From Filimonas lacunae (GTDB lineage Bacteria; Bacteroidota; Bacteroidia; Chitinophagales; Chitinophagaceae), in the NCBI RefSeq assembly GCF_002355595.1, contig NZ_AP017422.1, forward strand, positions 2,046,001 through 2,110,000: a stretch of DNA of 64,000 bases, written 5' to 3'. Position numbers and translations under genes: made by a program. Shown here in pieces: positions 1 to 64,000 of this stretch. Below the pieces are notes generated by a model, which saw only the letters and a list, made by a program, of their open reading frames with translations, made no database searches and had not been told where the DNA came from. The first letter of the stretch is position 1; every line of letters begins with the position of its first letter.

Positions 1-896
1 TATTTGCCATCCTGCTTCCAATCAAAGCTTACAGGAGTGCGTTTGCCTTGCTGATATTGAACGTTTACTTTGTTGGTATACACTCTGTCGCCATCTTCAC
101 GGGTAGTGAAGGTGCCACTGCCATAAGCAGGAATAGATACTGGCTTGCCTTCAGGATTAGTCATACATACATACAGTTCTTTGTTACCGCTGGTAGCTAC
201 CCTGTTTTCATCCAGGTCGAAAGAGATACGTAACAGATCAGCTCTTTTTGCTGTGGTAGTAGCTTTTTCTTTGCCGCTGCCTTTTACGTCAATAGCTGTG
301 ATGTTGATATTAGACACGTGCAGGGTAGAACCTACATCTGCCAGGTGATCTTTCTCAGCCTGAGTAGCGGTAAGATTTTGCTGGATCTGCTGCTTTTGCG
401 AGCTTAAAGTGTCTCTTTCTGTAGTTAACTGCTGGTTAGAAGCGGTAAGTTGATCGTTCTCGCCTTTCAGTCTTTCTACTTCTGATAACAGATCGTTGAT
501 TTTGCCGTTCAGCTCATTGATTTTAGTTCTGGCTTTAGACAAATCGCCATTCTTTTCTTTCAGAATGCTTCTGATTTCACCTTTCAGCTTGTCAATTTCT
601 TGTTTGCGTTCACCCAGTGCGCCTTGCAGTTGTGCATTGTCGCCTGTCAGTGAATCCATACGGGCTAATGCGTCGTTATATTCCAACTGAATAGAATTAC
701 GGGCAGAGTCCACATTGGTAAACTGTGTTTGTAATTGTGTTAACTCGCTTTTTGATTCGCTTTTATCCCAGATAATGTAGCCCCATGTGCCTAATAATAA
801 TACTACAAGAGCACCATATATCAACTTTCTGCTGTCGTTTGACTTTGGAGTTGGGCGTGGCGTGGGAGTTGGGGTAGGTTCGTTTGTGTAACTCAT
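1..896 (-). CDS. Membrane-anchored coiled-coil protein, C-terminus outside the window
   Basis: The reading frame opens with ATG at 896 and runs leftward off the window, giving 298 complete codons with no stop. Residues 1-20 are rich in Thr and Pro (TPTPTPRPTP), a single hydrophobic segment lies at about 25-43 (LIYGALVVLLLGTWGYIIW), residues about 45-195 are a long heptad-like coiled coil (ESELTQLQTQ, EIDKLKGEIR, KINELNGKI), and a beta-rich domain follows with LRISFDLDENRVATSGNKEL. This suggests a cytoplasmic tail, one membrane anchor and a long periplasmic coiled coil bearing a small globular domain. I do not recognise a named family. The gene is divergent from holA, whose promoter lies about 105 bp away. 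The frame and composition are convincing; the function is unknown. Confidence 0.8.
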   Translation of the reverse strand, partial: MSYTNEPTPTPTPRPTPKSNDSRKLIYGALVVLLLGTWGYIIWDKSESKSELTQLQTQFTNVDSARNSIQLEYNDALARMDSLTGDNAQLQGALGERKQEIDKLKGEIRSILKEKNGDLSKARTKINELNGKINDLLSEVERLKGENDQLTASNQQLTTERDTLSSQKQQIQQNLTATQAEKDHLADVGSTLHVSNINITAIDVKGSGKEKATTTAKRADLLRISFDLDENRVATSGNKELYVCMTNPEGKPVSIPAYGSGTFTTREDGDRVYTNKVNVQYQQGKRTPVSFDWKQDGK

Positions 897-1000
897 ATAC
901 GATGAAATTTTGGGTCCAATAATAAATTAAAATTGTTAAGTTCTGAGCGCAAAAATTCCAAAACCATGCCAAAAAGGTGAAAGGAAAATCTGCCATGTGC

Positions 1001-1008
1001 TATCTTTG
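1001..1008 (+). promoter_or_regulatory. -7 promoter box TATCTTTG for holA
   Basis: Perfect match to the Bacteroidota -7 consensus TAnnTTTG. It ends six bases before the ATG at 1015, so the transcript would begin at or beside the start codon (leaderless or nearly so). No clear TTG -33 box is seen. Confidence 0.6.
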
Positions 1009-1014
1009 TTTTCT

Positions 1015-2016
1015 ATGTCTGCAGAAAAGATCATTTCAGAATGGAAAAAGGGGCAATTTAAACCGGTTTATTGGTTGGAAGGCGATGAACCTTATTTTAT
1101 TGACCAGGTAGTGAACTATGCAGAGCATCATATATTGAATGAGAGTGAAGCGGGGTTTAATTTAACAGTATTTTACGGTCGTGATGCCGATTGGGCTTCC
1201 ATTGTAAATGCCTGCAGGCGGTATCCTATGTTTGCCGAACGTCAGGTGGTGCTGTTAAAAGAAGCCCAGCAAATGCGGGATGTGGAAAAGCTGGAAGCTT
1301 ATATTGATAACCCGCAGCCCACTACCATATTTGTAGTAAGTTATAAAGAGAAGAAGGTGGATGCGCGTACCAAATTTGCTAAAGCGCTGAAGCAGAAGGG
1401 GGAGATGCTTACTACCAAAAAGATGTATGATAACCAGTTGCCCGATTGGGTAAACCAGATGGTGCAACGGCATCAGCTGGGCATTACACAAAAGGCCTTA
1501 TTATTACTGGTAGATCATATTGGTAACGATTTAAGCCGTTTGCAGAATGAGGTGGAAAAAATAGCTGTAAACCTCAATGGCCGTAAAGAAATAACCGAAG
1601 AAGATATTGAAACTTTTGTAGGTATCAGCAAAGAGTTTAACGTGTTTGAGTTACAGGATGCAGTGGTGAAAAAAGATTTACCCAAGGCCATCCGTATCAT
1701 TAAATACTTTGAAGCCAACCCCAAGGCGGCACCTATTCAAATGATACTACCAGCCTTATATAATTTTTTCAGTAAGGTATTTATGGTGTTTGCATTGCCT
1801 TCTAAAGATGAAAGATCGGTGGCGGCAGGCTTAGGTGTGAACCCTTTCTTTGCTAAAGACTATCTTACGGCTTCACGTAACTACGATTTCAGGGGCACCG
1901 AAAAGGTATTGTTGTTATTGCATGCGTATAATCTGCGTAGCATTGGTATTGACGATGCAGGCACCAGTGATGCTGATTTGCTGAAAGAATTGTTGGTAAA
2001 AATGATGATGAATTAA
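1015..2016 (+). CDS. holA: DNA polymerase III subunit delta (clamp-loader HolA)
   Basis: 333-residue delta subunit of the clamp loader, which opens the sliding beta clamp. Seen: the N-terminal delta signature WLEGDEPYFID at about 20-30, RYPMFAERQVVLLKEA at about 70-85, an AAA+-like fold without a Walker A motif as is usual for delta, and a helical C-terminal domain (FNVFELQDAVVKKD onward). Length fits the family. A GTG six codons upstream at 997 is in frame, but the ATG at 1015 is preferred because a TATCTTTG promoter box covers 1001-1008. The gene converges on ribF with one base between the stop codons. Confidence 0.93.
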   Translation: MSAEKIISEWKKGQFKPVYWLEGDEPYFIDQVVNYAEHHILNESEAGFNLTVFYGRDADWASIVNACRRYPMFAERQVVLLKEAQQMRDVEKLEAYIDNPQPTTIFVVSYKEKKVDARTKFAKALKQKGEMLTTKKMYDNQLPDWVNQMVQRHQLGITQKALLLLVDHIGNDLSRLQNEVEKIAVNLNGRKEITEEDIETFVGISKEFNVFELQDAVVKKDLPKAIRIIKYFEANPKAAPIQMILPALYNFFSKVFMVFALPSKDERSVAAGLGVNPFFAKDYLTASRNYDFRGTEKVLLLLHAYNLRSIGIDDAGTSDADLLKELLVKMMMN

Positions 2017-2017
2017 G

Positions 2018-2965
2018 TCAGGAGAGCAGTTGGGCAGATTGTTCCCTGTCTTTGGCCAGTTGCTCTTTTAACGCATCCAATCCATTGAACTTTTGCTCTC
2101 CGCGCAGGTAGTGATGAACCGATACCTGTAATACATGGCCGTATATATCTTCATTGAAATCGAAAATATTCACTTCAATGGTTTTGTGGCTGCCATTTAC
2201 AGTAGGGCGAACTCCAATGTTCATCATTCCTTTATACTCTTCCGATTTACGGTGGGTAATCTGATGTATAATCGTTACTGTTACCGCGTATACGCCATTA
2301 CCAGGAATGAGTTTGCTTTCGTTCTCTATTTTCAAATTGGCAGTGGGGTAGCCGATAGTGCGGCCTAAACGATTGCCTTCTATTACCCGGCCTTCGAAAA
2401 AATAGGGGTAGCCCAGGCAATCATTGGCGGTAATAATGTCTTTTCCGGCTATTGCTTCCCGTATGCGGGTAGAGCTGATGGCCACTTCATTGAGCACCTG
2501 TTCGGGAATTTCTTTTACTGTAAAGCCCAGCTCTTTGCCTATGCTTTCCATTAAATGATAATCTCCCTGGCGGTTTTTACCAAAATGATGGTCGTAACCT
2601 ATAATAACGGTATGCGGGTGAAAGCGGGCAAACAGAAAATCGTGCACATAATCATTTGCCGAAAGGTTGGAAAACGCTTCATTAAACGGCACCACTACCA
2701 GGTGGTTAACCCCCTGAGCTTCCAGTAATGCTATTTTTTCGTCGAGGGAATTTAATAATTGCACAGCCGATGCATTATGTTTAACCACAATGCGTGGGTG
2801 CGGATGAAAGGTAATTATTACAGTTTCGCCGTTTACCTTAGCCGCTTCTTCTTTCAGCTGAGCAATAATTTGCTGGTGCCCTGTATGAACGCCGTCGAAT
2901 GTGCCTATTGTAATTACCGCATTTTTAAAAGCCGGTAAATTTGTAATATCCTTATGTACCTGCAT
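2018..2965 (-). CDS. ribF: Bifunctional riboflavin kinase / FAD synthetase
   Basis: Makes FMN from riboflavin and then FAD. The N-terminal nucleotidyltransferase domain shows GTFDGVHTGH at residues 21-30, the FHPHPR motif, IIGYDHHFGKNRQGD and ISSTRIREAI. The C-terminal riboflavin kinase domain shows GRVIEGNRLGRTIGYPTANL with the PTAN motif that binds Mg-ATP, and ends with the LRGEQKFNGLDALKEQL segment typical of the family. 315 residues is the usual length. It converges on holA and is divergent from the purM-type gene. The ATG at 2965 lies 11 bases after a TAGTTTTG promoter box. Confidence 0.95.
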   Translation of the reverse strand: MQVHKDITNLPAFKNAVITIGTFDGVHTGHQQIIAQLKEEAAKVNGETVIITFHPHPRIVVKHNASAVQLLNSLDEKIALLEAQGVNHLVVVPFNEAFSNLSANDYVHDFLFARFHPHTVIIGYDHHFGKNRQGDYHLMESIGKELGFTVKEIPEQVLNEVAISSTRIREAIAGKDIITANDCLGYPYFFEGRVIEGNRLGRTIGYPTANLKIENESKLIPGNGVYAVTVTIIHQITHRKSEEYKGMMNIGVRPTVNGSHKTIEVNIFDFNEDIYGHVLQVSVHHYLRGEQKFNGLDALKEQLAKDREQSAQLLS

Positions 2966-2976
2966 AAAATAGTTTA

Positions 2977-2984
2977 CAAAACTA
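2977..2984 (-). promoter_or_regulatory. -7 promoter box TAGTTTTG for ribF
   Basis: Read on the minus strand this matches TAnnTTTG exactly. It ends 11 bases before the ribF ATG, so the 5' leader would be only a few bases long. Confidence 0.55.
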
Positions 2985-3030
2985 ATTGTTTCATCTGAAA
3001 CCCGGCTTCGCAGTTTTCTGAGTTTCTGAC

Positions 3031-3038
3031 TACCTTTG
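3031..3038 (+). promoter_or_regulatory. -7 promoter box TACCTTTG for the purM-type gene
   Basis: Exact TAnnTTTG match, 34 bases before the ATG at 3073. It forms a divergent promoter pair with the ribF box about 45 bp away. Confidence 0.55.
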
Positions 3039-3072
3039 CAACAATTTTAAGAATTAAACCTGTTTCAAATCA

Positions 3073-4242
3073 ATGTCGTTATACGCGCAACGTGGAGTTT
3101 CCGCACAGAAAGAAGAGGTACATGCAGCCATCCAAAAACTGGATAAAGGACTTTATGAAAACGCCTTTTGTAAAATTTACCCCGATTACTTATGCGGAGA
3201 TGACAGCTGGGTAAACGTAATGCATGCCGATGGGGCAGGTACTAAAAGTATTCTGGCCTACCTGTATTGGAAAGAAACCGGGGACGTATCGGTATGGAAG
3301 GGCATTGCACAGGATGCGGTGGCTATGAACCTGGACGACCTGTTATGTGTAGGCATTGCCGATAATATCCTGTTTTCCAGCACCATTGACAGAAACAAAA
3401 CCCTCATTCCGGGCGCTATACTGGAAGCCGTAATTAATGGTACCCAGGAGTTTTTTGATGAATTAAAGAAATATGGGGTTAACATTCACTACCTGGGCGG
3501 TGAAACTGCTGATGTGGGGGATGTGGTAAGAACAATAGCTGTAAACGGCACTATGACCAGCCGCTGGCCTAAAAACAAGCTGATTACCAACGATAATATC
3601 AAACCTGGTAATGTAATTGTAGGTTTTGCCAGCTTTGGACAGGCGGTGTACGAACAGGAATATAACAGTGGCCTGGGCAGCAATGGCTTAACCAGCGCCC
3701 GACACGATGTGCTGGATAAAATATATGCACAGCAATATCCGGAAACATTTGAACCTACGCTGAAAAACGAGGTGGTATATATTGGTAAGAACAAAATGAC
3801 AGATACTTTATCTATCAATGGCACAAGCCTGTCTGTGGGTAAACTGTTGTTGAGTCCTACCCGCACTTATGCTCCTTTAATGAAAGTACTGCTGGACGAA
3901 TTCTTTGATGTAATTGACGGAGCTATTCATTGCAGCGGTGGTGGACAAACCAAGTGCATGAAATACCTGCCACAGCCGGTGAAAATTGTAAAAGACAACT
4001 TATTTACGCCGCCACCTATATTTCAACTGATCCAGGAAAATTCCGGTGCAGATGATAAAGAGATGTACCAGGTGTTTAACATGGGGCACAGACTGGAAAT
4101 ATTTACGGATGCGGCTTCTGCTGATAAAATGATTGCTGCCGGCGCTAAACTGGGCATTGAAGGCCAGGTAGTGGGCAGGGTAGAAGCGGCGGAGAAAAAA
4201 TCGCTTGAGTTATACGCAAATAAAAAGTGGATTAGTTACTAA
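3073..4242 (+). CDS. purM: PurM-type AIR synthase (phosphoribosylformylglycinamidine cyclo-ligase)
   Basis: 389-residue protein of the PurM/SelD/ThiL ATP-binding fold. The divergent Bacteroidota form of AIR synthase looks like this one, starting with a QRGVSAQKEEVHAAI segment. Seen: MHADGAGTKSILAYLYW at about 50-66 (substrate/ATP site), DDLLCVGI, LGGETADVGDVVRT (the GGETA motif of PurM), and a C-terminal domain with GMxHRLEIF-like NMGHRLEIF. The reaction would be ring closure of FGAM to AIR in purine synthesis. It is clearly longer than the roughly 345 residues of proteobacterial PurM, so some annotators call it AIR synthase-related. The stop codon is inside a terminator stem. Confidence 0.8.
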   Translation: MSLYAQRGVSAQKEEVHAAIQKLDKGLYENAFCKIYPDYLCGDDSWVNVMHADGAGTKSILAYLYWKETGDVSVWKGIAQDAVAMNLDDLLCVGIADNILFSSTIDRNKTLIPGAILEAVINGTQEFFDELKKYGVNIHYLGGETADVGDVVRTIAVNGTMTSRWPKNKLITNDNIKPGNVIVGFASFGQAVYEQEYNSGLGSNGLTSARHDVLDKIYAQQYPETFEPTLKNEVVYIGKNKMTDTLSINGTSLSVGKLLLSPTRTYAPLMKVLLDEFFDVIDGAIHCSGGGQTKCMKYLPQPVKIVKDNLFTPPPIFQLIQENSGADDKEMYQVFNMGHRLEIFTDAASADKMIAAGAKLGIEGQVVGRVEAAEKKSLELYANKKWISY

Positions 4243-4252
4243 TCCACTTTTT
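4222..4252. terminator. Bidirectional terminator overlapping the purM-type stop codon
   Basis: A 14-bp perfect stem (4222-4235 with 4239-4252) and a 3-base loop, with A-run on the left and T-run on the right. It therefore works as an intrinsic terminator for both the purM-type gene and the M56 gene that converge on it. The TAA stop of the former (4240-4242) is part of the right arm. Confidence 0.8.
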
Positions 4253-4270
4253 TCTTTCTGCTGTAATATA

Positions 4271-5662
4271 TTATTGCTTTTGGGCCGCTTTGGTATGTAT
4301 TTCTACTACACCGTTAGCGCCTTTGCTGCCGTATTTAGCGGTAGCCGCAGTGCCTTTAAACACATCTACAGATTGTATGGCCTCAGGAGCTAAAGCATTA
4401 ACAGCTTCCCAGGCAACTTCTTCTCCGTCTATCATATAAAGTGGTGGTGTGCTTACAGCTTTTGTTTTAACGTGAACTTTGTTGGCTGATACGCTTGCGG
4501 AATCATGAGAAGCATAGCCTGTTACTTTGCCTTCCGCATCGCTGATAATATGGTTTATATAGCTTTTATCGGAAGTATCAATAGGCTCTTTGGATCTTTT
4601 TACAACATATACTTCTCCATAAAATTTAAAGGCGGTAGAGTCTGCATCACTCCCCCAGCCTTCTTTAGGCTTTTGCTTTATACGTATCCTGTCAGCCAAA
4701 AAGGCGGTCGTTGCATTTGTTTCGTCTATAGTAATAGTTTTAGACTCCAATACCATAGAAACGTTTTTCTCCTTTTTTACAGCAGAGTTTTGTTCCTGTG
4801 CTTTTACCCGGAAAGCAAACAGCAGTAATACAATTCCAGTAACGGGCAAAACCATTAAGCGACGCATGTAGCTGTAGCGTGGTTGTTTGGATGTGGTGAA
4901 CATAGTTAATCTTCTTTTTATAGGTGAGTAAAAAAACGGTTGTGCCGGAGCAAAAGGGAATTTGGCATAGGTAGCTTGTAGCAGCATGGCTGCAAAAGCA
5001 CTGGCATCTTTATCCTGTATGGCTTTGGCATCGGCTATAAATTCATGCACCATGTGTAGCTCTTTCTGTAAAATCCAGAAAAACGGGTTCATCCAGTAAA
5101 AGCATAACACCAGTTGCATCAGCAGTTTATCCCAGGTGTGCTTTTCCTGTATATGGGTGAGTTCATGTCGCCATATTTTCCGCCCGGTATTGTTATCCAT
5201 ATCCAGATCGTTGCGCCAGAACAGCCAGTTGAAAAAGGAAAACGGGGCTTGAGGCAGGTCGGTGTGAATGAGCACAAACTTTTGTTGTATCAGTGTATGC
5301 CGGAACCTGTTTTTCAGGCGAAAAAGCTGGCGGATACGCATGGCTTGTATCAGTAGCAATAACAGGCTGATTGTGGCAAGCGTTACCTGGATAACTAACC
5401 ACCAGTTAATAGTACGCGCCGGGGGAGCAGGAATGTTGCCGATGTAAATTATCTGCATCCATTTTACTGCGGTAGCATTGCTACTTTGTACGAACCATTC
5501 CATTTGTATGAGTGGTAAACTTATACTGGCTATTACTGAAAACAGTAAATAAAACCGGTTGTACTGATGAAATTGCTTATTACGTAAAGCCAGCCAGTAG
5601 TAGCCCAACAACAGTCCCGAGCAGGCTATTACTTTTAACAGGTAAGTAAACAGTGCTTGCAT
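4271..5662 (-). CDS. M56 (BlaR1/MecR1-type) membrane metallopeptidase with a TonB-plug-like tail
   Basis: 463 residues. Membrane segments lie near 4-24, 36-52, 86-107 and 267-284. The zinc motif HELTH is at 166-170, followed by the family segment HMVHEFIADAKAI. Such proteins sense a signal and inactivate a BlaI-type repressor, and the neighbouring upstream gene (10 bp away, same strand) encodes that repressor. The periplasmic C-terminus ends in PPLYMIDGEEVAWEAVNAL, IQSVDVFKGTAATAKYG and GANGVVEIHTK, which resembles the plug-domain signature of SusC proteins, as found in many Bacteroidota M56 proteins. No beta-lactamase gene is near, so the target regulon is unknown. It shares a bidirectional terminator with the convergent gene. 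Confidence 0.88.
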   Translation of the reverse strand: MQALFTYLLKVIACSGLLLGYYWLALRNKQFHQYNRFYLLFSVIASISLPLIQMEWFVQSSNATAVKWMQIIYIGNIPAPPARTINWWLVIQVTLATISLLLLLIQAMRIRQLFRLKNRFRHTLIQQKFVLIHTDLPQAPFSFFNWLFWRNDLDMDNNTGRKIWRHELTHIQEKHTWDKLLMQLVLCFYWMNPFFWILQKELHMVHEFIADAKAIQDKDASAFAAMLLQATYAKFPFAPAQPFFYSPIKRRLTMFTTSKQPRYSYMRRLMVLPVTGIVLLLFAFRVKAQEQNSAVKKEKNVSMVLESKTITIDETNATTAFLADRIRIKQKPKEGWGSDADSTAFKFYGEVYVVKRSKEPIDTSDKSYINHIISDAEGKVTGYASHDSASVSANKVHVKTKAVSTPPLYMIDGEEVAWEAVNALAPEAIQSVDVFKGTAATAKYGSKGANGVVEIHTKAAQKQ

Positions 5663-5672
5663 ATAAATGGCA

Positions 5673-6044
5673 TTAATCGTTATCGTTATTCTTATGCTTG
5701 AGTTGAGTAAGCAGTAGCTCCAGGTCTTCCACCGTAAGTTTGTTGTCTTCTATCAGGAAGGAAACGGCTTTGCTGTAGCTACCTTCAAAATAACCTTTCA
5801 CTAATCCTGACAAACTGCTTTGCGAATAAGCTTCTTTGGTTACCAGGGGGGTATAAAGGTGCATACGGCCTATGGTTTCAGTGCTTACAAACTGTTTTTC
5901 CACCAATATTTTCAACAGGGTGGCTACTGTGTTAGAATGAGGTTTAGGTTCGGGCATAGCATCTACCAGATCTTTCAAAAACCCTTTTTCCTGTTTCCAC
6001 AAAACCTGCATTACCTGCTCTTCTGCTTTGGTAAGCGTTTTCAT
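5673..6044 (-). CDS. BlaI/MecI/CopY family transcriptional repressor
   Basis: 123-residue winged-helix repressor. Seen: LTKAEEQVMQVLWKQEKGFLKDLVDAM (helices 1-2), PKPHSNTVATLLKILVEKQFVSTETIGRMHLYTPLVTKE split over the recognition helix and wing, and a dimerising C-terminal helix. It is the first gene of a two-gene operon with the M56 peptidase. Three ACTAAA-N2-TTTAGT dyads surround its promoter, so it very probably represses its own operon until the peptidase is activated. Length and order fit the family. Confidence 0.93.
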   Translation of the reverse strand: MKTLTKAEEQVMQVLWKQEKGFLKDLVDAMPEPKPHSNTVATLLKILVEKQFVSTETIGRMHLYTPLVTKEAYSQSSLSGLVKGYFEGSYSKAVSFLIEDNKLTVEDLELLLTQLKHKNNDND

Positions 6045-6045
6045 A

Positions 6046-6104
6046 ACTAAAAGTTTAGTCGAATGTATGACTAGTTTTTTAGTTTGTAAACTAAAAATTT
6101 AGTT
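6046..6104 (-). promoter_or_regulatory. BlaI-type operator array around the blaI-M56 promoter
   Basis: Three inverted repeats with the same design, arms TTTAGT/ACTAAA and a 2-base centre: 6046-6059 (6-bp arms), 6079-6094 (7-bp arms) and 6089-6104 (7-bp arms, overlapping the second). Between them on the minus strand is a -7 box TACATTCG (6060-6067, TAnnTTCG type). The first dyad covers the expected transcription start and the other two cover the -33 region, the arrangement expected for repression. Confidence 0.7.
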
Positions 6105-6214
6105 AAAATGGTTCAGGCAACCTTTTTGATACATATAAAATAGTGAGGAATGGGCCAGAGCATTAACTTTGAAGCCTATTTACTATACCCATTAATTCTT
6201 GATACCAATATTTT

Positions 6215-6898
6215 ATGTCTGAAACAGTCGTATCCGTTCGTGATGTGAATATATACCAGGGCAGTAACCTGGTATTGCAGGATGTGAATTTCAACATCAA
6301 CCGGGGAGAGTTTGTGTACCTGGTAGGCAAAACCGGCACCGGCAAAAGCAGCTTGTTGAAAACATTGTATGGCGAATTGCCTTTGAGAGAAGGCACAGCT
6401 AATGTGGCTGGCTTTGATTTAAAAGGGATGAACTGGAAAAAAGTACCTTTTTTACGCAGAAACCTGGGGGTGGTATTCCAGGATTTTCAGTTGCTGACCG
6501 ATCGTAATGTGCATCAAAACCTGCGCTTTGTGTTAAAAGCTACCGGCTGGACCGATGAAAAACTGATTGAAGAAAAGATCAATGATGTGCTGGATAAGGT
6601 AGGTTTAAAAAGCAAAGGGTTTAAAATGCCTTTTGAAATGAGTGGGGGAGAGCAGCAACGTGTAGATATTGCGCGGGCTTTGCTTAATTCGCCGAAACTG
6701 ATACTGGCGGATGAACCTACGGGTAACCTTGACCCCGAAACCAGCGATGAAATTATGCAATTGCTGTTTCAGATATGTAAAGATTATGGAACTGCTATTG
6801 TAATGGCCACCCATGATTTTATTGTAATAAACCGATATCCTTCCCGCATGTTGAAAACAGAGAGGAACAGGGTGTTGGACAGTGCTGTACCTGCCTAG
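6215..6898 (+). CDS. ftsE: FtsE-type cell-division ABC ATPase
   Basis: 227-residue ATPase. Walker A GKTGTGKS is at 38-45, the signature [15 protein letters not shown] follows near 146, Walker B is [16 protein letters not shown], and the H-loop is ATHD. The overall sequence (for example [11 protein letters not shown] and the short C-terminus) is FtsE-like. FtsE pairs with FtsX to activate septal peptidoglycan hydrolases. No ftsX is adjacent here, so the partner must be elsewhere. It could also be a LolD-type ATPase, but the length and N-terminus favour FtsE. It stands alone between the divergent blaI operon and rpsO. Confidence 0.8.
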
Positions 6899-6923
6899 GG
6901 AAAAAGTTTTCCCGAAACACACC

Positions 6924-6952
6924 TTGTGGTATAAAAAATTTTACTACCTTCG
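6924..6952 (+). promoter_or_regulatory. rpsO promoter: TTG -33 and TACCTTCG -7
   Basis: TTG at 6924-6926 and TACCTTCG at 6945-6952 are 18 bases apart, the spacing expected for Bacteroidota housekeeping promoters. The ATG of rpsO is 51 bases downstream. Confidence 0.6.
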
Positions 6953-7003
6953 CGTTCCAAATAGAAGAAGTAAAACCTTGGATGTTTTTTAAAAAAAAGT
7001 GAG

Positions 7004-7276
7004 ATGCCTTATTTAACAAAAGAAAAAAAAGCAACAATTTTTGCAACTTACGGTGGTAATGCCGCTAATACAGGTTCAATCGAAGGTCAGGTAGCCCTTT
7101 TAACTGAGCGTATTTCTAGCATATCCAAACACTTACAGGCAAATAAACATGACCATTCTACCCAGCGCGGCCTGATGAAAATGGTTGGTCAGCGTAAACG
7201 TTTGTTGGTTTATATGCAAAAGCATAACCTGCAAGGTTACCGCGCGTTGATCGAGAAACTGGGTCTTAGAAAATAA
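7004..7276 (+). CDS. rpsO: Small ribosomal subunit protein uS15
   Basis: 90 residues, the normal S15 length. The S15 signature is visible: [41 protein letters not shown] and [12 protein letters not shown], read across the chain. It binds 16S rRNA in the platform of the 30S subunit. It is followed by its own terminator and then by pnp, the same gene order (rpsO-pnp) seen in many bacteria. The leader of about 45 bases could carry autoregulation but I see no definite structure. Confidence 0.97.
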
Positions 7277-7300
7277 ACTTTTCAAGCTATGTTATAAGCT

Positions 7301-7339
7301 ATTCCCAACTGACTTAAGACGGTTGGGAATACTTTTTTG
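7301..7339 (+). terminator. Intrinsic terminator after rpsO
   Basis: Nine-bp perfect stem ATTCCCAAC (7301-7309) with GTTGGGAAT (7322-7330), a 12-base loop and a run of six T at 7333-7338. It separates rpsO from pnp. Confidence 0.8.
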
Positions 7340-7452
7340 TATAGCTATGCCAGTTTGTGTGAAATAAGATTGCAAAAACCAGATGTGGATGCATGATTTG
7401 TACCTATACACTACACCGTACACATAGCACACATCGTAAATCTGATTGATTT

Positions 7453-9621
7453 ATGTTATCACAACCATTTAGTGTGTCTTTTGACCTGGGTGGTGGTCGC
7501 GAAGTGACCATCGGAACCGGTAAGCTTGCACGTCAGGCTAATGGTGCTGTTACCGTACAGCAGGGCAATAATATTTTATTAGCTACCGTAGTGGCCAATA
7601 AAGAGCCCAAAGAAGGTCAGGAATTTTTCCCGCTATCTGTTGACTACCAGGAGAAATTTGCATCAGCAGGTCGTATCCCGGGGTCTTTCTTCAAAAGAGA
7701 AGGCAGACTGAGCGATTCTGAAATACTGATCAGCCGCCTGGTTGACCGTGCGCTGCGTCCGTTGTTTCCTGAAGATTATTTCTGTGATGTTCAGGTGTTA
7801 ATTACCCTGGTATCCAGTGATGCTGAAATTTTACCTGATGCGCTGGCCTGTTTAGCAGCTTCAGCGGCATTAGCTGTTTCCGATATTCCTATTAAAGAGA
7901 TCATTTCTGAAGTAAGGATTGGCCGTATTGATGGACAGTTTGTTGTAAACCCATCCCGTGCTGAGCTGGCTAAAGCAGATATGGACTTTATAATTGCGGC
8001 TACTGAAAAGAACCTGATGATGGTGGAAGGCGAAAGCCAGGAGTGTAGCGAAGAAGACCTGGTAAAAGCTTTACAGGTAGCGCATGATGCTATCCGTATT
8101 CAAATTAAAGCACAACAGGAATTACGCAACAAAGTAGGTGTTACTACCAAAAGAGATTATACCAAGCCTGAGCAGAACGAAGCTATTAAAGCGGCAGTAA
8201 CTGCTTTTACAGCTGAAAGAATTAAGGCTATTGCCCGTGCGGGAAGCTCCAAGCACGACCGCAGTGATGCCTTTAAAGTGCTGAAAGATGAGTTAATTGC
8301 CAGCCTGGGTGAAGAAGCGGATGATAAAACCAAAAAACACGCTAAAAAATATTACGAAGATTTACAGTGGGAACTGGTTCGTGATATGATTCTGGACGAC
8401 CGTATCCGTTTGGATGGCCGCCAGTTAGATCAGGTGCGTCCGTTGACAATGGAAGTAGACCCATTACCAACGCCACACGGTTCGGCTTTATTTACCAGGG
8501 GCGAAACCCAATCACTGACTACAGTTACCCTGGGTACTCCACTGGACGAGTTGCTGGTAGAAAGCGCTGCTAAATCTGACTACTCCAAGTTTATCCTGCA
8601 CTATAATTTCCCTCCGTTCTCTACCGGTGAAATTAAGCCTATGCGTGGTCCTGGCCGTCGTGAGGTAGGGCATGGTAATCTGGCTATGCGTAGCCTGAAA
8701 CAAATGATGCCTGGTAACGATTATGCCTACACCGTTCGCGTGGTAAGTGACGTTCTGGAAAGTAATGGTTCCAGCTCCATGGCTACTGTTTGTGCCGGTT
8801 CTCTGGCGCTGATGGATGCGGGTGTGCCTATTCCAAAACACGTGAGTGGTGTGGCAATGGGATTGATTACCCGTGGCGATGGTAAATATGCTATTTTAAC
8901 TGACATTCTGGGCGATGAAGATCACCTGGGTGATATGGACTTTAAGGTAACCGGTACACGCGAAGGTATTTGCGGTGTGCAGATGGATATTAAAGTGGAT
9001 GGCTTAAGCATGGATGTAATGCGTGAAGCATTAAACCAGGCGTTAAAAGGCCGTTTACATATCCTGGACGGTTTGTATGAATGTATTCCTGCAGCACGTG
9101 CTGAGGTGAAACCACATGCACCACGCATGGAGAAACTGATTATTGACAAAGAATTTATCGGCGCAGTAATCGGACCCGGCGGTAAGGTGATTCAGGAAAT
9201 ACAAAAAGAAACCGGCACTACTATCAATATTGAAGAGGTAGGCAACTTCGGTGAAGTAAGCATCTTCTCCAGCAATAAAGAAAGTGTAGTAAAAGCCGTG
9301 AATTGGGTGAAGGGTATTGTAGCCGTGCCACAGGTAGGTGAAGTATACGAAGCCAAAGTAAAAACCATACAGCCTTATGGCGCGTTTGTTGAGTTTTTAC
9401 CTAAAAAAGAAGGCCTGTTACACATTAGCGAAATTTCCTGGAAACGTTTAGATAGTCTGGAAGGCGTTCTGAAAGAAGGAGATGTAGTGAAAGTGAAGTT
9501 GATTGGTCTGGATCAAAAAACCGGCAAATTTAAATTAAGCCGCAAAGTTTTGATGCCTAAGCCTGAACAAAAGCCAAGAGCTGAACAGGAAAATGAAGCT
9601 TCGGAAGAGACTTCTAACTAG
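7453..9621 (+). CDS. pnp: Polyribonucleotide nucleotidyltransferase (PNPase)
   Basis: 722-residue 3'-5' phosphorolytic exoribonuclease for mRNA turnover. Domain order: first RNase PH domain (about 8-150, GRIPGSFFKREGRLSDSE), helical linker (about 240-320, here Lys-rich KTKKHAKKYYEDL), second RNase PH domain (about 325-545, with LTTVTLGTP and FPPFSTGEIKPMRGPGRRE), KH domain (IGAVIGPGGKVIQEIQKETG) and S1 domain (GEVYEAKVKTIQPYGAFVEF). All family domains are present and length is typical. No second gene follows; a terminator lies 40 bases after the stop. Confidence 0.97.
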   Translation: MLSQPFSVSFDLGGGREVTIGTGKLARQANGAVTVQQGNNILLATVVANKEPKEGQEFFPLSVDYQEKFASAGRIPGSFFKREGRLSDSEILISRLVDRALRPLFPEDYFCDVQVLITLVSSDAEILPDALACLAASAALAVSDIPIKEIISEVRIGRIDGQFVVNPSRAELAKADMDFIIAATEKNLMMVEGESQECSEEDLVKALQVAHDAIRIQIKAQQELRNKVGVTTKRDYTKPEQNEAIKAAVTAFTAERIKAIARAGSSKHDRSDAFKVLKDELIASLGEEADDKTKKHAKKYYEDLQWELVRDMILDDRIRLDGRQLDQVRPLTMEVDPLPTPHGSALFTRGETQSLTTVTLGTPLDELLVESAAKSDYSKFILHYNFPPFSTGEIKPMRGPGRREVGHGNLAMRSLKQMMPGNDYAYTVRVVSDVLESNGSSSMATVCAGSLALMDAGVPIPKHVSGVAMGLITRGDGKYAILTDILGDEDHLGDMDFKVTGTREGICGVQMDIKVDGLSMDVMREALNQALKGRLHILDGLYECIPAARAEVKPHAPRMEKLIIDKEFIGAVIGPGGKVIQEIQKETGTTINIEEVGNFGEVSIFSSNKESVVKAVNWVKGIVAVPQVGEVYEAKVKTIQPYGAFVEFLPKKEGLLHISEISWKRLDSLEGVLKEGDVVKVKLIGLDQKTGKFKLSRKVLMPKPEQKPRAEQENEASEETSN

Positions 9622-9659
9622 GTGATAAATTAGTGGTAAATACCTATTTTTAGCAGAAA

Positions 9660-9697
9660 AAGCTGTCTGAGTTACATTCTCAGGCAGCTTTTTTTTA
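9660..9697 (+). terminator. Intrinsic terminator after pnp
   Basis: Twelve-bp stem (9660-9671 with 9680-9691) containing one G-U pair and a short loop, followed by eight T. Confidence 0.82.
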
Positions 9698-9812
9698 TTA
9701 TTACATTGCTTTATATAAGTGTGGTAATAAATAAAGGTCATTTAACCTGCTATAAAGTATAATTAAGAAAATAATTAATCTATACTTTTCAACAGGTGCC
9801 AAACTTTCTGCT

Positions 9813-10385
9813 ATGATGATTCATAAAGTGAATGATAATGTGCTGCTTGACCGTTTAGCCAACGGTGATGAACATGCGTTGAACGAAATTTATCTGCTTT
9901 ACTGGCAGGATTTGTTTATGTGCGCCTACAACGTTTTAAAAGACAAAGCTGCCTGCGAAGACATTGTGCAGGATTTGTTTTTACAGCTTTGGCAGAAAAG
10001 ATCTACCATACAGATTAATATTTCCCTTCGTGCTTATTTATACACAGCTGTTCGCTATAATGTATTCAGACAAATACGTACCGGCAAGGTAAGAAGTGTA
10101 TTGTTTGAAGAAGCGGCAGAACGCATGGCTGCCAACACCACTGAATTTATAATGGCAGAAAAGGAGATGAGCAAGCAGGTAGCACGTGTAGTAGCTGCTT
10201 TGCCCGATAAATGCCGCGAAGTATATAAATTGAGCAGGGAAGAACAACTTACACATAAAGAGATAGCTTCCCGTTTAAATATTTCTACCAAAACAGTCGA
10301 AAATCAATTAACCATCGCTTTAAAAAGAGTGCGCGCTTCATTGAACACAATAGCCCTGATAGTTGTTACCCTATTAGCGAATTGA
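9813..10385 (+). CDS. ECF RNA polymerase sigma factor (FecI-like)
   Basis: 190 residues. Sigma region 2 covers about 15-90 (LANGDEHALNEIYLLYWQDLF, CEDIVQDLFLQLWQKR) and region 4 covers about 125-180 (ALPDKCREVYKLSREE, THKEIASRLNISTKTVENQL). This is the Bacteroidota FecI-type group that partners a FecR anti-sigma and a TonB-dependent transducer. The next two genes are exactly those, so it should direct RNA polymerase to the SusC operon when the transducer is occupied. Two adjacent ATG codons (9813, 9816) make the exact start uncertain by one residue. Confidence 0.93.
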   Translation: MMIHKVNDNVLLDRLANGDEHALNEIYLLYWQDLFMCAYNVLKDKAACEDIVQDLFLQLWQKRSTIQINISLRAYLYTAVRYNVFRQIRTGKVRSVLFEEAAERMAANTTEFIMAEKEMSKQVARVVAALPDKCREVYKLSREEQLTHKEIASRLNISTKTVENQLTIALKRVRASLNTIALIVVTLLAN

Positions 10386-10477
10386 GGATCAATGACTTTA
10401 TTATCAAATTTGTATGTTTTTTTTGTTAATCTTTAGGGGTTAGGGTGTTTTTTCTACACTTACTAGAAAACAGGTAA

Positions 10478-11512
10478 GTGGATAAACAAATATTCATATT
10501 TCTAATAGATAAATTTCTTTCGGGGCGTGCGCTTCCGGAAGAAGTAGAAGCGCTTGCCAATTATTATCAGAGTTTTCAGGGAAAGGAAGAATGGAACGAA
10601 GAAGAGTTGGGTGATGTGAAAGAAATGGAATTACGCTTGCTGGATAGATTGAACGCCGCCATAAAGAAAGAAGACACTACCGAAGAAGATACTACAACTG
10701 AAATAACAGACGAATTGCCTGCAATTGCGGGCAGCAACCGTAGAAGAAGATATACGGTAGCTGCCAGTATTGTAGGTGTGCTTGTTTTAGGCGGGCTGGT
10801 ATTTAAAAACACCATACACAATTTCCTGAGTCCTGTGAAAACGATATCTGTTGCTACGGTGAAAGGCAGCAGGAAATATATAGTGTTACCAGATAGTTCA
10901 CACGTATGGCTGGAAGGCGGTAGTTTTTTTAGCTACCCCGAGCAGTTCAGAGGCGATGAGCGTATGGTTTCGTTAAAAGGAGAGGCTTTTTTTGATGTAT
11001 CAAAAGATATGGAGCACCCTTTTATTATTCAAACCCCATTGCTTACTACCAAGGTGCTGGCTACCTCTTTTAATATAGAAGCGTATGACAGCAAGAGTGC
11101 TGAAGTAGTAGTAGTAACGGGTAAGGTGATGGTAAAAGAAGGTGGCCTGGATGTACAGAATGATAATGCGCAGCAGGTGGTGGTACGTCCTAATCATAAA
11201 GTGAGCTATGACAGCACTTTGAAAACACTGGAAACCAAAGAAGCACCGGAAGCAGCTGACTACCTGCAAAGACGCGATGGCAGGTTTATTTATAAAGGCG
11301 CAAAAGTTTCTGATATCATAAGGGATTTACAGCGGGCATATAATACGCCTATTGCCATTTCCAAAGAAATGCTTAATTGTACTTTCTATGGAGATTTTAA
11401 TGCAAAAGACGACGTTGAAAAAGCTTTACATCTGATAGCATTGAGTTTAAATGGAACGGTGGAGAACAAAGGTGTAAAAGGCTACTTTATTTCAGGAGAA
11501 GGTTGTAATTAA
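10478..11512 (+). CDS. FecR family anti-sigma factor
   Basis: 344 residues. A cytoplasmic N-terminal part (1-86) would hold the sigma factor; then come RRRR and one membrane helix (about 92-109, VAASIVGVLVLGGLVF); the periplasmic FecR domain follows (LPDSSHVWLEGGSFFSYP, VSLKGEAFFDVSKD, HPFIIQTPLLTTKVLATSFN), and a final STN-contact region (DIIRDLQRAYNTPIAIS). The frame begins with GTG at 10478; no nearby in-frame ATG replaces it, so the GTG is taken as the start. It relays the outer-membrane signal to the upstream sigma factor. An unusual hairpin lies just downstream. Confidence 0.9.
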   Translation: MDKQIFIFLIDKFLSGRALPEEVEALANYYQSFQGKEEWNEEELGDVKEMELRLLDRLNAAIKKEDTTEEDTTTEITDELPAIAGSNRRRRYTVAASIVGVLVLGGLVFKNTIHNFLSPVKTISVATVKGSRKYIVLPDSSHVWLEGGSFFSYPEQFRGDERMVSLKGEAFFDVSKDMEHPFIIQTPLLTTKVLATSFNIEAYDSKSAEVVVVTGKVMVKEGGLDVQNDNAQQVVVRPNHKVSYDSTLKTLETKEAPEAADYLQRRDGRFIYKGAKVSDIIRDLQRAYNTPIAISKEMLNCTFYGDFNAKDDVEKALHLIALSLNGTVENKGVKGYFISGEGCN

Positions 11513-11584
11513 AAGCATATAACTAACGCAATATTATTAAGATGAGAGAGTTGGCTCACAATCCCCCGTAGTGCAGGTAAAGAT

Positions 11585-11615
11585 AAAAAAAGTGTCCTCA
11601 GCATTGTGAGGACAC
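11585..11615 (-). terminator. Minus-strand intrinsic terminator between fecR and susC
   Basis: Nine-bp perfect stem GTGTCCTCA (11592-11600) with TGAGGACAC (11607-11615), loop of six. The uridine tract is on the minus strand (seven A at 11585-11591 on the plus strand), so it stops leftward transcription, against the direction of every gene here. No minus-strand gene is seen feeding it. Confidence 0.6.
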
Positions 11616-11714
11616 ATTGTTAGATAAGTTTTTACTATTAAAGGCAGACAGCAGTACAGGCCTGGAAAACCATAGCGGTTTGCCTATCACTTAAATAAAC
11701 AACCTTATAAAGGT

Positions 11715-14700
11715 ATGCAAAAAAAGGTACCACTATTTTTCAATGGCGCAATTGTAAGGGTCATGAAACTATCTGCAATTATTTTCACAATTATCTGTAG
11801 CACAGTAGCTACGCTGCATGCATCTTATTCCAATGCACAGGCAGCACTGGACAAAAAAATTAGCATTCAGCTAAAAAATACATCTCTCCAGGACGCATTA
11901 GCCCAGATTGGGAATGCCGCTAATGTTTCGTTTACCTATGCAGGTAATCAAACACTGGCATCTAATAAAGTAAGTGTCAATGCTAAAAACCAAAAGGTGG
12001 GCGATTTATTGAACACCCTGCTGGAACCCTTTCCTTTATCTTATGTAGTGGTAGAAGAGCGCATTGTGGTGCGTTATGATGCCAACAAAAAGGGGAAGAA
12101 AGAAGAAGCAACAGAAAATAAGCAGGTGTATCAGGCTGCCGTTGCAGCAGCTGCTCCGCCTTTTGTGTTGAAAGGTACTGTGTTAAACGAGAAAAAACAA
12201 CCATTGGCAGGCGCAACGGTTACTATCAAGGGTACCAATAAAAAGGTAGCCACCAATGCAGATGGTGAGTTTGAAATAAAAGACGTGAACGCTGGCGATG
12301 TAGTGGTGGTTACCATGACAGGCCACAAATCGTATGAGGTAAAAGTGTCTGATAACAAAACCAGCATTGCTGTTGTACTGACAGAAGATTCTGCCGACTT
12401 AACAGATGTGGTGGTTACTGGTTACAATACGGTTTCCAAGAAAAAATTCACCGGTTCTACTGTGAAACTGAAAGCAGAAGACGTGAAAATGGATGGTATT
12501 ATTGATGTAAGCCGTATGCTGGAAGGTAGAGCAGCTGGTGTATCGGTACAAAACGTATCCGGTACATTTGGTAGTGCACCTAAACTGCGTATTCGTGGTG
12601 CAACTTCTATCAATGGTGAAAACAAACCTTTGTGGGTGGTAGATGGTGTGGTGTTGGAAGACCTGGTAAACATTTCTAACGACCAGTTATCCAGTGGTGA
12701 TCCTACCACTTTGTTAGGTAGCTCGGTTGCAGGTATTAACGTAAACGATATTGAAACCTTCGACATCTTAAAAGATGCGGCGGCTACAGCGTTATACGGT
12801 GCAAGAGCCATGAACGGGGTAGTGGTAATTACTACTAAAAAAGGTAAAGCGGGTAAAACCAATGTTAACTACACCGGCAATTTTACCTCTCAGTTCAAGC
12901 CTGATTACAGCAACTTCAACATCATGAACTCTGCCCAGCAAATGAGCGTTTGGGGTGAGTTAGAGCGTAAAGGAAAATTAGGACCCAGCATTCTTAGCCA
13001 ATCTAACTATGGTGTGTACGGTAAAATGTACGATTTGATGTATGAATTGGATGATAATGGCCAGTTTGCTTTAAAGAATACTGCAGCAGAAAGAAAGGCT
13101 TTCCTGTTAAAATACGCGAATGCTAACACCGATTGGTTTGATATTTTGTTCAAACAGTCGTTCCAGATGGAGCATTCTTTAAGTCTGTCTACCGGTACAG
13201 AGAAATCACAATCGTTTTTCTCTACCAGTTTCTATGATGATAATGGCTGGACTAGAGCAGATAAAGTAAAACGGTATACTTTAAACTTCCGTAATAACTA
13301 TAACCTGTCTGATAAATTAACTGCTGGTTTCCTTACCACAGGTTCTTACAGACAACAAAGAGCGCCGGGTACTGTAAGCAGAACTTCTAACCCGGTATCT
13401 GGTTCTTTTGACCGTGATTTTGATATTAACCCATTCAGCTATTCTTTAAATACTGCACGTGCATTAACTGCGTACGATGAGAATGGTAACAGGGAATATT
13501 TCAGAAGAAACTATGCTCCTTTTAATATCCTTACTGAATTAGAAGAGAACAGGCTAAAGCTTAACGTTATTGACCTGAAATTACAAGGTGAACTAGGGTA
13601 CAAGTTTACTAAGTCGCTGAAGTATGATTTCATTGGTTCTATGCGTTATGTAAGATCAACCCGTGAACATGAGATTACCGAAAACGCCAACATGGCTAAC
13701 GCTTACAGGGCTAATGGTAACTCTACTATTGCAGCTGGTAACAAATTCCTGTATACCGATCCGGATGATCCGGAATCTTTACCACAGGTGGTATTGCCTT
13801 ATGGTGGTTTTTATAACCGTACCGAAAACCAGTTGTTAAGCTTTGATATCAGGAACACGATTTCATTTAGCAAAAACTACAATAACAAACATAGTGTTAG
13901 TGCATTGGCTGGTCAGCAGGTAAGAGGTGCCGAAAGACAAAACTATTCTAACACGGGTTATGGTTATCAGTATGATAATGGTGGTGTACCATTTACCGAT
14001 CCCAGAATTCTGAAACAAACTATTGAAATTAACTTTCCTTACTATGAAATGGCTAAAACATACGATCGTTTCGTAGGTTTTTATGCTAACGCAGATTACA
14101 TGTACGACAGGCGTTACAGCATTTCAGTAGTAGGACGTTATGATGGTTCTAATCAGCTTGGTAAATCAAAAACTGCACGTTGGTTGCCAACCGGAACGGT
14201 GAGTGCTGCCTGGAACGTAGATGAAGAAGCGTTTATGGCACACACCAAGGGTGTAATTGATTACCTGAAAGTAAGAGCCAGCTATGGCTTAACGGCGTCG
14301 TTAGGTCCTGCTACAAACTCTAACGTAGTATTAAAGAGTGGTTTGACCAACAGGCCTTATACTACAGAAAGAGAATCTGTAATAAGGCTAACTTACCTGG
14401 AAAACTCAAATCTTACCTGGGAAAAGAACCACCAGCTGAACTTTGGTGTGGATGTAAGTATGTTTAAAGGCAGATTTACTGCTACGGTAGAGCCTTGGTT
14501 TAGAAAGAGCTTTGACCTGATTGGTAGCTTTAAAACTTCGGGCATAGGTGGTGAGTCAGTAAAACTGGCCAACTATGCTGATATGAAGTCGAATGGTGTG
14601 GATGTTACTTTAGGTGGTACCATTTACAAAAGCAAAGACTGGAAGTGGAATTCAACAGTAACTTTTGGTTACAACACCACCAAGATTACCAAAATCAAGA

Positions 14701-15425
14701 ACGATCCTTTAATCTTTGACCTGGTGAAACCAGAAGGTGGTAACCTGGAAGGTTACCCGGTGAACGGTTTGTTTTCTATTGATTATGTGAAAATGATCAG
14801 AACCAACGGTACACCTGTTTTTAAAGATGAAAATAATAAAGAGAACCAGGCCGTATACCTGCAAGCTGTAGGTGCTGATTCCTTCCTGGTGTATAGTGGC
14901 CAGGTAGATCCTAAATTTACCGGTGGTTTCAACAATACATTCTCGTATAAGCAATTCTCATTAAACATCTTTATTACTTACCAGGCGGGTAACAAAATCA
15001 GGTTATATCCTGCATTTAAAGATAGTTATACTGATTATGACGCATTGCCTAAAGAGTTTTACGACAGGTATGTGGTAATAGGAGATAACACGGTGCCTGG
15101 TGCTGTTCCGGCTATTATTGATCGTGTAACGGCAGCACAAATGGCGGGTACTTATGCTTACAATAACTATAACTATTCTACAGCAAGGGTGGCTAAAGGA
15201 GACTTTGTAAGGTTAAAGAGTGTTTCATTGGCTTATAATATGACTCCTAAATCATTAGAGAAATCACCTTTTAAAATGTTATCATTCACAGTAGCCACCA
15301 TGAATCCATGGTTACTTTATGCAGATAAGAAGCTGGAAGGTCAGGACCCCGAGTTTTTCAATTCCGGTGGTGTGGCACAGCCTATTCAAAAGCAAGTAAC
15401 CTTATCTGTTAAAGCTGGATTTTAA
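11715..15425 (+). CDS. SusC/RagA TonB-linked outer-membrane transducer with STN domain
   Basis: 1236 residues. A signal peptide ends near residue 42 (ASYSNAQ). Then come an STN domain (about 45-115, ISIQLKNTSLQDALAQIG), a carboxypeptidase-like domain (about 150-225, LKGTVLNEKKQPLAGATV), the plug (DVVVTGYNTVSKKKFTGS, LRIRGATSINGENKPLWVVD, IETFDILKDAAATALYGA) and the 22-strand barrel ending in VKAGF. The STN domain is what contacts FecR, so this is a transducer as well as an importer of a substrate captured by the SusD partner. An alternative start is ATG 11763. The barrel gives no indication of the substrate. Confidence 0.95.
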   Translation: MQKKVPLFFNGAIVRVMKLSAIIFTIICSTVATLHASYSNAQAALDKKISIQLKNTSLQDALAQIGNAANVSFTYAGNQTLASNKVSVNAKNQKVGDLLNTLLEPFPLSYVVVEERIVVRYDANKKGKKEEATENKQVYQAAVAAAAPPFVLKGTVLNEKKQPLAGATVTIKGTNKKVATNADGEFEIKDVNAGDVVVVTMTGHKSYEVKVSDNKTSIAVVLTEDSADLTDVVVTGYNTVSKKKFTGSTVKLKAEDVKMDGIIDVSRMLEGRAAGVSVQNVSGTFGSAPKLRIRGATSINGENKPLWVVDGVVLEDLVNISNDQLSSGDPTTLLGSSVAGINVNDIETFDILKDAAATALYGARAMNGVVVITTKKGKAGKTNVNYTGNFTSQFKPDYSNFNIMNSAQQMSVWGELERKGKLGPSILSQSNYGVYGKMYDLMYELDDNGQFALKNTAAERKAFLLKYANANTDWFDILFKQSFQMEHSLSLSTGTEKSQSFFSTSFYDDNGWTRADKVKRYTLNFRNNYNLSDKLTAGFLTTGSYRQQRAPGTVSRTSNPVSGSFDRDFDINPFSYSLNTARALTAYDENGNREYFRRNYAPFNILTELEENRLKLNVIDLKLQGELGYKFTKSLKYDFIGSMRYVRSTREHEITENANMANAYRANGNSTIAAGNKFLYTDPDDPESLPQVVLPYGGFYNRTENQLLSFDIRNTISFSKNYNNKHSVSALAGQQVRGAERQNYSNTGYGYQYDNGGVPFTDPRILKQTIEINFPYYEMAKTYDRFVGFYANADYMYDRRYSISVVGRYDGSNQLGKSKTARWLPTGTVSAAWNVDEEAFMAHTKGVIDYLKVRASYGLTASLGPATNSNVVLKSGLTNRPYTTERESVIRLTYLENSNLTWEKNHQLNFGVDVSMFKGRFTATVEPWFRKSFDLIGSFKTSGIGGESVKLANYADMKSNGVDVTLGGTIYKSKDWKWNSTVTFGYNTTKITKIKNDPLIFDLVKPEGGNLEGYPVNGLFSIDYVKMIRTNGTPVFKDENNKENQAVYLQAVGADSFLVYSGQVDPKFTGGFNNTFSYKQFSLNIFITYQAGNKIRLYPAFKDSYTDYDALPKEFYDRYVVIGDNTVPGAVPAIIDRVTAAQMAGTYAYNNYNYSTARVAKGDFVRLKSVSLAYNMTPKSLEKSPFKMLSFTVATMNPWLLYADKKLEGQDPEFFNSGGVAQPIQKQVTLSVKAGF

Positions 15426-15455
15426 TTTATTATGATGAGCATACATTTTACTGAT

Positions 15456-16913
15456 ATGAAAAAAATTGGTTTATATATAACAATGGGACTGGCGATGGGA
15501 GCCGCAGGTTGTAATAAATACCTGGATAAAGACCCGGATAACAGGGCTCAGTTAAACTCTCCTGAAAAAGTAGCACAGCTGGTAGCTACTGCTTACCCTA
15601 ACACCAACTACTGGGCATTTGCAGAATGTAGTTCGGATAACGTTGGTGACAGAGGAAGTGGAACCACGGAATATGAAATTCAGGATCCATATATGTTTCG
15701 CGATGTAAGAAGCAATCAGCCCGATTCTCCGGAAGGCTATTGGGGGGCATGCTATAAGGCTGTTGCGGCTGCCAACGAAGCATTACAAGCTATCAGCCAG
15801 ACACCGGATTCTGTAAAGTACAACGCACAAAAAGGAGAGGCGCTGGTAGCAAGAGCTTATGCGCACTTTATGCTGGTAAACTTCTTTTCTAAGTTCTATA
15901 ACAAAACCACGGCAGCCAGCGATGCTGGTATCCCTTATGTTACCGAACCTGAGAATGTGGTGGTGAAGCAATATGAGCGTAAAACAGTGCAGTATGTATA
16001 TGACATGGTGGAAAAAGACCTGCAGGCTGGTTTACCTTTAATTCGCGATGAAAAATACAGTGTACCTGCTTATCATTTTACCAGGGTGGCGGCACATGCT
16101 TTTGCAGTACGTTACTACCTGTTTAAACAGCAATATGATTCTGTATTAGTGCATTCAGCCGAAATTTTTACTTCCAGTGATATCTCGCCTAAGTTACGTC
16201 AGTGGAATACCACTTATAAAAATATGACAAGGCTGGAACTGATGGCTACCTATCAGAAGGCTACTGAGCCTGCAAACCTGTTGTTGTGTGAAACCTATTC
16301 TTCGTATGCCAGGTCTTATTTATATGGACGTTATGCATTCGATCCAGGCCATTCCCAGACCCTGATATTTGGAGGTGTTCCTGCTTTAAGTCAGGGAGAC
16401 TGGTCATTTGGGTACCAGGCATATGGTGGTGATAACGTAGTGTACATGCCTAAGGTGAATGAGTATTTTGTAAGGCTTTCGGTAAATGCAGATATTGGTG
16501 ATCCTTATGTAATGGTTCCTTTATTTACAGCAGAAGAAGTATTGTTTAGCCGTGCAGAAGCCATGGTGTCTAAGAGTAATTATACAGGTGCGCTGGAATT
16601 GCTGAATGCATATTTAAGCACCCGGATTTATAACTATGATGCCTCTATACATACATTAACTACAGATGATGTAACTTCTTATTATGGCTTAGCTGTACAA
16701 GCTGCTTTTAACCAGTTGATCCTGGATTACAAGCGGGCTGAATTTATACATGAGGGACAAAGGTGGTTTGACATTCTGAGAAAGAATTTGCCGGTAACGC
16801 ATACCATTTACGGTACAGGGGCTACTCTTACATTGGCAGCTGATTCTAAGCAAAAAGTATTTCAAATTCCACAATCGGCAGTATTGTCCGGTTTAGCACT
16901 TAACCCCAGATAA
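15456..16913 (+). CDS. SusD/RagB family substrate-binding lipoprotein
   Basis: 485 residues from ATG 15456, chosen because MKKIGLYITMGLAMGAAGC gives a proper lipoprotein signal with the lipid-bearing Cys at 19; an in-frame ATG at 15432 would add eight residues before it. The SusD fold is shown by LVATAYPNTNYWAFAECSSD, YWGACYKAVAAANEAL, GEALVARAYAHFMLVN and the C-terminal FNQLILDYKRAEFIHEGQRW and FDILRKNLPV. It lies on the cell surface as the lid of the SusC barrel, and starts 30 bases after the susC stop, so they are one operon. Confidence 0.95.
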   Translation: MKKIGLYITMGLAMGAAGCNKYLDKDPDNRAQLNSPEKVAQLVATAYPNTNYWAFAECSSDNVGDRGSGTTEYEIQDPYMFRDVRSNQPDSPEGYWGACYKAVAAANEALQAISQTPDSVKYNAQKGEALVARAYAHFMLVNFFSKFYNKTTAASDAGIPYVTEPENVVVKQYERKTVQYVYDMVEKDLQAGLPLIRDEKYSVPAYHFTRVAAHAFAVRYYLFKQQYDSVLVHSAEIFTSSDISPKLRQWNTTYKNMTRLELMATYQKATEPANLLLCETYSSYARSYLYGRYAFDPGHSQTLIFGGVPALSQGDWSFGYQAYGGDNVVYMPKVNEYFVRLSVNADIGDPYVMVPLFTAEEVLFSRAEAMVSKSNYTGALELLNAYLSTRIYNYDASIHTLTTDDVTSYYGLAVQAAFNQLILDYKRAEFIHEGQRWFDILRKNLPVTHTIYGTGATLTLAADSKQKVFQIPQSAVLSGLALNPR

Positions 16914-16942
16914 TATTCAACTCTCAATTATAAATTTTCGTT

Positions 16943-17857
16943 ATGAGAATACCTAAAATATTTATACTACTCTTAGCTGCCGGTTCACTGGCTTCCTGTA
17001 AAAAGGAAAAGATGGACCCGGTAGAAGATATTCCAGGTTTAGGCGGCGATACCTGGTATCCTACTCCTATTGATACCTGGTTAAACGATAGCATGACTAC
17101 TCCTTTTAATATTTCTGTAAAATATAAATGGGATCCGCATGAGGTATCTGATCAGTATATTCTGAGAGACTTTGTGCCTCCGAAGGAAGAAGTGGTTTTA
17201 TCATTAATGAAATCAATTAAAAGAGTTTGGGCCGATAACTATATCGCTGAAACAGATTCTACTTTCTTTAAAAAGTATTCTCCTAAATTCTTTGCCCTTT
17301 ATGGCAGTGCTATTTACAATGTAGCTAATGGTACTAAAGTGCTTGGTATTGCAGAAGGTGGTAAAAAAATTAACCTGCTGGAAATTAATACATTCAAAAC
17401 CAGCAAAGATGCAGGGTATGTACCAGCTGATTCTGTACAAACCAAAACGGCATTCCATACTACCCACCACGAAGCAGCGCATATTTTACACCAGACAGTA
17501 TTATATCCTGCCGAATTCAAAAGAATTAATGTGGGTATGTATACTACCAACTGGGTAAACTACACAGATAAAGAAGCTAATACAGATGGTTTTATTACAG
17601 CATATTGTATGCAGGACCCTAATGAAGATTTCGTAGAAATGACTTCCGTAATGCTTACTGAAGGTAAGGATGGCTTTGAGAGGATATTAAATGGCATTAC
17701 AGAAACAAGCTCCCGTGGCACTACTCCTGATGTGGCTAAAAGCAGGTTAAAGCAGAAAGAAGCTATTGTTGTGAGCTATTTCAAAAGTGTTTGGGGTATT
17801 GATTTTTACAGTCTGCAAAGAAGAGTGCGTGCTTCTGTAGAATCTTACATCTATTAA
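16943..17857 (+). CDS. Putative zinc metallohydrolase lipoprotein of SusCD loci (TIGR04549-like)
   Basis: 304 residues. Lipoprotein signal MRIPKIFILLLAAGSLASC with Cys 19. The zinc motif HEAAH is at 176-180, inside HTTHHEAAHILHQT. The sequence and the position after SusC/SusD match the family called substrate import-associated zinc metallohydrolase lipoprotein. A probable third zinc ligand lies in the NEDFVEMTSVML segment. The likely role is surface or periplasmic peptide cleavage linked to uptake, but the substrate is not known and proteolysis is inferred only from HExxH. It starts 30 bases after the susD stop. Confidence 0.85.
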   Translation: MRIPKIFILLLAAGSLASCKKEKMDPVEDIPGLGGDTWYPTPIDTWLNDSMTTPFNISVKYKWDPHEVSDQYILRDFVPPKEEVVLSLMKSIKRVWADNYIAETDSTFFKKYSPKFFALYGSAIYNVANGTKVLGIAEGGKKINLLEINTFKTSKDAGYVPADSVQTKTAFHTTHHEAAHILHQTVLYPAEFKRINVGMYTTNWVNYTDKEANTDGFITAYCMQDPNEDFVEMTSVMLTEGKDGFERILNGITETSSRGTTPDVAKSRLKQKEAIVVSYFKSVWGIDFYSLQRRVRASVESYIY

Positions 17858-17891
17858 AACTGGAAGTGTCTATTTAAATTGATTAAGCTTT

Positions 17892-19241
17892 ATGAGGAAA
17901 TTATTATATATACTGCTGGTAGGTTCTTTGGTGGCCAGCTGTAGCAAGAAAAATGACCGCGCTTTTGATGAGTCGCCAGATCAGCGTGTAAATGAGGTAC
18001 TGAATAAATATCAAAAGCAGCTGGAAACAGCCACTTACGGTTGGAAGGCTGCTGTAATTACCGATAGTGGCAGGGGAACAGCTTATAGCTTCTATTTTAA
18101 CTTTGACAGTTTCAACCGTGTGAAAATGTATTCCGATTTCACGGACGAGTTTGCTACTGTTTCTAAAGAAAGCAGCTATCGCTTAAAGGCCTTACAACAG
18201 GTGAGCCTGTTGTTTGATACCTATAACTACATACATGTGCTGGCCGATCCTGATCCTTCCGTTGCAGGTGGAGCAACAGGTTCTGGTTATAACGTAGATT
18301 TTGAATTTTACTTCGATGATAACTCTACAGCAGATACCATTCACCTGGTGGGTAGAAAGCATGGCAACACTGCGGTGCTGGTACGTGCCAATAAAGCAGA
18401 AGCAGATGCCTATGCTGCCGGTGGACTGAAATCATCTTTTGCGTTTGATGAGCAATATGGTGATATTCTGCAATACTGGAAGATTGTAAAAATAGATGGT
18501 GTTACTTATCAGTTAACAGCAAGCCCCGACAGCAAAGGTTTTATAGTGGCGTGGAAAGATGCTGATGGTACTGCACATGTTGTTACAACCAATTATTACT
18601 TTACATCGAATGGCATTGAACTGGTAACGCCAATTGTCAATGGCGCTACAGTTATTAACAGCTTTACCAATCTTACCTGGAATAGCGCTACATCCAGCAT
18701 TAATGCCAAATTAAACGGAACCACTTCTGTTACCATTTCAGGCGCAGCGGCTCCGGCATATGTAGATCTGAATGCTCCTGCCAACTGGTACCAGGCAGGG
18801 GTTACCGCCGCTACTTTCTGGTATTCTGACAAAGGCTTTCATATGAATGGGGTGGATGATGCGTTAGGACTGGTAAATTCTACCGGAACTACTGCTTACC
18901 CAATTTTCTGGTATTTAGCTTACTATCCTGGTTACAATACTACCAATAGGCCTAACTATGATTTATGCGGGCCTTTTTACAGGACTGCGGATTATTCGGA
19001 TAGAAGCCTTGCGTTGGGTGGAACTGCTCCACAGAAGCCTACGTTTAACGCTACATCTGGCCGTGTAACCTTTTCTGAGCTGGGCACATTTGGCACTTTA
19101 CCTGCCTCTGGCCCATGGATAGATACCAGGGCGCTACTTTATGGTACCAGCTGGTATGCTGTAAAAACAAGTTCCGGTACTTACGACCTGGTAAGCTATG
19201 CTGATTCCAAAACCTGGATCTCCTGGCAGCTTGCTCAATAA
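17892..19241 (+). CDS. DUF4302 lipoprotein
   Basis: 449 residues. Lipoprotein signal MRKLLYILLVGSLVASC with Cys 17. The N-terminal segment (RVNEVLNKYQKQLETATYGW, WKAAV) and the block FDEQYGDILQYWKIVKIDG match the DUF4302 family, which is repeatedly encoded with SusCD and the HExxH lipoprotein. The beta-rich remainder contains repeated Trp/Tyr-rich stretches. It is probably an accessory surface glycan- or peptide-binding lipoprotein; the biochemical role is unknown. Same operon, 35 bases after the previous stop. Confidence 0.82.
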   Translation: MRKLLYILLVGSLVASCSKKNDRAFDESPDQRVNEVLNKYQKQLETATYGWKAAVITDSGRGTAYSFYFNFDSFNRVKMYSDFTDEFATVSKESSYRLKALQQVSLLFDTYNYIHVLADPDPSVAGGATGSGYNVDFEFYFDDNSTADTIHLVGRKHGNTAVLVRANKAEADAYAAGGLKSSFAFDEQYGDILQYWKIVKIDGVTYQLTASPDSKGFIVAWKDADGTAHVVTTNYYFTSNGIELVTPIVNGATVINSFTNLTWNSATSSINAKLNGTTSVTISGAAAPAYVDLNAPANWYQAGVTAATFWYSDKGFHMNGVDDALGLVNSTGTTAYPIFWYLAYYPGYNTTNRPNYDLCGPFYRTADYSDRSLALGGTAPQKPTFNATSGRVTFSELGTFGTLPASGPWIDTRALLYGTSWYAVKTSSGTYDLVSYADSKTWISWQLAQ

Positions 19242-19286
19242 TTATTCAACTCGTTCGCATTATTTATAACTATAAAAACAAAAATC

Positions 19287-19799
19287 ATGAAACAAATTTT
19301 GATGAAAGCCTTTGGTCTGGTAATGATTGCCGGTGCATTAACCGCTACTTCTTGTAAAAAAGGTGATGCTGGTCCACAAGGTGAAAAAGGAGATTCTGCT
19401 ATCGCTAATGTTTATTATTCTGATTGGACTGATGTTACATTTGGCGCTACGGATGCCTATGGAGAAATTGACGCTCCTAAATTAACTCAGGATGTTTTAG
19501 ATAAAGGTGATATCAGGGTTTATTGGAACTTTGGTTCTAAATCAAGCCCATATATCCAGGCGTGTCCGTCTAACTTATATTATAACGATTCAACTACCTT
19601 CATTATCACTCCTGAGTTTTATGTAGGTACTATTGGCTTACAGGCTAACTACTTAGGCTTGTCCAGCACTACCAACTCTGCTGGTGAAGCGGTAAGACAA
19701 TTCCGTTATATCCTGATTCCAGGTGGTACTAAAGCACGTACTTCTATCAACTGGAATAACTATGCTGAAGTGAAAGCTGCTCTGAATATTAAAGACTAG
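19287..19799 (+). CDS. Small lipoprotein with a collagen-like stub
   Basis: 170 residues. Lipoprotein signal ending at Cys 23 (GALTATSC), then three collagen-type triplets (GDAGPQGEKGD at 26-36), then a domain of about 130 residues with no family I recognise (VYYSDWTDVTFGATD, DKGDIRVYWNFGSKSSPY). A short Gly-x-y stub directly after the lipid anchor is common in Bacteroidota surface lipoproteins and may act as a stiff spacer. It is the last gene of the SusCD operon, 45 bases after the DUF4302 gene and followed by a strong terminator. Confidence 0.75.
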   Translation: MKQILMKAFGLVMIAGALTATSCKKGDAGPQGEKGDSAIANVYYSDWTDVTFGATDAYGEIDAPKLTQDVLDKGDIRVYWNFGSKSSPYIQACPSNLYYNDSTTFIITPEFYVGTIGLQANYLGLSSTTNSAGEAVRQFRYILIPGGTKARTSINWNNYAEVKAALNIKD

Positions 19800-19840
19800 T
19801 TACAATAGCAACATTGTTTTTCTTGTACATTAGGTATAGG

Positions 19841-19877
19841 GCTGGCAAAAGCGTAATGCTTTTCGCCAGCTTTTTTT
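19841..19877 (+). terminator. Terminator of the SusCD operon
   Basis: Twelve-bp GC-rich stem (GCTGGCAAAAGC with GCTTTTCGCCAGC, one bulged C) and seven T at 19871-19877. It overlaps by two bases the end of the convergent cls gene. Confidence 0.85.
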
Positions 19878-21336
19878 ATAATATAGCGGATACCAACCTG
19901 CAGCATGATTCGCCCATTTTTTTCACTTTGCTGCGCTGTGCCCATTCGGTCAGTATTATTTCCCGGCTATCTCCAATATCCTTTATAAAAGCTTCTTTTA
20001 GCTGGTCGTGTATCTTTTCATCATACACAGTTGCATTTAGTTCAAAATTGAGGTCAAAACTGCGGATATCCATATTGGCCGAACCTACTATAGAAAGGCA
20101 GTGATCAGCCACCATTGTTTTGGCGTGTATAAATCCTTTTTCATACAGGTATATTTTTACCCCAGCCTCCAATAACTCTTCATAATAGCTTTGTGCGGCC
20201 GCATTTACAATCCTGGAATCGGAAACTCCAGGCACCAGCAGGCGAACATCTACTTTGCCCAAAGCAGCTGTTTTCAGGGCCGTTAACAGGCTTTCGTTGG
20301 GTATAAAATAAGGGGTGGTAATATATACATAGTCACGAGCCAGGGTAATAGCGGCGAAATAACTCATCATAATACTGGCTCGGTTACTATCCGGACCACT
20401 ATGTATTAGTTGCACCATTTGGTTAGTTCCCAGCTCGGGAATATCAGGAAAGTAGTCCTGTGTAACCGGAAGATCTTCATCAGCGCAGAAACCCCAGTTA
20501 ATAAAAAACAGATACTGCAATTGCTTTACTGCATCACCTGTAATTTTTAAATGGGTATCCCTCCAGTATAAATCATTGATTGTGATAGTATTGTCATATC
20601 TGTCTGAAATATTAATTCCTCCTGTAAAAGCTACTCTTCCATCTATGATGATCATTTTTCTATGGTCGCGGTAGTTGTGCCGGTTAGATACAATGGGAAA
20701 GAGTATTCTGTAAAAAGGAAGCATAACAATACCGTGCTTCTTTAAATTGCGGAAATGCCTCATTTTCAGGTCCGTACCAAAGTCATCGTAAATTATTTTA
20801 ACGCTAACGCCTTCCTGTGATTTTTTTACCAGTAGGTCAATTAATTTATTAATAATCAATCCATTAGCAAAAATGTAATATTCTATATGAATATGATGTT
20901 TCGCTTTTTCCAGTTCCTGAAACATTTCCTGGAATTTTTCTTCTCCATTAATCAGCAGCTGCACCTCATTATTAAGGGAAAGCGGGAGTCCGGTGTCACT
21001 TAACACCAACCTGATGAGTTGTTCGCTTCCTTTCAGTTGTTCGGCGTGGGTACGGATAATATGTTCCGACAGACGGGCCAGGTAACTGGTATATCTTTCA
21101 AAAGATGCTTTATCGCGGATAAACTTCTTTTTATACAACTTCTTTTTTCGGAAATTCTCCCCAAAAACAAAGTAAATGATGATGCCTGCTATTGGTAGCG
21201 CAAAAAACAGCAGCAGATAGGCAAGGGTTTTAGAGGGCGACCGGTTTTGTGAAATAATCACCAGCCCAAAAAGAATGCTGATAGCGTAGGCTACTTCCAG
21301 TCCTATGCTAACCACATCTGTTATATTAAGTAACAT
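19876..21336 (-). CDS. cls: Cardiolipin synthase
   Basis: 486 residues from ATG 21336. An upstream in-frame ATG at 21402 would add 22 residues that spoil the membrane start MLLNITDVVSIGLEVAYAIS and is rejected. Two N-terminal membrane helices (about 5-25 and 38-58) precede two phospholipase D HKD sites: HNYRDHRKMIIIDGRVAFTG and HAKTMVADHCLSIVGSANMD. The enzyme condenses two phosphatidylglycerols into cardiolipin at the inner membrane. Single gene, convergent with the SusCD operon. A weak -7 candidate TACTTTTA lies at 21360-21367 on the minus strand. Confidence 0.93.
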   Translation of the reverse strand: MLLNITDVVSIGLEVAYAISILFGLVIISQNRSPSKTLAYLLLFFALPIAGIIIYFVFGENFRKKKLYKKKFIRDKASFERYTSYLARLSEHIIRTHAEQLKGSEQLIRLVLSDTGLPLSLNNEVQLLINGEEKFQEMFQELEKAKHHIHIEYYIFANGLIINKLIDLLVKKSQEGVSVKIIYDDFGTDLKMRHFRNLKKHGIVMLPFYRILFPIVSNRHNYRDHRKMIIIDGRVAFTGGINISDRYDNTITINDLYWRDTHLKITGDAVKQLQYLFFINWGFCADEDLPVTQDYFPDIPELGTNQMVQLIHSGPDSNRASIMMSYFAAITLARDYVYITTPYFIPNESLLTALKTAALGKVDVRLLVPGVSDSRIVNAAAQSYYEELLEAGVKIYLYEKGFIHAKTMVADHCLSIVGSANMDIRSFDLNFELNATVYDEKIHDQLKEAFIKDIGDSREIILTEWAQRSKVKKMGESCCRLVSAIL

Positions 21337-21499
21337 GTATTTTTTTATTGTATTAACCTTAAAAGTAGGCCAATTGTTTGAGGAGCAAGCGGGAGAATGC
21401 ATAAAGAAGCCGGGAGGGTGGGGGATGATTTTTTGTTATAAATAAAATTTACAACAGAATTAAGGTTGTTTGTATACGAATGTTGTGTGTATGGTAGTT

Positions 21500-21507
21500 T
21501 ATATTGC
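21500..21507 (+). promoter_or_regulatory. -7-like box TATATTGC for prmA
   Basis: TAnnTTGC variant of the Bacteroidota -7 box, 18 bases before the ATG. A TTG lies at about 17 bases upstream. Confidence 0.35.
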
Positions 21508-21525
21508 GGGCAAATTGCACAACAG

Positions 21526-22344
21526 ATGGCTGATTATATACAAATTGAAGTAAATGGAACGGATGATGTGATAAAGCGTGAGCTGGCCATTGCTGCACTA
21601 TTTGAAGCGGGATGTTATGGTTTTGAAGAGGAGGGAGATGTGTTGAAGGCTTTTATGGAAGAAGCAGATTACGAAGCAGCGGCAATTGAAACTTTAGCAA
21701 AGGAGAACAATTTTACCTATTCAGTATCAACTATTAAGGAGCAAAACTGGAATAGTGTATGGGAATCGCAATTTGAGCCGGTGGTAGTGAATGATTTTGC
21801 CGCTATCCGGGCGTCTTTTCATGAACCCATTACCCAGGTGCAGCACGAAATAGTGATTACCCCTAAAATGAGTTTTGGAACAGGGCATCATGCCACTACC
21901 TATATGATGATAGAGCAGATGGCCCAACTGGATTTTACTGGTAAAAAGGTGTTTGATTTTGGAACGGGTACAGGTATACTGGCCATACTAGCCGAAAAAA
22001 TGGGAGCTGCTGCGGTGCTGGGTATAGATAATGATAGCTGGAGCATTGAAAATGCTCTGGAAAATGTACAGGCCAACCATTGCAGTAATATTACCATAGC
22101 GCAAAACGATCATCCGCGTACGGAACAGTTATTTGATATAATACTAGCTAACATCAACAAACACATACTGTTAGCATATATGAGCGATTTGGCGGTGCAA
22201 TTGCAACCGGGAGGTCATTTATTGTTGAGTGGCCTGCTGGAAGAGGATGAAACAGATATTATAGACAGTGTAAAGGGGGCAGGCATGTTACCGCTGCGAA
22301 CGGTGAAAAGATCGAAGTGGATATGCATTGCGGTGTCTAAATAA
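21526..22344 (+). CDS. prmA: Ribosomal protein L11 methyltransferase
   Basis: 272 residues from ATG 21526; an in-frame TTG at 21466 is upstream of the promoter candidate and is rejected. Seen: the N-terminal substrate domain (QEVEVNG-like IQIEVNGTDDVIKRELAIAA), NWNSVWESQFEPV, the SAM site MSFGTGHHATTYMMIEQM and DFGTGTGILAILAEKMGA, and the PrmA motif ILANINKHILL. It trimethylates ribosomal protein L11. The N-terminal domain is shorter than in E. coli PrmA, as is normal in Bacteroidota. Confidence 0.94.
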   Translation: MADYIQIEVNGTDDVIKRELAIAALFEAGCYGFEEEGDVLKAFMEEADYEAAAIETLAKENNFTYSVSTIKEQNWNSVWESQFEPVVVNDFAAIRASFHEPITQVQHEIVITPKMSFGTGHHATTYMMIEQMAQLDFTGKKVFDFGTGTGILAILAEKMGAAAVLGIDNDSWSIENALENVQANHCSNITIAQNDHPRTEQLFDIILANINKHILLAYMSDLAVQLQPGGHLLLSGLLEEDETDIIDSVKGAGMLPLRTVKRSKWICIAVSK

Positions 22345-22356
22345 ATAGGATTCCCT

Positions 22357-22364
22357 TATATTTG
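22357..22364 (+). promoter_or_regulatory. -7 promoter box TATATTTG for plsY
   Basis: Exact TAnnTTTG match 47 bases before the plsY start. Confidence 0.5.
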
Positions 22365-22411
22365 TTGTTCGACCCTATAAGTTTATTTGTGAAATCAACC
22401 GTAAAAAACCA

Positions 22412-23080
22412 ATGAAAGAATTGTTATTAATTGTGTTGGCTTACCTGATTGGCTCTATACCAACCTCTGTGTGGGTTAGCAGGCGCTTTTTTGGTATTGA
22501 TATTCGTGACTATGGTAGTGGCAACGCCGGTGCAACGAATACCTACAGGGTTCTTGGCTCTAAGTGGGGAACCTTTGTTATGATTGTAGACATGTTAAAA
22601 GGGGTAGTAGCTACCTCACTATATATATTTTTACCCCGGTACGCAGGAATGGAACATGAATTATGGCGTACCAACTTTATGCTGGGTCTGGGCCTGGCAT
22701 CTGTGTTAGGACATATTTTTCCTATATGGGCTAATTTTAAAGGAGGTAAAGGTGTGGCTACTTTATTTGGAATGGCAGTAGCTATCCAACCTGTAGTAGC
22801 GCTTTGCTGTACAGGCGTATTTTTGCTGGTTTTATTTCTTACACGCTTTGTTTCATTAAGCTCTATCCTGGCAAGTGTTTCTTTTGCTGTATTTATACTA
22901 TTTATCTTTAATGAGAAAGAACCACTGTATCGTGTGTTTGCAGTAGCGGTAGCATTAATGGTGGTGTTAACCCATCAAAAGAACATTAATCGCCTGTTAA
23001 AAGGTACTGAAAGTAAAGTGCCTATTTTAAAATACAGAGATCGCCGTAAACAGCGCAGAAAGGGCGATGATATGGAATAA
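22412..23080 (+). CDS. plsY: Acyl-phosphate:glycerol-3-phosphate acyltransferase
   Basis: 222 residues. Five or so membrane helices with the three PlsY motifs: GSGNAGATNTYRVLG (residues about 36-50), GHIFPIWANFKGGKGVAT (about 102-119) and the C-terminal HQKNINRLLKGTE. It makes lysophosphatidate, the first step of phospholipid synthesis at the inner membrane. The tail RDRRKQRRKGDDME is very basic and cytoplasmic. Own promoter upstream and terminator downstream. Confidence 0.94.
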   Translation: MKELLLIVLAYLIGSIPTSVWVSRRFFGIDIRDYGSGNAGATNTYRVLGSKWGTFVMIVDMLKGVVATSLYIFLPRYAGMEHELWRTNFMLGLGLASVLGHIFPIWANFKGGKGVATLFGMAVAIQPVVALCCTGVFLLVLFLTRFVSLSSILASVSFAVFILFIFNEKEPLYRVFAVAVALMVVLTHQKNINRLLKGTESKVPILKYRDRRKQRRKGDDME

Positions 23081-23108
23081 GTAAGCTTGTAATAACATTA
23101 TTATAAAG

Positions 23109-23136
23109 AGCTATCAGTTTATCTGGTAGCTTTTTT
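23109..23136 (+). terminator. Intrinsic terminator after plsY
   Basis: Nine-bp stem AGCTATCAG (23109-23117) with CTGGTAGCT (23123-23131), one G-U pair, five-base loop, then six T. Confidence 0.8.
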
Positions 23137-23291
23137 GTTTTAAAGACGCTGGTAGTTTGTGGTAAGTATTGTTAGATTTGCCGGATAGTAACTACCGGTT
23201 GTATTATTTATACGACGAAATGGCAATTTTACGCTATCAGTTAAATTGGTATAAATATTGAAACTTTTGCACTTTGAATAAACAATCTATT

Positions 23292-24101
23292 ATGACCCGC
23301 TTTCTTTTGACCGCCTCTGCCATAGTGGCTATTGTAACTGTTGCCTGTACCCGCAATGCTATTACGGGCAGAAGCCAGTTATCATTAGTATCTGAATCTG
23401 ACCTGCAGGCTACTGCGCTTACCGAGTACAAGCAGTTTTTATCAGAAAACAAAGTAGTTGCCGGCACCACCAGCAAAGATGCTGAAATGGTAAAGCGTGT
23501 AGGTAACCGTATTGCAGCTGCTATCAATAAATATTATGCCGATAAAGGCCAGGCCGATGCTTTAAAAAGCTATCAGTGGGAGTTTAACCTGGTAGACAGC
23601 AAGGAAGTGAACGCGTGGTGCATGCCTGGTGGTAAGGTAGTAGTGTATACCGGTTTATTGCCGGTTACCCGCGATGAAGCTTCCCTGGCTGTTGTATTGG
23701 GCCATGAAATTACACACGCTGTAGCGGGCCATAGCCGTGAAAGAATGAGCCAGCAAATGGTGGCCCAGGGATTACAAGGCGTAGGTGGGGTTGCCTTAGG
23801 TAGCAACCAGAAGGCATTAAGCGTATTTAATGCCGTGTATGCGCCTACTGCCCAGGTGGGTGTTTTATTACCTAACAGCCGCAAGCAGGAATCGGAAGCA
23901 GACCACTATGGTTTAATTTTTGCCGCTATGGCAGGATATAACCCGGAAGTTGCTGTAGGTTTCTGGGAAAGGATGGCAGCACAGGGCGGACAAAAAACAT
24001 CCGTGTTATTAAGCACGCACCCGAGCGATGAACAGCGTATTGCAGACATCAAAAAGCTGATGCCAGAAGCATTGAAATACTATACTCCTGTTAAAAACTA
24101 A
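23292..24101 (+). CDS. M48-family metallopeptidase lipoprotein (BepA/LoiP-like)
   Basis: 269 residues from ATG 23292 (a TTG six codons upstream is in frame). The signal MTRFLLTASAIVAIVTVAC puts the lipid-bearing Cys at 19, followed by RNAITGRSQLSLVSE, typical of the M48C group. Zinc motif HEITH is at 138-142 and the third ligand region ESEADHYG starts at E200. It is likely a periplasmic, outer-membrane-anchored protease for quality control of outer-membrane proteins, like LoiP/BepA, but without the TPR domain of BepA. It stands alone between two terminators. Confidence 0.9.
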   Translation: MTRFLLTASAIVAIVTVACTRNAITGRSQLSLVSESDLQATALTEYKQFLSENKVVAGTTSKDAEMVKRVGNRIAAAINKYYADKGQADALKSYQWEFNLVDSKEVNAWCMPGGKVVVYTGLLPVTRDEASLAVVLGHEITHAVAGHSRERMSQQMVAQGLQGVGGVALGSNQKALSVFNAVYAPTAQVGVLLPNSRKQESEADHYGLIFAAMAGYNPEVAVGFWERMAAQGGQKTSVLLSTHPSDEQRIADIKKLMPEALKYYTPVKN

Positions 24102-24123
24102 CAAACATTTTTATAAAAACGAC

Positions 24124-24151
24124 AAAACCTGCATTTTATGCAGGTTTTTTT
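24124..24151 (+). terminator. Terminator after the M48 gene, abutting the next promoter
   Basis: Ten-bp perfect stem (24124-24133 with 24139-24148), five-base loop and a T-run. The next gene's -7 box begins three bases after it. Confidence 0.82.
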
Positions 24152-24153
24152 AA

Positions 24154-24161
24154 TACTTTTG
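24154..24161 (+). promoter_or_regulatory. -7 promoter box TACTTTTG for the OmdA-fusion gene
   Basis: Exact TAnnTTTG match, 38 bases before the ATG at 24200. The -33 region would fall inside the terminator hairpin of the gene before. Confidence 0.5.
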
Positions 24162-24199
24162 CATTCTCTTTTTTGTTTACCTTAAAAACTTTTTTGAGG

Positions 24200-24865
24200 A
24201 TGTCACAGCAAAGTTTGTTTGAAAAGTTACAATTAAAAGACGAAAAAAACCTGTTAATACAGGGAATTCCTTCCGCCATCGAAAAACAATTCAGCAAGCT
24301 CTCTTTCTCTAAAAACGTTACTCCGTTGTTGAAAGCGAAAAGAATAGACTTCGCACTGGTATTTGTGGTGAATCAAAACCAGATGTGTTCTATTTTGAAG
24401 GATGTTTTTCCAGCGATGCAGGAAGAGGGTAAATTATGGATAGCGTATCCAAAGCAAGCCAGTAAAATTGCAAGTGACCTTAACAGGGATTGCAGCTGGC
24501 AGATTTTAGCTGAAAATGAGTACGAGTCGGTTCGTCAGGTAGCTCTTGATCATGTGTGGACAGCCACACGGTTTAAAAAGCTGGAAACTATTCCTAATCG
24601 TACGCGAGCCTTTTCTGAAATCAAAAATCCGGATATTGACGGAATTGATTTTGACAAAAGACTGGTGGTACCACCTTTGGAACTGGAAACTTTGTTTATG
24701 AAACATGATGAGGCGAAAGACTTTTTCACCTCTTTATCATTTACCAATCAGAAAGAGTATGTATCCTGGATAGCGGGAGCTAAGCGTGCTGATACAAAAG
24801 CGCGTAGAGTGGAAGCTACTTTGGAAAAATTACTGGCTGGTAAAAAGAACCCTACTGATAAGTAA
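24200..24865 (+). CDS. DUF3052-like domain fused to a YdeI/OmpD-associated (OmdA) domain
   Basis: 221 residues from ATG 24200; the in-frame TTT-side start at 24173 overlaps the promoter and is rejected. The C-terminal 60 residues (FFTSLSFTNQKEYVSWIAGA, then RVEATLEKLLAGKK) match the OmdA family. Residues about 18-130 (LLIQGIPSAIEKQF, DFALVFVVNQNQM, GKLWIAYPKQASKIASDLNR, VALDHVWTATRFK) resemble DUF3052. OmdA domains have been linked to envelope stress and bacteriocin protection, but this protein has no signal peptide or membrane segment and should be cytosolic. Function unknown. Confidence 0.78.
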   Translation: MSQQSLFEKLQLKDEKNLLIQGIPSAIEKQFSKLSFSKNVTPLLKAKRIDFALVFVVNQNQMCSILKDVFPAMQEEGKLWIAYPKQASKIASDLNRDCSWQILAENEYESVRQVALDHVWTATRFKKLETIPNRTRAFSEIKNPDIDGIDFDKRLVVPPLELETLFMKHDEAKDFFTSLSFTNQKEYVSWIAGAKRADTKARRVEATLEKLLAGKKNPTDK

Positions 24866-24921
24866 AAGGTTTGGTTCTTTGTTGTTGGTTTTACATTGGA
24901 TAGTGGTAGATTCTTAATATT

Positions 24922-24959
24922 ATAAGCTGCTGATACTGCAACAGTAAAAGCAGCTTATT
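24922..24959. terminator. Long hairpin between convergent genes (OmdA fusion and dnaG)
   Basis: Ten-bp perfect outer stem ATAAGCTGCT (24922-24931) with its complement (24949-24958) plus an inner TACTG/CAGTA stem. T-rich on the right, A/T-rich on the left. Probably stops both convergent genes; dnaG's stop is at 24960. Confidence 0.6.
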
Positions 24960-27035
24960 TTATTTGAAGATAACCGTGCCAACAGGGCCGGTAAGCTCCA
25001 TTTCCAGCTTTTTCAGGTGCGAGTGAATTTTTATTAAGCGTAATTGCTCGTCCAGATCTTTTGCAAACTCCATATCACGCTGGTTTTGCTCCAGCATCTT
25101 TTTAATCTTATGTACTTTAAAGTAGTGTAAGCTGGTAGCTACTTCTTCCTGGCTTTTATCAACGTTGATAATTTTAATATTCACCAGCTTCTCTTCCCAT
25201 CTCAGGCTTAACTCATGTGGCATCATAGAAGCATTGATCACAATGTTTCGAACGCTTTCATCTTCATGATACAGCATGGTTTTAGTGGTGGGTTCCAATC
25301 CCTGGGTATATTGTGTACGATAGATATCAAACAATTGCTCATACTGGGGATTATCAAATTCAAACTCTTCCAGCTCTTCAAAAATATGTTGTGCAATGGT
25401 TTTAGCACCATCTTCGCCCCATTCGCGCAGGCCATATTCCAGCAATATCTTCACCAGATTTTTCTCTTGAAGCTCGTGCTGGCTAACCAGTAGCTTGGTA
25501 TCGTTAAAGCCGCCGCCACTGTTGTCAGTTGGGTTGCCAAAATCGTCCAGTGGCATGCCCATATTGCCATCTTCAAAATCCATGGGGGGCATCTGATCGT
25601 CCCAGGGCTGTCCACTGCCGCTAAAAGCCTGGTCGTTGAACGAACTGGTGTTAAAGCCGTGATCGTTTTGGTGGTTTTTATTATTGCTGTTGTGAGAGTT
25701 GTTTTTCTTCTCCTCTTTAGCTACCCGGTCACGTTTGTATTTATTTACCAGGGTTGTCAAGCCCGTTTCATCAATGCGCAGAATACCCGAACACTGGCGA
25801 ATATATTCCTGTTGCTTGGTAAAGTCTTCTGCCTTGCTGATTTTGCTCAGCGTTTCGGCAACATGGTTTACCACATTGCTTCGCTTACTCACATCCGTGC
25901 CGGCTTCCTTCAGCATCACCTCCAGCTGAAACAGGATAAAGTCTTTTTTATGTGCAGCTATAAATTCTCTGAATTCGGCAGCACCTACTTTACGCACATA
26001 GCTATCGGGGTCTTCCTTGTCAGGAATCAATACCAGCTTTACATCCAGGCCTTCTTCCAGCGCCATATCCAAACCGCGTAAGGCGGCCTTTACACCTGCG
26101 GCATCACCATCATAGATAATGGTAAGGTTGTTGGTGTATTTTTTTATCAGGCGCAGCTGGTCCACCGTAAGGGAAGTACCCCCACTGGCTACTACGTTTT
26201 CAATCCCTGCCTGGTGCAGGCTGATTACGTCGGTATAACCTTCTACCAGTAAACATTCGTCGTTTTTATCAATACTCTGGCGGGCAAAATACGAACCGTA
26301 TAAAATCTTACTTTTTATATACAGCTCGTTCTCAGGCGTATTGATGTATTTGGGAGCTTTCTCCGCTTTTCCTATCACCCGGGCGCCAAAACCAATAATT
26401 TTGCCGGTGTTATTATGGATAGGAAAAATGATACGGCCACGATAGTTGTCCAGCAATTCTTCATTGCGGTTTACCACCAGGCCTGTTTTCAGTAACAGCT
26501 CGGGAGTAAACTGCTGTGTTTTGGCCTGCTGGGTAAATGCAGTGCGAGACTGGGGGCTATAGCCCAGCTGGAACTTTTCCATGACTTCTTTTACAAAACC
26601 GCGTTCTTCCAGGTAGGATAAGGCAATGTTTTGCCCTTCATCGGAATGCCAAAGCTGTTCAGTAAAAAAGTTGCGGGCAAAATTGTTAATCACAAACAGG
26701 CTGTCGGCCACCAGCAGGTGTTGTTTTACCTCGGGACTAACCTGTGTTTCTTCAATTTCAATGTTATACCTGTTAGCCAGCCAACGCATAGCTTCTATAT
26801 AGCTATACTTTTCATGCTCCATCAAAAAGGTGATGGAATTGCCGCTTTTACCACAGCCAAAACATTTATAGATCTCTTTAGCGGCAGAAACAGTGAAAGA
26901 AGGCGTTTTTTCGCCATGGAAAGGACAAAGGCCCAGGTAACTTGTTCCCCGTTTTTTTAGTTTTACAAATTCGCCTACTACATCTAAAATATCAATGCGA
27001 CTTGTAATTTGTTGTATCGTTTGCGGAGAAATCAT
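24960..27035 (-). CDS. dnaG: DNA primase
   Basis: 691 residues from ATG 27035 (MISPQTIQQITSRIDILDVV); a longer frame to 27143 runs into the neighbouring gene and is rejected. The CHCC zinc-binding domain uses C37, H40, C58 and C61. Then come the polymerase core (LGYSPQSRTAFTQQ, FPIHNNTGKIIGFGARVIG) and the Toprim motif (LLVEGYTDVISLHQAG, TIIYDGDAAGVKAALRG). Residues about 440-510 are a low-complexity Asn/His/Asp/Gly-rich linker ahead of the DnaB-binding C-terminal domain. It makes RNA primers for replication. Its promoter lies just beyond the stop codon of the gene before it on the same strand. Confidence 0.96.
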   Translation of the reverse strand: MISPQTIQQITSRIDILDVVGEFVKLKKRGTSYLGLCPFHGEKTPSFTVSAAKEIYKCFGCGKSGNSITFLMEHEKYSYIEAMRWLANRYNIEIEETQVSPEVKQHLLVADSLFVINNFARNFFTEQLWHSDEGQNIALSYLEERGFVKEVMEKFQLGYSPQSRTAFTQQAKTQQFTPELLLKTGLVVNRNEELLDNYRGRIIFPIHNNTGKIIGFGARVIGKAEKAPKYINTPENELYIKSKILYGSYFARQSIDKNDECLLVEGYTDVISLHQAGIENVVASGGTSLTVDQLRLIKKYTNNLTIIYDGDAAGVKAALRGLDMALEEGLDVKLVLIPDKEDPDSYVRKVGAAEFREFIAAHKKDFILFQLEVMLKEAGTDVSKRSNVVNHVAETLSKISKAEDFTKQQEYIRQCSGILRIDETGLTTLVNKYKRDRVAKEEKKNNSHNSNNKNHQNDHGFNTSSFNDQAFSGSGQPWDDQMPPMDFEDGNMGMPLDDFGNPTDNSGGGFNDTKLLVSQHELQEKNLVKILLEYGLREWGEDGAKTIAQHIFEELEEFEFDNPQYEQLFDIYRTQYTQGLEPTTKTMLYHEDESVRNIVINASMMPHELSLRWEEKLVNIKIINVDKSQEEVATSLHYFKVHKIKKMLEQNQRDMEFAKDLDEQLRLIKIHSHLKKLEMELTGPVGTVIFK

Positions 27036-27043
27036 AGCAACGG

Positions 27044-27051
27044 CAAAGATA
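27044..27051 (-). promoter_or_regulatory. -7 promoter box TATCTTTG for dnaG
   Basis: Exact TAnnTTTG match on the minus strand, ending eight bases before the dnaG ATG, so the messenger should be almost leaderless. It sits between dnaG and the stop codon of the upstream gene. Confidence 0.6.
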
Positions 27052-27054
27052 CTA

Positions 27055-27846
27055 CTAACCCTGCTGCAAACGCTGCAATAAACCGATAAAATAAGCAGGG
27101 GCCTGCAACATACGGCTGCCATACCAGCTAAACATTTCGCCATTGGCCAGTATTATTTTTTTACCGGGCAATTGTTGTTGTAAATCAGCCAGATGTTTCT
27201 CGCGGAAAGGGTAGGGCTCGGAAGATAAAATAACTACCTGGCAACTACTTTGCTGCAGTTCTTCTACAGTAGTGGTGGGGTAGCGGGTGCAATGGGAAAA
27301 TATATTTTGCAGCCCGCATCTTTGCATCATATCATGTATAAAAGTATCGCCACCTACCGTCATATATGGATCTTTCCATATGAGATAGGCTGCTGACATA
27401 GGTTGTTCTACGGTAGATATTTCCGCAAATTGTTGTTGAATATGTGTAACTAGTTGTAATGCGGCCTGTTGTTTGTTACACATTTCTCCAATGCTTAGTA
27501 TGGCATCGAGTGCCTGGTGGTAGTTGTTGATGTCGCTAACCCATACAGCAGCAAAAGACGAAATGTCTTCCACCTGTTCTTTTATGTTTTCTTCTTTGGA
27601 AGCAATTACCAGATGCGGCTGCAGTGCCTGCACCTGTTGAACATGCACCTGTTTGGTTCCACCAATGTTTGCCTTTTGCTGTCGCCAGTGCGAGGGGTGT
27701 ATGCAAAAACGGGTAATACCCACTACTTCCTGTTCCAGTTGTAGTGTATATAAAAGTTCGGTAAGAGAAGGCACCAGCGAAACAATGCGCTGCGGGGCAT
27801 GTAGCTGCATGACAGTTCGCCCAAGCTGATCGGTATATTGCGACAT
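27055..27846 (-). CDS. Helical-backbone metal receptor (BtuF-like binding protein) without signal peptide
   Basis: 263 residues from ATG 27846; an 18-residue upstream extension in the same frame does not form a signal peptide. The class III periplasmic-binding fold is indicated by RIVSLVPSLTELLYTLQLE, VVGITRFCIHPSHW, IGGTKQVHVQQVQALQPHLV and YLIWKDPYMTVGGDTFIHDM. Homologues bind cobalamin or haem-like ligands for ABC import. With neither a signal peptide nor transporter neighbours it may work in the cytosol. A near-consensus -7 box TATCTTTA lies directly before the ATG. Confidence 0.8.
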   Translation of the reverse strand: MSQYTDQLGRTVMQLHAPQRIVSLVPSLTELLYTLQLEQEVVGITRFCIHPSHWRQQKANIGGTKQVHVQQVQALQPHLVIASKEENIKEQVEDISSFAAVWVSDINNYHQALDAILSIGEMCNKQQAALQLVTHIQQQFAEISTVEQPMSAAYLIWKDPYMTVGGDTFIHDMMQRCGLQNIFSHCTRYPTTTVEELQQSSCQVVILSSEPYPFREKHLADLQQQLPGKKIILANGEMFSWYGSRMLQAPAYFIGLLQRLQQG

Positions 27847-27849
27847 ATT

Positions 27850-27857
27850 ATAAAGAT
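27850..27857 (-). promoter_or_regulatory. -7-like box TATCTTTA for the BtuF-like gene
   Basis: One mismatch from TAnnTTTG, ending three bases before the ATG at 27846. The spacing is tighter than for dnaG, so the true start may be slightly different. Confidence 0.3.
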
Positions 27858-27912
27858 AGCATTTGTCATGTGTTCTATGTACACTAAGTACTGTACGCAT
27901 ACAGGCAGCTGC

Positions 27913-27920
27913 TACATTTG
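27913..27920 (+). promoter_or_regulatory. -7 promoter box TACATTTG for fbp
   Basis: Exact TAnnTTTG match 39 bases before the fbp ATG and 56 bp from the divergent BtuF-like box. Confidence 0.55.
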
Positions 27921-27959
27921 CTTGTGCTTATATAATAAAAAAACTAAACGGTGTACCAT

Positions 27960-28967
27960 ATGGTTATTAACAGGAATGTGTTAACGTTGGATGAGTTTAC
28001 AATCCAGGAATTAAGAAACTTCCCTAAAGCTACCGGTGAATTAAGCACCCTGCTGCGTGATATTGGACTGGCTGCAAAACGTGTAAATGTTGAAGTAAAT
28101 AAAGCGGGCCTGGTAGATATATTGGGCGATTACGGCTCGGTAAATGTACAAGGCGAAGATGTAAAAAAACTGGATGTATATGCCAATGATCAGTTTATGG
28201 CCGTGTTACGCCACGGTATCAGTTGTGCAGGCATTGCCAGCGAAGAGCAGGACGACTTTGTTATTTTCAATGATGAAAAAAGCAACAACAGTAAGTATGT
28301 GGTAATGTTTGATCCGCTGGATGGCAGCAGCAACATTGACATCAACGTATCTATCGGAACCATTTTTAGTGTATACAGGCGTATTAGTGAGGTAGGCCAG
28401 CCTTGTGAAGAGAAAGACTTTTTACAGGCAGGTAACCGCCAGGTGGCTGCCGGTTATATCATATACGGTTCTTCTACCATGCTGGTATATGCTACCAGGA
28501 GAGGAGTGAATGGCTTTACGCTCGATCCTTCTATTGGAGAGTTTTGTTTAAGCCATCCCAATATCAAATGTCCGGCAGATGGTAAAATATACTCTGTAAA
28601 CCATGGCAACTTTTATGAATACAGCCAGGGTGTACAAAACTATATCACCAATTGCCAGAAAAAGAACAAAGAAAATGGAGGTCCTTATACCGAACGCTAT
28701 ATAGGCAGCATGGTGGCCGATTTACACCGCAGTTTAATTAAAGGCGGCATATTTATGTACCCGGCCACTACCAGCAATCCTAAAGGCAAGCTGCGTTTAT
28801 TATATGAGTGTAACCCATTTGCTTTTATAGTAGAAGTGGCAGGTGGCAAGGTTACAGATGGCGAGAAGCGTGTATTGGAAATAGTGCCCACCAAACTGCA
28901 CGAGCGTACCCCGTATTTTGCCGGAAGCAAGCATATGGTGGAAGAACTGGAAACGTTTATTAAATAG
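27960..28967 (+). CDS. fbp: Class I fructose-1,6-bisphosphatase
   Basis: 335 residues from ATG 27960 (a GTG three codons earlier is in frame). The metal and substrate motifs of class I FBPase are present: [63 protein letters not shown] and the [19 protein letters not shown] block. It hydrolyses fructose-1,6-bisphosphate in gluconeogenesis. Usual length. Single gene, divergent from the BtuF-like receptor. Confidence 0.96.
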
Positions 28968-29022
28968 GATGGTTTTGAAGCCGTGGTAATGATTTTTCAT
29001 ACCTCTAACATAGGATGGTATA

Positions 29023-29030
29023 TAAATTGC
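29023..29030 (+). promoter_or_regulatory. -7-like box TAAATTGC for the CAP gene
   Basis: TAnnTTGC variant, 23 bases before the ATG at 29054. Confidence 0.3.
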
Positions 29031-29053
29031 CTATTATTGCTTAATCCGCTATA

Positions 29054-29578
29054 ATGCAACTTATTATGAAAAAGTATCTTGGATTTATGCAATTACTGGT
29101 GCTGGCACTGGTAATTACTACATCTGCTGCCTGTCAGCAAAAAAAAATAACCACCACTTCTTCTGTTGCCAATTACAACAGGGATGGGGTGAGTCTGGAT
29201 GGAATGACAAGCGACATTCTGGTGCTGGTAAACAAACATCGTAAAAGCATAGGCAAACCCGCTTTGCAAATGCTGGATGCAGCTTCTACCCAGGCGGCTA
29301 TTCACAGCCGTAACATGGCGCAGAAAAAGGTGGCTTTTAGCCACGATGGTTTCGAAACCCGCTTTAAAAACATTAAAAATCAGGTACCCGGCAATTTCAG
29401 CGGTGCAGCAGAAAACGTTGCCTATGGCGAAATGACGGCCGATGAGGTGGTTGATGGCTGGTTGCACAGTCCCGGGCACAAGAAAAATATCGAAGGAGAT
29501 TACAATCTCACCGGTATTGGTGTTTCCAAAGCAAAAGACGGAACTGTGTTTTATACGCAGATATTCCTTCGCAAATAA
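29054..29578 (+). CDS. CAP/SCP-domain lipoprotein
   Basis: 174 residues (170 if ATG 29066 is used). The signal MKKYLGFMQLLVLALVITTS ends in the lipobox SAAC. The CAP domain shows ILVLVNKHRKSIGKPALQ, AAIHSRNMAQKKVAFSHDGF, AAENVAYGEMTADEVVDGWL and SPGHKKNIEGDYNLTGIGV, including the paired His/Glu residues of the family. Bacterial CAP proteins are exported and of mostly unknown function. A 173-residue frame on the opposite strand is a shadow of this gene. Confidence 0.88.
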   Translation: MQLIMKKYLGFMQLLVLALVITTSAACQQKKITTTSSVANYNRDGVSLDGMTSDILVLVNKHRKSIGKPALQMLDAASTQAAIHSRNMAQKKVAFSHDGFETRFKNIKNQVPGNFSGAAENVAYGEMTADEVVDGWLHSPGHKKNIEGDYNLTGIGVSKAKDGTVFYTQIFLRK

Positions 29579-29605
29579 CGACTGATACAGTAACTTGCTG
29601 CTGTT

Positions 29606-30367
29606 ATGCAGCAAGTTATTATTTCGGTAAAAGAACTGACCAAAAAATACGGTAGTTTTGAGGCAGTAAAGGGAATTAGTTTTGACGTATATGAAGGTGA
29701 AATCTTTGGTTTGCTGGGCCCCAACGGAGCCGGCAAAAGCACCACGCTGGAAATAATAGAAACGCTACGCACTAAAACCGGAGGCCAGGTAACTGTAGAT
29801 GGTTTTAACCTGGACCATTCTCCCAACGACATTAAGAAAATTATAGGTGTTCAGCTGCAAACCTCTGGTTATTATCCGGGTTTGAACCTCACTGAACTGA
29901 TTACACTATTTGCAGGATTATACAATCGTACCATTAATCCATTGGAATTACTGGACAGGGTAAATCTGCGCGACAAAGCAAAAAACAAGTTTAAAGAGCT
30001 GAGTGGTGGTCAAAAACAACGTTTTTCCATTGCCACCACGTTGATTAACGAGCCTAAGATCATTTTCCTGGATGAGCCTACCACCGGATTGGATCCCCAG
30101 GCCAGGCGTAATTTATGGGAGCTGATCAGGGAAATTCGCCAAAAAGGTACTACCGTAATTATCACCACCCACTACATGGATGAAGCAGAAATTTTGTGCG
30201 ACAGGGTAGCAATTGTAGATAGTGGCAAAATCATTGCTTTAAACACACCGGATCAATTGATAGATGAACTGGTGGCCACGGGTTTTGAGCGTCCGAAAGA
30301 AGTGAAGAAGGCCAACCTGGAAGATGTGTTTATTCACATGACCGGTAAAGAGCTGAGAGGTGAGTAA
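29606..30367 (+). CDS. ABC transporter ATP-binding protein (ABC-2/NatA type), no permease nearby
   Basis: 253 residues. Walker A GPNGAGKST, signature LSGGQKQRFSIATTL, Walker B IIFLDEPTTGLDPQARR, H-loop TTHYMDEAE. The C-terminal ANLEDVFIHMTGKELRGE is usual for ATPases that pair with an ABC-2 type permease. In most genomes the permease gene follows; here the next gene is a DinB-like protein on the same strand, so the partner is elsewhere. The substrate cannot be read from the ATPase. Confidence 0.9.
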   Translation: MQQVIISVKELTKKYGSFEAVKGISFDVYEGEIFGLLGPNGAGKSTTLEIIETLRTKTGGQVTVDGFNLDHSPNDIKKIIGVQLQTSGYYPGLNLTELITLFAGLYNRTINPLELLDRVNLRDKAKNKFKELSGGQKQRFSIATTLINEPKIIFLDEPTTGLDPQARRNLWELIREIRQKGTTVIITTHYMDEAEILCDRVAIVDSGKIIALNTPDQLIDELVATGFERPKEVKKANLEDVFIHMTGKELRGE

Positions 30368-30407
30368 CCGGTAACACGCTCCTTACAAACCATAAACCTA
30401 TACTTGT

Positions 30408-30932
30408 ATGGAAGATCTTCGTTATCCCATCGGAAAGTTTGCACCTCAACCATTTTCGCAGGCACAAAAAGAAAGCTGGTTGCTGGATCTGAAGTTTTTA
30501 CCGAACGAATTGGAAGCCGCCATTCTTAATCTGGATGAAGGCCAGTTGAATACCCCCTATCGCGAAGGGGGATGGACGGTAGTACAGGTAGTACACCACG
30601 TGGCCGACAGTCATATCAATGCATATACCCGTTTTAAACTGGCGCTTACAGAAGATAACCCGGTGATAAAACCATATAAGGAGGGAGAATGGGCTAAACT
30701 GGATGATGTGCAGGCTGTGCCAATTAATGTGTCCATTACATTACTTTATGCCCTGCATCAGCGTTGGGTAGCTACGTTGAAAAACCTGGACGACCATGCA
30801 TGGGAGCGTACTGTTTTTCATCCGGAGCAAAAGGCCGCTATCAGCCTGTGGCAGCTACTGGGCTCTTACGCGTGGCATGGTAAACACCATGTGGCCCATA
30901 TCACCGCATTACGTAGCCGTATGAACTGGTAA
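30408..30932 (+). CDS. DinB-like metal-dependent transferase (BstA/YfiT type)
   Basis: 174 residues. Four-helix DinB fold with the family start LRYPIGKFAPQPFSQAQKES, GGWTVVQVVHHVADSHI and the C-terminal WHGKHHVAHI. Aligned with YfiT (ligands H67, H160, H164), the metal site here would be H64, H157 and H161. YfiT/BstA of Bacillus transfers bacillithiol to electrophiles; whether this organism uses bacillithiol cannot be seen here. Starts 40 bases after the ABC ATPase and 32 bases before the Nudix gene, so the three may be co-transcribed. Confidence 0.85.
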   Translation: MEDLRYPIGKFAPQPFSQAQKESWLLDLKFLPNELEAAILNLDEGQLNTPYREGGWTVVQVVHHVADSHINAYTRFKLALTEDNPVIKPYKEGEWAKLDDVQAVPINVSITLLYALHQRWVATLKNLDDHAWERTVFHPEQKAAISLWQLLGSYAWHGKHHVAHITALRSRMNW

Positions 30933-30964
30933 ATAAAAAGTAAAACATTTAAAAGGATATTACT

Positions 30965-31531
30965 ATGAGCGACACGGCATTAAACTGGAAAACGCTTTCA
31001 TCAGAGTACGTATATAAAGACAACTGGCTTACTGCCCGTAAGGATAAATGCGAAACCCCGGATGGTAAAATTATAGAAGATTATTACGTACTGGAGTATA
31101 CCGATTGGGCCACTGCTTTACCGATTACCGAAGACGGTAAAATAATACTGGTAAAACAATACAGGCATGCCCTGGGTGAAACCAGTATTGAGTTGCCCGG
31201 TGGCTGTATTGACGACACGGATGCTACTATTGAAGATGGTATCCGCCGTGAGTTACTGGAAGAAACCGGTTATGCTTTTGAAAAAGTGCATTACCTGGGC
31301 CGCACTTCTGCTAACCCTTCTACCAATGCAAACCTGATGCACACATTTGTGGCAACAGGCGGTAAAAAGGTGCAGGATCAGCATCTGGATGCGAATGAGC
31401 AAATTGAAATAATGGAAGTAAGCTGGGAAGAGTTTTTGCAGTTAGTAGATGAAAAGCGTATTGTGCAAAGCATGCACATGACCGCTATTTTCTACGCTTT
31501 ACGCTACCTGGACAAAATAAAGTTTGTATAG
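30965..31531 (+). CDS. NUDIX hydrolase (ADP-ribose pyrophosphatase-like)
   Basis: 188 residues. The Nudix box reads GGCIDDTDATIEDG then IRRELLEETGY, keeping the catalytic RELxEExG but with one residue more than the classic spacing and Asp in place of the first Glu. The rest (YYVLEYTDWATALPI, ILVKQYRHALGETSIELPGG, RTSANPSTNANLMHTFVATG) is of the ADP-sugar pyrophosphatase group, enzymes that clear nucleoside diphosphate sugars. Ends just before a strong bidirectional terminator. Confidence 0.9.
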   Translation: MSDTALNWKTLSSEYVYKDNWLTARKDKCETPDGKIIEDYYVLEYTDWATALPITEDGKIILVKQYRHALGETSIELPGGCIDDTDATIEDGIRRELLEETGYAFEKVHYLGRTSANPSTNANLMHTFVATGGKKVQDQHLDANEQIEIMEVSWEEFLQLVDEKRIVQSMHMTAIFYALRYLDKIKFV

Positions 31532-31537
31532 TCAAAC

Positions 31538-31572
31538 AAAAACAGCGCAGTAGTTACTACTGCGCTGTTTTT
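31538..31572. terminator. Bidirectional terminator between Nudix and FKBP genes
   Basis: Sixteen-bp perfect stem (31538-31553 with 31557-31572), three-base loop, A-run on the left and T-run on the right. It serves both convergent genes. Confidence 0.9.
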
Positions 31573-31592
31573 TTATATGTTGGTATTGACGC

Positions 31593-32027
31593 TTATTTAA
31601 AGCTGATCAATTCCACATCAAAAATCAAAGTGCTGTTAGCGCCAATTACCGCGCTTACCTGCCTGTCGCCATAAGCCAGGTGAGGAGGAATAAAGAAGCG
31701 GAATTTGCTACCGGTAGGCATTAACTGCAAACCTTCGGTCCAGCCTTTGATCACCTGGTTTAAACCAAAGCTAATAGACTGACCTCTTTGTACAGAGCTA
31801 TCAAACACGGTACCGTCGATCATAGTGCCATGATAGTGACAATGAACATTGCTGGTAGCAGATGGCTTAGGACCAGTGCCTTCCGTTAATATTTCGTATT
31901 GTAAACCACTGGGTAAAGCTACCACACCTGGTCTTTGTTTGTTTTGCTCTAAAAACGCCTCACCTGCTTTCAGGTTTTCTGCTGCTTTTTCTGCTTTCAT
32001 TTGTGCTAATTTTTCGGCTACGCCCAT
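31593..32027 (-). CDS. FKBP-type peptidyl-prolyl isomerase
   Basis: 144 residues. A short N-terminal helix rich in Ala/Lys (MGVAEKLAQMKAEKAAENLK) resembles the Mip/FkpA linker, then the FKBP domain: VHCHYHGTMIDGTVFDSS, GQSISFGLNQVIKGWTEGLQ, MPTGSKFRFFIPPHLAYGDR, GANSTLIFDVELI. No signal peptide, so a cytosolic foldase. Its promoter box overlaps the end of the upstream MFS gene. Confidence 0.92.
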   Translation of the reverse strand: MGVAEKLAQMKAEKAAENLKAGEAFLEQNKQRPGVVALPSGLQYEILTEGTGPKPSATSNVHCHYHGTMIDGTVFDSSVQRGQSISFGLNQVIKGWTEGLQLMPTGSKFRFFIPPHLAYGDRQVSAVIGANSTLIFDVELISFK

Positions 32028-32041
32028 AATATTGTAAAATG

Positions 32042-32049
32042 CGAAGTTA
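32042..32049 (-). promoter_or_regulatory. -7 box TAACTTCG for the FKBP gene
   Basis: TAnnTTCG match on the minus strand, 14 bases before the ATG at 32027 and overlapping the last bases of the MFS gene. Confidence 0.4.
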
Positions 32050-33267
32050 AACAGGTTTCTGTGTTTTTCTGAAACTTCTTATTGCCAGGAAAGTGCTGAT
32101 CAATGTTAAAACCGCGCCTGCTAAAAACGGCGCTCCGGGAAACTGCACTGGTGCATTCTTAGAAGTAAACCAGGCAAACAGGCTCGACATCATAGGCGGG
32201 CCTACAATAGCAGTAGCACTTATAAGGCTGGTTAAAGCGCCTTGCAGCTCGCCCTGTTCGTTGGGCGGTACCTCGCCGGAAATCAATCCCTGTATAGAAG
32301 GGCCGAATATGCCGCCCAGTGCATAAGGCACCATAAAGGCAAACATCATCCAGCCCTTAGTGGCAAATGCAAATAAGGTAAAACCCAGGGCGTATAGCAG
32401 TAAGCCGGTGTACACGCTTTTATGTTGCCCTATTTTAGGTATCACCAGACGTATTAAACCGCCCTGCACCAATGCCACCATTAGGCCTACAAAGCCTAGT
32501 GAATAACCTATCCAGGCTTCGTTCCAGCCAAATTTAAGCATGTTGTAATAGGTCCAGGTGCTTTGCACAGCATGCGAAGCCACATATATCAGCACCAGGG
32601 AAGAAGTTAAACCGGCAATAGTAGGATATTTTTTCAGCAGCAGCAACGAGCCAATAGGGTTAGCTCTTTTCCAGCTGAACGGTCGACGGTTTTCGGAAGC
32701 CAGTGATTCGGGTAATATAAAATAGCCATATAACCAGTTAAGCAAACTAAGGGCGGCTGCTGCATAAAATGGTACTTTAATACCTATATGCCCTAATACA
32801 CCACCCAAAGTAGGGCCGATAATAAAGCCCAGTCCAAACGCTGCGCCTACCATTCCAAAATTCTGCGCTCGTTTTTCCGGTGCGCTGATATCTGCAATAT
32901 AGGCGGTTGCGGTGGTAAAACTGGCGCCGGTAATGCCGGCAATCACCCTGCCCACAAACAACCAGGCAATAGAAGGGGCAAAGGCCAGAAACAGGTAATC
33001 TATCCCAAATCCAAACAGCGAAAACAGTAAAACAGGTCTTCTTCCATAACGGTCACTCAAATTGCCCAGTAATGGTGCACATAAAAACTGCATAGCGGCA
33101 TAGGCAAATGTGAGCCAGCCATTATATTCACTGGCAACACTTAAATCGCCGTTGATCATGTTTTTTATAAGGGCAGGTAACACCGGAATAATAATGCCCA
33201 AACCAATCACATCAATCAGTAACGTAATAAAAATAAACCCCAGAGCTGCTTCTTTTTTTGTGCGCAT
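32047..33267 (-). CDS. MFS transporter of the Tet(A)-like group
   Basis: 406 residues, twelve membrane helices. Seen: the Tet-type start [20 protein letters not shown], motif [20 protein letters not shown] and the motif C-like segment [20 protein letters not shown]. Proton-driven drug exporters of the TCR group look like this, and resistance to tetracyclines is possible but not shown. The gene is upstream of FKBP on the same strand. A near-consensus element GTTACTTTGC lies about 15-25 bases before the start and may be its promoter. Confidence 0.88.
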
Positions 33268-33313
33268 GGCAAGTAAAATTGCTGCAAAGTAACGCCAAAG
33301 ATGATAAAATATG

Positions 33314-33321
33314 TAGATTGC
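33314..33321 (+). promoter_or_regulatory. -7-like box TAGATTGC for the exonuclease/GIY-YIG gene
   Basis: TAnnTTGC variant ending seven bases before the ATG, so the messenger would be leaderless. Confidence 0.35.
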
Positions 33322-33328
33322 CGAAGGT

Positions 33329-34666
33329 ATGTATGCAATAGTGGATATAGAAACAACCGGCAGTCACGCAGCAGATAATGGCATTACAGAAATTGCCATT
33401 GTACTGCACGACGGCGAGAAAATAGAAGGCCGGTTTAGCACGTTGGTGAACCCACTGGTTGCCATACCCCCGTATGTGGTTAGCCTTACTGGCATTACCA
33501 ATAACATGGTAGCCACGGCGCCTTTATTCAAAGACATTGCACCCAACGTACATCGCTTATTGCAGGGACGCATATTTGTAGCGCACAACGTAAACTTCGA
33601 TTATTCTTTTATCCGGCATCATTTACAGGCAGTAGGTTTGCACTGGCAGGCACGTAAACTGTGTACGCTACGCCTGGCAAGGGCGGCCTTTCCCGGTTTG
33701 CCTAAATACGGACTGGGGCATATTTGCCGCTCGCTGGACATACCGGTTACCGACAGGCACCGCGCTACTGGTGATGCCGATGCTACTACTATTTTGCTGG
33801 AAAAAATAATGGTAAAAGGGGGGGAGAAGCTGATAAAAGAGTTTTTGAAAAAGGAAGCCAAAGAGCAGATTTTACCTCCCAACCTGCCACAGGATCATGT
33901 AAAAAGTCTTCCCAACACACCAGGGGTATATTACTTCCACGACAGCAAAGGCACTGTTATCTATGTGGGGAAAGCCAAAATGTTGCGCAAAAGGGTAGTA
34001 AGTCATTTTACCGGATTGGATACCGGTAAAAAGCGCCAGAGCTTTTTGCGTGATATCTACAGCATTACGTTTAAAGAAACGCCCACCGAGCTCACCGCTT
34101 CTATATTGGAAAGTGTGGAAATAAAAAGGTTGTGGCCTGTTCACAACGTAAGTCAGAAGAATGCAGAAAAGCTGTTTGGCATCTACCTGTTTGAAGATGG
34201 CAGGGGCTACCTGCGCCTGGCTATAGATAAAAAGCGCAAGCTGCTGGAACCACTGGTGTCGTTTAACATACTCAGCGATGCCCACCGATATTTATGGAAG
34301 CTGGTAAAAGATTTTCAGCTGGATGCCGCCTGCTGTTTCCTCGATAAATCGGTAAAAGAAATCTCTCTTACCGAAACGCCGGCTGAATACAATGCCAAAG
34401 TGCAAAAAGCAGTGCTGCAAATGCAGGAAGAAAAAGGAACCTATGCTATTATCGAAACCTGCGACACGGGTAATGATGTATCCTGTATTTTGGTAGAAAA
34501 AGGCCGTTTCTTTGGTATGGGCCTGCTACCCGAAAAGGCAAACCCTTTTGAAATAGAACATATCCGCGGGCATATGACACCTTACCCAGAGAATGAGGTG
34601 TTGAAAAATATGTTGCGTAGTTATTCCGAAAAATACCCTTCGCGGGTGTTGCAACTGGGGGCGTAA
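33329..34666 (+). CDS. DnaQ-like 3'-5' exonuclease fused to a GIY-YIG (UvrC/Cho-type) nuclease
   Basis: 445 residues. The DEDDh exonuclease domain (1-170) shows ExoI VDIETTGS (D6, E8), Exo[14 protein letters not shown] and Exo[13 protein letters not shown]. The GIY-YIG domain (about 193-275) shows [20 protein letters not shown]. The remaining 170 residues have no family I recognise. This pairing is common in Bacteroidota and in actinobacterial Cho/epsilon fusions; the protein probably trims and incises damaged DNA. Its stop is two bases from that of the convergent AsmA-like gene. Confidence 0.9.
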
Positions 34667-34668
34667 CA

Positions 34669-36324
34669 TTAATCCCCCTTTACCGTAGCCACCACTCCTG
34701 TCATAATAGTCTTCCATAACAGGTTAAAGAATGATTTTTCCGGTGCACGCTCAAAATAAGCATGCTTAGCTACCAGTGCATCGCCTTTTTTAGGGTTTTC
34801 TTTCTGGAAAATGAAAGTTTTAGCTATAAAATTCATTAATCCTTTCTTTTTTAACTCCCCATCCTCATCACCCTTTTTCAAAATAGACACTTCCAGGTTA
34901 TCATAAGCTACCTTAATGTCACCGTTGGCATGAGCGTTATTGCCCTTAATGAATGCGCTGAACTGCTTTATATTGGCTTTTTTTACCTCAAACAACCCTA
35001 GCGGAACAGTAGCTTTATTCAGGCTGGTTCCATCCATTTTACCCATATCCACGGTTACGGTAAACAGGCCATCTTTCAAATGGGCCATATCAAATTTCCA
35101 GGTGGTTTTTAACTCTCCATCATCCATAAAACGGGCTTCAGCATTTACCTCAAAAGTGGGGTTAGCTGCTATTTTTTCCGGCCGGTTGGTAATATTGGTT
35201 AAAGTGCCATTCACATGTGTAAACTGAATGGTGCCCATCTGGCCAGACTTGGGATTAAACTCTTTATACAATACCTCAAAATTGTGCAGGGCTACCTTTT
35301 CTATAAACAAGGGAATAGGAATATTGCCTATGTTCTGATGCGGGTAATGGCCAGTTTTATTTTGTCCGCTGCCCGGCAGGGCCTTATCACTGTAAAGCTC
35401 TACTTCTCCTTTATAAATGTCTACATGGCCGGTTGTGATCGCTTGTCCGGACAATAATCCCCACCAGTCTGCGTCTTTTATAGTTGCAGTGGCTGCCTGC
35501 AAGTCGTACCGGTCTTTACGGAATTGAAGTTTTTTGCTGAAAGCGGCTTTATTGCCGATAGGCTTCATCGAAATACCCCATAGCTTAACGCTTTTGGTAA
35601 CAGTTTCAATGTTTAAAGAATCTATATTAAACCGGTACAGGTTGTCGGCCGTGCTCAGGTTATAATCCTTTAAAAATATACTCGCATCACTGGCATATAA
35701 AAAACGGGAGGCATCGTTTTGCGTAGTATCATTAAACAGGATATCCTTAAAGCGAAAAGTGAGGTCTTTTAAATGCACCTCTTTGTTTTTATTATCCATG
35801 TCGTAATAATCTACAGCAACGTGCTGCGCTTCTGCATTACTTAGTTTAAATGATTCCAGTTGTTTACTCAGGCGTTGATAAAGTGTAGTAGTATCCTTTA
35901 CCTGGTTATAACCTCTTTTTTTATGGTACATCTGTATTTGCGGATCGCGCAGATATAAAGCCTGCAAATCAATATGTTTTTTGTCCAGCAAGTCAAGCGG
36001 ACTAATCCCCTTTATTTCCAGGGCTTTTAATGAGATGGAAAATATATCGTCCGGGGCTTTCTGTTGCTGTTCCAGTAGTTGTAAACGGCTACTGTCGGGT
36101 ATCAGGTGTGCATTAATGACGGTAAGGGTAGAATTGATCACATCTACCTCTATTTTATCCATAGTTAACCGGTACAAGCTGTCAGATCCGGTTTTTACCA
36201 GTTCCTGTAGCTTGTCTTTGATCATGGGTTCAAAATCTTTGCTTTTACGGGTGGTCAGGTAAATAACAATTCCGGTAGCAATTACTAATATAATAATGCT
36301 GATGGTCCAGATGATTTTTCTCAT
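34669..36324 (-). CDS. AsmA-like membrane-anchored protein
   Basis: 551 residues. An N-terminal anchor (4-24, IIWTISIIILVIATGIVIYL) is followed by a long beta-rich periplasmic region with the repeated pattern of AsmA/DUF748 proteins (LTMDKIEVDVINSTLTVINA, LKALEIKGISPLDLLDKKHI, LQALYLRDPQIQMYHK, VTVDMGKMDGTSL). AsmA-like proteins are thought to bridge inner and outer membrane for lipid movement. This family member is divergent, so the assignment rests on architecture rather than a precise match. Divergent from tex, convergent with the exonuclease gene. Confidence 0.65.
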   Translation of the reverse strand: MRKIIWTISIIILVIATGIVIYLTTRKSKDFEPMIKDKLQELVKTGSDSLYRLTMDKIEVDVINSTLTVINAHLIPDSSRLQLLEQQQKAPDDIFSISLKALEIKGISPLDLLDKKHIDLQALYLRDPQIQMYHKKRGYNQVKDTTTLYQRLSKQLESFKLSNAEAQHVAVDYYDMDNKNKEVHLKDLTFRFKDILFNDTTQNDASRFLYASDASIFLKDYNLSTADNLYRFNIDSLNIETVTKSVKLWGISMKPIGNKAAFSKKLQFRKDRYDLQAATATIKDADWWGLLSGQAITTGHVDIYKGEVELYSDKALPGSGQNKTGHYPHQNIGNIPIPLFIEKVALHNFEVLYKEFNPKSGQMGTIQFTHVNGTLTNITNRPEKIAANPTFEVNAEARFMDDGELKTTWKFDMAHLKDGLFTVTVDMGKMDGTSLNKATVPLGLFEVKKANIKQFSAFIKGNNAHANGDIKVAYDNLEVSILKKGDEDGELKKKGLMNFIAKTFIFQKENPKKGDALVAKHAYFERAPEKSFFNLLWKTIMTGVVATVKGD

Positions 36325-36510
36325 GGGTTCGGTTTTTATGCTTTTTGCAGGCTATATGATGATATTCGGTTCTTTACTATCTTATAACAATTACCAGGCC
36401 CACAAAGGCCATTTCACTAATAAGCCAACTAACTTACAAATCATATACCGTTAAAACCTGCAAAGCCATCCCAATCTTCTAATTTTTACTAAATACTTTA
36501 GAATTCTCGC

Positions 36511-36518
36511 TATATTCG
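36511..36518 (+). promoter_or_regulatory. -7 box TATATTCG for tex
   Basis: TAnnTTCG match 21 bases before the ATG at 36540. Confidence 0.5.
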
Positions 36519-36539
36519 CACCCCTTTTAAAGAAGTTAT

Positions 36540-38816
36540 ATGTTAGAATTTGCCCAAAGTATAGCCGCGAAATTGAATCTGCGTATTCAGCAGGTAGAAG
36601 CTGTACTTGCCCTTTTTGCCGAAGGTGCTACTGTTCCCTTTATTGCCCGTTACCGGAAAGATAAAACCGGTGCTTTGGATGAAGTACAGATAGTGCAGAT
36701 ACAGGATGAAGCGAAGTTTTTGAAGGAATTTACCGAGCGTAAAACCACCATTGAAAAAACAATTACCGAGCAGGGTAAAATGACCGAAGCCCTGCAGGAG
36801 AAAATAAACAAGGCTATCACGCTGGCCGAACTGGAAGATATTTACCTGCCCTACAAACCCAAACGCAAAACCAAAGCACAAACCGCCCGCGAAAACGGAC
36901 TGGAGCCGCTGGCTTTATTGCTGTTAGAGCAAAAAGAAGGCGACCCTGCCGATGTGCTGGAAAGCTATCTGAACGATAAGGTAACTTCTGGTGATGATGC
37001 TTTACAGGGAGCCAGGGACATTATTGCAGAAATGGTGAATGAAGATGCGGTGGTTCGTGCCAAAACGCGTAAACTGTTTGAAGATACTGCCACTATTCAA
37101 AGCAAAGTGTTACCCGAAAAAGAAACCGAAGGCGTTAAATACAAAGACTACTTTGACTTTTCCGAGCCTATCCATAAAGTGCCTTCTCACCGTATCCTGG
37201 CTATCCTGCGCGGGTTCCTGGAAGGGTTTTTACGGGTATCTATTTCCCCGGTAGAAGAAGATGCAATAGAACCTATTGAAGAGATCTATGTAAAAGGGTT
37301 AACGCCTTCTTCCACACATATCCGCAAAGCGATTAAAGACTCTTACCGCCGCCTGTTACAGCCCAGCCTGGAAAGCGAATTCCGTAACATATTAAAGCAC
37401 AAAGGCGACGAAGAAGCGATTAACGTGTTTGCCGAAAACCTGCGCCAGCTGTTGTTAAGTGCCCCACTGGGCAGCAAGCGCATACTGGCCCTTGACCCCG
37501 GGTACCGTACCGGTTGTAAAGTAGTGTGCCTGGACGAAAAAGGCGAACTGCAATACAACGATGTTATCTATATACACGAAGCCAACCGTTTATACGACGC
37601 AGAGCATAAGATAAGAGAGTTGGTGGCCCGTTACAACATACAGGTATTTGCTATTGGCGATGGCACTGCCGGAAGGGAAACTGAACAGTTTATTAAAAAG
37701 CTGGGCTTAAACCTGCCGGTGTTCCTGGTAAATGAAGATGGCGCTTCTGTATACTCTGCTTCAGAAACAGCGAGGGAAGAATTTCCCGATCAGGATGTAA
37801 CTGTTCGTGGCTCGGTAAGCATTGGCCGTCGTTTGATGGACCCGCTGGCCGAACTGGTAAAAATTGATCCTAAAAGCATTGGAGTAGGGCAGTATCAGCA
37901 CGATGTAAACCAGTTTCGCTTAAAAGAAAAGCTGGATCAAACCGTGGTAAGCTGCGTAAACGCCGTGGGTGTTAACCTTAACACCGCCAGCAAGCATCTG
38001 TTAAGCTATGTGAGTGGTATTGGCCCCACGCTGGCAGATAACATTGTAAAGCACCGCAGCGAAATAGGACGTTTCAGCTCCCGCCAGGAGTTATTAAAAG
38101 TGCCGCGTTTGGGTGGTAAAGCCTTTGAACAATGTGCCGGTTTCTTACGCATACAGGAAGGCAAGCATGTGCTGGACGCCAGTGCAGTACACCCCGAAGC
38201 CTACCCGCTGGTAGAAAAAATGGCGGCAGATTTACAAACTGATGTAAGCGCACTGATTGGCAACGAAAAACTGATTAACAGCATTGATATTAAAAAGTAT
38301 GTAACCGAGCAGTTTGGTGAACATACCGTTCGAGATATTCTGAACGAATTAAAGAAACCAGGATTAGATCCACGTAGCGAACTGGAGCAATTTGAATATG
38401 CCAGCATTTACAAAATTGAAGATGTAAACGTAGGGATGGTGGTGCCTGGTGTGGTAACCAACATCACCCGCTTTGGTGCTTTTGTTGACATTGGCGTAAA
38501 GCAGGATGGCCTGGTGCATGTAAGCGAAATCTCGCACAAGTACATCACCGACCCTGGCGAAGCGTTGAAGCTGAACCAGAAAGTGCAGGTGAAAGTGCTG
38601 GAAGTAGATGTGGCCCGCAAACGTATTGCGCTGTCTATCAAACAAACAGAAGAAGCGCCTGCACGTGGCGGTGGCAACAACAGTGGTGGTAATCGCAAAC
38701 CAGGTAATAATACCAACGATAAACCACGTGCCAATAACACTAAAAAAGAAGAAGATTTAAGCGGCCTGAGTGTAAATGACGCACTGGCTATGCTAAAGAA
38801 GAAGTTTGGTAAATAA
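36540..38816 (+). CDS. tex: Tex family RNA-binding transcription accessory protein
   Basis: 758 residues. Domain order is that of Tex: N-terminal helical region (FIARYRKDKTGALDEVQIVQ, ELEDIYLPYKPKRKTKA), YqgF-like RNase H fold (ILALDPGYRTGCKVVCLDEK), helix-hairpin-helix pair (VGVNLNTASKHLLSYVSGIG), and C-terminal S1 domain (VGMVVPGVVTNITRFGAFVD). The last 60 residues carry a Gly/Asn/Arg-rich tail (GGGNNSGGNRKPGNNTN) before a short conserved end. Cytosolic, nucleic-acid binding. Confidence 0.95.
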   Translation: MLEFAQSIAAKLNLRIQQVEAVLALFAEGATVPFIARYRKDKTGALDEVQIVQIQDEAKFLKEFTERKTTIEKTITEQGKMTEALQEKINKAITLAELEDIYLPYKPKRKTKAQTARENGLEPLALLLLEQKEGDPADVLESYLNDKVTSGDDALQGARDIIAEMVNEDAVVRAKTRKLFEDTATIQSKVLPEKETEGVKYKDYFDFSEPIHKVPSHRILAILRGFLEGFLRVSISPVEEDAIEPIEEIYVKGLTPSSTHIRKAIKDSYRRLLQPSLESEFRNILKHKGDEEAINVFAENLRQLLLSAPLGSKRILALDPGYRTGCKVVCLDEKGELQYNDVIYIHEANRLYDAEHKIRELVARYNIQVFAIGDGTAGRETEQFIKKLGLNLPVFLVNEDGASVYSASETAREEFPDQDVTVRGSVSIGRRLMDPLAELVKIDPKSIGVGQYQHDVNQFRLKEKLDQTVVSCVNAVGVNLNTASKHLLSYVSGIGPTLADNIVKHRSEIGRFSSRQELLKVPRLGGKAFEQCAGFLRIQEGKHVLDASAVHPEAYPLVEKMAADLQTDVSALIGNEKLINSIDIKKYVTEQFGEHTVRDILNELKKPGLDPRSELEQFEYASIYKIEDVNVGMVVPGVVTNITRFGAFVDIGVKQDGLVHVSEISHKYITDPGEALKLNQKVQVKVLEVDVARKRIALSIKQTEEAPARGGGNNSGGNRKPGNNTNDKPRANNTKKEEDLSGLSVNDALAMLKKKFGK

Positions 38817-38835
38817 TAGTTACCTCATTTAAGGT

Positions 38836-38881
38836 AAAAAGCGTTATTTGTTGTGATATTAATGACAGGTAACGCTTTTTT
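38836..38881 (+). terminator. Intrinsic terminator after tex
   Basis: Eleven-bp perfect stem (38836-38846 with 38870-38880) with a 23-base loop, ending in a T-run. Confidence 0.65.
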
Positions 38882-38895
38882 ATATATTAAATATC

Positions 38896-38903
38896 TACAT
38901 TGC
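38896..38903 (+). promoter_or_regulatory. -7-like box TACATTGC for the CHU_C gene
   Basis: TAnnTTGC variant, 38 bases before the ATG at 38942. Confidence 0.3.
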
Positions 38904-38941
38904 GAAAAAGTCCGGTGACCCTACACTCTAAATACAATGTA

Positions 38942-41900
38942 ATGCGGACTTTGTTCTATATCATCACTATTCTGCTTATCAACCTGTTGACTGCTTTTAA
39001 CAGTGAAGCGCAAACGGTTACCTGTAAAGATTCGGCGTTCAGGAAAGCGTATTCGGTAACCAATGAAGCCATACGAGGTATACACCACGCCACCCTTCCC
39101 AATGATGTAACATTAATTACAGGCTCTTATACGGCGGCAGGTGCTGCTGTTAGCCAGGGAATGGCTATGTTGTTGAATGCAGGGGGAAACATACAAACAG
39201 CTTTAACACAGGCGCTTAATGGTACTACAACCAGTTTAGCCTGGGAAATGGGCGTACCACTGAAAGACGGAGGTATCCTTTTGGAAGGCAGTCCTTTTAT
39301 TGCTGTACCGGTAGCAGGAGGAAGTGATAATATGGTGCTTGCCAAAACAGATGCCTCTTTAAACCTGCAATGGGCAAAAAGTTATACCATAAATCCGGCT
39401 CTATATGGCACAATTAACAACCAGATACCTGGTATCGTTACTCACTTTGTTACTCAGATAGATAATGGCGATTTTATTTTAGCCTACAGCTTTTTAAGCA
39501 ATTTTAGCCCGGCATATACGGGTGTTTTCAATAGTATAGCACGCATTAATGGCACAACTGGTGATATTATATGGAGTAAAGATTTCATGTCATCCACTCA
39601 GGCATGGGGATACACGTGTGGTGTGTTTCAACAAGGTAACTCACTGGAAGTGCTGGGGTTCATGGAAGTAGAGCCCGATATTGTGAATAGCGATATTCGT
39701 GCTGTGTATGCAATGAAGCTTGCTTTATCAGATGGTACAATAGAGATAATGAAACGTCATCGTTTCAGCAATATTCATTACTCTGGTTATCATTATAATT
39801 TCAACCAGTTCAGGGCGCGAAAAACCACTAATGGATATGAATTATATGGTGAACTATTTGAAGATGCCGCTTCCGGTTTAAGTAATCGTGGTTTTATGAA
39901 TGTACAATTAGATGACAATTGTAACGTTGTTGTGGCCAGGGCATGGGATAACGACTATACAGCCTTAACAGAACTTCATGAAACATTGATAGATACAGTG
40001 GGGAATATTATTTTCCTGTCGCCCGGCAATACAGGTACTCTGTATAGTATATATGCTACCACCGGATCTGCCAAAAGAACCAGGATGCTAAACATTCAGG
40101 GCGCCGCCAACGATCTCACTGGAATGGGATGGGGCAGTCGCATTGCTTTTAAAAGTAACGCGATTACAACAGTTATGTGTAATAACACGAGTAGTGGATT
40201 ATCAGTAATAGAATTGGCGCAGCTAACACCAGCAGATACCGTTACAGGTTGTACGGGCAAGGAAATGCCGTCCTATAATATGGAATTGCCTTTTGGTTTT
40301 ATTGATGATAGCCATGGCTGGGATATGGTAAATGATAATGGTTTGGTGGCTTCTCCGGTTACGCTAACGGTGGCATCTTTACCTGTACAGGAAACGGATG
40401 TATGTAAAACAATTACAACCTGCACAGGCATTCATATCAGTGGGGAAGATTCTATCTGCGCCCCCGCTGCATTAACAGCACAATATACAGGGCGTACTAC
40501 CGGCGTATGTGCCAAAGTCATCTGGCAAACCAATACCAGCCCATATGCTACGCTACAAACCTTAACCGATTCAACAGTAAGTATACAATATACAGCCCCT
40601 GATACGGGAAGTGTTTCGCTGAAGTTATATGCAGTAGCAGGTGGATGCGGCGTAGTGCAGGATTCATTGGAAATACGGCTTTTTGCTAAAGCAAAGCCTG
40701 TATCTGATAAAACCTTCCTCTGTGTAAACGACAGCGCCCTGTTAACTCCGGGGCATTGGTTTCAAACCTACTTGTGGCAGGATGGCTTTGCCGATTCGGT
40801 ATACAAAGCCAGGCTAGCCGGTGCGTACCAGGTAAAAGTCACTTCCTGGTGTAATACAGATGAAACGGTGGCCTTCACTATCAACGGCAATACCAGCAAA
40901 GTAAGCCTGGGCAACGACACCCAAAAATGCAACAACGATAGCCTTGCTCTTACCGCCACACCAGGCTATAGCAGTTATAACTGGTTAAACACTTACCACC
41001 TGTTATCAACCGGTGGTAACACTGTAAAAGTATTTCCCGATAAAGACACTGCCTATATTGTAGAAGCCCGAACCACCGATGGCTGCATCACATTAGATAC
41101 TGTGCAGGTTGCGGTATTGCTATCACCTGCCATTACTTTAGGCAACGATACCAGTTTTTGCACCGGCCAGAAAGTGGTGTTAAATGCAGGCAACGTTTTT
41201 AATAGTTTTCAATGGAGCACAGGCGCCACCACCCCAATAATAGAAGCAACCGCAGCTGGCAGTTACCAGGTAAAAGCGCAATATAGTAATGGCTGTTTTT
41301 CGGCCGATACATTGGTAGTAAATACAGTATATGCCCTGCCTGTGTTGCATATGCCGGATAAATTGATAGTATGCCGCCAGCAGAATGATGTGTTGCAGCC
41401 AGGCGCTGGTTTTGTTACCTACGAATGGCAGGATGGTAGTAGCGCCGCTACCTACCTGGTTACACAGCCCGGCAATTACTGGGTGAAGGTTACTGATGCA
41501 CATGCATGTGAAACCACAGGAACTACTGCCGTTACCCGGGTAGCAGATAAGCCGGGTAACTTTATTGATACCGATACGGCAATGTGCACTTATGCATCTG
41601 TGGTATTACAACCCTATACCACCTTTAGTAGTTATGTATGGAGTACAGGAGCAACACAGCCATCCATCACCGTAAACCAGCCGGGTAGTTATACTTTACA
41701 GGTTACGGACACCAATGGATGCATAGGAGAAGAAGTGGTAGTTGTTTCTGCCAAAGCATGCGCTAACAGCATTTATTTCCCCTCTGCATTCACTCCCGAT
41801 GGCAATGGCAAAAACGATCAGTTTAAACCGCTGGTAACCGGGGCTATACTCAAATATCATTTCTCTATCTACAACAGGTGGGGCCAGTGCATTTTCAATA

Positions 41901-42040
41901 CCGATAATCCCGCTAATAGCTGGAATGGTTTCTACAAAAGTAAATCGCAGGAAGTGGGTAACTATGTATGGATGTGTAGCTACCAGTTTGCCGGAGAAAA
42001 AGAAAAAGTGGAAAAAGGTTCCGTGGTATTGATTCGATAA
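38942..42040 (+). CDS. Large secreted protein with gliding-motility C-terminal (CHU_C) domain
   Basis: 1032 residues from ATG 38942; the in-frame TTG at 38900 lies inside the promoter candidate. A signal peptide (MRTLFYIITILLINLLTAFN, cleavage after SEAQ) is followed by a beta-propeller-like region to about 480 (ARINGTTGDIIWSKDFMSST), several Cys- and Thr-rich Ig/PKD-like repeats (LGNDTQKCNNDSLALT, LGNDTSFCTGQKVVLNAGN, YVWSTGATQPSITVNQPGSY), and the C-terminal CHU_C domain (YFPSAFTPDGNGKNDQFKPL, FSIYNRWGQCIF). That domain is a type B signal for the type IX secretion system. Probably a surface adhesin; ligand unknown. Confidence 0.9.
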   Translation: MRTLFYIITILLINLLTAFNSEAQTVTCKDSAFRKAYSVTNEAIRGIHHATLPNDVTLITGSYTAAGAAVSQGMAMLLNAGGNIQTALTQALNGTTTSLAWEMGVPLKDGGILLEGSPFIAVPVAGGSDNMVLAKTDASLNLQWAKSYTINPALYGTINNQIPGIVTHFVTQIDNGDFILAYSFLSNFSPAYTGVFNSIARINGTTGDIIWSKDFMSSTQAWGYTCGVFQQGNSLEVLGFMEVEPDIVNSDIRAVYAMKLALSDGTIEIMKRHRFSNIHYSGYHYNFNQFRARKTTNGYELYGELFEDAASGLSNRGFMNVQLDDNCNVVVARAWDNDYTALTELHETLIDTVGNIIFLSPGNTGTLYSIYATTGSAKRTRMLNIQGAANDLTGMGWGSRIAFKSNAITTVMCNNTSSGLSVIELAQLTPADTVTGCTGKEMPSYNMELPFGFIDDSHGWDMVNDNGLVASPVTLTVASLPVQETDVCKTITTCTGIHISGEDSICAPAALTAQYTGRTTGVCAKVIWQTNTSPYATLQTLTDSTVSIQYTAPDTGSVSLKLYAVAGGCGVVQDSLEIRLFAKAKPVSDKTFLCVNDSALLTPGHWFQTYLWQDGFADSVYKARLAGAYQVKVTSWCNTDETVAFTINGNTSKVSLGNDTQKCNNDSLALTATPGYSSYNWLNTYHLLSTGGNTVKVFPDKDTAYIVEARTTDGCITLDTVQVAVLLSPAITLGNDTSFCTGQKVVLNAGNVFNSFQWSTGATTPIIEATAAGSYQVKAQYSNGCFSADTLVVNTVYALPVLHMPDKLIVCRQQNDVLQPGAGFVTYEWQDGSSAATYLVTQPGNYWVKVTDAHACETTGTTAVTRVADKPGNFIDTDTAMCTYASVVLQPYTTFSSYVWSTGATQPSITVNQPGSYTLQVTDTNGCIGEEVVVVSAKACANSIYFPSAFTPDGNGKNDQFKPLVTGAILKYHFSIYNRWGQCIFNTDNPANSWNGFYKSKSQEVGNYVWMCSYQFAGEKEKVEKGSVVLIR

Positions 42041-42043
42041 TGG

Positions 42044-43057
42044 TTACTTTTTCAGCACCCGCATATGCGTGGTCTTCTCCTGGTACTTACCCTTATTGGC
42101 ATCGCTGATGATGATAAACTTATTTTTATACAATACAATACCTTCCCAGTTGTAACCGTCGTAGCCAATCTCTTTTACCGGGGTCCAGCTTAGCGTATGA
42201 TTGCTTAGTTGCATTTGCAGAATGCGGCCATAGCAGTTGCCTTTGTTTTTTACATTGGTAAAGGCGCTGCTATCTGCTACGGGTAAAGGTGTGTTTTTAT
42301 TGCAGGCAAAGTAATCGTTGTATTCACCTGCCCACCAGAAATTGATGGCGTACATATTGCCATCGGCAGCAGTGTATACATCGGTGATTCTGAAAGGCAC
42401 CGGCTCCTGAATATATACCGGTTGTATAGTGTTGTTTTGCAAAGATGTGTCAACCAAAAACGCAACGGGCGTTTTTTGCACATTAGCCACATTGGTAAAT
42501 TCAAACACGGCCAACAGCTTACCGCTGGCAGGGTGGTAAGTAAGGCTTTCAAAACCTGCGTTGTCAACAATATTGCCATCGCATTTTACTTTGGCAATGC
42601 CCTGAATAAAACGCGCATCTAAAGCAATAGTATCCTTATGCAGGTAGCCTTTAATAAGATAACAGCTATCAGCACTTTCGTCCGTTTCAATACTGAAAAA
42701 AATGGTATTACCCACAGCGTTAGCTGCTTCAAAGCCTTGGTATATTTTCCCCTTGCTGTTAATAGCAGATAAAACAGGGGAGAGGTGAGTAATAGTAACA
42801 GTGGTAAAATTGCGTTGTTTCAGCGTCTTTTTACCTGCAGCCTTTTTAGCGTCAAGGCAGGCTTTAACAGTGTAAGTGTTGTTGTCAAGCGGGTATTGTG
42901 GCACCAGTAACAGTTTTTTGCCCACCATAGCCAGCGCAGAATATTCCTGTACGGGGTTGGCTATGGCATTATCCAGTATTACATCGTTTTGTGCCATTGC
43001 GGCAACAGATAATGCCATGGAAATACACAGGGTAAACGCTTTTAATACAGTACGCAT
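42044..43057 (-). CDS. Exported phytase-like/esterase-like propeller protein
   Basis: 337 residues. Signal peptide MRTVLKAFTLCISMALSVAA with cleavage after AMAQ. The blocks NAGFESLTYHPASGKLLAVF and YNWEGIVLYKNKFIIISDAN resemble the N/G-EGI... ISD motifs of the phytase-like (esterase-like) beta-propeller family. Catalysis has not been shown for most members, so only a propeller-fold exported protein is claimed. Its stop is three bases from that of the convergent CHU_C gene. Confidence 0.6.
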   Translation of the reverse strand: MRTVLKAFTLCISMALSVAAMAQNDVILDNAIANPVQEYSALAMVGKKLLLVPQYPLDNNTYTVKACLDAKKAAGKKTLKQRNFTTVTITHLSPVLSAINSKGKIYQGFEAANAVGNTIFFSIETDESADSCYLIKGYLHKDTIALDARFIQGIAKVKCDGNIVDNAGFESLTYHPASGKLLAVFEFTNVANVQKTPVAFLVDTSLQNNTIQPVYIQEPVPFRITDVYTAADGNMYAINFWWAGEYNDYFACNKNTPLPVADSSAFTNVKNKGNCYGRILQMQLSNHTLSWTPVKEIGYDGYNWEGIVLYKNKFIIISDANKGKYQEKTTHMRVLKK

Positions 43058-43082
43058 GCTTCAAAAGTAGGCAGAAATTATA

Positions 43083-43111
43083 ACGGCCCGCCAAAAAAGA
43101 GAGCGGGTCGT
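43083..43111 (-). terminator. GC-rich hairpin after the DUF1501 gene
   Basis: Nine-bp stem (43083-43091 with 43103-43111, one G-U pair) downstream of the DUF1501 stop on the minus strand. It has no good U-run, so it could be a weak terminator or an RNA-stabilising hairpin. Confidence 0.35.
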
Positions 43112-43137
43112 TGTTTTATAATACTGTTTTAATACCA

Positions 43138-44403
43138 TTAACCCCGCATTACCCCAATCCTGCTTTCTTTCCAGTCAGGGAACAATATTGCGTTATTATG
43201 AATATTCAAATGTGAACCGGCCACCTCGCTAAACACGCTACGGAAATCGGTAGTTACAGCAAGATCACGCCCATCTTCCAGGTTTTCTACTGTCAGTGGT
43301 TGCACGTTGCCATGTACCTTGCCACCGTTTACATCATTACCCAGTATAAACAGGCAGGATGCACGTCCATGATCGGTGCCGCCGGTACCGTTCTGCTTAA
43401 CGGTGCGTCCAAACTCTGTCATAGTCATAACGGTAACCTCGTCCTGCAAGGTATCAAGGTCGGTCCAGAAAGCGTTGATGCTGCTACTGAGGTCGTTCAC
43501 ATTGCGGGCAAATACACCTGTGCCTGTACCTTGGTTAAAATGGGTGTCCCATCCACTAGATTCTGCAAACGCCACCTGTAAACCCACATCCATTTTTATC
43601 AGCTGCGCAATCTGTTTTAAAGAAGTGCCCAACGCACTAGTAGGATACACTGCGTTATTGGCAGGCGTATACTTGCTTACATCAGTTTTTTGCAATATTT
43701 TAATAGCGTCAAAGCTTTCTTTACCGGTTTCTTTCAACAGAGTGGAAGAAGTTTGATCATATAGTTCTTCAAAGCTTTTGGCCGCCATGTTAGTGCCCAT
43801 AGGGTTGCCCTGCATCTGTATAGAAAAGTCTTTCAGGTTACTGATGGCAATAGCTTCATTGTCCCCATAAAAAGAACGTGGCAGCGAAGAGGTAAGGCTT
43901 ACCGCGCGAAAAGGAGAAGCGTCGTGCCCCAATAAACCACTGGCACGGTTTAGCCAGCCGCTGGTAGTGGTTTTGCTGAAGGGGGTGCCCGACTCCATAT
44001 AATCCTGAGCGTCAAAATGCGACCGGGTATTGTTAGGTGATCCCACACCATGCACAATAGCCAGTCTGTTTTCTTTAAACAAGGGTATAAAACTGCTCAT
44101 AGAAGGATGTAGTCCAAAGCGGCCATCCAGGTCGAATAGCGGGGTGTTATTGCCCAGTGTGGCGGCACTCATAAACAAACTCGGACGTGCTGCTTTCAAA
44201 TAGGCGTCTGTAAAAGGTGTAACTGCCATTAAGCCATCCATAGCACCCCGCTGAAATATACATACCAGCACCTTATTCTTTTTATAAGCTGGCTTTTGTT
44301 TAAAACTATCTGCTGCACGTGCTAAAAATGTGGGCACGCCGCCAATGCCTACGCCAAACAAGGCCAGGCCACCTGCTTTTAAAAATGCTCTGCGTGATGT
44401 CAT
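43138..44403 (-). CDS. DUF1501 protein, Tat-exported
   Basis: 421 residues from ATG 44403, chosen because it gives the twin-arginine signal MTSRRAFLKAGGLALFGVGI; a 13-residue upstream extension is rejected. Alkaline-phosphatase-like DUF1501 blocks are present: VLVCIFQRGAMDGLMAVTPF, IVHGVGSPNNTRSHFDAQDY, VMTMTEFGRTVKQNGTGGTD, DHGRASCLFILG. DUF1501 proteins almost always travel with DUF1800 proteins, as here (10 bases apart). Probably periplasmic; the reaction is unknown. Confidence 0.93.
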   Translation of the reverse strand: MTSRRAFLKAGGLALFGVGIGGVPTFLARAADSFKQKPAYKKNKVLVCIFQRGAMDGLMAVTPFTDAYLKAARPSLFMSAATLGNNTPLFDLDGRFGLHPSMSSFIPLFKENRLAIVHGVGSPNNTRSHFDAQDYMESGTPFSKTTTSGWLNRASGLLGHDASPFRAVSLTSSLPRSFYGDNEAIAISNLKDFSIQMQGNPMGTNMAAKSFEELYDQTSSTLLKETGKESFDAIKILQKTDVSKYTPANNAVYPTSALGTSLKQIAQLIKMDVGLQVAFAESSGWDTHFNQGTGTGVFARNVNDLSSSINAFWTDLDTLQDEVTVMTMTEFGRTVKQNGTGGTDHGRASCLFILGNDVNGGKVHGNVQPLTVENLEDGRDLAVTTDFRSVFSEVAGSHLNIHNNAILFPDWKESRIGVMRG

Positions 44404-44413
44404 GACAAAGGTT

Positions 44414-46276
44414 TTATCTTCTTTGAAATTCAGGACTGCCAATAATAATACCCACTACCTGCGCCAGCATGTATTTGTTCATGGCCGGTGTATTGTTATG
44501 AGCGTTATTGCCTTGCATGGCGTACAATATCGAGGTTTTATCTGCTGTGCTGGTAGTGGGCGTGCTATCAGAGGCAGCGGTTTTACCGGCCGCCTTCTCT
44601 ACCTTTTTCTGTAGTTCCGGATCGTTCAATAACGGTGTCAAACGCTTGATGGTGGCTTCACTGCTACGTTCCGGCATTAGGATATGGCAAAAAGTATTTA
44701 AGGCGCTTTCAGTGCTTTCCGGCTCATGATTATTATTCAGCGCCAGCAGGTTAAAAGTAACACCCGGAATGCGACCCGAAGCCAGTGCAAGGCCAAAATT
44801 CATACGGTTTAATAACGATCCTGTATTAATCCAGTATTGTCCTCTGTCAGGAAAGCCAGTAGGTGCAACATAATAATAAGTTTTCTCTCCCATACGATTC
44901 ATCCAGTTAAATAACTGGTAGGGCTTTTTAATATCGGCGTGTATGCTTCTTACTGCACTTATTACAAGCTCAAAGGGCGATTTTGTTTTTTCCCTTATTG
45001 CATCCTTGCTCCAGAATTCAGGTGAACATACCATGGTGGTAAGTACTGCTTTAATATCCCCATCCTTATCTGTAAAAGTTTTAGCCATTTTATCAATCAG
45101 GCTTTGCGGCGGGTTATCACTTACAAACCTGATAGCCAGCTTGCGGGAAATAAATTTGGCGGTTGAAGGGTTTGTAGCCAGCATATGCAGTAATGCTACT
45201 CCCTCTTCATAACCACCTCCTGCTTTAAAAGTATGCCCCAGTACCGTTTTACTGCTATCATCATGTCTGTTAGAAGCAAATAAAAAATCGCCGGTATGTA
45301 CAAAACCTCGCTGAGTAAATGTTTCAGGTGACATTTTATCTAATCGTTCACGTGCCTCTTTATTATTTTGTCCTAAAGGGAATAAAGTCCAGCCTGTTAA
45401 CACACGTGCAGCTTCTGTAACATCCTGTTGCGTATAACCTCCGTCTACTCCCAGCGTATGTAATTCCATCACTTCCCTGGCATAATTTTCATTCAGGCCA
45501 CCATTTATTCTCTTGACACCCTTGCCATTTGAAGACATTTTAACACCACTACTGGAAGAATTATCCAGGTAAGTAAGCATTGCAGGAGACTGGGCTGTTG
45601 CCAACAGCAGGTTTTCAAATTTGCCTAGTGCGTTAGGCCTTATTACATCACGCTCATAAGAAGGCATGTATTGCGAGCAATCTCCTTTATTCATTGTTAC
45701 GTTAAAGTGATTAAACCAGAAGCTGGAAAGAACTTCCTGCAATTGGTTTTGCGAATAGGCGGCCCGGAGAATTTTCTGATTAATCAACTGCTGCTCCAGA
45801 TCGTTCTCAGACCTAAGCCCTTTTTGTTGCATATAGTTCTTAATCAGTTCGCGATATTTTGGGCCATTGCTTTGTATAGAATCTTTATTTACTACACTAT
45901 CCTGAATTGCCATGCGAACAACCTGGAAGTTACGGGGGTAAACAGCGAGAATTTGTTCTGTACTTAACTGGATGCCATCATATTCCTTTAGCCGGTTTTG
46001 CAGTGAATCATCCGTCAATTGAGCTTCCAATTGTTGTTTAAACCATTTTTCCAGTCCCTGCTTTTCTACTATTGCTACATCTTCGGTGCTGGCACCAAAG
46101 GTGAAGCGACTTAATAAGTGAGCCGCTGCCTGCGCTTTGGTAAGGCCCGCCTGTTTGTAGGGAAACGACATGCCACGCCAAAGCACACCAGACGGCGCAG
46201 GTAAAAAAGACGACAGAATAAACAATAACAAAGGAACGGCACAACCAATGCTGGCTATCCGCAATGCTTTTTTCAT
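44414..46276 (-). CDS. DUF1800 protein
   Basis: 620 residues with an N-terminal hydrophobic signal or anchor (LRIASIGCAVPLLLFILSSF). DUF1800 blocks: AAHLLSRFTFGASTEDVAIV, LQEVLSSFWFNHFNVTMNKG, GLNENYAREVMELHTLGVDG, YTQQDVTEAARVLTGWTLFP, VLTTMVCSPEFWSKDAIREK. First gene of the pair with DUF1501. Exported, of unknown function. The region between about 560 and 590 is Ser/Thr-rich (SDSTPTTSTADKTS). Confidence 0.93.
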   Translation of the reverse strand: MKKALRIASIGCAVPLLLFILSSFLPAPSGVLWRGMSFPYKQAGLTKAQAAAHLLSRFTFGASTEDVAIVEKQGLEKWFKQQLEAQLTDDSLQNRLKEYDGIQLSTEQILAVYPRNFQVVRMAIQDSVVNKDSIQSNGPKYRELIKNYMQQKGLRSENDLEQQLINQKILRAAYSQNQLQEVLSSFWFNHFNVTMNKGDCSQYMPSYERDVIRPNALGKFENLLLATAQSPAMLTYLDNSSSSGVKMSSNGKGVKRINGGLNENYAREVMELHTLGVDGGYTQQDVTEAARVLTGWTLFPLGQNNKEARERLDKMSPETFTQRGFVHTGDFLFASNRHDDSSKTVLGHTFKAGGGYEEGVALLHMLATNPSTAKFISRKLAIRFVSDNPPQSLIDKMAKTFTDKDGDIKAVLTTMVCSPEFWSKDAIREKTKSPFELVISAVRSIHADIKKPYQLFNWMNRMGEKTYYYVAPTGFPDRGQYWINTGSLLNRMNFGLALASGRIPGVTFNLLALNNNHEPESTESALNTFCHILMPERSSEATIKRLTPLLNDPELQKKVEKAAGKTAASDSTPTTSTADKTSILYAMQGNNAHNNTPAMNKYMLAQVVGIIIGSPEFQRR

Positions 46277-46300
46277 GTGATACTATTTATGATGTAAAGA

Positions 46301-46591
46301 TTATCTCCAATGTCCTCTTTGCCAGACATGTCCGCGTGGTGTGCTTCTCCAGTACCCCTGCTGCCAGGTACGGCTGGGGCGCGGACGCACATAATGCGGT
46401 TGCACATAATAATACTGTCTGCCACGGGGGTGCCATTCACCGCCAATCCATACAGCGCCGGGGTATGGGGGAGCAGTTTGCACCACCACCGGAGCCATGG
46501 GTTGTTCCGTTACTGCTACTTCTGATGCGCAACTGCTCAACAGTAGGGCACCAATTGACATCATCGTCAGAGATTTCCATAAAGTTTTCAT
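46301..46591 (-). CDS. Small lipoprotein with WxxGxW repeats
   Basis: 96 residues. Lipoprotein signal MKTLWKSLTMMSIGALLLSS with Cys 21. The mature part has three WxxGxW motifs: WIGGEW, WQQGYW and WQRGHW, in a Tyr/Arg/Pro-rich chain (YYVQPHYVRPRPSRTW). This is the YXWGXW family, outer-membrane or periplasmic and of unknown function. It lies 25 bases upstream of DUF1800 on the same strand, so co-transcription is possible. Confidence 0.82.
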   Translation of the reverse strand: MKTLWKSLTMMSIGALLLSSCASEVAVTEQPMAPVVVQTAPPYPGAVWIGGEWHPRGRQYYYVQPHYVRPRPSRTWQQGYWRSTPRGHVWQRGHWR

Positions 46592-46643
46592 AGTTATTCG
46601 CTTTGTACTACTTTATGGACTCACAATAATGCCAAAAGTTTAC

Positions 46644-47375
46644 TTACATCCAGCGGCTCATGAATTTTTTAAAATCTTCTTTGTATTGATCACCAATCTG
46701 TATACTGGTTTCCCCAATTTGTAAGGAGGTTTTAGTAACGGAGGTGATTTTGTCTAGTGACACAATAAACGAGCGGTGTACACGCATAAAAAGGCGGGGC
46801 GGAAGCTTTTCTTCCAATGCTTTTAAGGTGCTTAACGATAAAACAGGCCGGCTTTCACCGGCCAGGTGCACTTTTACGTAATCTTTTAACGATTCTATGT
46901 AAACAATATCTGCAAAAGCAATTTTAACCCAGTGCTGCTCTACTTTTAAAAAAAGATAATCTTCCTCAGCAACGGCAGTAGATGTTGGTGTAGAATGATC
47001 ACTTAATAACGATACATAATTACGCGCCTTGCCCGCAGCACGTAAAAACTCTTCATAATTAAAGGGCTTTAGCAGGTAGTCAATAGCATCTACCTTGTAA
47101 CCTTCCAGCGCAAAATGGTTGTAAGCGGTGGTAAAGATTACTTTAGGGGCATGCGCCTGCTTATTCAGCAGCTTAGCCAGTTCCATGCCATTGAGTTCGG
47201 GCATTTGTATATCCAGAAACAATAAATCCGGTTTATGTGTGTCAATACCCTTTAACGCTTCCACGGCGCTGGAATAACTGGCCGCCAGGTGCAAAAAAGG
47301 CGTTTGCTCAATAAAACGGCATATCAGGCTTAATGCCAGTGGTTCATCGTCTATGGCAATGCAGGTAAGTGTCAT
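46644..47375 (-). CDS. LytTR-family response regulator
   Basis: 243 residues. The receiver domain (1-120) has the acidic pair D9/D10, the phosphorylation site D55 in LLFLDIQMP and the conserved Lys in DYLLKPFNYEE. The LytTR DNA-binding domain follows (about 140-240: YLFLKVEQHWVKIAFADIVY, LSTLKALEEKLPPRLFMRVH, SFIVSLDKITSV). It overlaps the kinase gene by four bases, so the two are translationally coupled. Candidate binding sites lie before the divergent RND operon. Confidence 0.95.
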   Translation of the reverse strand: MTLTCIAIDDEPLALSLICRFIEQTPFLHLAASYSSAVEALKGIDTHKPDLLFLDIQMPELNGMELAKLLNKQAHAPKVIFTTAYNHFALEGYKVDAIDYLLKPFNYEEFLRAAGKARNYVSLLSDHSTPTSTAVAEEDYLFLKVEQHWVKIAFADIVYIESLKDYVKVHLAGESRPVLSLSTLKALEEKLPPRLFMRVHRSFIVSLDKITSVTKTSLQIGETSIQIGDQYKEDFKKFMSRWM

Positions 47376-48415
47376 GCTAAATCCAGTTCAAGGTGTACGA
47401 AATATTGATGGTCGGCAACAGGCCCGGCATTCAGCTGGTAACGGTTGTTATACAACAGGTTTAAACGGCGGCGCGTATTGGTTAGCCCAATACCACCATC
47501 ATCAATTTTTTCATGGCTTATTTCAAACACGTTATTGCTCACCTCTAATACCAGTTTAGAACCCTGTTGCTGAATGTGAATATCAATAGCCCCTTTATCC
47601 GTTGCACTGATACCATGCTTAAACGCATTTTCAATAAAAGGCAGTAGCAGCATAGGCGCTATGGTGCCATCTGCTAACGTTTCAGGCGTGTTCAGCTCAA
47701 CTGTAATGTTCTTATTTACCCGTAGCTTCATCAGCTCTACATAATCTTTAATAAACCGTATTTCATTACTGAGTAAAGTAGTGTCGTTCTGCGTTTCATA
47801 TAACAGGTAACGCATCATCCACGATAACTTATGCAATGCCTGACGCGAAGTGTCTATATCAATAAATGTGAGCGAGTAAATATTGTTGAGTGTATTAAAA
47901 AAGAAATGCGGGTGAATCTGTGCTTTTAAAAACGACAGCTCCGAGCTTACCTGTTGTTGTTGCAACTGCTGATGTTTATGCAAATCGTTTTGCCAGCTTT
48001 GAATGGCAGTAAGGCTGGTGCTGATGCCCAATACCAGCAACACCGTCAGCAACATAAAAATATCAAAATCACCGTTGTGCCGTTTTTTAACACCCAGCAA
48101 TTGATCTATAATATGCGGTATGTTGGTCCATTTGTTCACCTGGTAGTTTAGCAGCATAGTAGCCAGTACCACCGCCAGTATCACCATAATAAACCGCGCC
48201 GTTTTATGTTGCAGCAACAGCTTAGGGGTAAGCACACGGGCATTCACATAAAACAGGGTAATCAACACGGCATAATGAAACACCTGCTTCAGCCAGAATT
48301 CCTGCGGCAGGGTAACGCCCCAGGTAAGCGGGGTATAGGTAAGCAGCACAAAGCCTAACAAGGCCCATAGCAGCACGTGCACCAGGATGGAAATATATGT
48401 TCGATTGGGATTCAT
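47372..48415 (-). CDS. LytS-type sensor histidine kinase (His_kinase/HATPase)
   Basis: 347 residues from ATG 48415; ATG 48436 would add seven polar residues and is also possible. Four membrane helices (about 8-29, 43-61, 75-95, 116-136) without a recognisable extracellular sensor domain. Then the histidine box LSFLKAQIHPHFFFNTLNNI, and the ATPase motif LLPFIENAFKHGIS followed by IGLTNTRRRLNLLY. It phosphorylates the LytTR regulator encoded with it. The signal is unknown. Confidence 0.94.
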   Translation of the reverse strand: MNPNRTYISILVHVLLWALLGFVLLTYTPLTWGVTLPQEFWLKQVFHYAVLITLFYVNARVLTPKLLLQHKTARFIMVILAVVLATMLLNYQVNKWTNIPHIIDQLLGVKKRHNGDFDIFMLLTVLLVLGISTSLTAIQSWQNDLHKHQQLQQQQVSSELSFLKAQIHPHFFFNTLNNIYSLTFIDIDTSRQALHKLSWMMRYLLYETQNDTTLLSNEIRFIKDYVELMKLRVNKNITVELNTPETLADGTIAPMLLLPFIENAFKHGISATDKGAIDIHIQQQGSKLVLEVSNNVFEISHEKIDDGGIGLTNTRRRLNLLYNNRYQLNAGPVADHQYFVHLELDLA

Positions 48416-48574
48416 GCTATCATCATCTAAGTTCAAATATCTGATACAATATTACGCACATACTCCAGGGTATCCACACCATAATCAGTAAACCGCTCCC
48501 GGCACCCGATAAAGGTAGTTTTTTAACCGTTAAACCCCTTTTCAGGGCGTTTACAGGCTACAAAAGACTGTTCA

Positions 48575-48648
48575 GCGGTTGCTGCCATCTTTTGGTCGGT
48601 TGCTGCCGCCCCCAGGTCTGTTTTGACAATTTCAATGCAGCAACCCGC
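48575..48648 (+). promoter_or_regulatory. Candidate LytTR operator upstream of the RND operon
   Basis: The 11-mer CGGTTGCTGCC occurs at 48576-48586 and again at 48597-48607, exactly 21 bp apart. An inverted, slightly changed copy GCAGCAACCCG is at 48638-48648. LytTR regulators bind pairs of direct repeats about two helical turns apart, and a LytTR system is divergently encoded next door. A -7-like TTCCTTTG follows at 48651-48658. Confidence 0.5.
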
Positions 48649-48707
48649 TTTTCCTTTGTGCTTGCAAACCCGGTAACCCCGGCTTACTAACAAATCTTTT
48701 ACATGAT

Positions 48708-49856
48708 ATGAAGAAGTATAATGATGGCGCTGGTTCCCTGTTACTGGTAGTGGCTGTGCTCGTTTTCAGCTCGTGCGGCAACGCCGGTAACAACCAGTCA
48801 AAACAGGCACAAATGGCTACCGGACCTAAAAGCTATTCGGTAAAAACCATTGCTCCTGAAAAAGTAACCTTGTATACCGATTATCCCGCTACCATACAGG
48901 GCGAACAGGAAGTAGAGATACGCCCCAAAATAGATGGCTATGTAGAAAAGATATTTGTAGATGAAGGAGCCACAGTAACCAAAGGGCAGGTGCTGTTCCA
49001 GATTTTTAGTCCGCAATACCAGCAGGAATTACGGACCGCCGAAGCCGGCATTAAAACCGCCGAAGCCGATGTGAACACCGCACAAATGGAAGTGAATAAA
49101 GTGCGCCCGCTGGTAGAAAAAGACATCATCAGCAAGTTTCAGCTGGAATCGGCTGAATACACATTGCAAAGCAAAAAGGCTGCACTGGCACAGGCGCAGG
49201 CTACTTTAGCCAATGCCCGTGCTAACGTTGGCTACACTACTATCACCAGCCCGGTAAATGGTGTTATAGGCACCCTGCCCAATAAAGTAGGCAGCCTGGT
49301 AAGCAGCACCAGCACCAACCCGCTCACTACCGTTACTTCTTCCGGTAACATGTATGCCTATTTCGGGTTGAACGAAAAGCAATTACTGGAATTATCCCGC
49401 AGGTATAAAGGCAACACTTTACAGCAAAAACTAAAACAAATGCCTGTTGTATCCCTGCTGTTATCTGACGGATCGGAGTATACCGAAAAAGGCAGGGTAG
49501 AAACTGCCAGCGGCTTCATCACCACCGAAACCGGTTCCAGCAATCTGCGCGCTACTTTCCCTAACCCGGTAGGTATTTTAAAAAGTGGTAACAGCGGCAA
49601 TGTACGTGTACCTCGCGCAGTAGACAGCGCCCTGGTAATACCACAAAGTGCCACCTACGATTTACAGGGCAAACGTTTTGTGTATGTACTGGCCAAGGAC
49701 AGCACTGTTAAAAACACGGCTATCACGGTATCTGCTACCCCCGACGGGCAATCTTTTGTAGTAGAAAGCGGCCTTCAAAATGGCGACGTAGTGGTAACAC
49801 AAGGCACTAACGAATTAAAAGACGGAGTGAAAATAGTTCCGCAACCACAGCACTAA
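48708..49856 (+). CDS. RND efflux periplasmic adaptor (AcrA/MexA-like) lipoprotein
   Basis: 382 residues. The signal ends at Cys 23 (LVFSSC). The adaptor blocks are present: IRPKIDGYVEKIFVDEG (lipoyl half), a coiled-coil hairpin (TAEAGIKTAEADVNTAQMEV, AALAQAQATLANARANVGY), ITSPVNGVIGTLPNKVGSLV and the beta-barrel/membrane-proximal end (TYDLQGKRFVYVL). First gene of a three-gene operon. Confidence 0.95.
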   Translation: MKKYNDGAGSLLLVVAVLVFSSCGNAGNNQSKQAQMATGPKSYSVKTIAPEKVTLYTDYPATIQGEQEVEIRPKIDGYVEKIFVDEGATVTKGQVLFQIFSPQYQQELRTAEAGIKTAEADVNTAQMEVNKVRPLVEKDIISKFQLESAEYTLQSKKAALAQAQATLANARANVGYTTITSPVNGVIGTLPNKVGSLVSSTSTNPLTTVTSSGNMYAYFGLNEKQLLELSRRYKGNTLQQKLKQMPVVSLLLSDGSEYTEKGRVETASGFITTETGSSNLRATFPNPVGILKSGNSGNVRVPRAVDSALVIPQSATYDLQGKRFVYVLAKDSTVKNTAITVSATPDGQSFVVESGLQNGDVVVTQGTNELKDGVKIVPQPQH

Positions 49857-49892
49857 TTATCCTCCATCCATTATTTACCAACAACACCGTGT

Positions 49893-52800
49893 ATGTTAAA
49901 AAAGTTTATTGAGAGGCCGGTGCTTTCCACCGTTATCTCTGTGTTGATAGTGATATTGGGTATACTGGGTTTGGTTTCCCTGCCCATATCTCAATATCCG
50001 GATATTGCACCACCTACCGTTAGCGTGTCGGCCACCTATACCGGTGCCAACGCTGATGTGGTACTGAACTCGGTAATTGTGCCGTTAGAAGAGCAGATCA
50101 ATGGGGTAGAGAACATGACCTACATGACCTCTACTGCCACCAATGAAGGCACCGCTACTATTACTGTTAACTTTAAAGTGGGCACCGACCCCGATCTGGC
50201 AGCTGTAAACGTGCAAAACCGCGTATCACGCGCTACCAGCTTATTACCTGCAGAGGTTACACAGTCAGGCGTTACCGTAACCAAAAAGCAAAGCAGTAAC
50301 CTGCTCATCTTTGCTTTATACAGCGATGACAACACCTACGATCAAACCTTTTTGCAAAACTATGCCGCCATTAACCTGGTGCCACAGATAAAAAGGGTTA
50401 CAGGTGTAGGTGATGCCAGCGTGTTTGGCTCGCGTGATTACTCTATGCGTATATGGATGAAGCCCGATGTAATGGCCGTATATGGGCTGGAGCCTGCTGA
50501 TGTTACTACCGCATTAAGCGAGCAGAACATTGAAGCTGCACCCGGTAAAGTAGGGGAGAACAGCAACCAGAGCTTTCAATATGTAATGAAGTATACAGGC
50601 CGTTTAAAAACAGTGGCCGATTTTGAAAACATTGTTATTAAATCTTTAGGCAAGGGCCAGCAACTGTTGTTGAAAGATGTGGCCCGTATTGAGCTGGGTG
50701 CACAAAACTATTCGCAATACAACCTGGCTAACGGCAAACCGGCATCGGGTGTGGCTGTATCACAAACAGCCGGCTCTAATGCGCAGGAAGTGATAGAAGG
50801 TACCAAAGCCGTGCTGGAAGAAGCAGCCAAAGCTTTTCCTAAAGGCATTCATTATGTAAACCTGGTAGATGTAAACAACTTCCTCGATGCTTCTATCGAA
50901 AAAGTATTGCATACCCTGCTCGAAGCCTTTATTCTGGTATTTATTGTGGTGTTCATCTTCCTGCAGGATTTCCGTTCAACGCTTATCCCCGCTATTGCAG
51001 TGCCGGTGGCTATTGTGGGCACCTTCTTCTTCTTAAACCTGTTTGGCTTTACCATTAACCTGTTAACCCTGTTTGCATTGGTACTGGCTATTGGTATAGT
51101 GGTGGATGATGCCATTGTGGTGGTAGAAGCCGTACACGCCAAGCTGGATGAAGGCTATACCTCAGCAAGGCAGGCCAGCATTGATGCTATGGGCGAAATA
51201 AGCGGGGCTATCATTTCAATTACCCTGGTAATGTCGGCTGTGTTTGTACCGGTTACTTTTATTACAGGCTCGGCAGGTGTGTTTTATAAACAGTTTGGTA
51301 TAACCCTGGCTATATCCATCCTGCTGTCGGCCATTAACGCCCTAACGTTGAGCCCGGCGTTAAGCGCCCTGTTCTTAAAGCCACACGCAGCAGCACATAA
51401 GAAAAGCTATTTACAACGTTTTTACACCGCTTTCAATACCTCGTTTGAAGCGTTAACCAATAAGTATAAAAAAGCCGTTCAGTTTTTGGCTATACGCAAA
51501 TGGATAGCACTGGCAGTGATAGCCTTATTTGGCACCGGCCTGTACTGGCTGATGAAAACAACGCCATCATCCTTTGTGCCCAATGAAGATACCGGCACCA
51601 TCTTCGCCAGCATTAGTCTGCCGCCTGCTGCTTCTTTAGAACGCAGCGATAGCATGTCTAAAAAAGTGGCCGAAATAGCCAAAACTATCCCGGCCGTACG
51701 CAACACTATGCAGATTGTAGGACAAAATTTTATCGCCGGTAGCGGTAGCGCCTATAGTATGGTTATTATGGAACTGAAGCCCTGGAAAGAGCGTACTAAA
51801 AAAGAAGAAAGTGTTAATGAAATTATCAAGCAGCTGTTTGGTAAAACAGCCGGTATTAAAGATGCCAGTATCATCTTCTTTGCACCGCCCACCATTTCAG
51901 GCTTTGGTATGAGTGGCGGCTTTGAATTTCAGTTACAGGATAAAGGCGGACACACTACCGATGAATTTTATAAAGTAGGTACCAACTTCTTAACTGCCCT
52001 GGGCAAGCGTCCCGAAATACAATATGCTACCACCTCGTTTAACCCCAACTTTCCACAGTTGCAGCTAAACGTAAACGTAGCCAAGTGTAAAGAAGCAGGC
52101 ATTACCCCCAGCTCGGTATTAAGCACCATGCAAGGCTATTATGGTGGATCGTATGTATCTAACTTTAACCAGTTTGGTAAACAATACCGTGTTATTATAC
52201 AGGCCGATTATAACTATCGCGCCAATGAAGCCAGCCTGAACAATGTAAAGGTGAAAACCGCTTCCGGCACTATGGCACCCATTACAGAGTTTATCAGCTT
52301 AAAACGTGTTTACGGTCCCGAGAGCATTTCACGCTTTAACCTGTTCACCTCAATTTCCGTACAGGGCGCGCCCAACAGCGGGTACAGCTCGGGCGATGCT
52401 ATCAAGGCCATACAGGAAGTAGCAGCCGAAACCTTACCGGCAGGTTATGGTTATGAATTCTCCGGCATTACCCGGGAAGAGTTAACCACCGGAAGTCAGT
52501 CGGCCTATGTGTTCCTGCTGTGTCTGATATTTGTATACTTCCTGTTAAGTGCGCAATATGAAAGCTACCTCTTGCCATTGGCGGTGTTGCTATCCTTACC
52601 GGTGGGGTTGTGCGGCACTTTTCTGTTCGATAAAATATTCGGCATTGACAACAACATCTATACACAGGTATCGCTGATTATGCTTATAGGCTTGTTGGCT
52701 AAAAACGCCATCCTGATTGTAGAGTTTGCATTGCAACGTCGCCGGAAAGGTTTGCCCATATTACAGGCTGCGATAGAAGGCGCAGAAGCCAGGTTGCGGC

Positions 52801-53018
52801 CTATCTTAATGACCTCACTGGCCTTCATATTCGGCCTGTTGCCATTAATGTTTGCCACAGGTGCAGGCGCCGTAGGTAACAAAAGCATTGGCACTGGTGC
52901 CGTAGGGGGCATGCTGGTGGGTACCTTGTTTGGCCTGCTGGTAATACCTGCCTTGTTTGTGCTGTTCCAGCGCCTGCAGGAAAAAATTGGTTCAAAAAAA
53001 TACGATATACATGACTAA
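49893..53018 (+). CDS. RND efflux pump permease (AcrB/HAE1 family)
   Basis: 1041 residues, twelve membrane helices and two large periplasmic loops. Seen: start MLKKFIERPVLSTVISVLIV, GANADVVLNSVIVPLEEQIN, and the proton-relay residues D405-D406 in GIVVDDAIVVVEA with K937 in LLAKNAILIVEF. The length and the HAE1 blocks (RSTLIPAIAVPVAIVGTFFF) show a multidrug-type trimeric pump. It overlaps the outer-membrane gene by eight bases. Confidence 0.96.
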   Translation: MLKKFIERPVLSTVISVLIVILGILGLVSLPISQYPDIAPPTVSVSATYTGANADVVLNSVIVPLEEQINGVENMTYMTSTATNEGTATITVNFKVGTDPDLAAVNVQNRVSRATSLLPAEVTQSGVTVTKKQSSNLLIFALYSDDNTYDQTFLQNYAAINLVPQIKRVTGVGDASVFGSRDYSMRIWMKPDVMAVYGLEPADVTTALSEQNIEAAPGKVGENSNQSFQYVMKYTGRLKTVADFENIVIKSLGKGQQLLLKDVARIELGAQNYSQYNLANGKPASGVAVSQTAGSNAQEVIEGTKAVLEEAAKAFPKGIHYVNLVDVNNFLDASIEKVLHTLLEAFILVFIVVFIFLQDFRSTLIPAIAVPVAIVGTFFFLNLFGFTINLLTLFALVLAIGIVVDDAIVVVEAVHAKLDEGYTSARQASIDAMGEISGAIISITLVMSAVFVPVTFITGSAGVFYKQFGITLAISILLSAINALTLSPALSALFLKPHAAAHKKSYLQRFYTAFNTSFEALTNKYKKAVQFLAIRKWIALAVIALFGTGLYWLMKTTPSSFVPNEDTGTIFASISLPPAASLERSDSMSKKVAEIAKTIPAVRNTMQIVGQNFIAGSGSAYSMVIMELKPWKERTKKEESVNEIIKQLFGKTAGIKDASIIFFAPPTISGFGMSGGFEFQLQDKGGHTTDEFYKVGTNFLTALGKRPEIQYATTSFNPNFPQLQLNVNVAKCKEAGITPSSVLSTMQGYYGGSYVSNFNQFGKQYRVIIQADYNYRANEASLNNVKVKTASGTMAPITEFISLKRVYGPESISRFNLFTSISVQGAPNSGYSSGDAIKAIQEVAAETLPAGYGYEFSGITREELTTGSQSAYVFLLCLIFVYFLLSAQYESYLLPLAVLLSLPVGLCGTFLFDKIFGIDNNIYTQVSLIMLIGLLAKNAILIVEFALQRRRKGLPILQAAIEGAEARLRPILMTSLAFIFGLLPLMFATGAGAVGNKSIGTGAVGGMLVGTLFGLLVIPALFVLFQRLQEKIGSKKYDIHD

Positions 53019-54429
53019 CAGATATAAACAATATTCGCTGGCAGTGTTATTGGCCGTGGCAGGGTTTTCCTGTAAGGTAACTCAGCGTTACCAGCGGCCT
53101 AACGATCTGCCTGTAACTGCCACCTACAGGGGCAGCAACAGTACTGATTCGGCCACTATAGCCAACATGCCGTGGAAGCAGCTGTTTATCGATCCGGCAT
53201 TGCAAAGCCTGATACAGCAGGGGCTGGACAATAACCTCGATTTAAAAGTAGCCGTAGCCCGCATAAAGGCAGCCGATGCCAACCTGCGCCAAAGCAAAGC
53301 CGCTTTTTTACCCAGCCTTGCGGTGGATGCAGATTACACCCGTTCCAAATCGTCATCGGCTCAGTTAAAAGCATTTGGTAGCGGCTTAGGCACAACCACT
53401 ATTCCAACGGTGAATACCTACGCATTAACCGGCACCACCAGCTGGGAAGCCGATGTATGGGGCAAGCTTAAAAGCAATAAAAAAGCCTATGTAGCCGCGT
53501 TGCTACAAAGCGAAGCGTATAAAAGGGCTGTGCAAACCCAGCTGATAGCCGACATTGCTACCAACTATTATGCATTGCTGGCTTACGACAAGCAGCTGGA
53601 AATAACGCAACAAACTATCGACATCCGTAAAAAGGATATCATCACTGTAAAAGAGCTGAAAACAGCTGCTACACTTACCGGTGCTGATGTGGTAACCAGC
53701 GAAGCCAACCTGTATTCAGCCGAAGTATCTGTGCCCGATATCGTTCAGAATATTCGTGTAACAGAAAACGCTATCAGCTTGCTGTTAGGCGCAGCGCCCG
53801 ACAGCATCGTACGCAGCAAAATGGACGATCAAACTGCATTGGCGCAACTGCAAACCGGCGTTCCCGTGCAGTTGATCAGCAACCGCCCCGATGTGCAGCA
53901 GGCGGAGTATGGCCTTATTAATAAGTTTGAATTAACCAACAGTGCCCGCACGTATTTCTATCCATCTTTAACCATTACGGCTACAGGTGGATGGGCTACG
54001 GCTAATACCTTAAAAGGCTTTTTTGATGGCACCTTTTACGGTAACCTGGTAGGTGGCTTAACACAGCCCATCTTTAACCAGGGCCTGAACAAACAACGTT
54101 TAAAAGTGGCCGAAGCCAACCAGGAAGAAGCAGTATATACGTTTAAAACAACCGTACTTACTGCTTACCAGGAGGTAGCAAATGCCTTATCCAGCTACCA
54201 GACGGCTGCCAGCAAAACAGAAGCCCGTACACTACAACTACAATCGTTAAACAAAGCAGTGGATTATTCCAAAGAGTTATTAAAGTTTACATCTACCACC
54301 AACTATACCGATGTACTTACGGCCGAAACCAATTTGTTAGCTGCCCAAATCAGCGGCATCAGCGACAAATTGCAACAGCTGCAGGCGGTAGTAACGCTTT
54401 ACCGCGCCTTAGGTGGCGGTTGGAAATAG
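53011..54429 (+). CDS. Outer-membrane efflux lipoprotein (TolC/OprM-like, NodT group)
   Basis: 472 residues from ATG 53011; the longer frame to 52957 lies inside the permease gene and lacks the signal. The lipoprotein signal MTNRYKQYSLAVLLAVAGFS precedes Cys 21. OprM-type blocks: WKQLFIDPALQSLIQQGLDN, NLDLKVAVARIKAADANLRQ, YALTGTTSWEADVWGKLKSN, ISNRPDVQQAEYGLI. Completes the tripartite pump and ends before a strong terminator. Confidence 0.95.
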   Translation: MTNRYKQYSLAVLLAVAGFSCKVTQRYQRPNDLPVTATYRGSNSTDSATIANMPWKQLFIDPALQSLIQQGLDNNLDLKVAVARIKAADANLRQSKAAFLPSLAVDADYTRSKSSSAQLKAFGSGLGTTTIPTVNTYALTGTTSWEADVWGKLKSNKKAYVAALLQSEAYKRAVQTQLIADIATNYYALLAYDKQLEITQQTIDIRKKDIITVKELKTAATLTGADVVTSEANLYSAEVSVPDIVQNIRVTENAISLLLGAAPDSIVRSKMDDQTALAQLQTGVPVQLISNRPDVQQAEYGLINKFELTNSARTYFYPSLTITATGGWATANTLKGFFDGTFYGNLVGGLTQPIFNQGLNKQRLKVAEANQEEAVYTFKTTVLTAYQEVANALSSYQTAASKTEARTLQLQSLNKAVDYSKELLKFTSTTNYTDVLTAETNLLAAQISGISDKLQQLQAVVTLYRALGGGWK

Positions 54430-54459
54430 GTTTTGGGGTTATATACATGCACATGAGCG

Positions 54460-54488
54460 GGCCGTTCCTTTAAGGGGCGGCCTTTTTT
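54460..54488 (+). terminator. Terminator of the RND operon
   Basis: Nine-bp stem (54460-54468 with 54474-54482, two G-U pairs), five-base loop and six T. Confidence 0.78.
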
Positions 54489-54581
54489 ACACAGTAAATT
54501 GAGTAACTTATTGTGTGTTTATTTTTAATCCAGGTACCTTAGAGTATGCAGTTCAATAATATGTTTATTCGATAGTATTTT

Positions 54582-54953
54582 TTACAATGCACATTTCCCT
54601 TGCTGTATCATAGGTATATTCTCCTTTTTCATACGCTGCTCTCCCCACATACGAAGGTGCTCAATAAATGGAACCAGTTCTTTACCCACTTCCGTTAAAG
54701 AATACTCTACACGTGGTGGTACTTCATGATACACCTTGCGTTCAATCAACAAATCGTCTTCCAGTTCCCGCAATGTTTGAGTAAGCATTTTAGGAGTGAT
54801 ATCAGTAATGCTCCGGCGCAGCTCTCCATAGCGCAATACTTTATGCAGGTGCAGATACCATAGCAGCCTGCCTTTGTATTTTCCTCCTATACGCCTGAAA
54901 GCAAAATCTACCGCACATATAGGTACCTGTTCCTCTGTATTTTTTATAGCCAC
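54582..54953 (-). CDS. HxlR-family transcriptional regulator
   Basis: 123 residues. The winged helix reads CAVDFAFRRIGGKYKGRLLW, VLRYGELRRSITDITPKMLT, QTLRELEDDLLIERKV and VEYSLTEVGKELVPFIEHL. Cys 13 is in the position of the redox-active Cys of HypR/YodB, so sensing of electrophiles is possible. Divergent from the MBL-fold gene, which it probably controls. A palindrome AAGTA-CC-TACTT lies between them. Confidence 0.93.
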   Translation of the reverse strand: MAIKNTEEQVPICAVDFAFRRIGGKYKGRLLWYLHLHKVLRYGELRRSITDITPKMLTQTLRELEDDLLIERKVYHEVPPRVEYSLTEVGKELVPFIEHLRMWGEQRMKKENIPMIQQGKCAL

Positions 54954-55012
54954 ATAACTTTTTTAACACTGATTATCAATAATAGTATACAATTGGTGTG
55001 TAGGGCACTAAA

Positions 55013-55024
55013 AAGTACCTACTT
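55013..55024. promoter_or_regulatory. Candidate HxlR operator AAGTA-CC-TACTT
   Basis: Perfect 5-bp inverted repeat with a 2-base centre in the 115-bp divergent gap between the HxlR gene and the MBL-fold gene. HxlR/YodB operators are often AGTA/TACT-type dyads. Confidence 0.35.
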
Positions 55025-55068
55025 GCTGTAAAGTTATCATGCCGCTACTTTTACAGCAAATTATGTAT

Positions 55069-56046
55069 ATGGAACGCAGAATGTTGTTAAAGCGTATGGC
55101 ATTACTGGGCTTAGCTGCGGCTATTCCTTTTAAACAAACCCTGTCTGCCGCTTTTTTCAAAAGCAGCAAGCGTCCTTTTCACCGGTTTAACCTGGGCGAG
55201 CTGGAGTTAACGGTTATTACAGACGGGCATATTTCATTAAGCCCTGTACAGCCACATTTTCCCAACGGAAACGAAGCACAGGAAAAAGAATTGTTACGTA
55301 AAAGCTTCCGACCTACCGAAGCGGTAGATCTGGGTATGAATATCCTGCTCATTAAAAAAGGCACGGAATTAATACTACTGGATACCGGCACAGGCGGCAG
55401 TTTTGGCCCGGATTCCGGCTGGTTATTAGCTTCTTTATCCGACGCAGGCATGGAGCCGGCGCAAATCACGGCTATTGTTATTTCCCATGCCCACCCCGAT
55501 CATATAGGTGGTTTATTATCTGCCACCGGCGCTTTTGTGTTTCCCAATGCTACTATTCATATGTCTGCTGTAGAGCACGCTTTCTGGATGGCACCGCAGC
55601 AGGATTTTTCAAAGTCTAAATTCCAGGATAAAAAGCTGTTGGAAACATTTGCCACCGCCATTCGTAAAGTATTAACCACCATCCAGCCCAAACTGCACCT
55701 GTTTCAAAACAACAGCATACTGTTTAATTGCCTGCGCATGCAACTCGCGCCCGGCCACACACCAGGGCATACCATCACCTATGTGTTTTCCGGAAAAGAG
55801 GAAATGGTACATATTGCCGACCTGATGCATTCGGATGTGCTGCTGTTTCCACACCCCGAATGGGGCTTTGATGGCGATACAGATATACAACTGGCAGCCA
55901 CCACCCGCAAACAGGTACTAGCCATCCTGGCCCAGACGCAAACAAAAGTATTTGGTTATCATTTACCATGGCCGGGCATTGGACATGTGCGCACACAAGG
56001 TGAGGGGTATGAATGGATTGCAGAAACCTATGCTTTCCCCGGTTAA
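55069..56046 (+). CDS. MBL-fold metallo-hydrolase, probably exported
   Basis: 325 residues from ATG 55069, giving MERRMLLKRMALLGLAAAIP, a twin-arginine-like leader; starts at 55039 and 55063 are in frame. The metal motif HAHPDH lies in VISHAHPDHIGGLLSATGAF, and further metal-site residues are in LAPGHTPGHTITYVF and VHIADLMHSDVL. The group includes lactonase-like and AHL-lactonase-like hydrolases; the substrate is unknown. Divergent from an HxlR regulator, so it is possibly induced by a reactive compound. Confidence 0.87.
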   Translation: MERRMLLKRMALLGLAAAIPFKQTLSAAFFKSSKRPFHRFNLGELELTVITDGHISLSPVQPHFPNGNEAQEKELLRKSFRPTEAVDLGMNILLIKKGTELILLDTGTGGSFGPDSGWLLASLSDAGMEPAQITAIVISHAHPDHIGGLLSATGAFVFPNATIHMSAVEHAFWMAPQQDFSKSKFQDKKLLETFATAIRKVLTTIQPKLHLFQNNSILFNCLRMQLAPGHTPGHTITYVFSGKEEMVHIADLMHSDVLLFPHPEWGFDGDTDIQLAATTRKQVLAILAQTQTKVFGYHLPWPGIGHVRTQGEGYEWIAETYAFPG

Positions 56047-56144
56047 AGGGGGCCAGGAGCAATCAGACGATATATTTTTAGTAATTAGTAGCTTTCAATG
56101 ATAATTTATGCAAAAACACCTAGTTTTAACCCAGCTTTTATTGT

Positions 56145-57017
56145 ATGAAATTGAACACCCTTTTAACACCCTTACTGGCTGTTGCCATAACAGCCACCTC
56201 TTGTATCAACGACCGGCCTGAAAGGCCCATGGAAGCTTTAACAGATACACTTCCTGCCAACAAACCTGTTATTCTGGCCAAAGATTCCGCTGCAGAATAC
56301 AAAACTGATACAGCGATTATTAAAGGCACCAGGTATGCACTAACGGTATACAAAATGCAGGTGGGAAATGATGCCTGTTTTATGTTAGAAAAAGAAGTGG
56401 AAGGGGAAGGTTTTCGCCCTGTTTTTAAAGAGCCTAACTACACCACCACTAATTCCAACCTGTTCTTCGCCGACTATAATCACGATGGCTTTGCAGACAT
56501 CATCTGGACTAAAAGATGGCAGGACCATGCCTACCTGTTCAACCCCCAAACAGAAACCTTTGTGGAAGTAGGGGAGTTTCATCATGTAAACACACTACAG
56601 GTGAATGGACGCAAGGTATTATACCAGGGCTATCCATTACAGTATTTGGTAAATGAAGAGAAAGACTATGAGTGGGTAAAAGACAAGCACTCCGAGCTGT
56701 TTATCATCGATAGCAGCTATCATAAAATATCCTTTGCTACAGTCGATAACATGTCAACCCTGGACGAAAAATCAGAAAGAAAACTACGCAAACAGGAAAA
56801 CGTATTAGTTACCTGTAGCGTTCCCCCATACTACGGGCGGTTCGATGATTATAGCATGTGGAATATGGGACAGGTAATAGATCAATCAATACTAAAGGCC
56901 ACCCAGTTCGATGATAAGTTTATTGAACGCTACTGGCAGCAACATTACCAGCAGCTTTTGGCTTACGGCGAAGTGTTTGCCGTGCGTGCCAAACATCCTT
57001 TGGAATATTCCCGGTAA
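56145..57017 (+). CDS. Lipoprotein of unknown function
   Basis: 290 residues. Lipoprotein signal MKLNTLLTPLLAVAITATS with Cys 20. A single calcium-loop-like stretch FADYNHDGFADIIWTKRW resembles FG-GAP/VCBS repeats, and the neighbouring strands (HAYLFNPQTETFVEVGEFHH) fit a beta structure. I do not recognise the family. The gene stands alone about 100 bp after the MBL-fold gene; a short hairpin (57026-57041) separates it from the next gene. Confidence 0.75.
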   Translation: MKLNTLLTPLLAVAITATSCINDRPERPMEALTDTLPANKPVILAKDSAAEYKTDTAIIKGTRYALTVYKMQVGNDACFMLEKEVEGEGFRPVFKEPNYTTTNSNLFFADYNHDGFADIIWTKRWQDHAYLFNPQTETFVEVGEFHHVNTLQVNGRKVLYQGYPLQYLVNEEKDYEWVKDKHSELFIIDSSYHKISFATVDNMSTLDEKSERKLRKQENVLVTCSVPPYYGRFDDYSMWNMGQVIDQSILKATQFDDKFIERYWQQHYQQLLAYGEVFAVRAKHPLEYSR

Positions 57018-57054
57018 AAAGAAACTCCTATTTTTATAGGATATTAAAAATTAA

Positions 57055-57402
57055 ATGAAACAAGAATTTCGTTTTTATAAAACCCCGGAAAATCGCTGGT
57101 ATATCGATTTGCCGGAATGGACAGAGAGCATTTCTGCATTGGAAATGGTAGAAGGTGCAGATACTATGCTGGATAAAGCCAGCAATAACACGAATGAATG
57201 CTTTCTGGAGTTAGGTCTGGAGCCATTCGAAAACGCTGATGTGGTTGTGCTTGCTGAAAGTTTACAGGATTCCGTTGGTGGGGGCTATTATTTTATGGAA
57301 ACCTATAAAGGCGAAAAAATTGACCACACTATGTGGTTGTGTGAAGTAACCGAATTTGTTTTCGGTCATTTGCCGGAGAAAATTTATATCGGCTATAAAT
57401 AG
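57055..57402 (+). CDS. Small hypothetical protein (DUF6717-like)
   Basis: 115 residues, no signal peptide or membrane segment, acidic. It starts MKQEFRFYKTPENRWYIDLP and contains EGADTMLDKASNNTNECFLE and YYFMETYKGEKIDHTMWLCE. The start and Trp pattern resemble the small DUF6717 family, but I recall that only by general appearance. Probably a cytosolic protein with an immunity-protein-like size; no toxin is seen beside it. Function unknown. Confidence 0.65.
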   Translation: MKQEFRFYKTPENRWYIDLPEWTESISALEMVEGADTMLDKASNNTNECFLELGLEPFENADVVVLAESLQDSVGGGYYFMETYKGEKIDHTMWLCEVTEFVFGHLPEKIYIGYK

Positions 57403-57475
57403 TCATTCTTTTAAACGGCAATATCGTAACCTGGCCAATTGGGTGTTATATTAGATTGACAAAACCTACTGCGCT

Positions 57476-58357
57476 ATGCAAAAAAGAGTAGTATTTGATT
57501 TTGAAGTTGAATTTACCAATGGTGGTGGCATTCAGGGCCAGGATTTCAGGCTGGATATGGAAGGCGAAGAAATTGCCGATAAAGCTCTTGCCGATTATAT
57601 TGTGCAAGACATGCGCTTGCTGATGGTGGGCAAGGTTTCCATTCTCAATAAATACTATATCACTGAAAAACATAAGCGTACGCCAATAGATGCTTATACT
57701 GGCGAAAACCTGATTGATCTGAGTCATACCGTTTTCAATGGACTTATCACCTACAAAGGCTTACCCGCGCCTGTTATTTGTGATTACCTGAGCCGGGAAA
57801 AATCGAAAAGCCTTTATGCAGAAGGAACCGAGTTTCAGATAGGGAAAATAGAAATGGTGTCCAATACCGGTACTTATATCGATTGTCCCTTTCACCGGTT
57901 TGAACATGGTAAAGACCTGTCTGAAATAGAGCTGGAAGCATTTGCCAACCTCGAAGCCATTACCATCCAGGCAAAAGGGGTAACAGAAGTGGGCATTGAA
58001 TATTTTACTGCAAAAGAAATTCGCAACAAGGCCGTGTTGGTACACACCGGCTGGGCCCAACACTGGAATACCGAAAAGTATTTTGAAAACCATCCTTATG
58101 TAACTGCCGAAGCCGCTGAATGGCTAAGAGATTGTGGAGTAAAATTAGTAGGTATTGACAGTCATAATATTGACAACACCGCTGGCAAAAGCCGCCCGGT
58201 ACACACCACTTTGCTAGGTGCCGAAATATTGATAGCAGAGCATTTATGCAACCTGGATAAACTACCCGAAACTGGTTATCTTTTTAACGCTGTACCGCCT
58301 AAAGTAAAAGGAATGGGTACTTTCCCGGTGCGGGCTTATGCAAAGCTGTGCAGGTAA
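57476..58357 (+). CDS. Cyclase-family (kynurenine formamidase-like) protein with N-terminal extension
   Basis: 293 residues. Residues about 83-290 are the cyclase domain (LIDLSHTVFNGLITYKGLPA, VLVHTGWAQHWNTEKYFENH, VGIDSHNIDN). The family metal motif HxGTHxDxPxH appears as NTGTYIDCPFH at 130-140: the first two His ligands are Asn130 and Tyr134, while Asp136 and His140 remain. Residues 1-80 form a separate extension (VVFDFEVEFTNGGGIQGQDF, YIVQDMRLLMVGKVSILNKY). A clade with this altered motif exists, so it is probably functional, perhaps with another metal or reaction. Cytosolic. Confidence 0.85.
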   Translation: MQKRVVFDFEVEFTNGGGIQGQDFRLDMEGEEIADKALADYIVQDMRLLMVGKVSILNKYYITEKHKRTPIDAYTGENLIDLSHTVFNGLITYKGLPAPVICDYLSREKSKSLYAEGTEFQIGKIEMVSNTGTYIDCPFHRFEHGKDLSEIELEAFANLEAITIQAKGVTEVGIEYFTAKEIRNKAVLVHTGWAQHWNTEKYFENHPYVTAEAAEWLRDCGVKLVGIDSHNIDNTAGKSRPVHTTLLGAEILIAEHLCNLDKLPETGYLFNAVPPKVKGMGTFPVRAYAKLCR

Positions 58358-58380
58358 TAGGGGTATTTATGCAGGAAAGA

Positions 58381-58429
58381 GTGCAATCTGCTCTAAGATG
58401 AATGGATTAGAGCGAACATATTATTGCAC
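58381..58429. repeat. Two-step hairpin after the cyclase gene
   Basis: Outer arms GTGCAAT (58381-58387) and ATTGCAC (58423-58429), inner arms GCTCTAA (58390-58396) and TTAGAGC (58407-58413), all perfect, with small internal loops. No T-run follows on the plus strand, so a plain terminator is unlikely. Confidence 0.5.
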
Positions 58430-58458
58430 CAGGAGAAAGAATCCTCCATTTCTCCCAC

Positions 58459-58563
58459 CTGCTGAGTGATTCGTGCGTACTGCTGAGTGATTCGTCCGTA
58501 CGGATGGATGAGTCATCCATCCCATGGGATGAGCCATCCATCCGTACGGATGAGCCTTCAGGA
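58459..58563. repeat. 21-bp-period palindromic tandem repeat, left block
   Basis: Five consecutive 21-bp units starting at 58459, 58480, 58501, 58522 and 58543. The first two differ at one base. Later units have a palindromic hexamer (CGTACG across a junction, or CCATGG) followed by the 15-mer GATGAGTCATCCATC or close variants. Overlapping perfect palindromes result: 58495-58504, 58502-58522 (10-bp arms), 58518-58531 and 58539-58552. No coding reading is convincing on either strand. Confidence 0.8.
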
Positions 58564-58657
58564 AGTACATTTTGCTTCTTTTTTCTTCCTTCCTGCCTGA
58601 TGGTCAATAACACTATATGCTTCTATAGCGCGCGTTTATTACTGCTTTTTGCTTTCC

Positions 58658-58815
58658 GGGCGTTCATCCGTACTGCCCGACCATTCATCCTATGGGAGCA
58701 ACCGCCCGGCAGTACGCATGAATGAGTCAGCAGGTGGGATGAATGACTCATCCGTACTGCCGGGCCATCCATCCCATGGGACGAGTCATCCATCCGTACG
58801 GATGAGTCGTGGGAA
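58658..58815. repeat. 21-bp-period palindromic tandem repeat, right block
   Basis: Seven to eight units with the same 21-bp period and the same phase as the left block (58774 minus 58501 is 13 x 21). The 45 bases at 58764-58808 repeat those at 58512-58556 with 41 identities. Some units are flipped: 12-bp arms at 58705-58716 and 58753-58764, with 8-bp inner arms at 58722-58729 and 58744-58751, make one large hairpin. Palindromes TCCCATGGGA (58772-58781) and CATCCGTACGGATG (58791-58804) recur. Confidence 0.8.
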
Positions 58816-58998
58816 AGTAGTTTTTCGGGCATGTCTGATTGTTAAATGGAACGAAATATACCAGGCATTGGCAAATGAACAACCTCAGGCAGCTGCCGCC
58901 TGAGGTATAAGTTAATACACCCATAACAGTAAAATGCAGTAACTTTTGTTACGTTTTACCCAATCTAACCTTCTTAAAACCGAAGCAATAAAATTGGT
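58816..58998. other. Leader region before the rhamnosidase gene
   Basis: No gene. It holds an 8-bp perfect GC-rich hairpin (58883-58890 with 58898-58905, loop of seven) without a T-run, and a -7-like TAACTTTTG at 58940-58948 that could be the promoter of the rhamnosidase gene. The same core sits inside a small GTAAC/GTTAC dyad. Confidence 0.35.
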
Positions 58999-61242
58999 AT
59001 GTTCACCTTCCTGAAGCACTTATTCCTTTTTCTATTTACCAGCATCTCCCTGGTAAAGGCGCAACAGCTATCATGGAGCGAAAAAGCACAATGGATAAGC
59101 ACCTCTTTTAGGGAAGACAGCACAAGGCCCAGCCCGGTTTTTACCAAACAGTTCACCATTACCGGCAAAGTACAAAATGCTGATGTGTACATTACGGCAC
59201 ATGGTGTATACATGGTTACGATAAATGGCAAGCGGGTTGGTGACGCTTATTTTGCCCCTGGATGGACCAATTACGATAAAAGATTGCAATACCAGCAATA
59301 CAATCTGAAGCCTTATTTAAAGCCTGGAAACAACCAGGTAGAGGTAACCATAGGCGAAGGGTGGTACAGGGGCCAGTTTGGTGGTTTAATGTTGTCAGAC
59401 AACTATGGAAAAGAGGCTTCACTATTATTTCAGATAAACCTGCAATATGCTAATGGCGCTAAAAGCGTGATGGTATCAGACAGCACCTGGCTATGCCGCA
59501 CCGGCAAAATACGCCATTCAGATATTTATGGAGGAGAATGTTACGATGCAGGCTATCAGCCTGGCAATTGGCAACCGGTGCAGGTAAAAGCTTTTACCAA
59601 ACAAAACCTGGTGCCAACAATAAATGAACCGGTAACCAAACAGGAAACTTTTGCTCCGGTACGTGTATGGCTTACCCCTAAGAAAGAGCAGGTAATTGAC
59701 TTTGGCCAAAACCTGGCAGGCTGGGTGCAGTTTACAGTTACCGGTAAAAAAGGCGATACCATACAAGTGGAGCATGCCGAAGTGCTGGATAAAGAAGGGA
59801 ATTTTTATACGGGCAACCTACGTGAAGCAAAGGCCACCGATACATACATCCTCAAAGGCGGCAAGCCCGAAACTTTTGAGCCGCATTTTACGTGGCATGG
59901 CTTCCGCTATGTAAAAGTTACAGGCGCTACCGTAAAACCCCATCAATGGAAAGCCATCGCCTTATATTCCAACATGCAACCGGCGGGAGAGTTCAGTTGT
60001 TCCGATACCTTCATCAACCGCTTACAACATAACATACTATGGAGTCTGAAAGGTAATTTCCTGGACATACCTACCGATTGCCCGCAACGTAGCGAGCGGT
60101 TTGGCTGGACGGGGGATGCGCATGCTTTTTTTCGCTCGGCTACGTTTAACTATAACGTAAAAGATTTCTTTGCCAAATGGCTGGCCGATCTGGCTTCGGA
60201 GCAGCGCCCGGATGGATCAGTGCCTAACATCATCCCTAATATTTATAAAAATATAGCCCAGGCCAGTAAAACCGGTCGTGCAGGCTGGGGCGATGCAGCA
60301 GTGATTATACCCTGGACGCATTACTGGATATATGGTGATACCAGCATTTTACAGGCCCAATACCCCAGTATGAAAGCATGGGTGGAATACATCAACAGTG
60401 TAAGCAAAGATTACCTGTGGACGGGTAACGGTTATGGCGATTGGCTGGCGCCAGGCGATTCCACCTCATTGCCGTATATAGATCAATGTTTTTGGGCCTA
60501 TTCCACCCAGTTGTTAATACATACCGCAAACGTGCTGGGTAAGGTAGAAGACAGCCTGCATTACACCAGCCTGTTAAATAACATTAAAACTACTTTCCGG
60601 AAATATATACAGCCCGATGGTAAAGCCATTACCCACACCCAAACTGCATATGTGTTGGCGCTACAGTTTAACATGTTGCCCGATAGTATGCAGCCCAAAG
60701 CCATTAATCACCTGGTAACGTTAATAAAAGAAAATAACTATCATCTTAGCACGGGGTTTTTAGGTACGCCTTACCTGTTATTTGCGCTAAGTAACAATGG
60801 CCACACCGATATAGCCTATAAACTGTTAATGCAGGATACCTACCCATCCTGGTTATACCCGGTAAAAATGGGAGCTACCACCATATGGGAAAAATGGGAT
60901 GCCATTAAACCAGATAGTTCTGTACAGGCAACTTCTTACAACCACTATGCTTATGGTGCAGTGGCCGAATGGTTGTATCGCATAGTAGCAGGCATTGATC
61001 TGTCCGCTGAAGGGTATAGGCATATTATCATACGCCCGCAACCCGGCGGGGGCTTAACATGGGCAAAAGCGGTGTACCAAAGTCCCTATGGCAAAATAGT
61101 ATCGCAATGGCAGCGTGTTGGAAAGAAGATTAAAATGCAGGTAGAAATTCCGGCCAATACACAGGCTACAATATATATACCGGGCAAAGGGAGCCAGGTA
61201 ATACAGCAAAGATATTTCTCCGGGGAGGGGGAGGTAGAATAA
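58999..61242 (+). CDS. Alpha-L-rhamnosidase (GH78)
   Basis: 747 residues. Signal peptide MFTFLKHLFLFLFTSISLVK with cleavage after VKAQ. Seen: the N-terminal rhamnosidase beta domain (VTINGKRVGDAYFAPGWTNY, NNQVEVTIGEGWYRG), the concanavalin-like domain (IDFGQNLAGWVQFTVTG), and the six-hairpin catalytic domain with DCPQRSERFGWTGD at 360-373 carrying the acid residues of GH78. It lacks the extra N-terminal domain of the largest members. It should remove terminal alpha-L-rhamnose from plant or bacterial glycans in the periplasm or outside. No SusCD pair is adjacent; the AraC gene next to it may regulate it. Confidence 0.95.
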   Translation: MFTFLKHLFLFLFTSISLVKAQQLSWSEKAQWISTSFREDSTRPSPVFTKQFTITGKVQNADVYITAHGVYMVTINGKRVGDAYFAPGWTNYDKRLQYQQYNLKPYLKPGNNQVEVTIGEGWYRGQFGGLMLSDNYGKEASLLFQINLQYANGAKSVMVSDSTWLCRTGKIRHSDIYGGECYDAGYQPGNWQPVQVKAFTKQNLVPTINEPVTKQETFAPVRVWLTPKKEQVIDFGQNLAGWVQFTVTGKKGDTIQVEHAEVLDKEGNFYTGNLREAKATDTYILKGGKPETFEPHFTWHGFRYVKVTGATVKPHQWKAIALYSNMQPAGEFSCSDTFINRLQHNILWSLKGNFLDIPTDCPQRSERFGWTGDAHAFFRSATFNYNVKDFFAKWLADLASEQRPDGSVPNIIPNIYKNIAQASKTGRAGWGDAAVIIPWTHYWIYGDTSILQAQYPSMKAWVEYINSVSKDYLWTGNGYGDWLAPGDSTSLPYIDQCFWAYSTQLLIHTANVLGKVEDSLHYTSLLNNIKTTFRKYIQPDGKAITHTQTAYVLALQFNMLPDSMQPKAINHLVTLIKENNYHLSTGFLGTPYLLFALSNNGHTDIAYKLLMQDTYPSWLYPVKMGATTIWEKWDAIKPDSSVQATSYNHYAYGAVAEWLYRIVAGIDLSAEGYRHIIIRPQPGGGLTWAKAVYQSPYGKIVSQWQRVGKKIKMQVEIPANTQATIYIPGKGSQVIQQRYFSGEGEVE

Positions 61243-61267
61243 CTGCCAGCGCAACAATGGCAAAATG

Positions 61268-62113
61268 CTACACGGCTCCTCTGTTTCGCCTGAATTCAGA
61301 GGGGCTAACTCCCTTATACTTTTTAAAAATCCGGTTCATGTGGCTGATGTCTGTAAAGCCAAATTCTTCCGCCATAGACACCAGTTGCATATTAGTATGC
61401 AACAATCGGGTTTCCAGTATTTTTACTTTATAAGTAGTAATATACTGTTGTAAACTTTCACCCACCTGCTTTTTAAAATATTCACTGATATAGTTGGCTG
61501 CCACATTAAAATGTGTGGCAATTACATCTGCCTTTAAATAATCCGGCTGATAAATGTTCTTATGAATGTAGTTGATCAGTGCGGCAGCCGTGCCATCAGT
61601 AGCATGTTGCACCAGCAAAGGAGCTTGCAGGGTAATATTACGTGCGGCTACCGTAATAACCGTGTTCATCAGCTGCTTTACTACTTCGTTTTTGTTGGGA
61701 TACTCATTACGCGCTTCCCGCTGTAAGGCTTCTATCAGCGATCGCACCAAAGGTTTATCTGCTACGTTCTTTAACAGGCAACCAGGCAGGTGATTGTGGG
61801 TGTTAAAGATCAGTTCCATTTTACGCACCCATTCTTCAGGTTGATAGGTAATATAGCTGCTGTTAAAACGGATAAAGAAAAAGCGCGTAGGTTCATGTAT
61901 TTCAAAGCCATGCGTGTCTTGCGGAAATACTAAAAACAGCTTGTCAGGGGCATATGGCAATTGGTGTTTGTTAATAGTTTGAATGCCTTTGCCCGCCAGC
62001 ACAAAAATCAGTTCAAAAAACGTGTTTTTATATTCCCGGGCAACATATTCGGTTACCTCTCTGTATTCCAGTTCAAAGGGCTGATATAAATGAAGTGTTT
62101 GCATGTAACTCAT
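61268..62113 (-). CDS. AraC-family transcriptional regulator
   Basis: 281 residues (278 if ATG 62104 is used). A cupin-like N-terminal sensor (about 1-150, FELIFVLAGKGIQTINKHQL, LFLVFPQDTHGFEIHEPTRF) is followed by two helix-turn-helix motifs (ADVIATHFNVAANYISEYFK and MAEEFGFTDISHMNRIFKKY). Likely a sugar or metabolite sensor. It converges on the rhamnosidase gene and is divergent from doxX, so either or both could be targets. Confidence 0.93.
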   Translation of the reverse strand: MSYMQTLHLYQPFELEYREVTEYVAREYKNTFFELIFVLAGKGIQTINKHQLPYAPDKLFLVFPQDTHGFEIHEPTRFFFIRFNSSYITYQPEEWVRKMELIFNTHNHLPGCLLKNVADKPLVRSLIEALQREARNEYPNKNEVVKQLMNTVITVAARNITLQAPLLVQHATDGTAAALINYIHKNIYQPDYLKADVIATHFNVAANYISEYFKKQVGESLQQYITTYKVKILETRLLHTNMQLVSMAEEFGFTDISHMNRIFKKYKGVSPSEFRRNRGAV

Positions 62114-62193
62114 AAAAATACTAATTAAACCCCTAATTGTACAAGTAAAGCGAGTGGCATTGTCTCAATTTTGAAATACGAAATCATAGCTTT

Positions 62194-62586
62194 ATGAATA
62201 CAATTACTTATGTACTGTTACGCCTGGCCATTGGTGCCAGCATGTTAGGGCACGGGTTGGTACGCCTGCCTAAATTAAACGGATTCAGCGCCTGGATGGT
62301 AGGCTCGTTTCAAAAATCAATGCTGCCTTCCGCCGTGGTAGTGCCTTTTAGTTATGTGCTGCCCATTGCCGAATTTATAATAGGCCTGTTGCTGGTAACG
62401 GGGTTGTTAACCCGCCCTGCTTTAATAGCGGGCAGCATAGTAATGATTTGCTTAATATTCGGCACCTGTATGATTGAAAACTGGGAGGCCTTGCCTTCAC
62501 AACTCATACATGTAGCCTTTTTTGCCACGCTGCTTTCGTTTATACAATACAACGGCGTAGCTATTGATAAAATAATCCATAAATAA
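62194..62586 (+). CDS. DoxX-family membrane protein
   Basis: 130 residues with four membrane helices (about 4-20, 45-65, 71-90, 103-120). The family pattern is visible in RLAIGASMLGHGLVRLPKLN and LPIAEFIIGLLLVTGLLTRP. DoxX proteins sit in the inner membrane and have been linked to thiol/redox stress and quinone chemistry. The deacetylase gene begins nine bases after its stop, so the two form an operon, divergent from the AraC regulator. Confidence 0.9.
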   Translation: MNTITYVLLRLAIGASMLGHGLVRLPKLNGFSAWMVGSFQKSMLPSAVVVPFSYVLPIAEFIIGLLLVTGLLTRPALIAGSIVMICLIFGTCMIENWEALPSQLIHVAFFATLLSFIQYNGVAIDKIIHK

Positions 62587-62594
62587 ATTGACTT

Positions 62595-63545
62595 ATGACT
62601 AGCAGAAAGGAATTTTTAAAAACAGCAGGCCTGCTGGGAATGGCAGGCGTTGTAACCAGCTCAGGAGCCTGGGCGCAACAACAACCGCAAAGCGCTAAAA
62701 AGCCGGCCGTAAAAAGCAAATGGGCCGATGGTTCGCGCCTGGTAGTTTCAGTGTCGATGCAGTTTGAAGCCGGTGGACAACCTGATAATGCCGAAAGCCC
62801 ATTTCCGCAAAACATGGAAAAAGGGTATAAGGATCTGCCCGGCGAAACCTGGTTTCAATACGGTTATAAAGAAGGCATACCCCGCATGCTGGATAACTGG
62901 GATAAATACGGTATTAAGGTAACCTCGCACATGGTAGGGGCGGCAGTGTTGAAGAATCCCGCTTTAGCGAAAGAAGTTACCGACCGCGGACACGAAGCCG
63001 CTGCACATGGCATGAACTGGAGCCGTGAGTATGATATGAGCTACGAGGTGGAGAAAAAGTTTATTAAAGACGGCGTAGATGCTGTTAAAAAGGTTACCGG
63101 TTTTACACCTGTAGGCTATAATGCCAATTGGTTGCGCAGGGGCGAAAACACCCTGAAAATATTGCAGGAACTGGGATTTACTTATCATATTGATGATCTT
63201 AGTCGCGATGAGCCTTTTATTATACAGGTAAACAATAAAGACTTTGCAGTGGTACCTTACACCCTGCGTAATAACGATATCATGTTGATATCAGGCGATA
63301 AGTTTAGCATAGATCAGTTTTTTAACCAGGTAAAAGCCGAGTTTGATCAATTATATGAAGAAAGCGCCTATCGTCGCAGGCAAATGAGCATCAGCTTTCA
63401 CGATCGCATAGGCGGTTCGCCACAAATGGTTAAAGTAACCGGAGAGCTACTGGCCTATATGCAAAAACATACCGGCGTAGTGTTTAAACGGAAAGACGAA
63501 ATAGCCCAGCTGACATTGGCTGATAAATCGGCCATCCGCGAATAA
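62595..63545 (+). CDS. Polysaccharide deacetylase family protein, exported
   Basis: 316 residues. The leader MTSRKEFLKTAGLLGMAGVV with cleavage near AWAQ resembles a Tat signal with RK in place of RR. NodB-type fold: MLDNWDKYGIKVTSHMVGAA, the metal motif HEAAAHG, YEVEKKFIKDGVDAVKKVTG, FTPVGYNANWLRRGENTL. It is closest to the PuuE/allantoinase-like group rather than chitin deacetylases, so the substrate may be small. Second gene of an operon with doxX. Confidence 0.88.
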   Translation: MTSRKEFLKTAGLLGMAGVVTSSGAWAQQQPQSAKKPAVKSKWADGSRLVVSVSMQFEAGGQPDNAESPFPQNMEKGYKDLPGETWFQYGYKEGIPRMLDNWDKYGIKVTSHMVGAAVLKNPALAKEVTDRGHEAAAHGMNWSREYDMSYEVEKKFIKDGVDAVKKVTGFTPVGYNANWLRRGENTLKILQELGFTYHIDDLSRDEPFIIQVNNKDFAVVPYTLRNNDIMLISGDKFSIDQFFNQVKAEFDQLYEESAYRRRQMSISFHDRIGGSPQMVKVTGELLAYMQKHTGVVFKRKDEIAQLTLADKSAIRE

Positions 63546-63568
63546 AAACAGGTGAAACCTTTTATACG

Positions 63569-63617
63569 GGCCGTGTGTATGCTTTTGTTAAGTCAGAAAG
63601 TGTATACACGGCCTTTT
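63569..63617 (+). terminator. Probable terminator after the deacetylase gene
   Basis: Eight-bp perfect GC-rich stem (63569-63576 with 63606-63613) extended by weaker pairs, loop of about 20, then TTTT. Confidence 0.5.
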
Positions 63618-64000
63618 CATGTACACCCGATAAGGAATGCTAAGTGATTGTTTATCAGTATAAAGTAAGTTACAACGGCGCTGAAACATAAAACACACAG
63701 CTTTATACAGTCCTGTTTAGGAAAAAGGACAATGTTACTTTGCAATTTTTTTAAATGTAATATATCTTTACTGATTTTTGGTACGCGCACCAAGTGCCGG
63801 AACCCGATTCAACTGTTAGTAAAAAACTACTCAACTCTACATGAAACCTTCGAAGTTATTGCTTCCCGAAGCCTGTTCTTCTTTGTTTTGCGAAAACATG
63901 TATTCGTTTGCCACACCTTTTTACACAGTATTCGGAAACAAAACAACAAGTTCTTATAACGCTAACAGCTGTTTTTCCACCATTATTATAATGTAAGTAC
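63618..64000. other. No gene seen at the right end
   Basis: No convincing reading frame; a 75-codon frame at 63732-63959 has unusual composition and no support. A -7-like GTTACTTTGC lies at 63734-63743, the same ten bases as precede the MFS gene, so this may be the leader of a gene beyond the window. Confidence 0.4.

Follow-up and report, generated by a model that had tools for sequence, protein, structure and literature searches.

A 21-bp dyad lattice in an intergenic gap of Filimonas lacunae belongs to a six-copy family and shares its geometry with many mostly unrelated arrays

The gap between the genes for a putative cyclase and an alpha-L-rhamnosidase of Filimonas lacunae holds a tandem repeat of 21-bp units, and the locus raises the question of what kind of element this is and what keeps its spacing. 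The gap lies within the window, by which we mean the whole stretch of 64,000 nucleotides that was analysed. A sequence-only reading had reported a palindrome-rich array with a period of 21 bp at this place, and the array is real: across positions 58446-58812 the lag-21 match was 0.488 (500 dinucleotide shuffles: mean 0.252, maximum 0.318), and at the dyad phase there was an excess of 0.128 (mean 0.023, maximum 0.050), values that none of the 500 shuffles reached for either measure. The period corresponds to two turns of B-DNA. Comparison with the other copies described below set the start of the element at 58446 and its end at ∼58812-58825. TRF reported 21-bp arrays at 58459-58501 and 58506-58556; block 2 of the window array was not reported by this program.

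The two blocks had been said to share an exact phase. This holds from 58544 to 58796, where all GTAC sites fall on 17 mod 21, but not for the first two of the eight GTAC sites, 58477 and 58498 (13 mod 21), which are off phase because of a 4-bp insertion that is absent from the other five copies; the resulting phase jump of +4 lies between 58498 and 58523. With the jump removed, the window copy (copy A) comprises 17 in-register units, 11 of which carry a palindromic tetramer at their centre. Its block 2 amounts to one and part of an 84-bp (4 x 21) higher-order unit, of which copies B-F contain more repeats.

Features of the window array (copy A) and of its flanks; positions are those of the window.
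Feature	Position	Strand	Basis or remark
Entire element (copy A), a dyad lattice of 21 bp	58446..58812	+	own-genome search, copy alignment
Left end CCATTTCTCCCACCTGC	58446..58462	+	exact in 5/6 copies; two mismatches in copy D
Block 1	58459..58567	+	lattice units; GTAC at 58477, 58498, 58544, 58565; CATG at 58523
Spacer	58555..58674	+	aligned gap-free across the six copies; lattice less pronounced
Block 2	58660..58812	+	GTAC at 58670, 58712, 58754, 58796; TATG at 58691; CATG at 58775
Longest inverted repeat, left arm	58453..58483	+	partner 58709-58739
Longest inverted repeat, right arm	58709..58739	+	partner 58453-58483
Right end GGATGAGTCGTGGGAAAGTAGTTTTT with T-tract	58800..58825	+	similar in B, C, F; altered in D, E
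Flanking gene, putative cyclase (PF04199)	57476..58357	+	
Flanking gene, alpha-L-rhamnosidase (PF17389, PF08531, PF05592, PF17390)	58999..61242	+	

A search of the organism's own genome (7,814,405 bp in one contig; reported as circular and 7.81 Mb in PMC4945802) with the array yielded five further loci at 1.73, 3.26, 3.55, 3.67 and 4.37 Mb, so the outcome that the motif is absent elsewhere did not arise. The six copies, A to F, are 367, 573, 573, 594, 531 and 573 bp long and 62-87% identical in pairs. All of them sit in gaps between long ORFs, and these gaps are mutually unrelated. The copies follow a common plan of left end CCATTTCTCCCACCTGC, block 1, spacer, block 2 of 84-bp units and right end; the latter has the consensus GGATGAGnnRTGG, followed by a T-tract in four copies. 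The two ends of the element are only roughly inverted. The stretch between the blocks, earlier described as degenerate, is not random: its 120 columns align without a gap across the six copies.

Among 28 matches to the core motif in the own genome (two or fewer mismatches; control, 4 matches), 27 fell into five of the six loci, none into copy D and one elsewhere. The left-end pattern, with up to three mismatches allowed, matched 55 times, 11 times inside the six copies (control, 19). The best match outside them is a lone left end with one mismatch at 1457374-1457390 of the own genome (G000). An exact left-end scan of genome contigs returned 38 stretches, none of which was element-like (no blastn match at 1e-3; L069 was also inspected by eye), and copy C had no match in plasmid and phage collections. 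The core 19-mer matched one viral contig, which was judged a chance match. A pattern of five GTAC in the lattice occurred in at least 100 stretches of viral contigs, where a rough estimate gives tens by chance. The six copies showed no shared direct repeat next to both ends, as a target-site duplication would leave. Copy D was also compared with two genomes of the same genus, G002 and G001, in both of which the adjoining MscS gene is present; in G002 the homology stops at the end of this gene and the neighbours differ, and there is therefore no clean empty site. The window cyclase has no close ortholog in either genome.

GC skew at 40 sampled positions places the origin at ∼7.0-7.1 Mb and the terminus at ∼3.1 Mb of the own genome. 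Each of the six window-family copies (1.73-4.37 Mb) lies within 1.4 Mb of this inferred terminus, an arrangement with a chance of 0.002 in a post hoc calculation, and by our reckoning their orientation relative to replication is 3:3. Other arrays found in the genome, described below, are spread over the chromosome.

The lattice of the family is regular. GTAC occupies the common 21-bp phase in 12/12 cases in copy B, 12/12 in C, 13/15 in D, 6/6 in E and 11/12 in F; copy A has two GTAC before its 4-bp jump and six after it. Taken over the 151 units of the six copies (jump removed), a perfectly palindromic tetramer marks the lattice phase in 76 units, compared with 0-11 at each of the 20 other phases. 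The consensus unit, ATTCATCCGTACGGATGAGTC, is itself near-palindromic, and dyads therefore recur every 10.5 bp.

The gaps in the alignment obey the same spacing. Inside the element, every gap in the six-copy alignment measures a multiple of 21 bp, with the single 4-bp event as the exception. The three closest copies (B, C and F) share 542 gap-free columns with at least 143 substitutions, and their internal gaps are of 21 bp only. Gaps confined to such multiples are a pattern typical of coding DNA. Because a coding role is not upheld (see below), we read this pattern as a probable constraint on spacing.

Is this geometry peculiar to one family? The GTAC pattern favours periods that divide 42, and we therefore built a detector for dyad arrays of periods 13-35; tallies of periods among GTAC-pattern matches are biased, and scans with the dyad detector or for direct repeats are free of that bias. 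With uncorrected first thresholds the detector gave 19 matches in control records and 10 in the own sample, and for this reason it was changed to score the excess over other periods. The own-genome scan covered 60 pieces of 20 kb chosen by position (1.2 Mb; the window was excluded, and the second batch leans to 0-3 Mb). It revealed ten dyad arrays of period 21, nine of them outside long ORFs (largest overlying ORF 167 aa). The remaining one lies inside an ORF of 1120 aa (L305 15260-18622), which also contains 33-bp repeats, and was regarded as a coding repeat of the ordinary sort. Periods other than 21 were seen in five dyad arrays of the own genome and in one of G002, all inside ORFs of 262-1120 aa. 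Block-shuffled own sequence gave no array in 400 kb. A direct-repeat scan without the dyad condition found 11 arrays outside ORFs of at least 200 aa, with periods of 21 (seven arrays), 42 (two), 11 (L102, with 21 in register) and 15 (at threshold); direct-repeat arrays inside ORFs were of mixed periods. Nine arrays in 1.2 Mb extrapolate to ∼59 per genome (95% range 27-111).

These arrays share little beyond their geometry. In BLAST comparisons most of those compared were unrelated, L134 and L292 as well as L293 and L302 being weakly related. Two arrays, L094 11426-11840 and L110 15100-15500, are kin (59% over 354 bp) and constitute a second family with more than one copy; they end in inverted A/T-tract ends of the type TTACGGAAAAAATATTCGTAC ... 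GTACGAATATTTTTTCCGTAA, which are in lattice register. Across 18 arrays, the match at lag 21 was 0.37-0.50 versus 0.18-0.36 at lags 20 and 22. Pooled complementarity in the same 18 arrays was flat over distance (0.38-0.42), and the symmetry thus belongs to the shared unit and is not kept site by site. Phased A/T curvature was rejected as a common denominator: some arrays have high power at 10.5 bp, whereas others, among them the window family, have low power. A terminator role was likewise rejected, the gene context being mixed, with tandem, divergent and convergent flanks. Collectively, these data show that the window array is one of six intergenic copies, and that its family is one of many mostly unrelated arrays with a shared geometry.

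It is usually by their sequence that repeat families are recognised. The arrays share spacing and symmetry rather than sequence, and sequence searches with the window family therefore find its own copies only. None was found outside the own genome, either by BLAST in 293 other genomes of the taxonomic family or by profile in 287. The BLAST search, with two candidates scored per genome, returned two of the six own copies, and the profile search, with five candidates scored, returned five and missed copy D; because both missed own copies, the absence elsewhere holds at limited sensitivity.

The geometry extends further than the sequence. Four GTAC at 42-bp spacing were found in 25 of 294 genomes of the family and in 15 of 395 genomes of the phylum (the own genome counted in both), with ∼0.0008 chance matches estimated per genome of the own size (GTAC density 3.23 per kb). 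The control pattern of the lattice search reads CATG and therefore is not a chance control. We analysed 20 loci from as many different genomes among these 25 of the family: 15 scored as dyad arrays of period 21, two as period 14 and one as period 16, and two gave no score; no stop-to-stop ORF of 150 aa covered the centre in nine of the 15. Two genomes, G246 and G048, gave 36/51 and 15/17 GTAC/CATG lattice matches, which suggests that they are rich in arrays. In other families of the phylum, the GTAC pattern led to three arrays with dyad scores at period 21 (L314, L315 and L316); no ORF of at least 150 aa lies over L315 or L316, and one of 155 aa lies over L314.

Occurrence is patchy even among close relatives. 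G002 had two arrays in 400 kb and further ones at L080, C2:145792 and C3:277509. The last region of G002 (L326 1511-2380, ∼277-278 kb of C3) shows the highest dyad excess found (0.30); it contains GACTCATCCGTAC, as the window does, yet does not resemble the window family when compared phase by phase (0.316). No array was detected in 400 kb of G001 or in 400 kb of G006, a genome of the same family, nor was any period-21 dyad array in 291 kb of control records from other organisms, which held four of periods 33, 15, 30 and 24; the direct-repeat scan gave one period-21 repeat at threshold in a Prevotella control record. At the rate of the own genome, the chance of finding none is 0.11 in 291 kb and 0.05 in 400 kb, and each absence is weak when taken alone.

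One gap could be followed between species. Array L107 (11631-12160) of the own genome lies between truA, assigned by eye, and a 16S rRNA gene. The truA-rRNA gap of G002 (L317) contains ∼560 bp of a 42/21-bp repeat (match 0.48 at lag 42, 0.34 and 0.28 at lags 41 and 43), whose dyads are weak and stay under the detector threshold even when this is lowered. The two arrays are unrelated in sequence, their best phase match of 0.313 being close to the median of 91 array pairs (0.316). This one locus fits either a lattice that persisted through turnover of its sequence or the independent arrival of two arrays. The corresponding gap in G001 measures ∼200 bp and has no array, and none was found in G056. 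Since G001 lacks both arrays in the 400 kb scanned and an array at truA, any function is not general.

The explanation that we consider best, with a probability of about 0.4, is that the arrays are phased dyad sites for a putative DNA protein that binds cooperatively, perhaps spread as a mobile repeat. A double-stranded DNA lattice is favoured because of the two-turn period, the dimer symmetry, the near-absence of indels other than multiples of 21 bp and the lack of strand bias. Each unit would be a degenerate candidate binding site for a protein dimer, and the fixed spacing of two turns would set the dimers on one face of the DNA, allowing cooperative binding along 17 to ∼45 sites much as EBNA1 dimers bind sites 21 bp apart. 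Selection would keep spacing and symmetry but leave the sequence to drift and turn over. The elements probably reached their gaps as units, by mobility or copying; recombination may then have added and removed multiples of 21 bp, and template switching may occasionally have made arms alike. A dense protein-binding array on one DNA face had been proposed before as one possibility for the window; it gains support from the 21-bp phase lock, seen in six copies and in unrelated arrays, the protein itself remaining putative.

The freedom of sequence is the strangest feature of the arrays. That sequences differ between arrays argues against one sequence-specific protein; perhaps the protein reads DNA shape, or several paralogous proteins take part. 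The flat complementarity, the mixed gene context, the lack of arrays in the G001 sample and the weak dyads at truA in G002 also count against the binding model. A wider version of the binding model, which we regard as doubtful, is that in some members of the family geometry alone is conserved in dozens of intergenic arrays, with sequence free to change and sites disposed as if for a putative protein that polymerises by helical phase, so as to form a chromatin- or insulator-like lattice; the truA-rRNA gap would then present a lattice kept, and a sequence replaced, in two species. Should the lattice serve as a platform for protein, bacteria would have a DNA organiser of a new kind.

The main rival, which we hold to be possible though rather unlikely, is a functionless satellite that arises from palindromic seeds through a built-in 21-bp ruler, either of replication or of some enzyme (such as the two-turn footprint of a recombinase, nuclease or transposase); its families would spread in the form of copied or non-autonomous mobile DNA and decay afterwards. 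It would account for one unit length across many unrelated sequences, for the dispersal of six copies with conserved ends, for the inverted ends of the kin arrays L094 and L110 and for the patchy occurrence among genomes. Decay to ∼40-50% unit identity should, as a general expectation, bring many small indels, whereas copies B, C and F show only 21-bp indels beside their 143 substitutions. The lack of a target-site duplication and a sole Y1_Tnp gene that is unlinked (see below) also speak against it. If the arrays are nevertheless the product of a ruler-like enzyme, they point to an unknown amplifying activity.

The inverted repeats of the copies invite a different explanation, a fold-back element working through hairpins of single-stranded DNA or RNA in which arms pair over hundreds of bases. 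The best inverted arms of the six copies measure 27-40 bp and enclose loops of 204-349 bp; in copy E, 39 of 40 bp are paired around a loop of 236. Arms match better within a copy (0.859) than when swapped between copies (0.797), a value reached by two of 720 permutations, the true one included. In the RNAalifold prediction, 24 of 135 pairs show changes on both sides with the pair kept in some sequence, and the z-scores of RNA folding are -10.75 on the plus strand and -7.72 on the minus strand for the window copy and -6.61 for copy C. The arms could reflect RNA or DNA structure, or template switching, which PMC8794818 describes, could have homogenised them. Several observations weigh against pairing as the explanation: the arm mismatches (overlapping arms counted repeatedly) comprise 31 G.T and 37 A.C, which indicates no strand preference and therefore argues against an RNA role; the RNAalifold covariation term of +5.29 is unfavourable; none of the six loci matched Rfam at the gathering score (a search of the L107 stretch returned only 16S rRNA); and the overall complementarity of the arrays is only ∼0.40. 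The RNA reading of the arms is thus not favoured, and we consider the fold-back element as a whole improbable.

A minisatellite grown by slippage had been suggested for the window as well; the rival considered here is an ordinary one whose period arose by chance. Gains and losses of 21-bp multiples and the 84-bp higher-order units are what such growth would leave, and this part of the suggestion stands. It falls short on the common period, which all nine sampled dyad arrays outside long ORFs share although their sequences are mostly unrelated, and on the lack of other gaps. We know of no preferred unit of 21 in slippage, and judge a chance period to be quite improbable.

Very improbable, finally, is a heptad-repeat protein gene, live or decayed, in which 21 bp would stand for seven codons and 21-bp indels would preserve the frame: one plus-strand frame is stop-free in copy B (ATG ORF of 184 aa) and copy D (211 aa), but it is interrupted in the other four copies, and the window copy has its 4-bp jump. 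This frame contains six stops as against 12.0 ± 3.2 in permuted substitutions (16 of 500 permutations), and two minus-strand frames have a similar slight deficit (36 and 11 of 500). Simulation with independent positions gave a stop-free frame over 27 units in 0.8% of cases, compared with two of six copies observed; this simulation ignores linkage within units and kinship of the copies and is cruder, which makes the deficit look stronger. For the best plus-strand frame, pN/pS is 0.72 (spacer) and 0.91 (block 2), which is inside the ranges spanned by the five remaining frames (0.67-1.10 and 0.74-1.34, respectively). A shared reading frame, intact and under purifying selection, is therefore not upheld, and the decayed heptad-repeat gene that the sequence-only reading had named as a possible undoing of its case did not materialise.

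To our knowledge no repeat element fits these arrays. Among the papers listed in searches of open-licence PMC full text, none was seen to describe such arrays, and on this limited basis we judge them to be a new kind. They resemble several known systems in part. Like a minisatellite, the window family varies in copy number by whole units, with gaps in multiples of 21 save the one of 4 bp; a minisatellite would have no fixed unit length across unrelated arrays, whereas nine of nine sampled dyad arrays outside long ORFs have period 21. The Foldback elements of Drosophila have inverted ends built of short tandem repeats, but they are eukaryotic and of other periods, and we know of no fixed helical phase in them. 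MITEs are similar in being short, dispersed and without upheld coding, with roughly inverted ends; the window element differs in lacking a target-site duplication in the six copies compared.

REP/BIME sequences and REPINs with their RAYT share with the arrays an intergenic, palindromic, dispersed and sometimes clustered nature. REPs are described as palindromes of 20-40 bp tagged GTAG or CGTC (PMC3733652). The arrays differ in their fixed 21-bp lattice, in their many unrelated sequences, in the six or fewer copies found per family and in having no adjoining RAYT. The suspicion of a REP-like mobile repeat was right about dispersal, into six unrelated gaps, and failed on the transposase, besides the lack of a target-site duplication: the own genome gave a single Y1_Tnp (RAYT-type) match, a 145-aa open frame at L071 1501-1839 (G000 5517504-5517842), and its 3.3-kb surroundings contain no such array. 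With Y1_Tnp lacking flanking arrays, few copies and GTAC/CATG centres, membership in REP/RAYT was rejected.

The F-plasmid sopC locus and plasmid iterons are tandem protein sites in helical phase, the sopC units containing inverted repeats, and the arrays have the same regularly phased tandem sites. Those systems are tied to par or rep genes, with one sequence per replicon and a cognate DNA-binding protein that is mostly encoded close by, whereas the window array lies between cyclase and rhamnosidase genes, both metabolic. The dyad-symmetry element bound by EBNA1 has dimer sites 21 bp apart from centre to centre (PMC3798644). It belongs to oriP of Epstein-Barr virus, where the origin is viral, the sites are few and the protein is known, whereas the arrays described here are bacterial and intergenic and run to 17 to ∼45 units.
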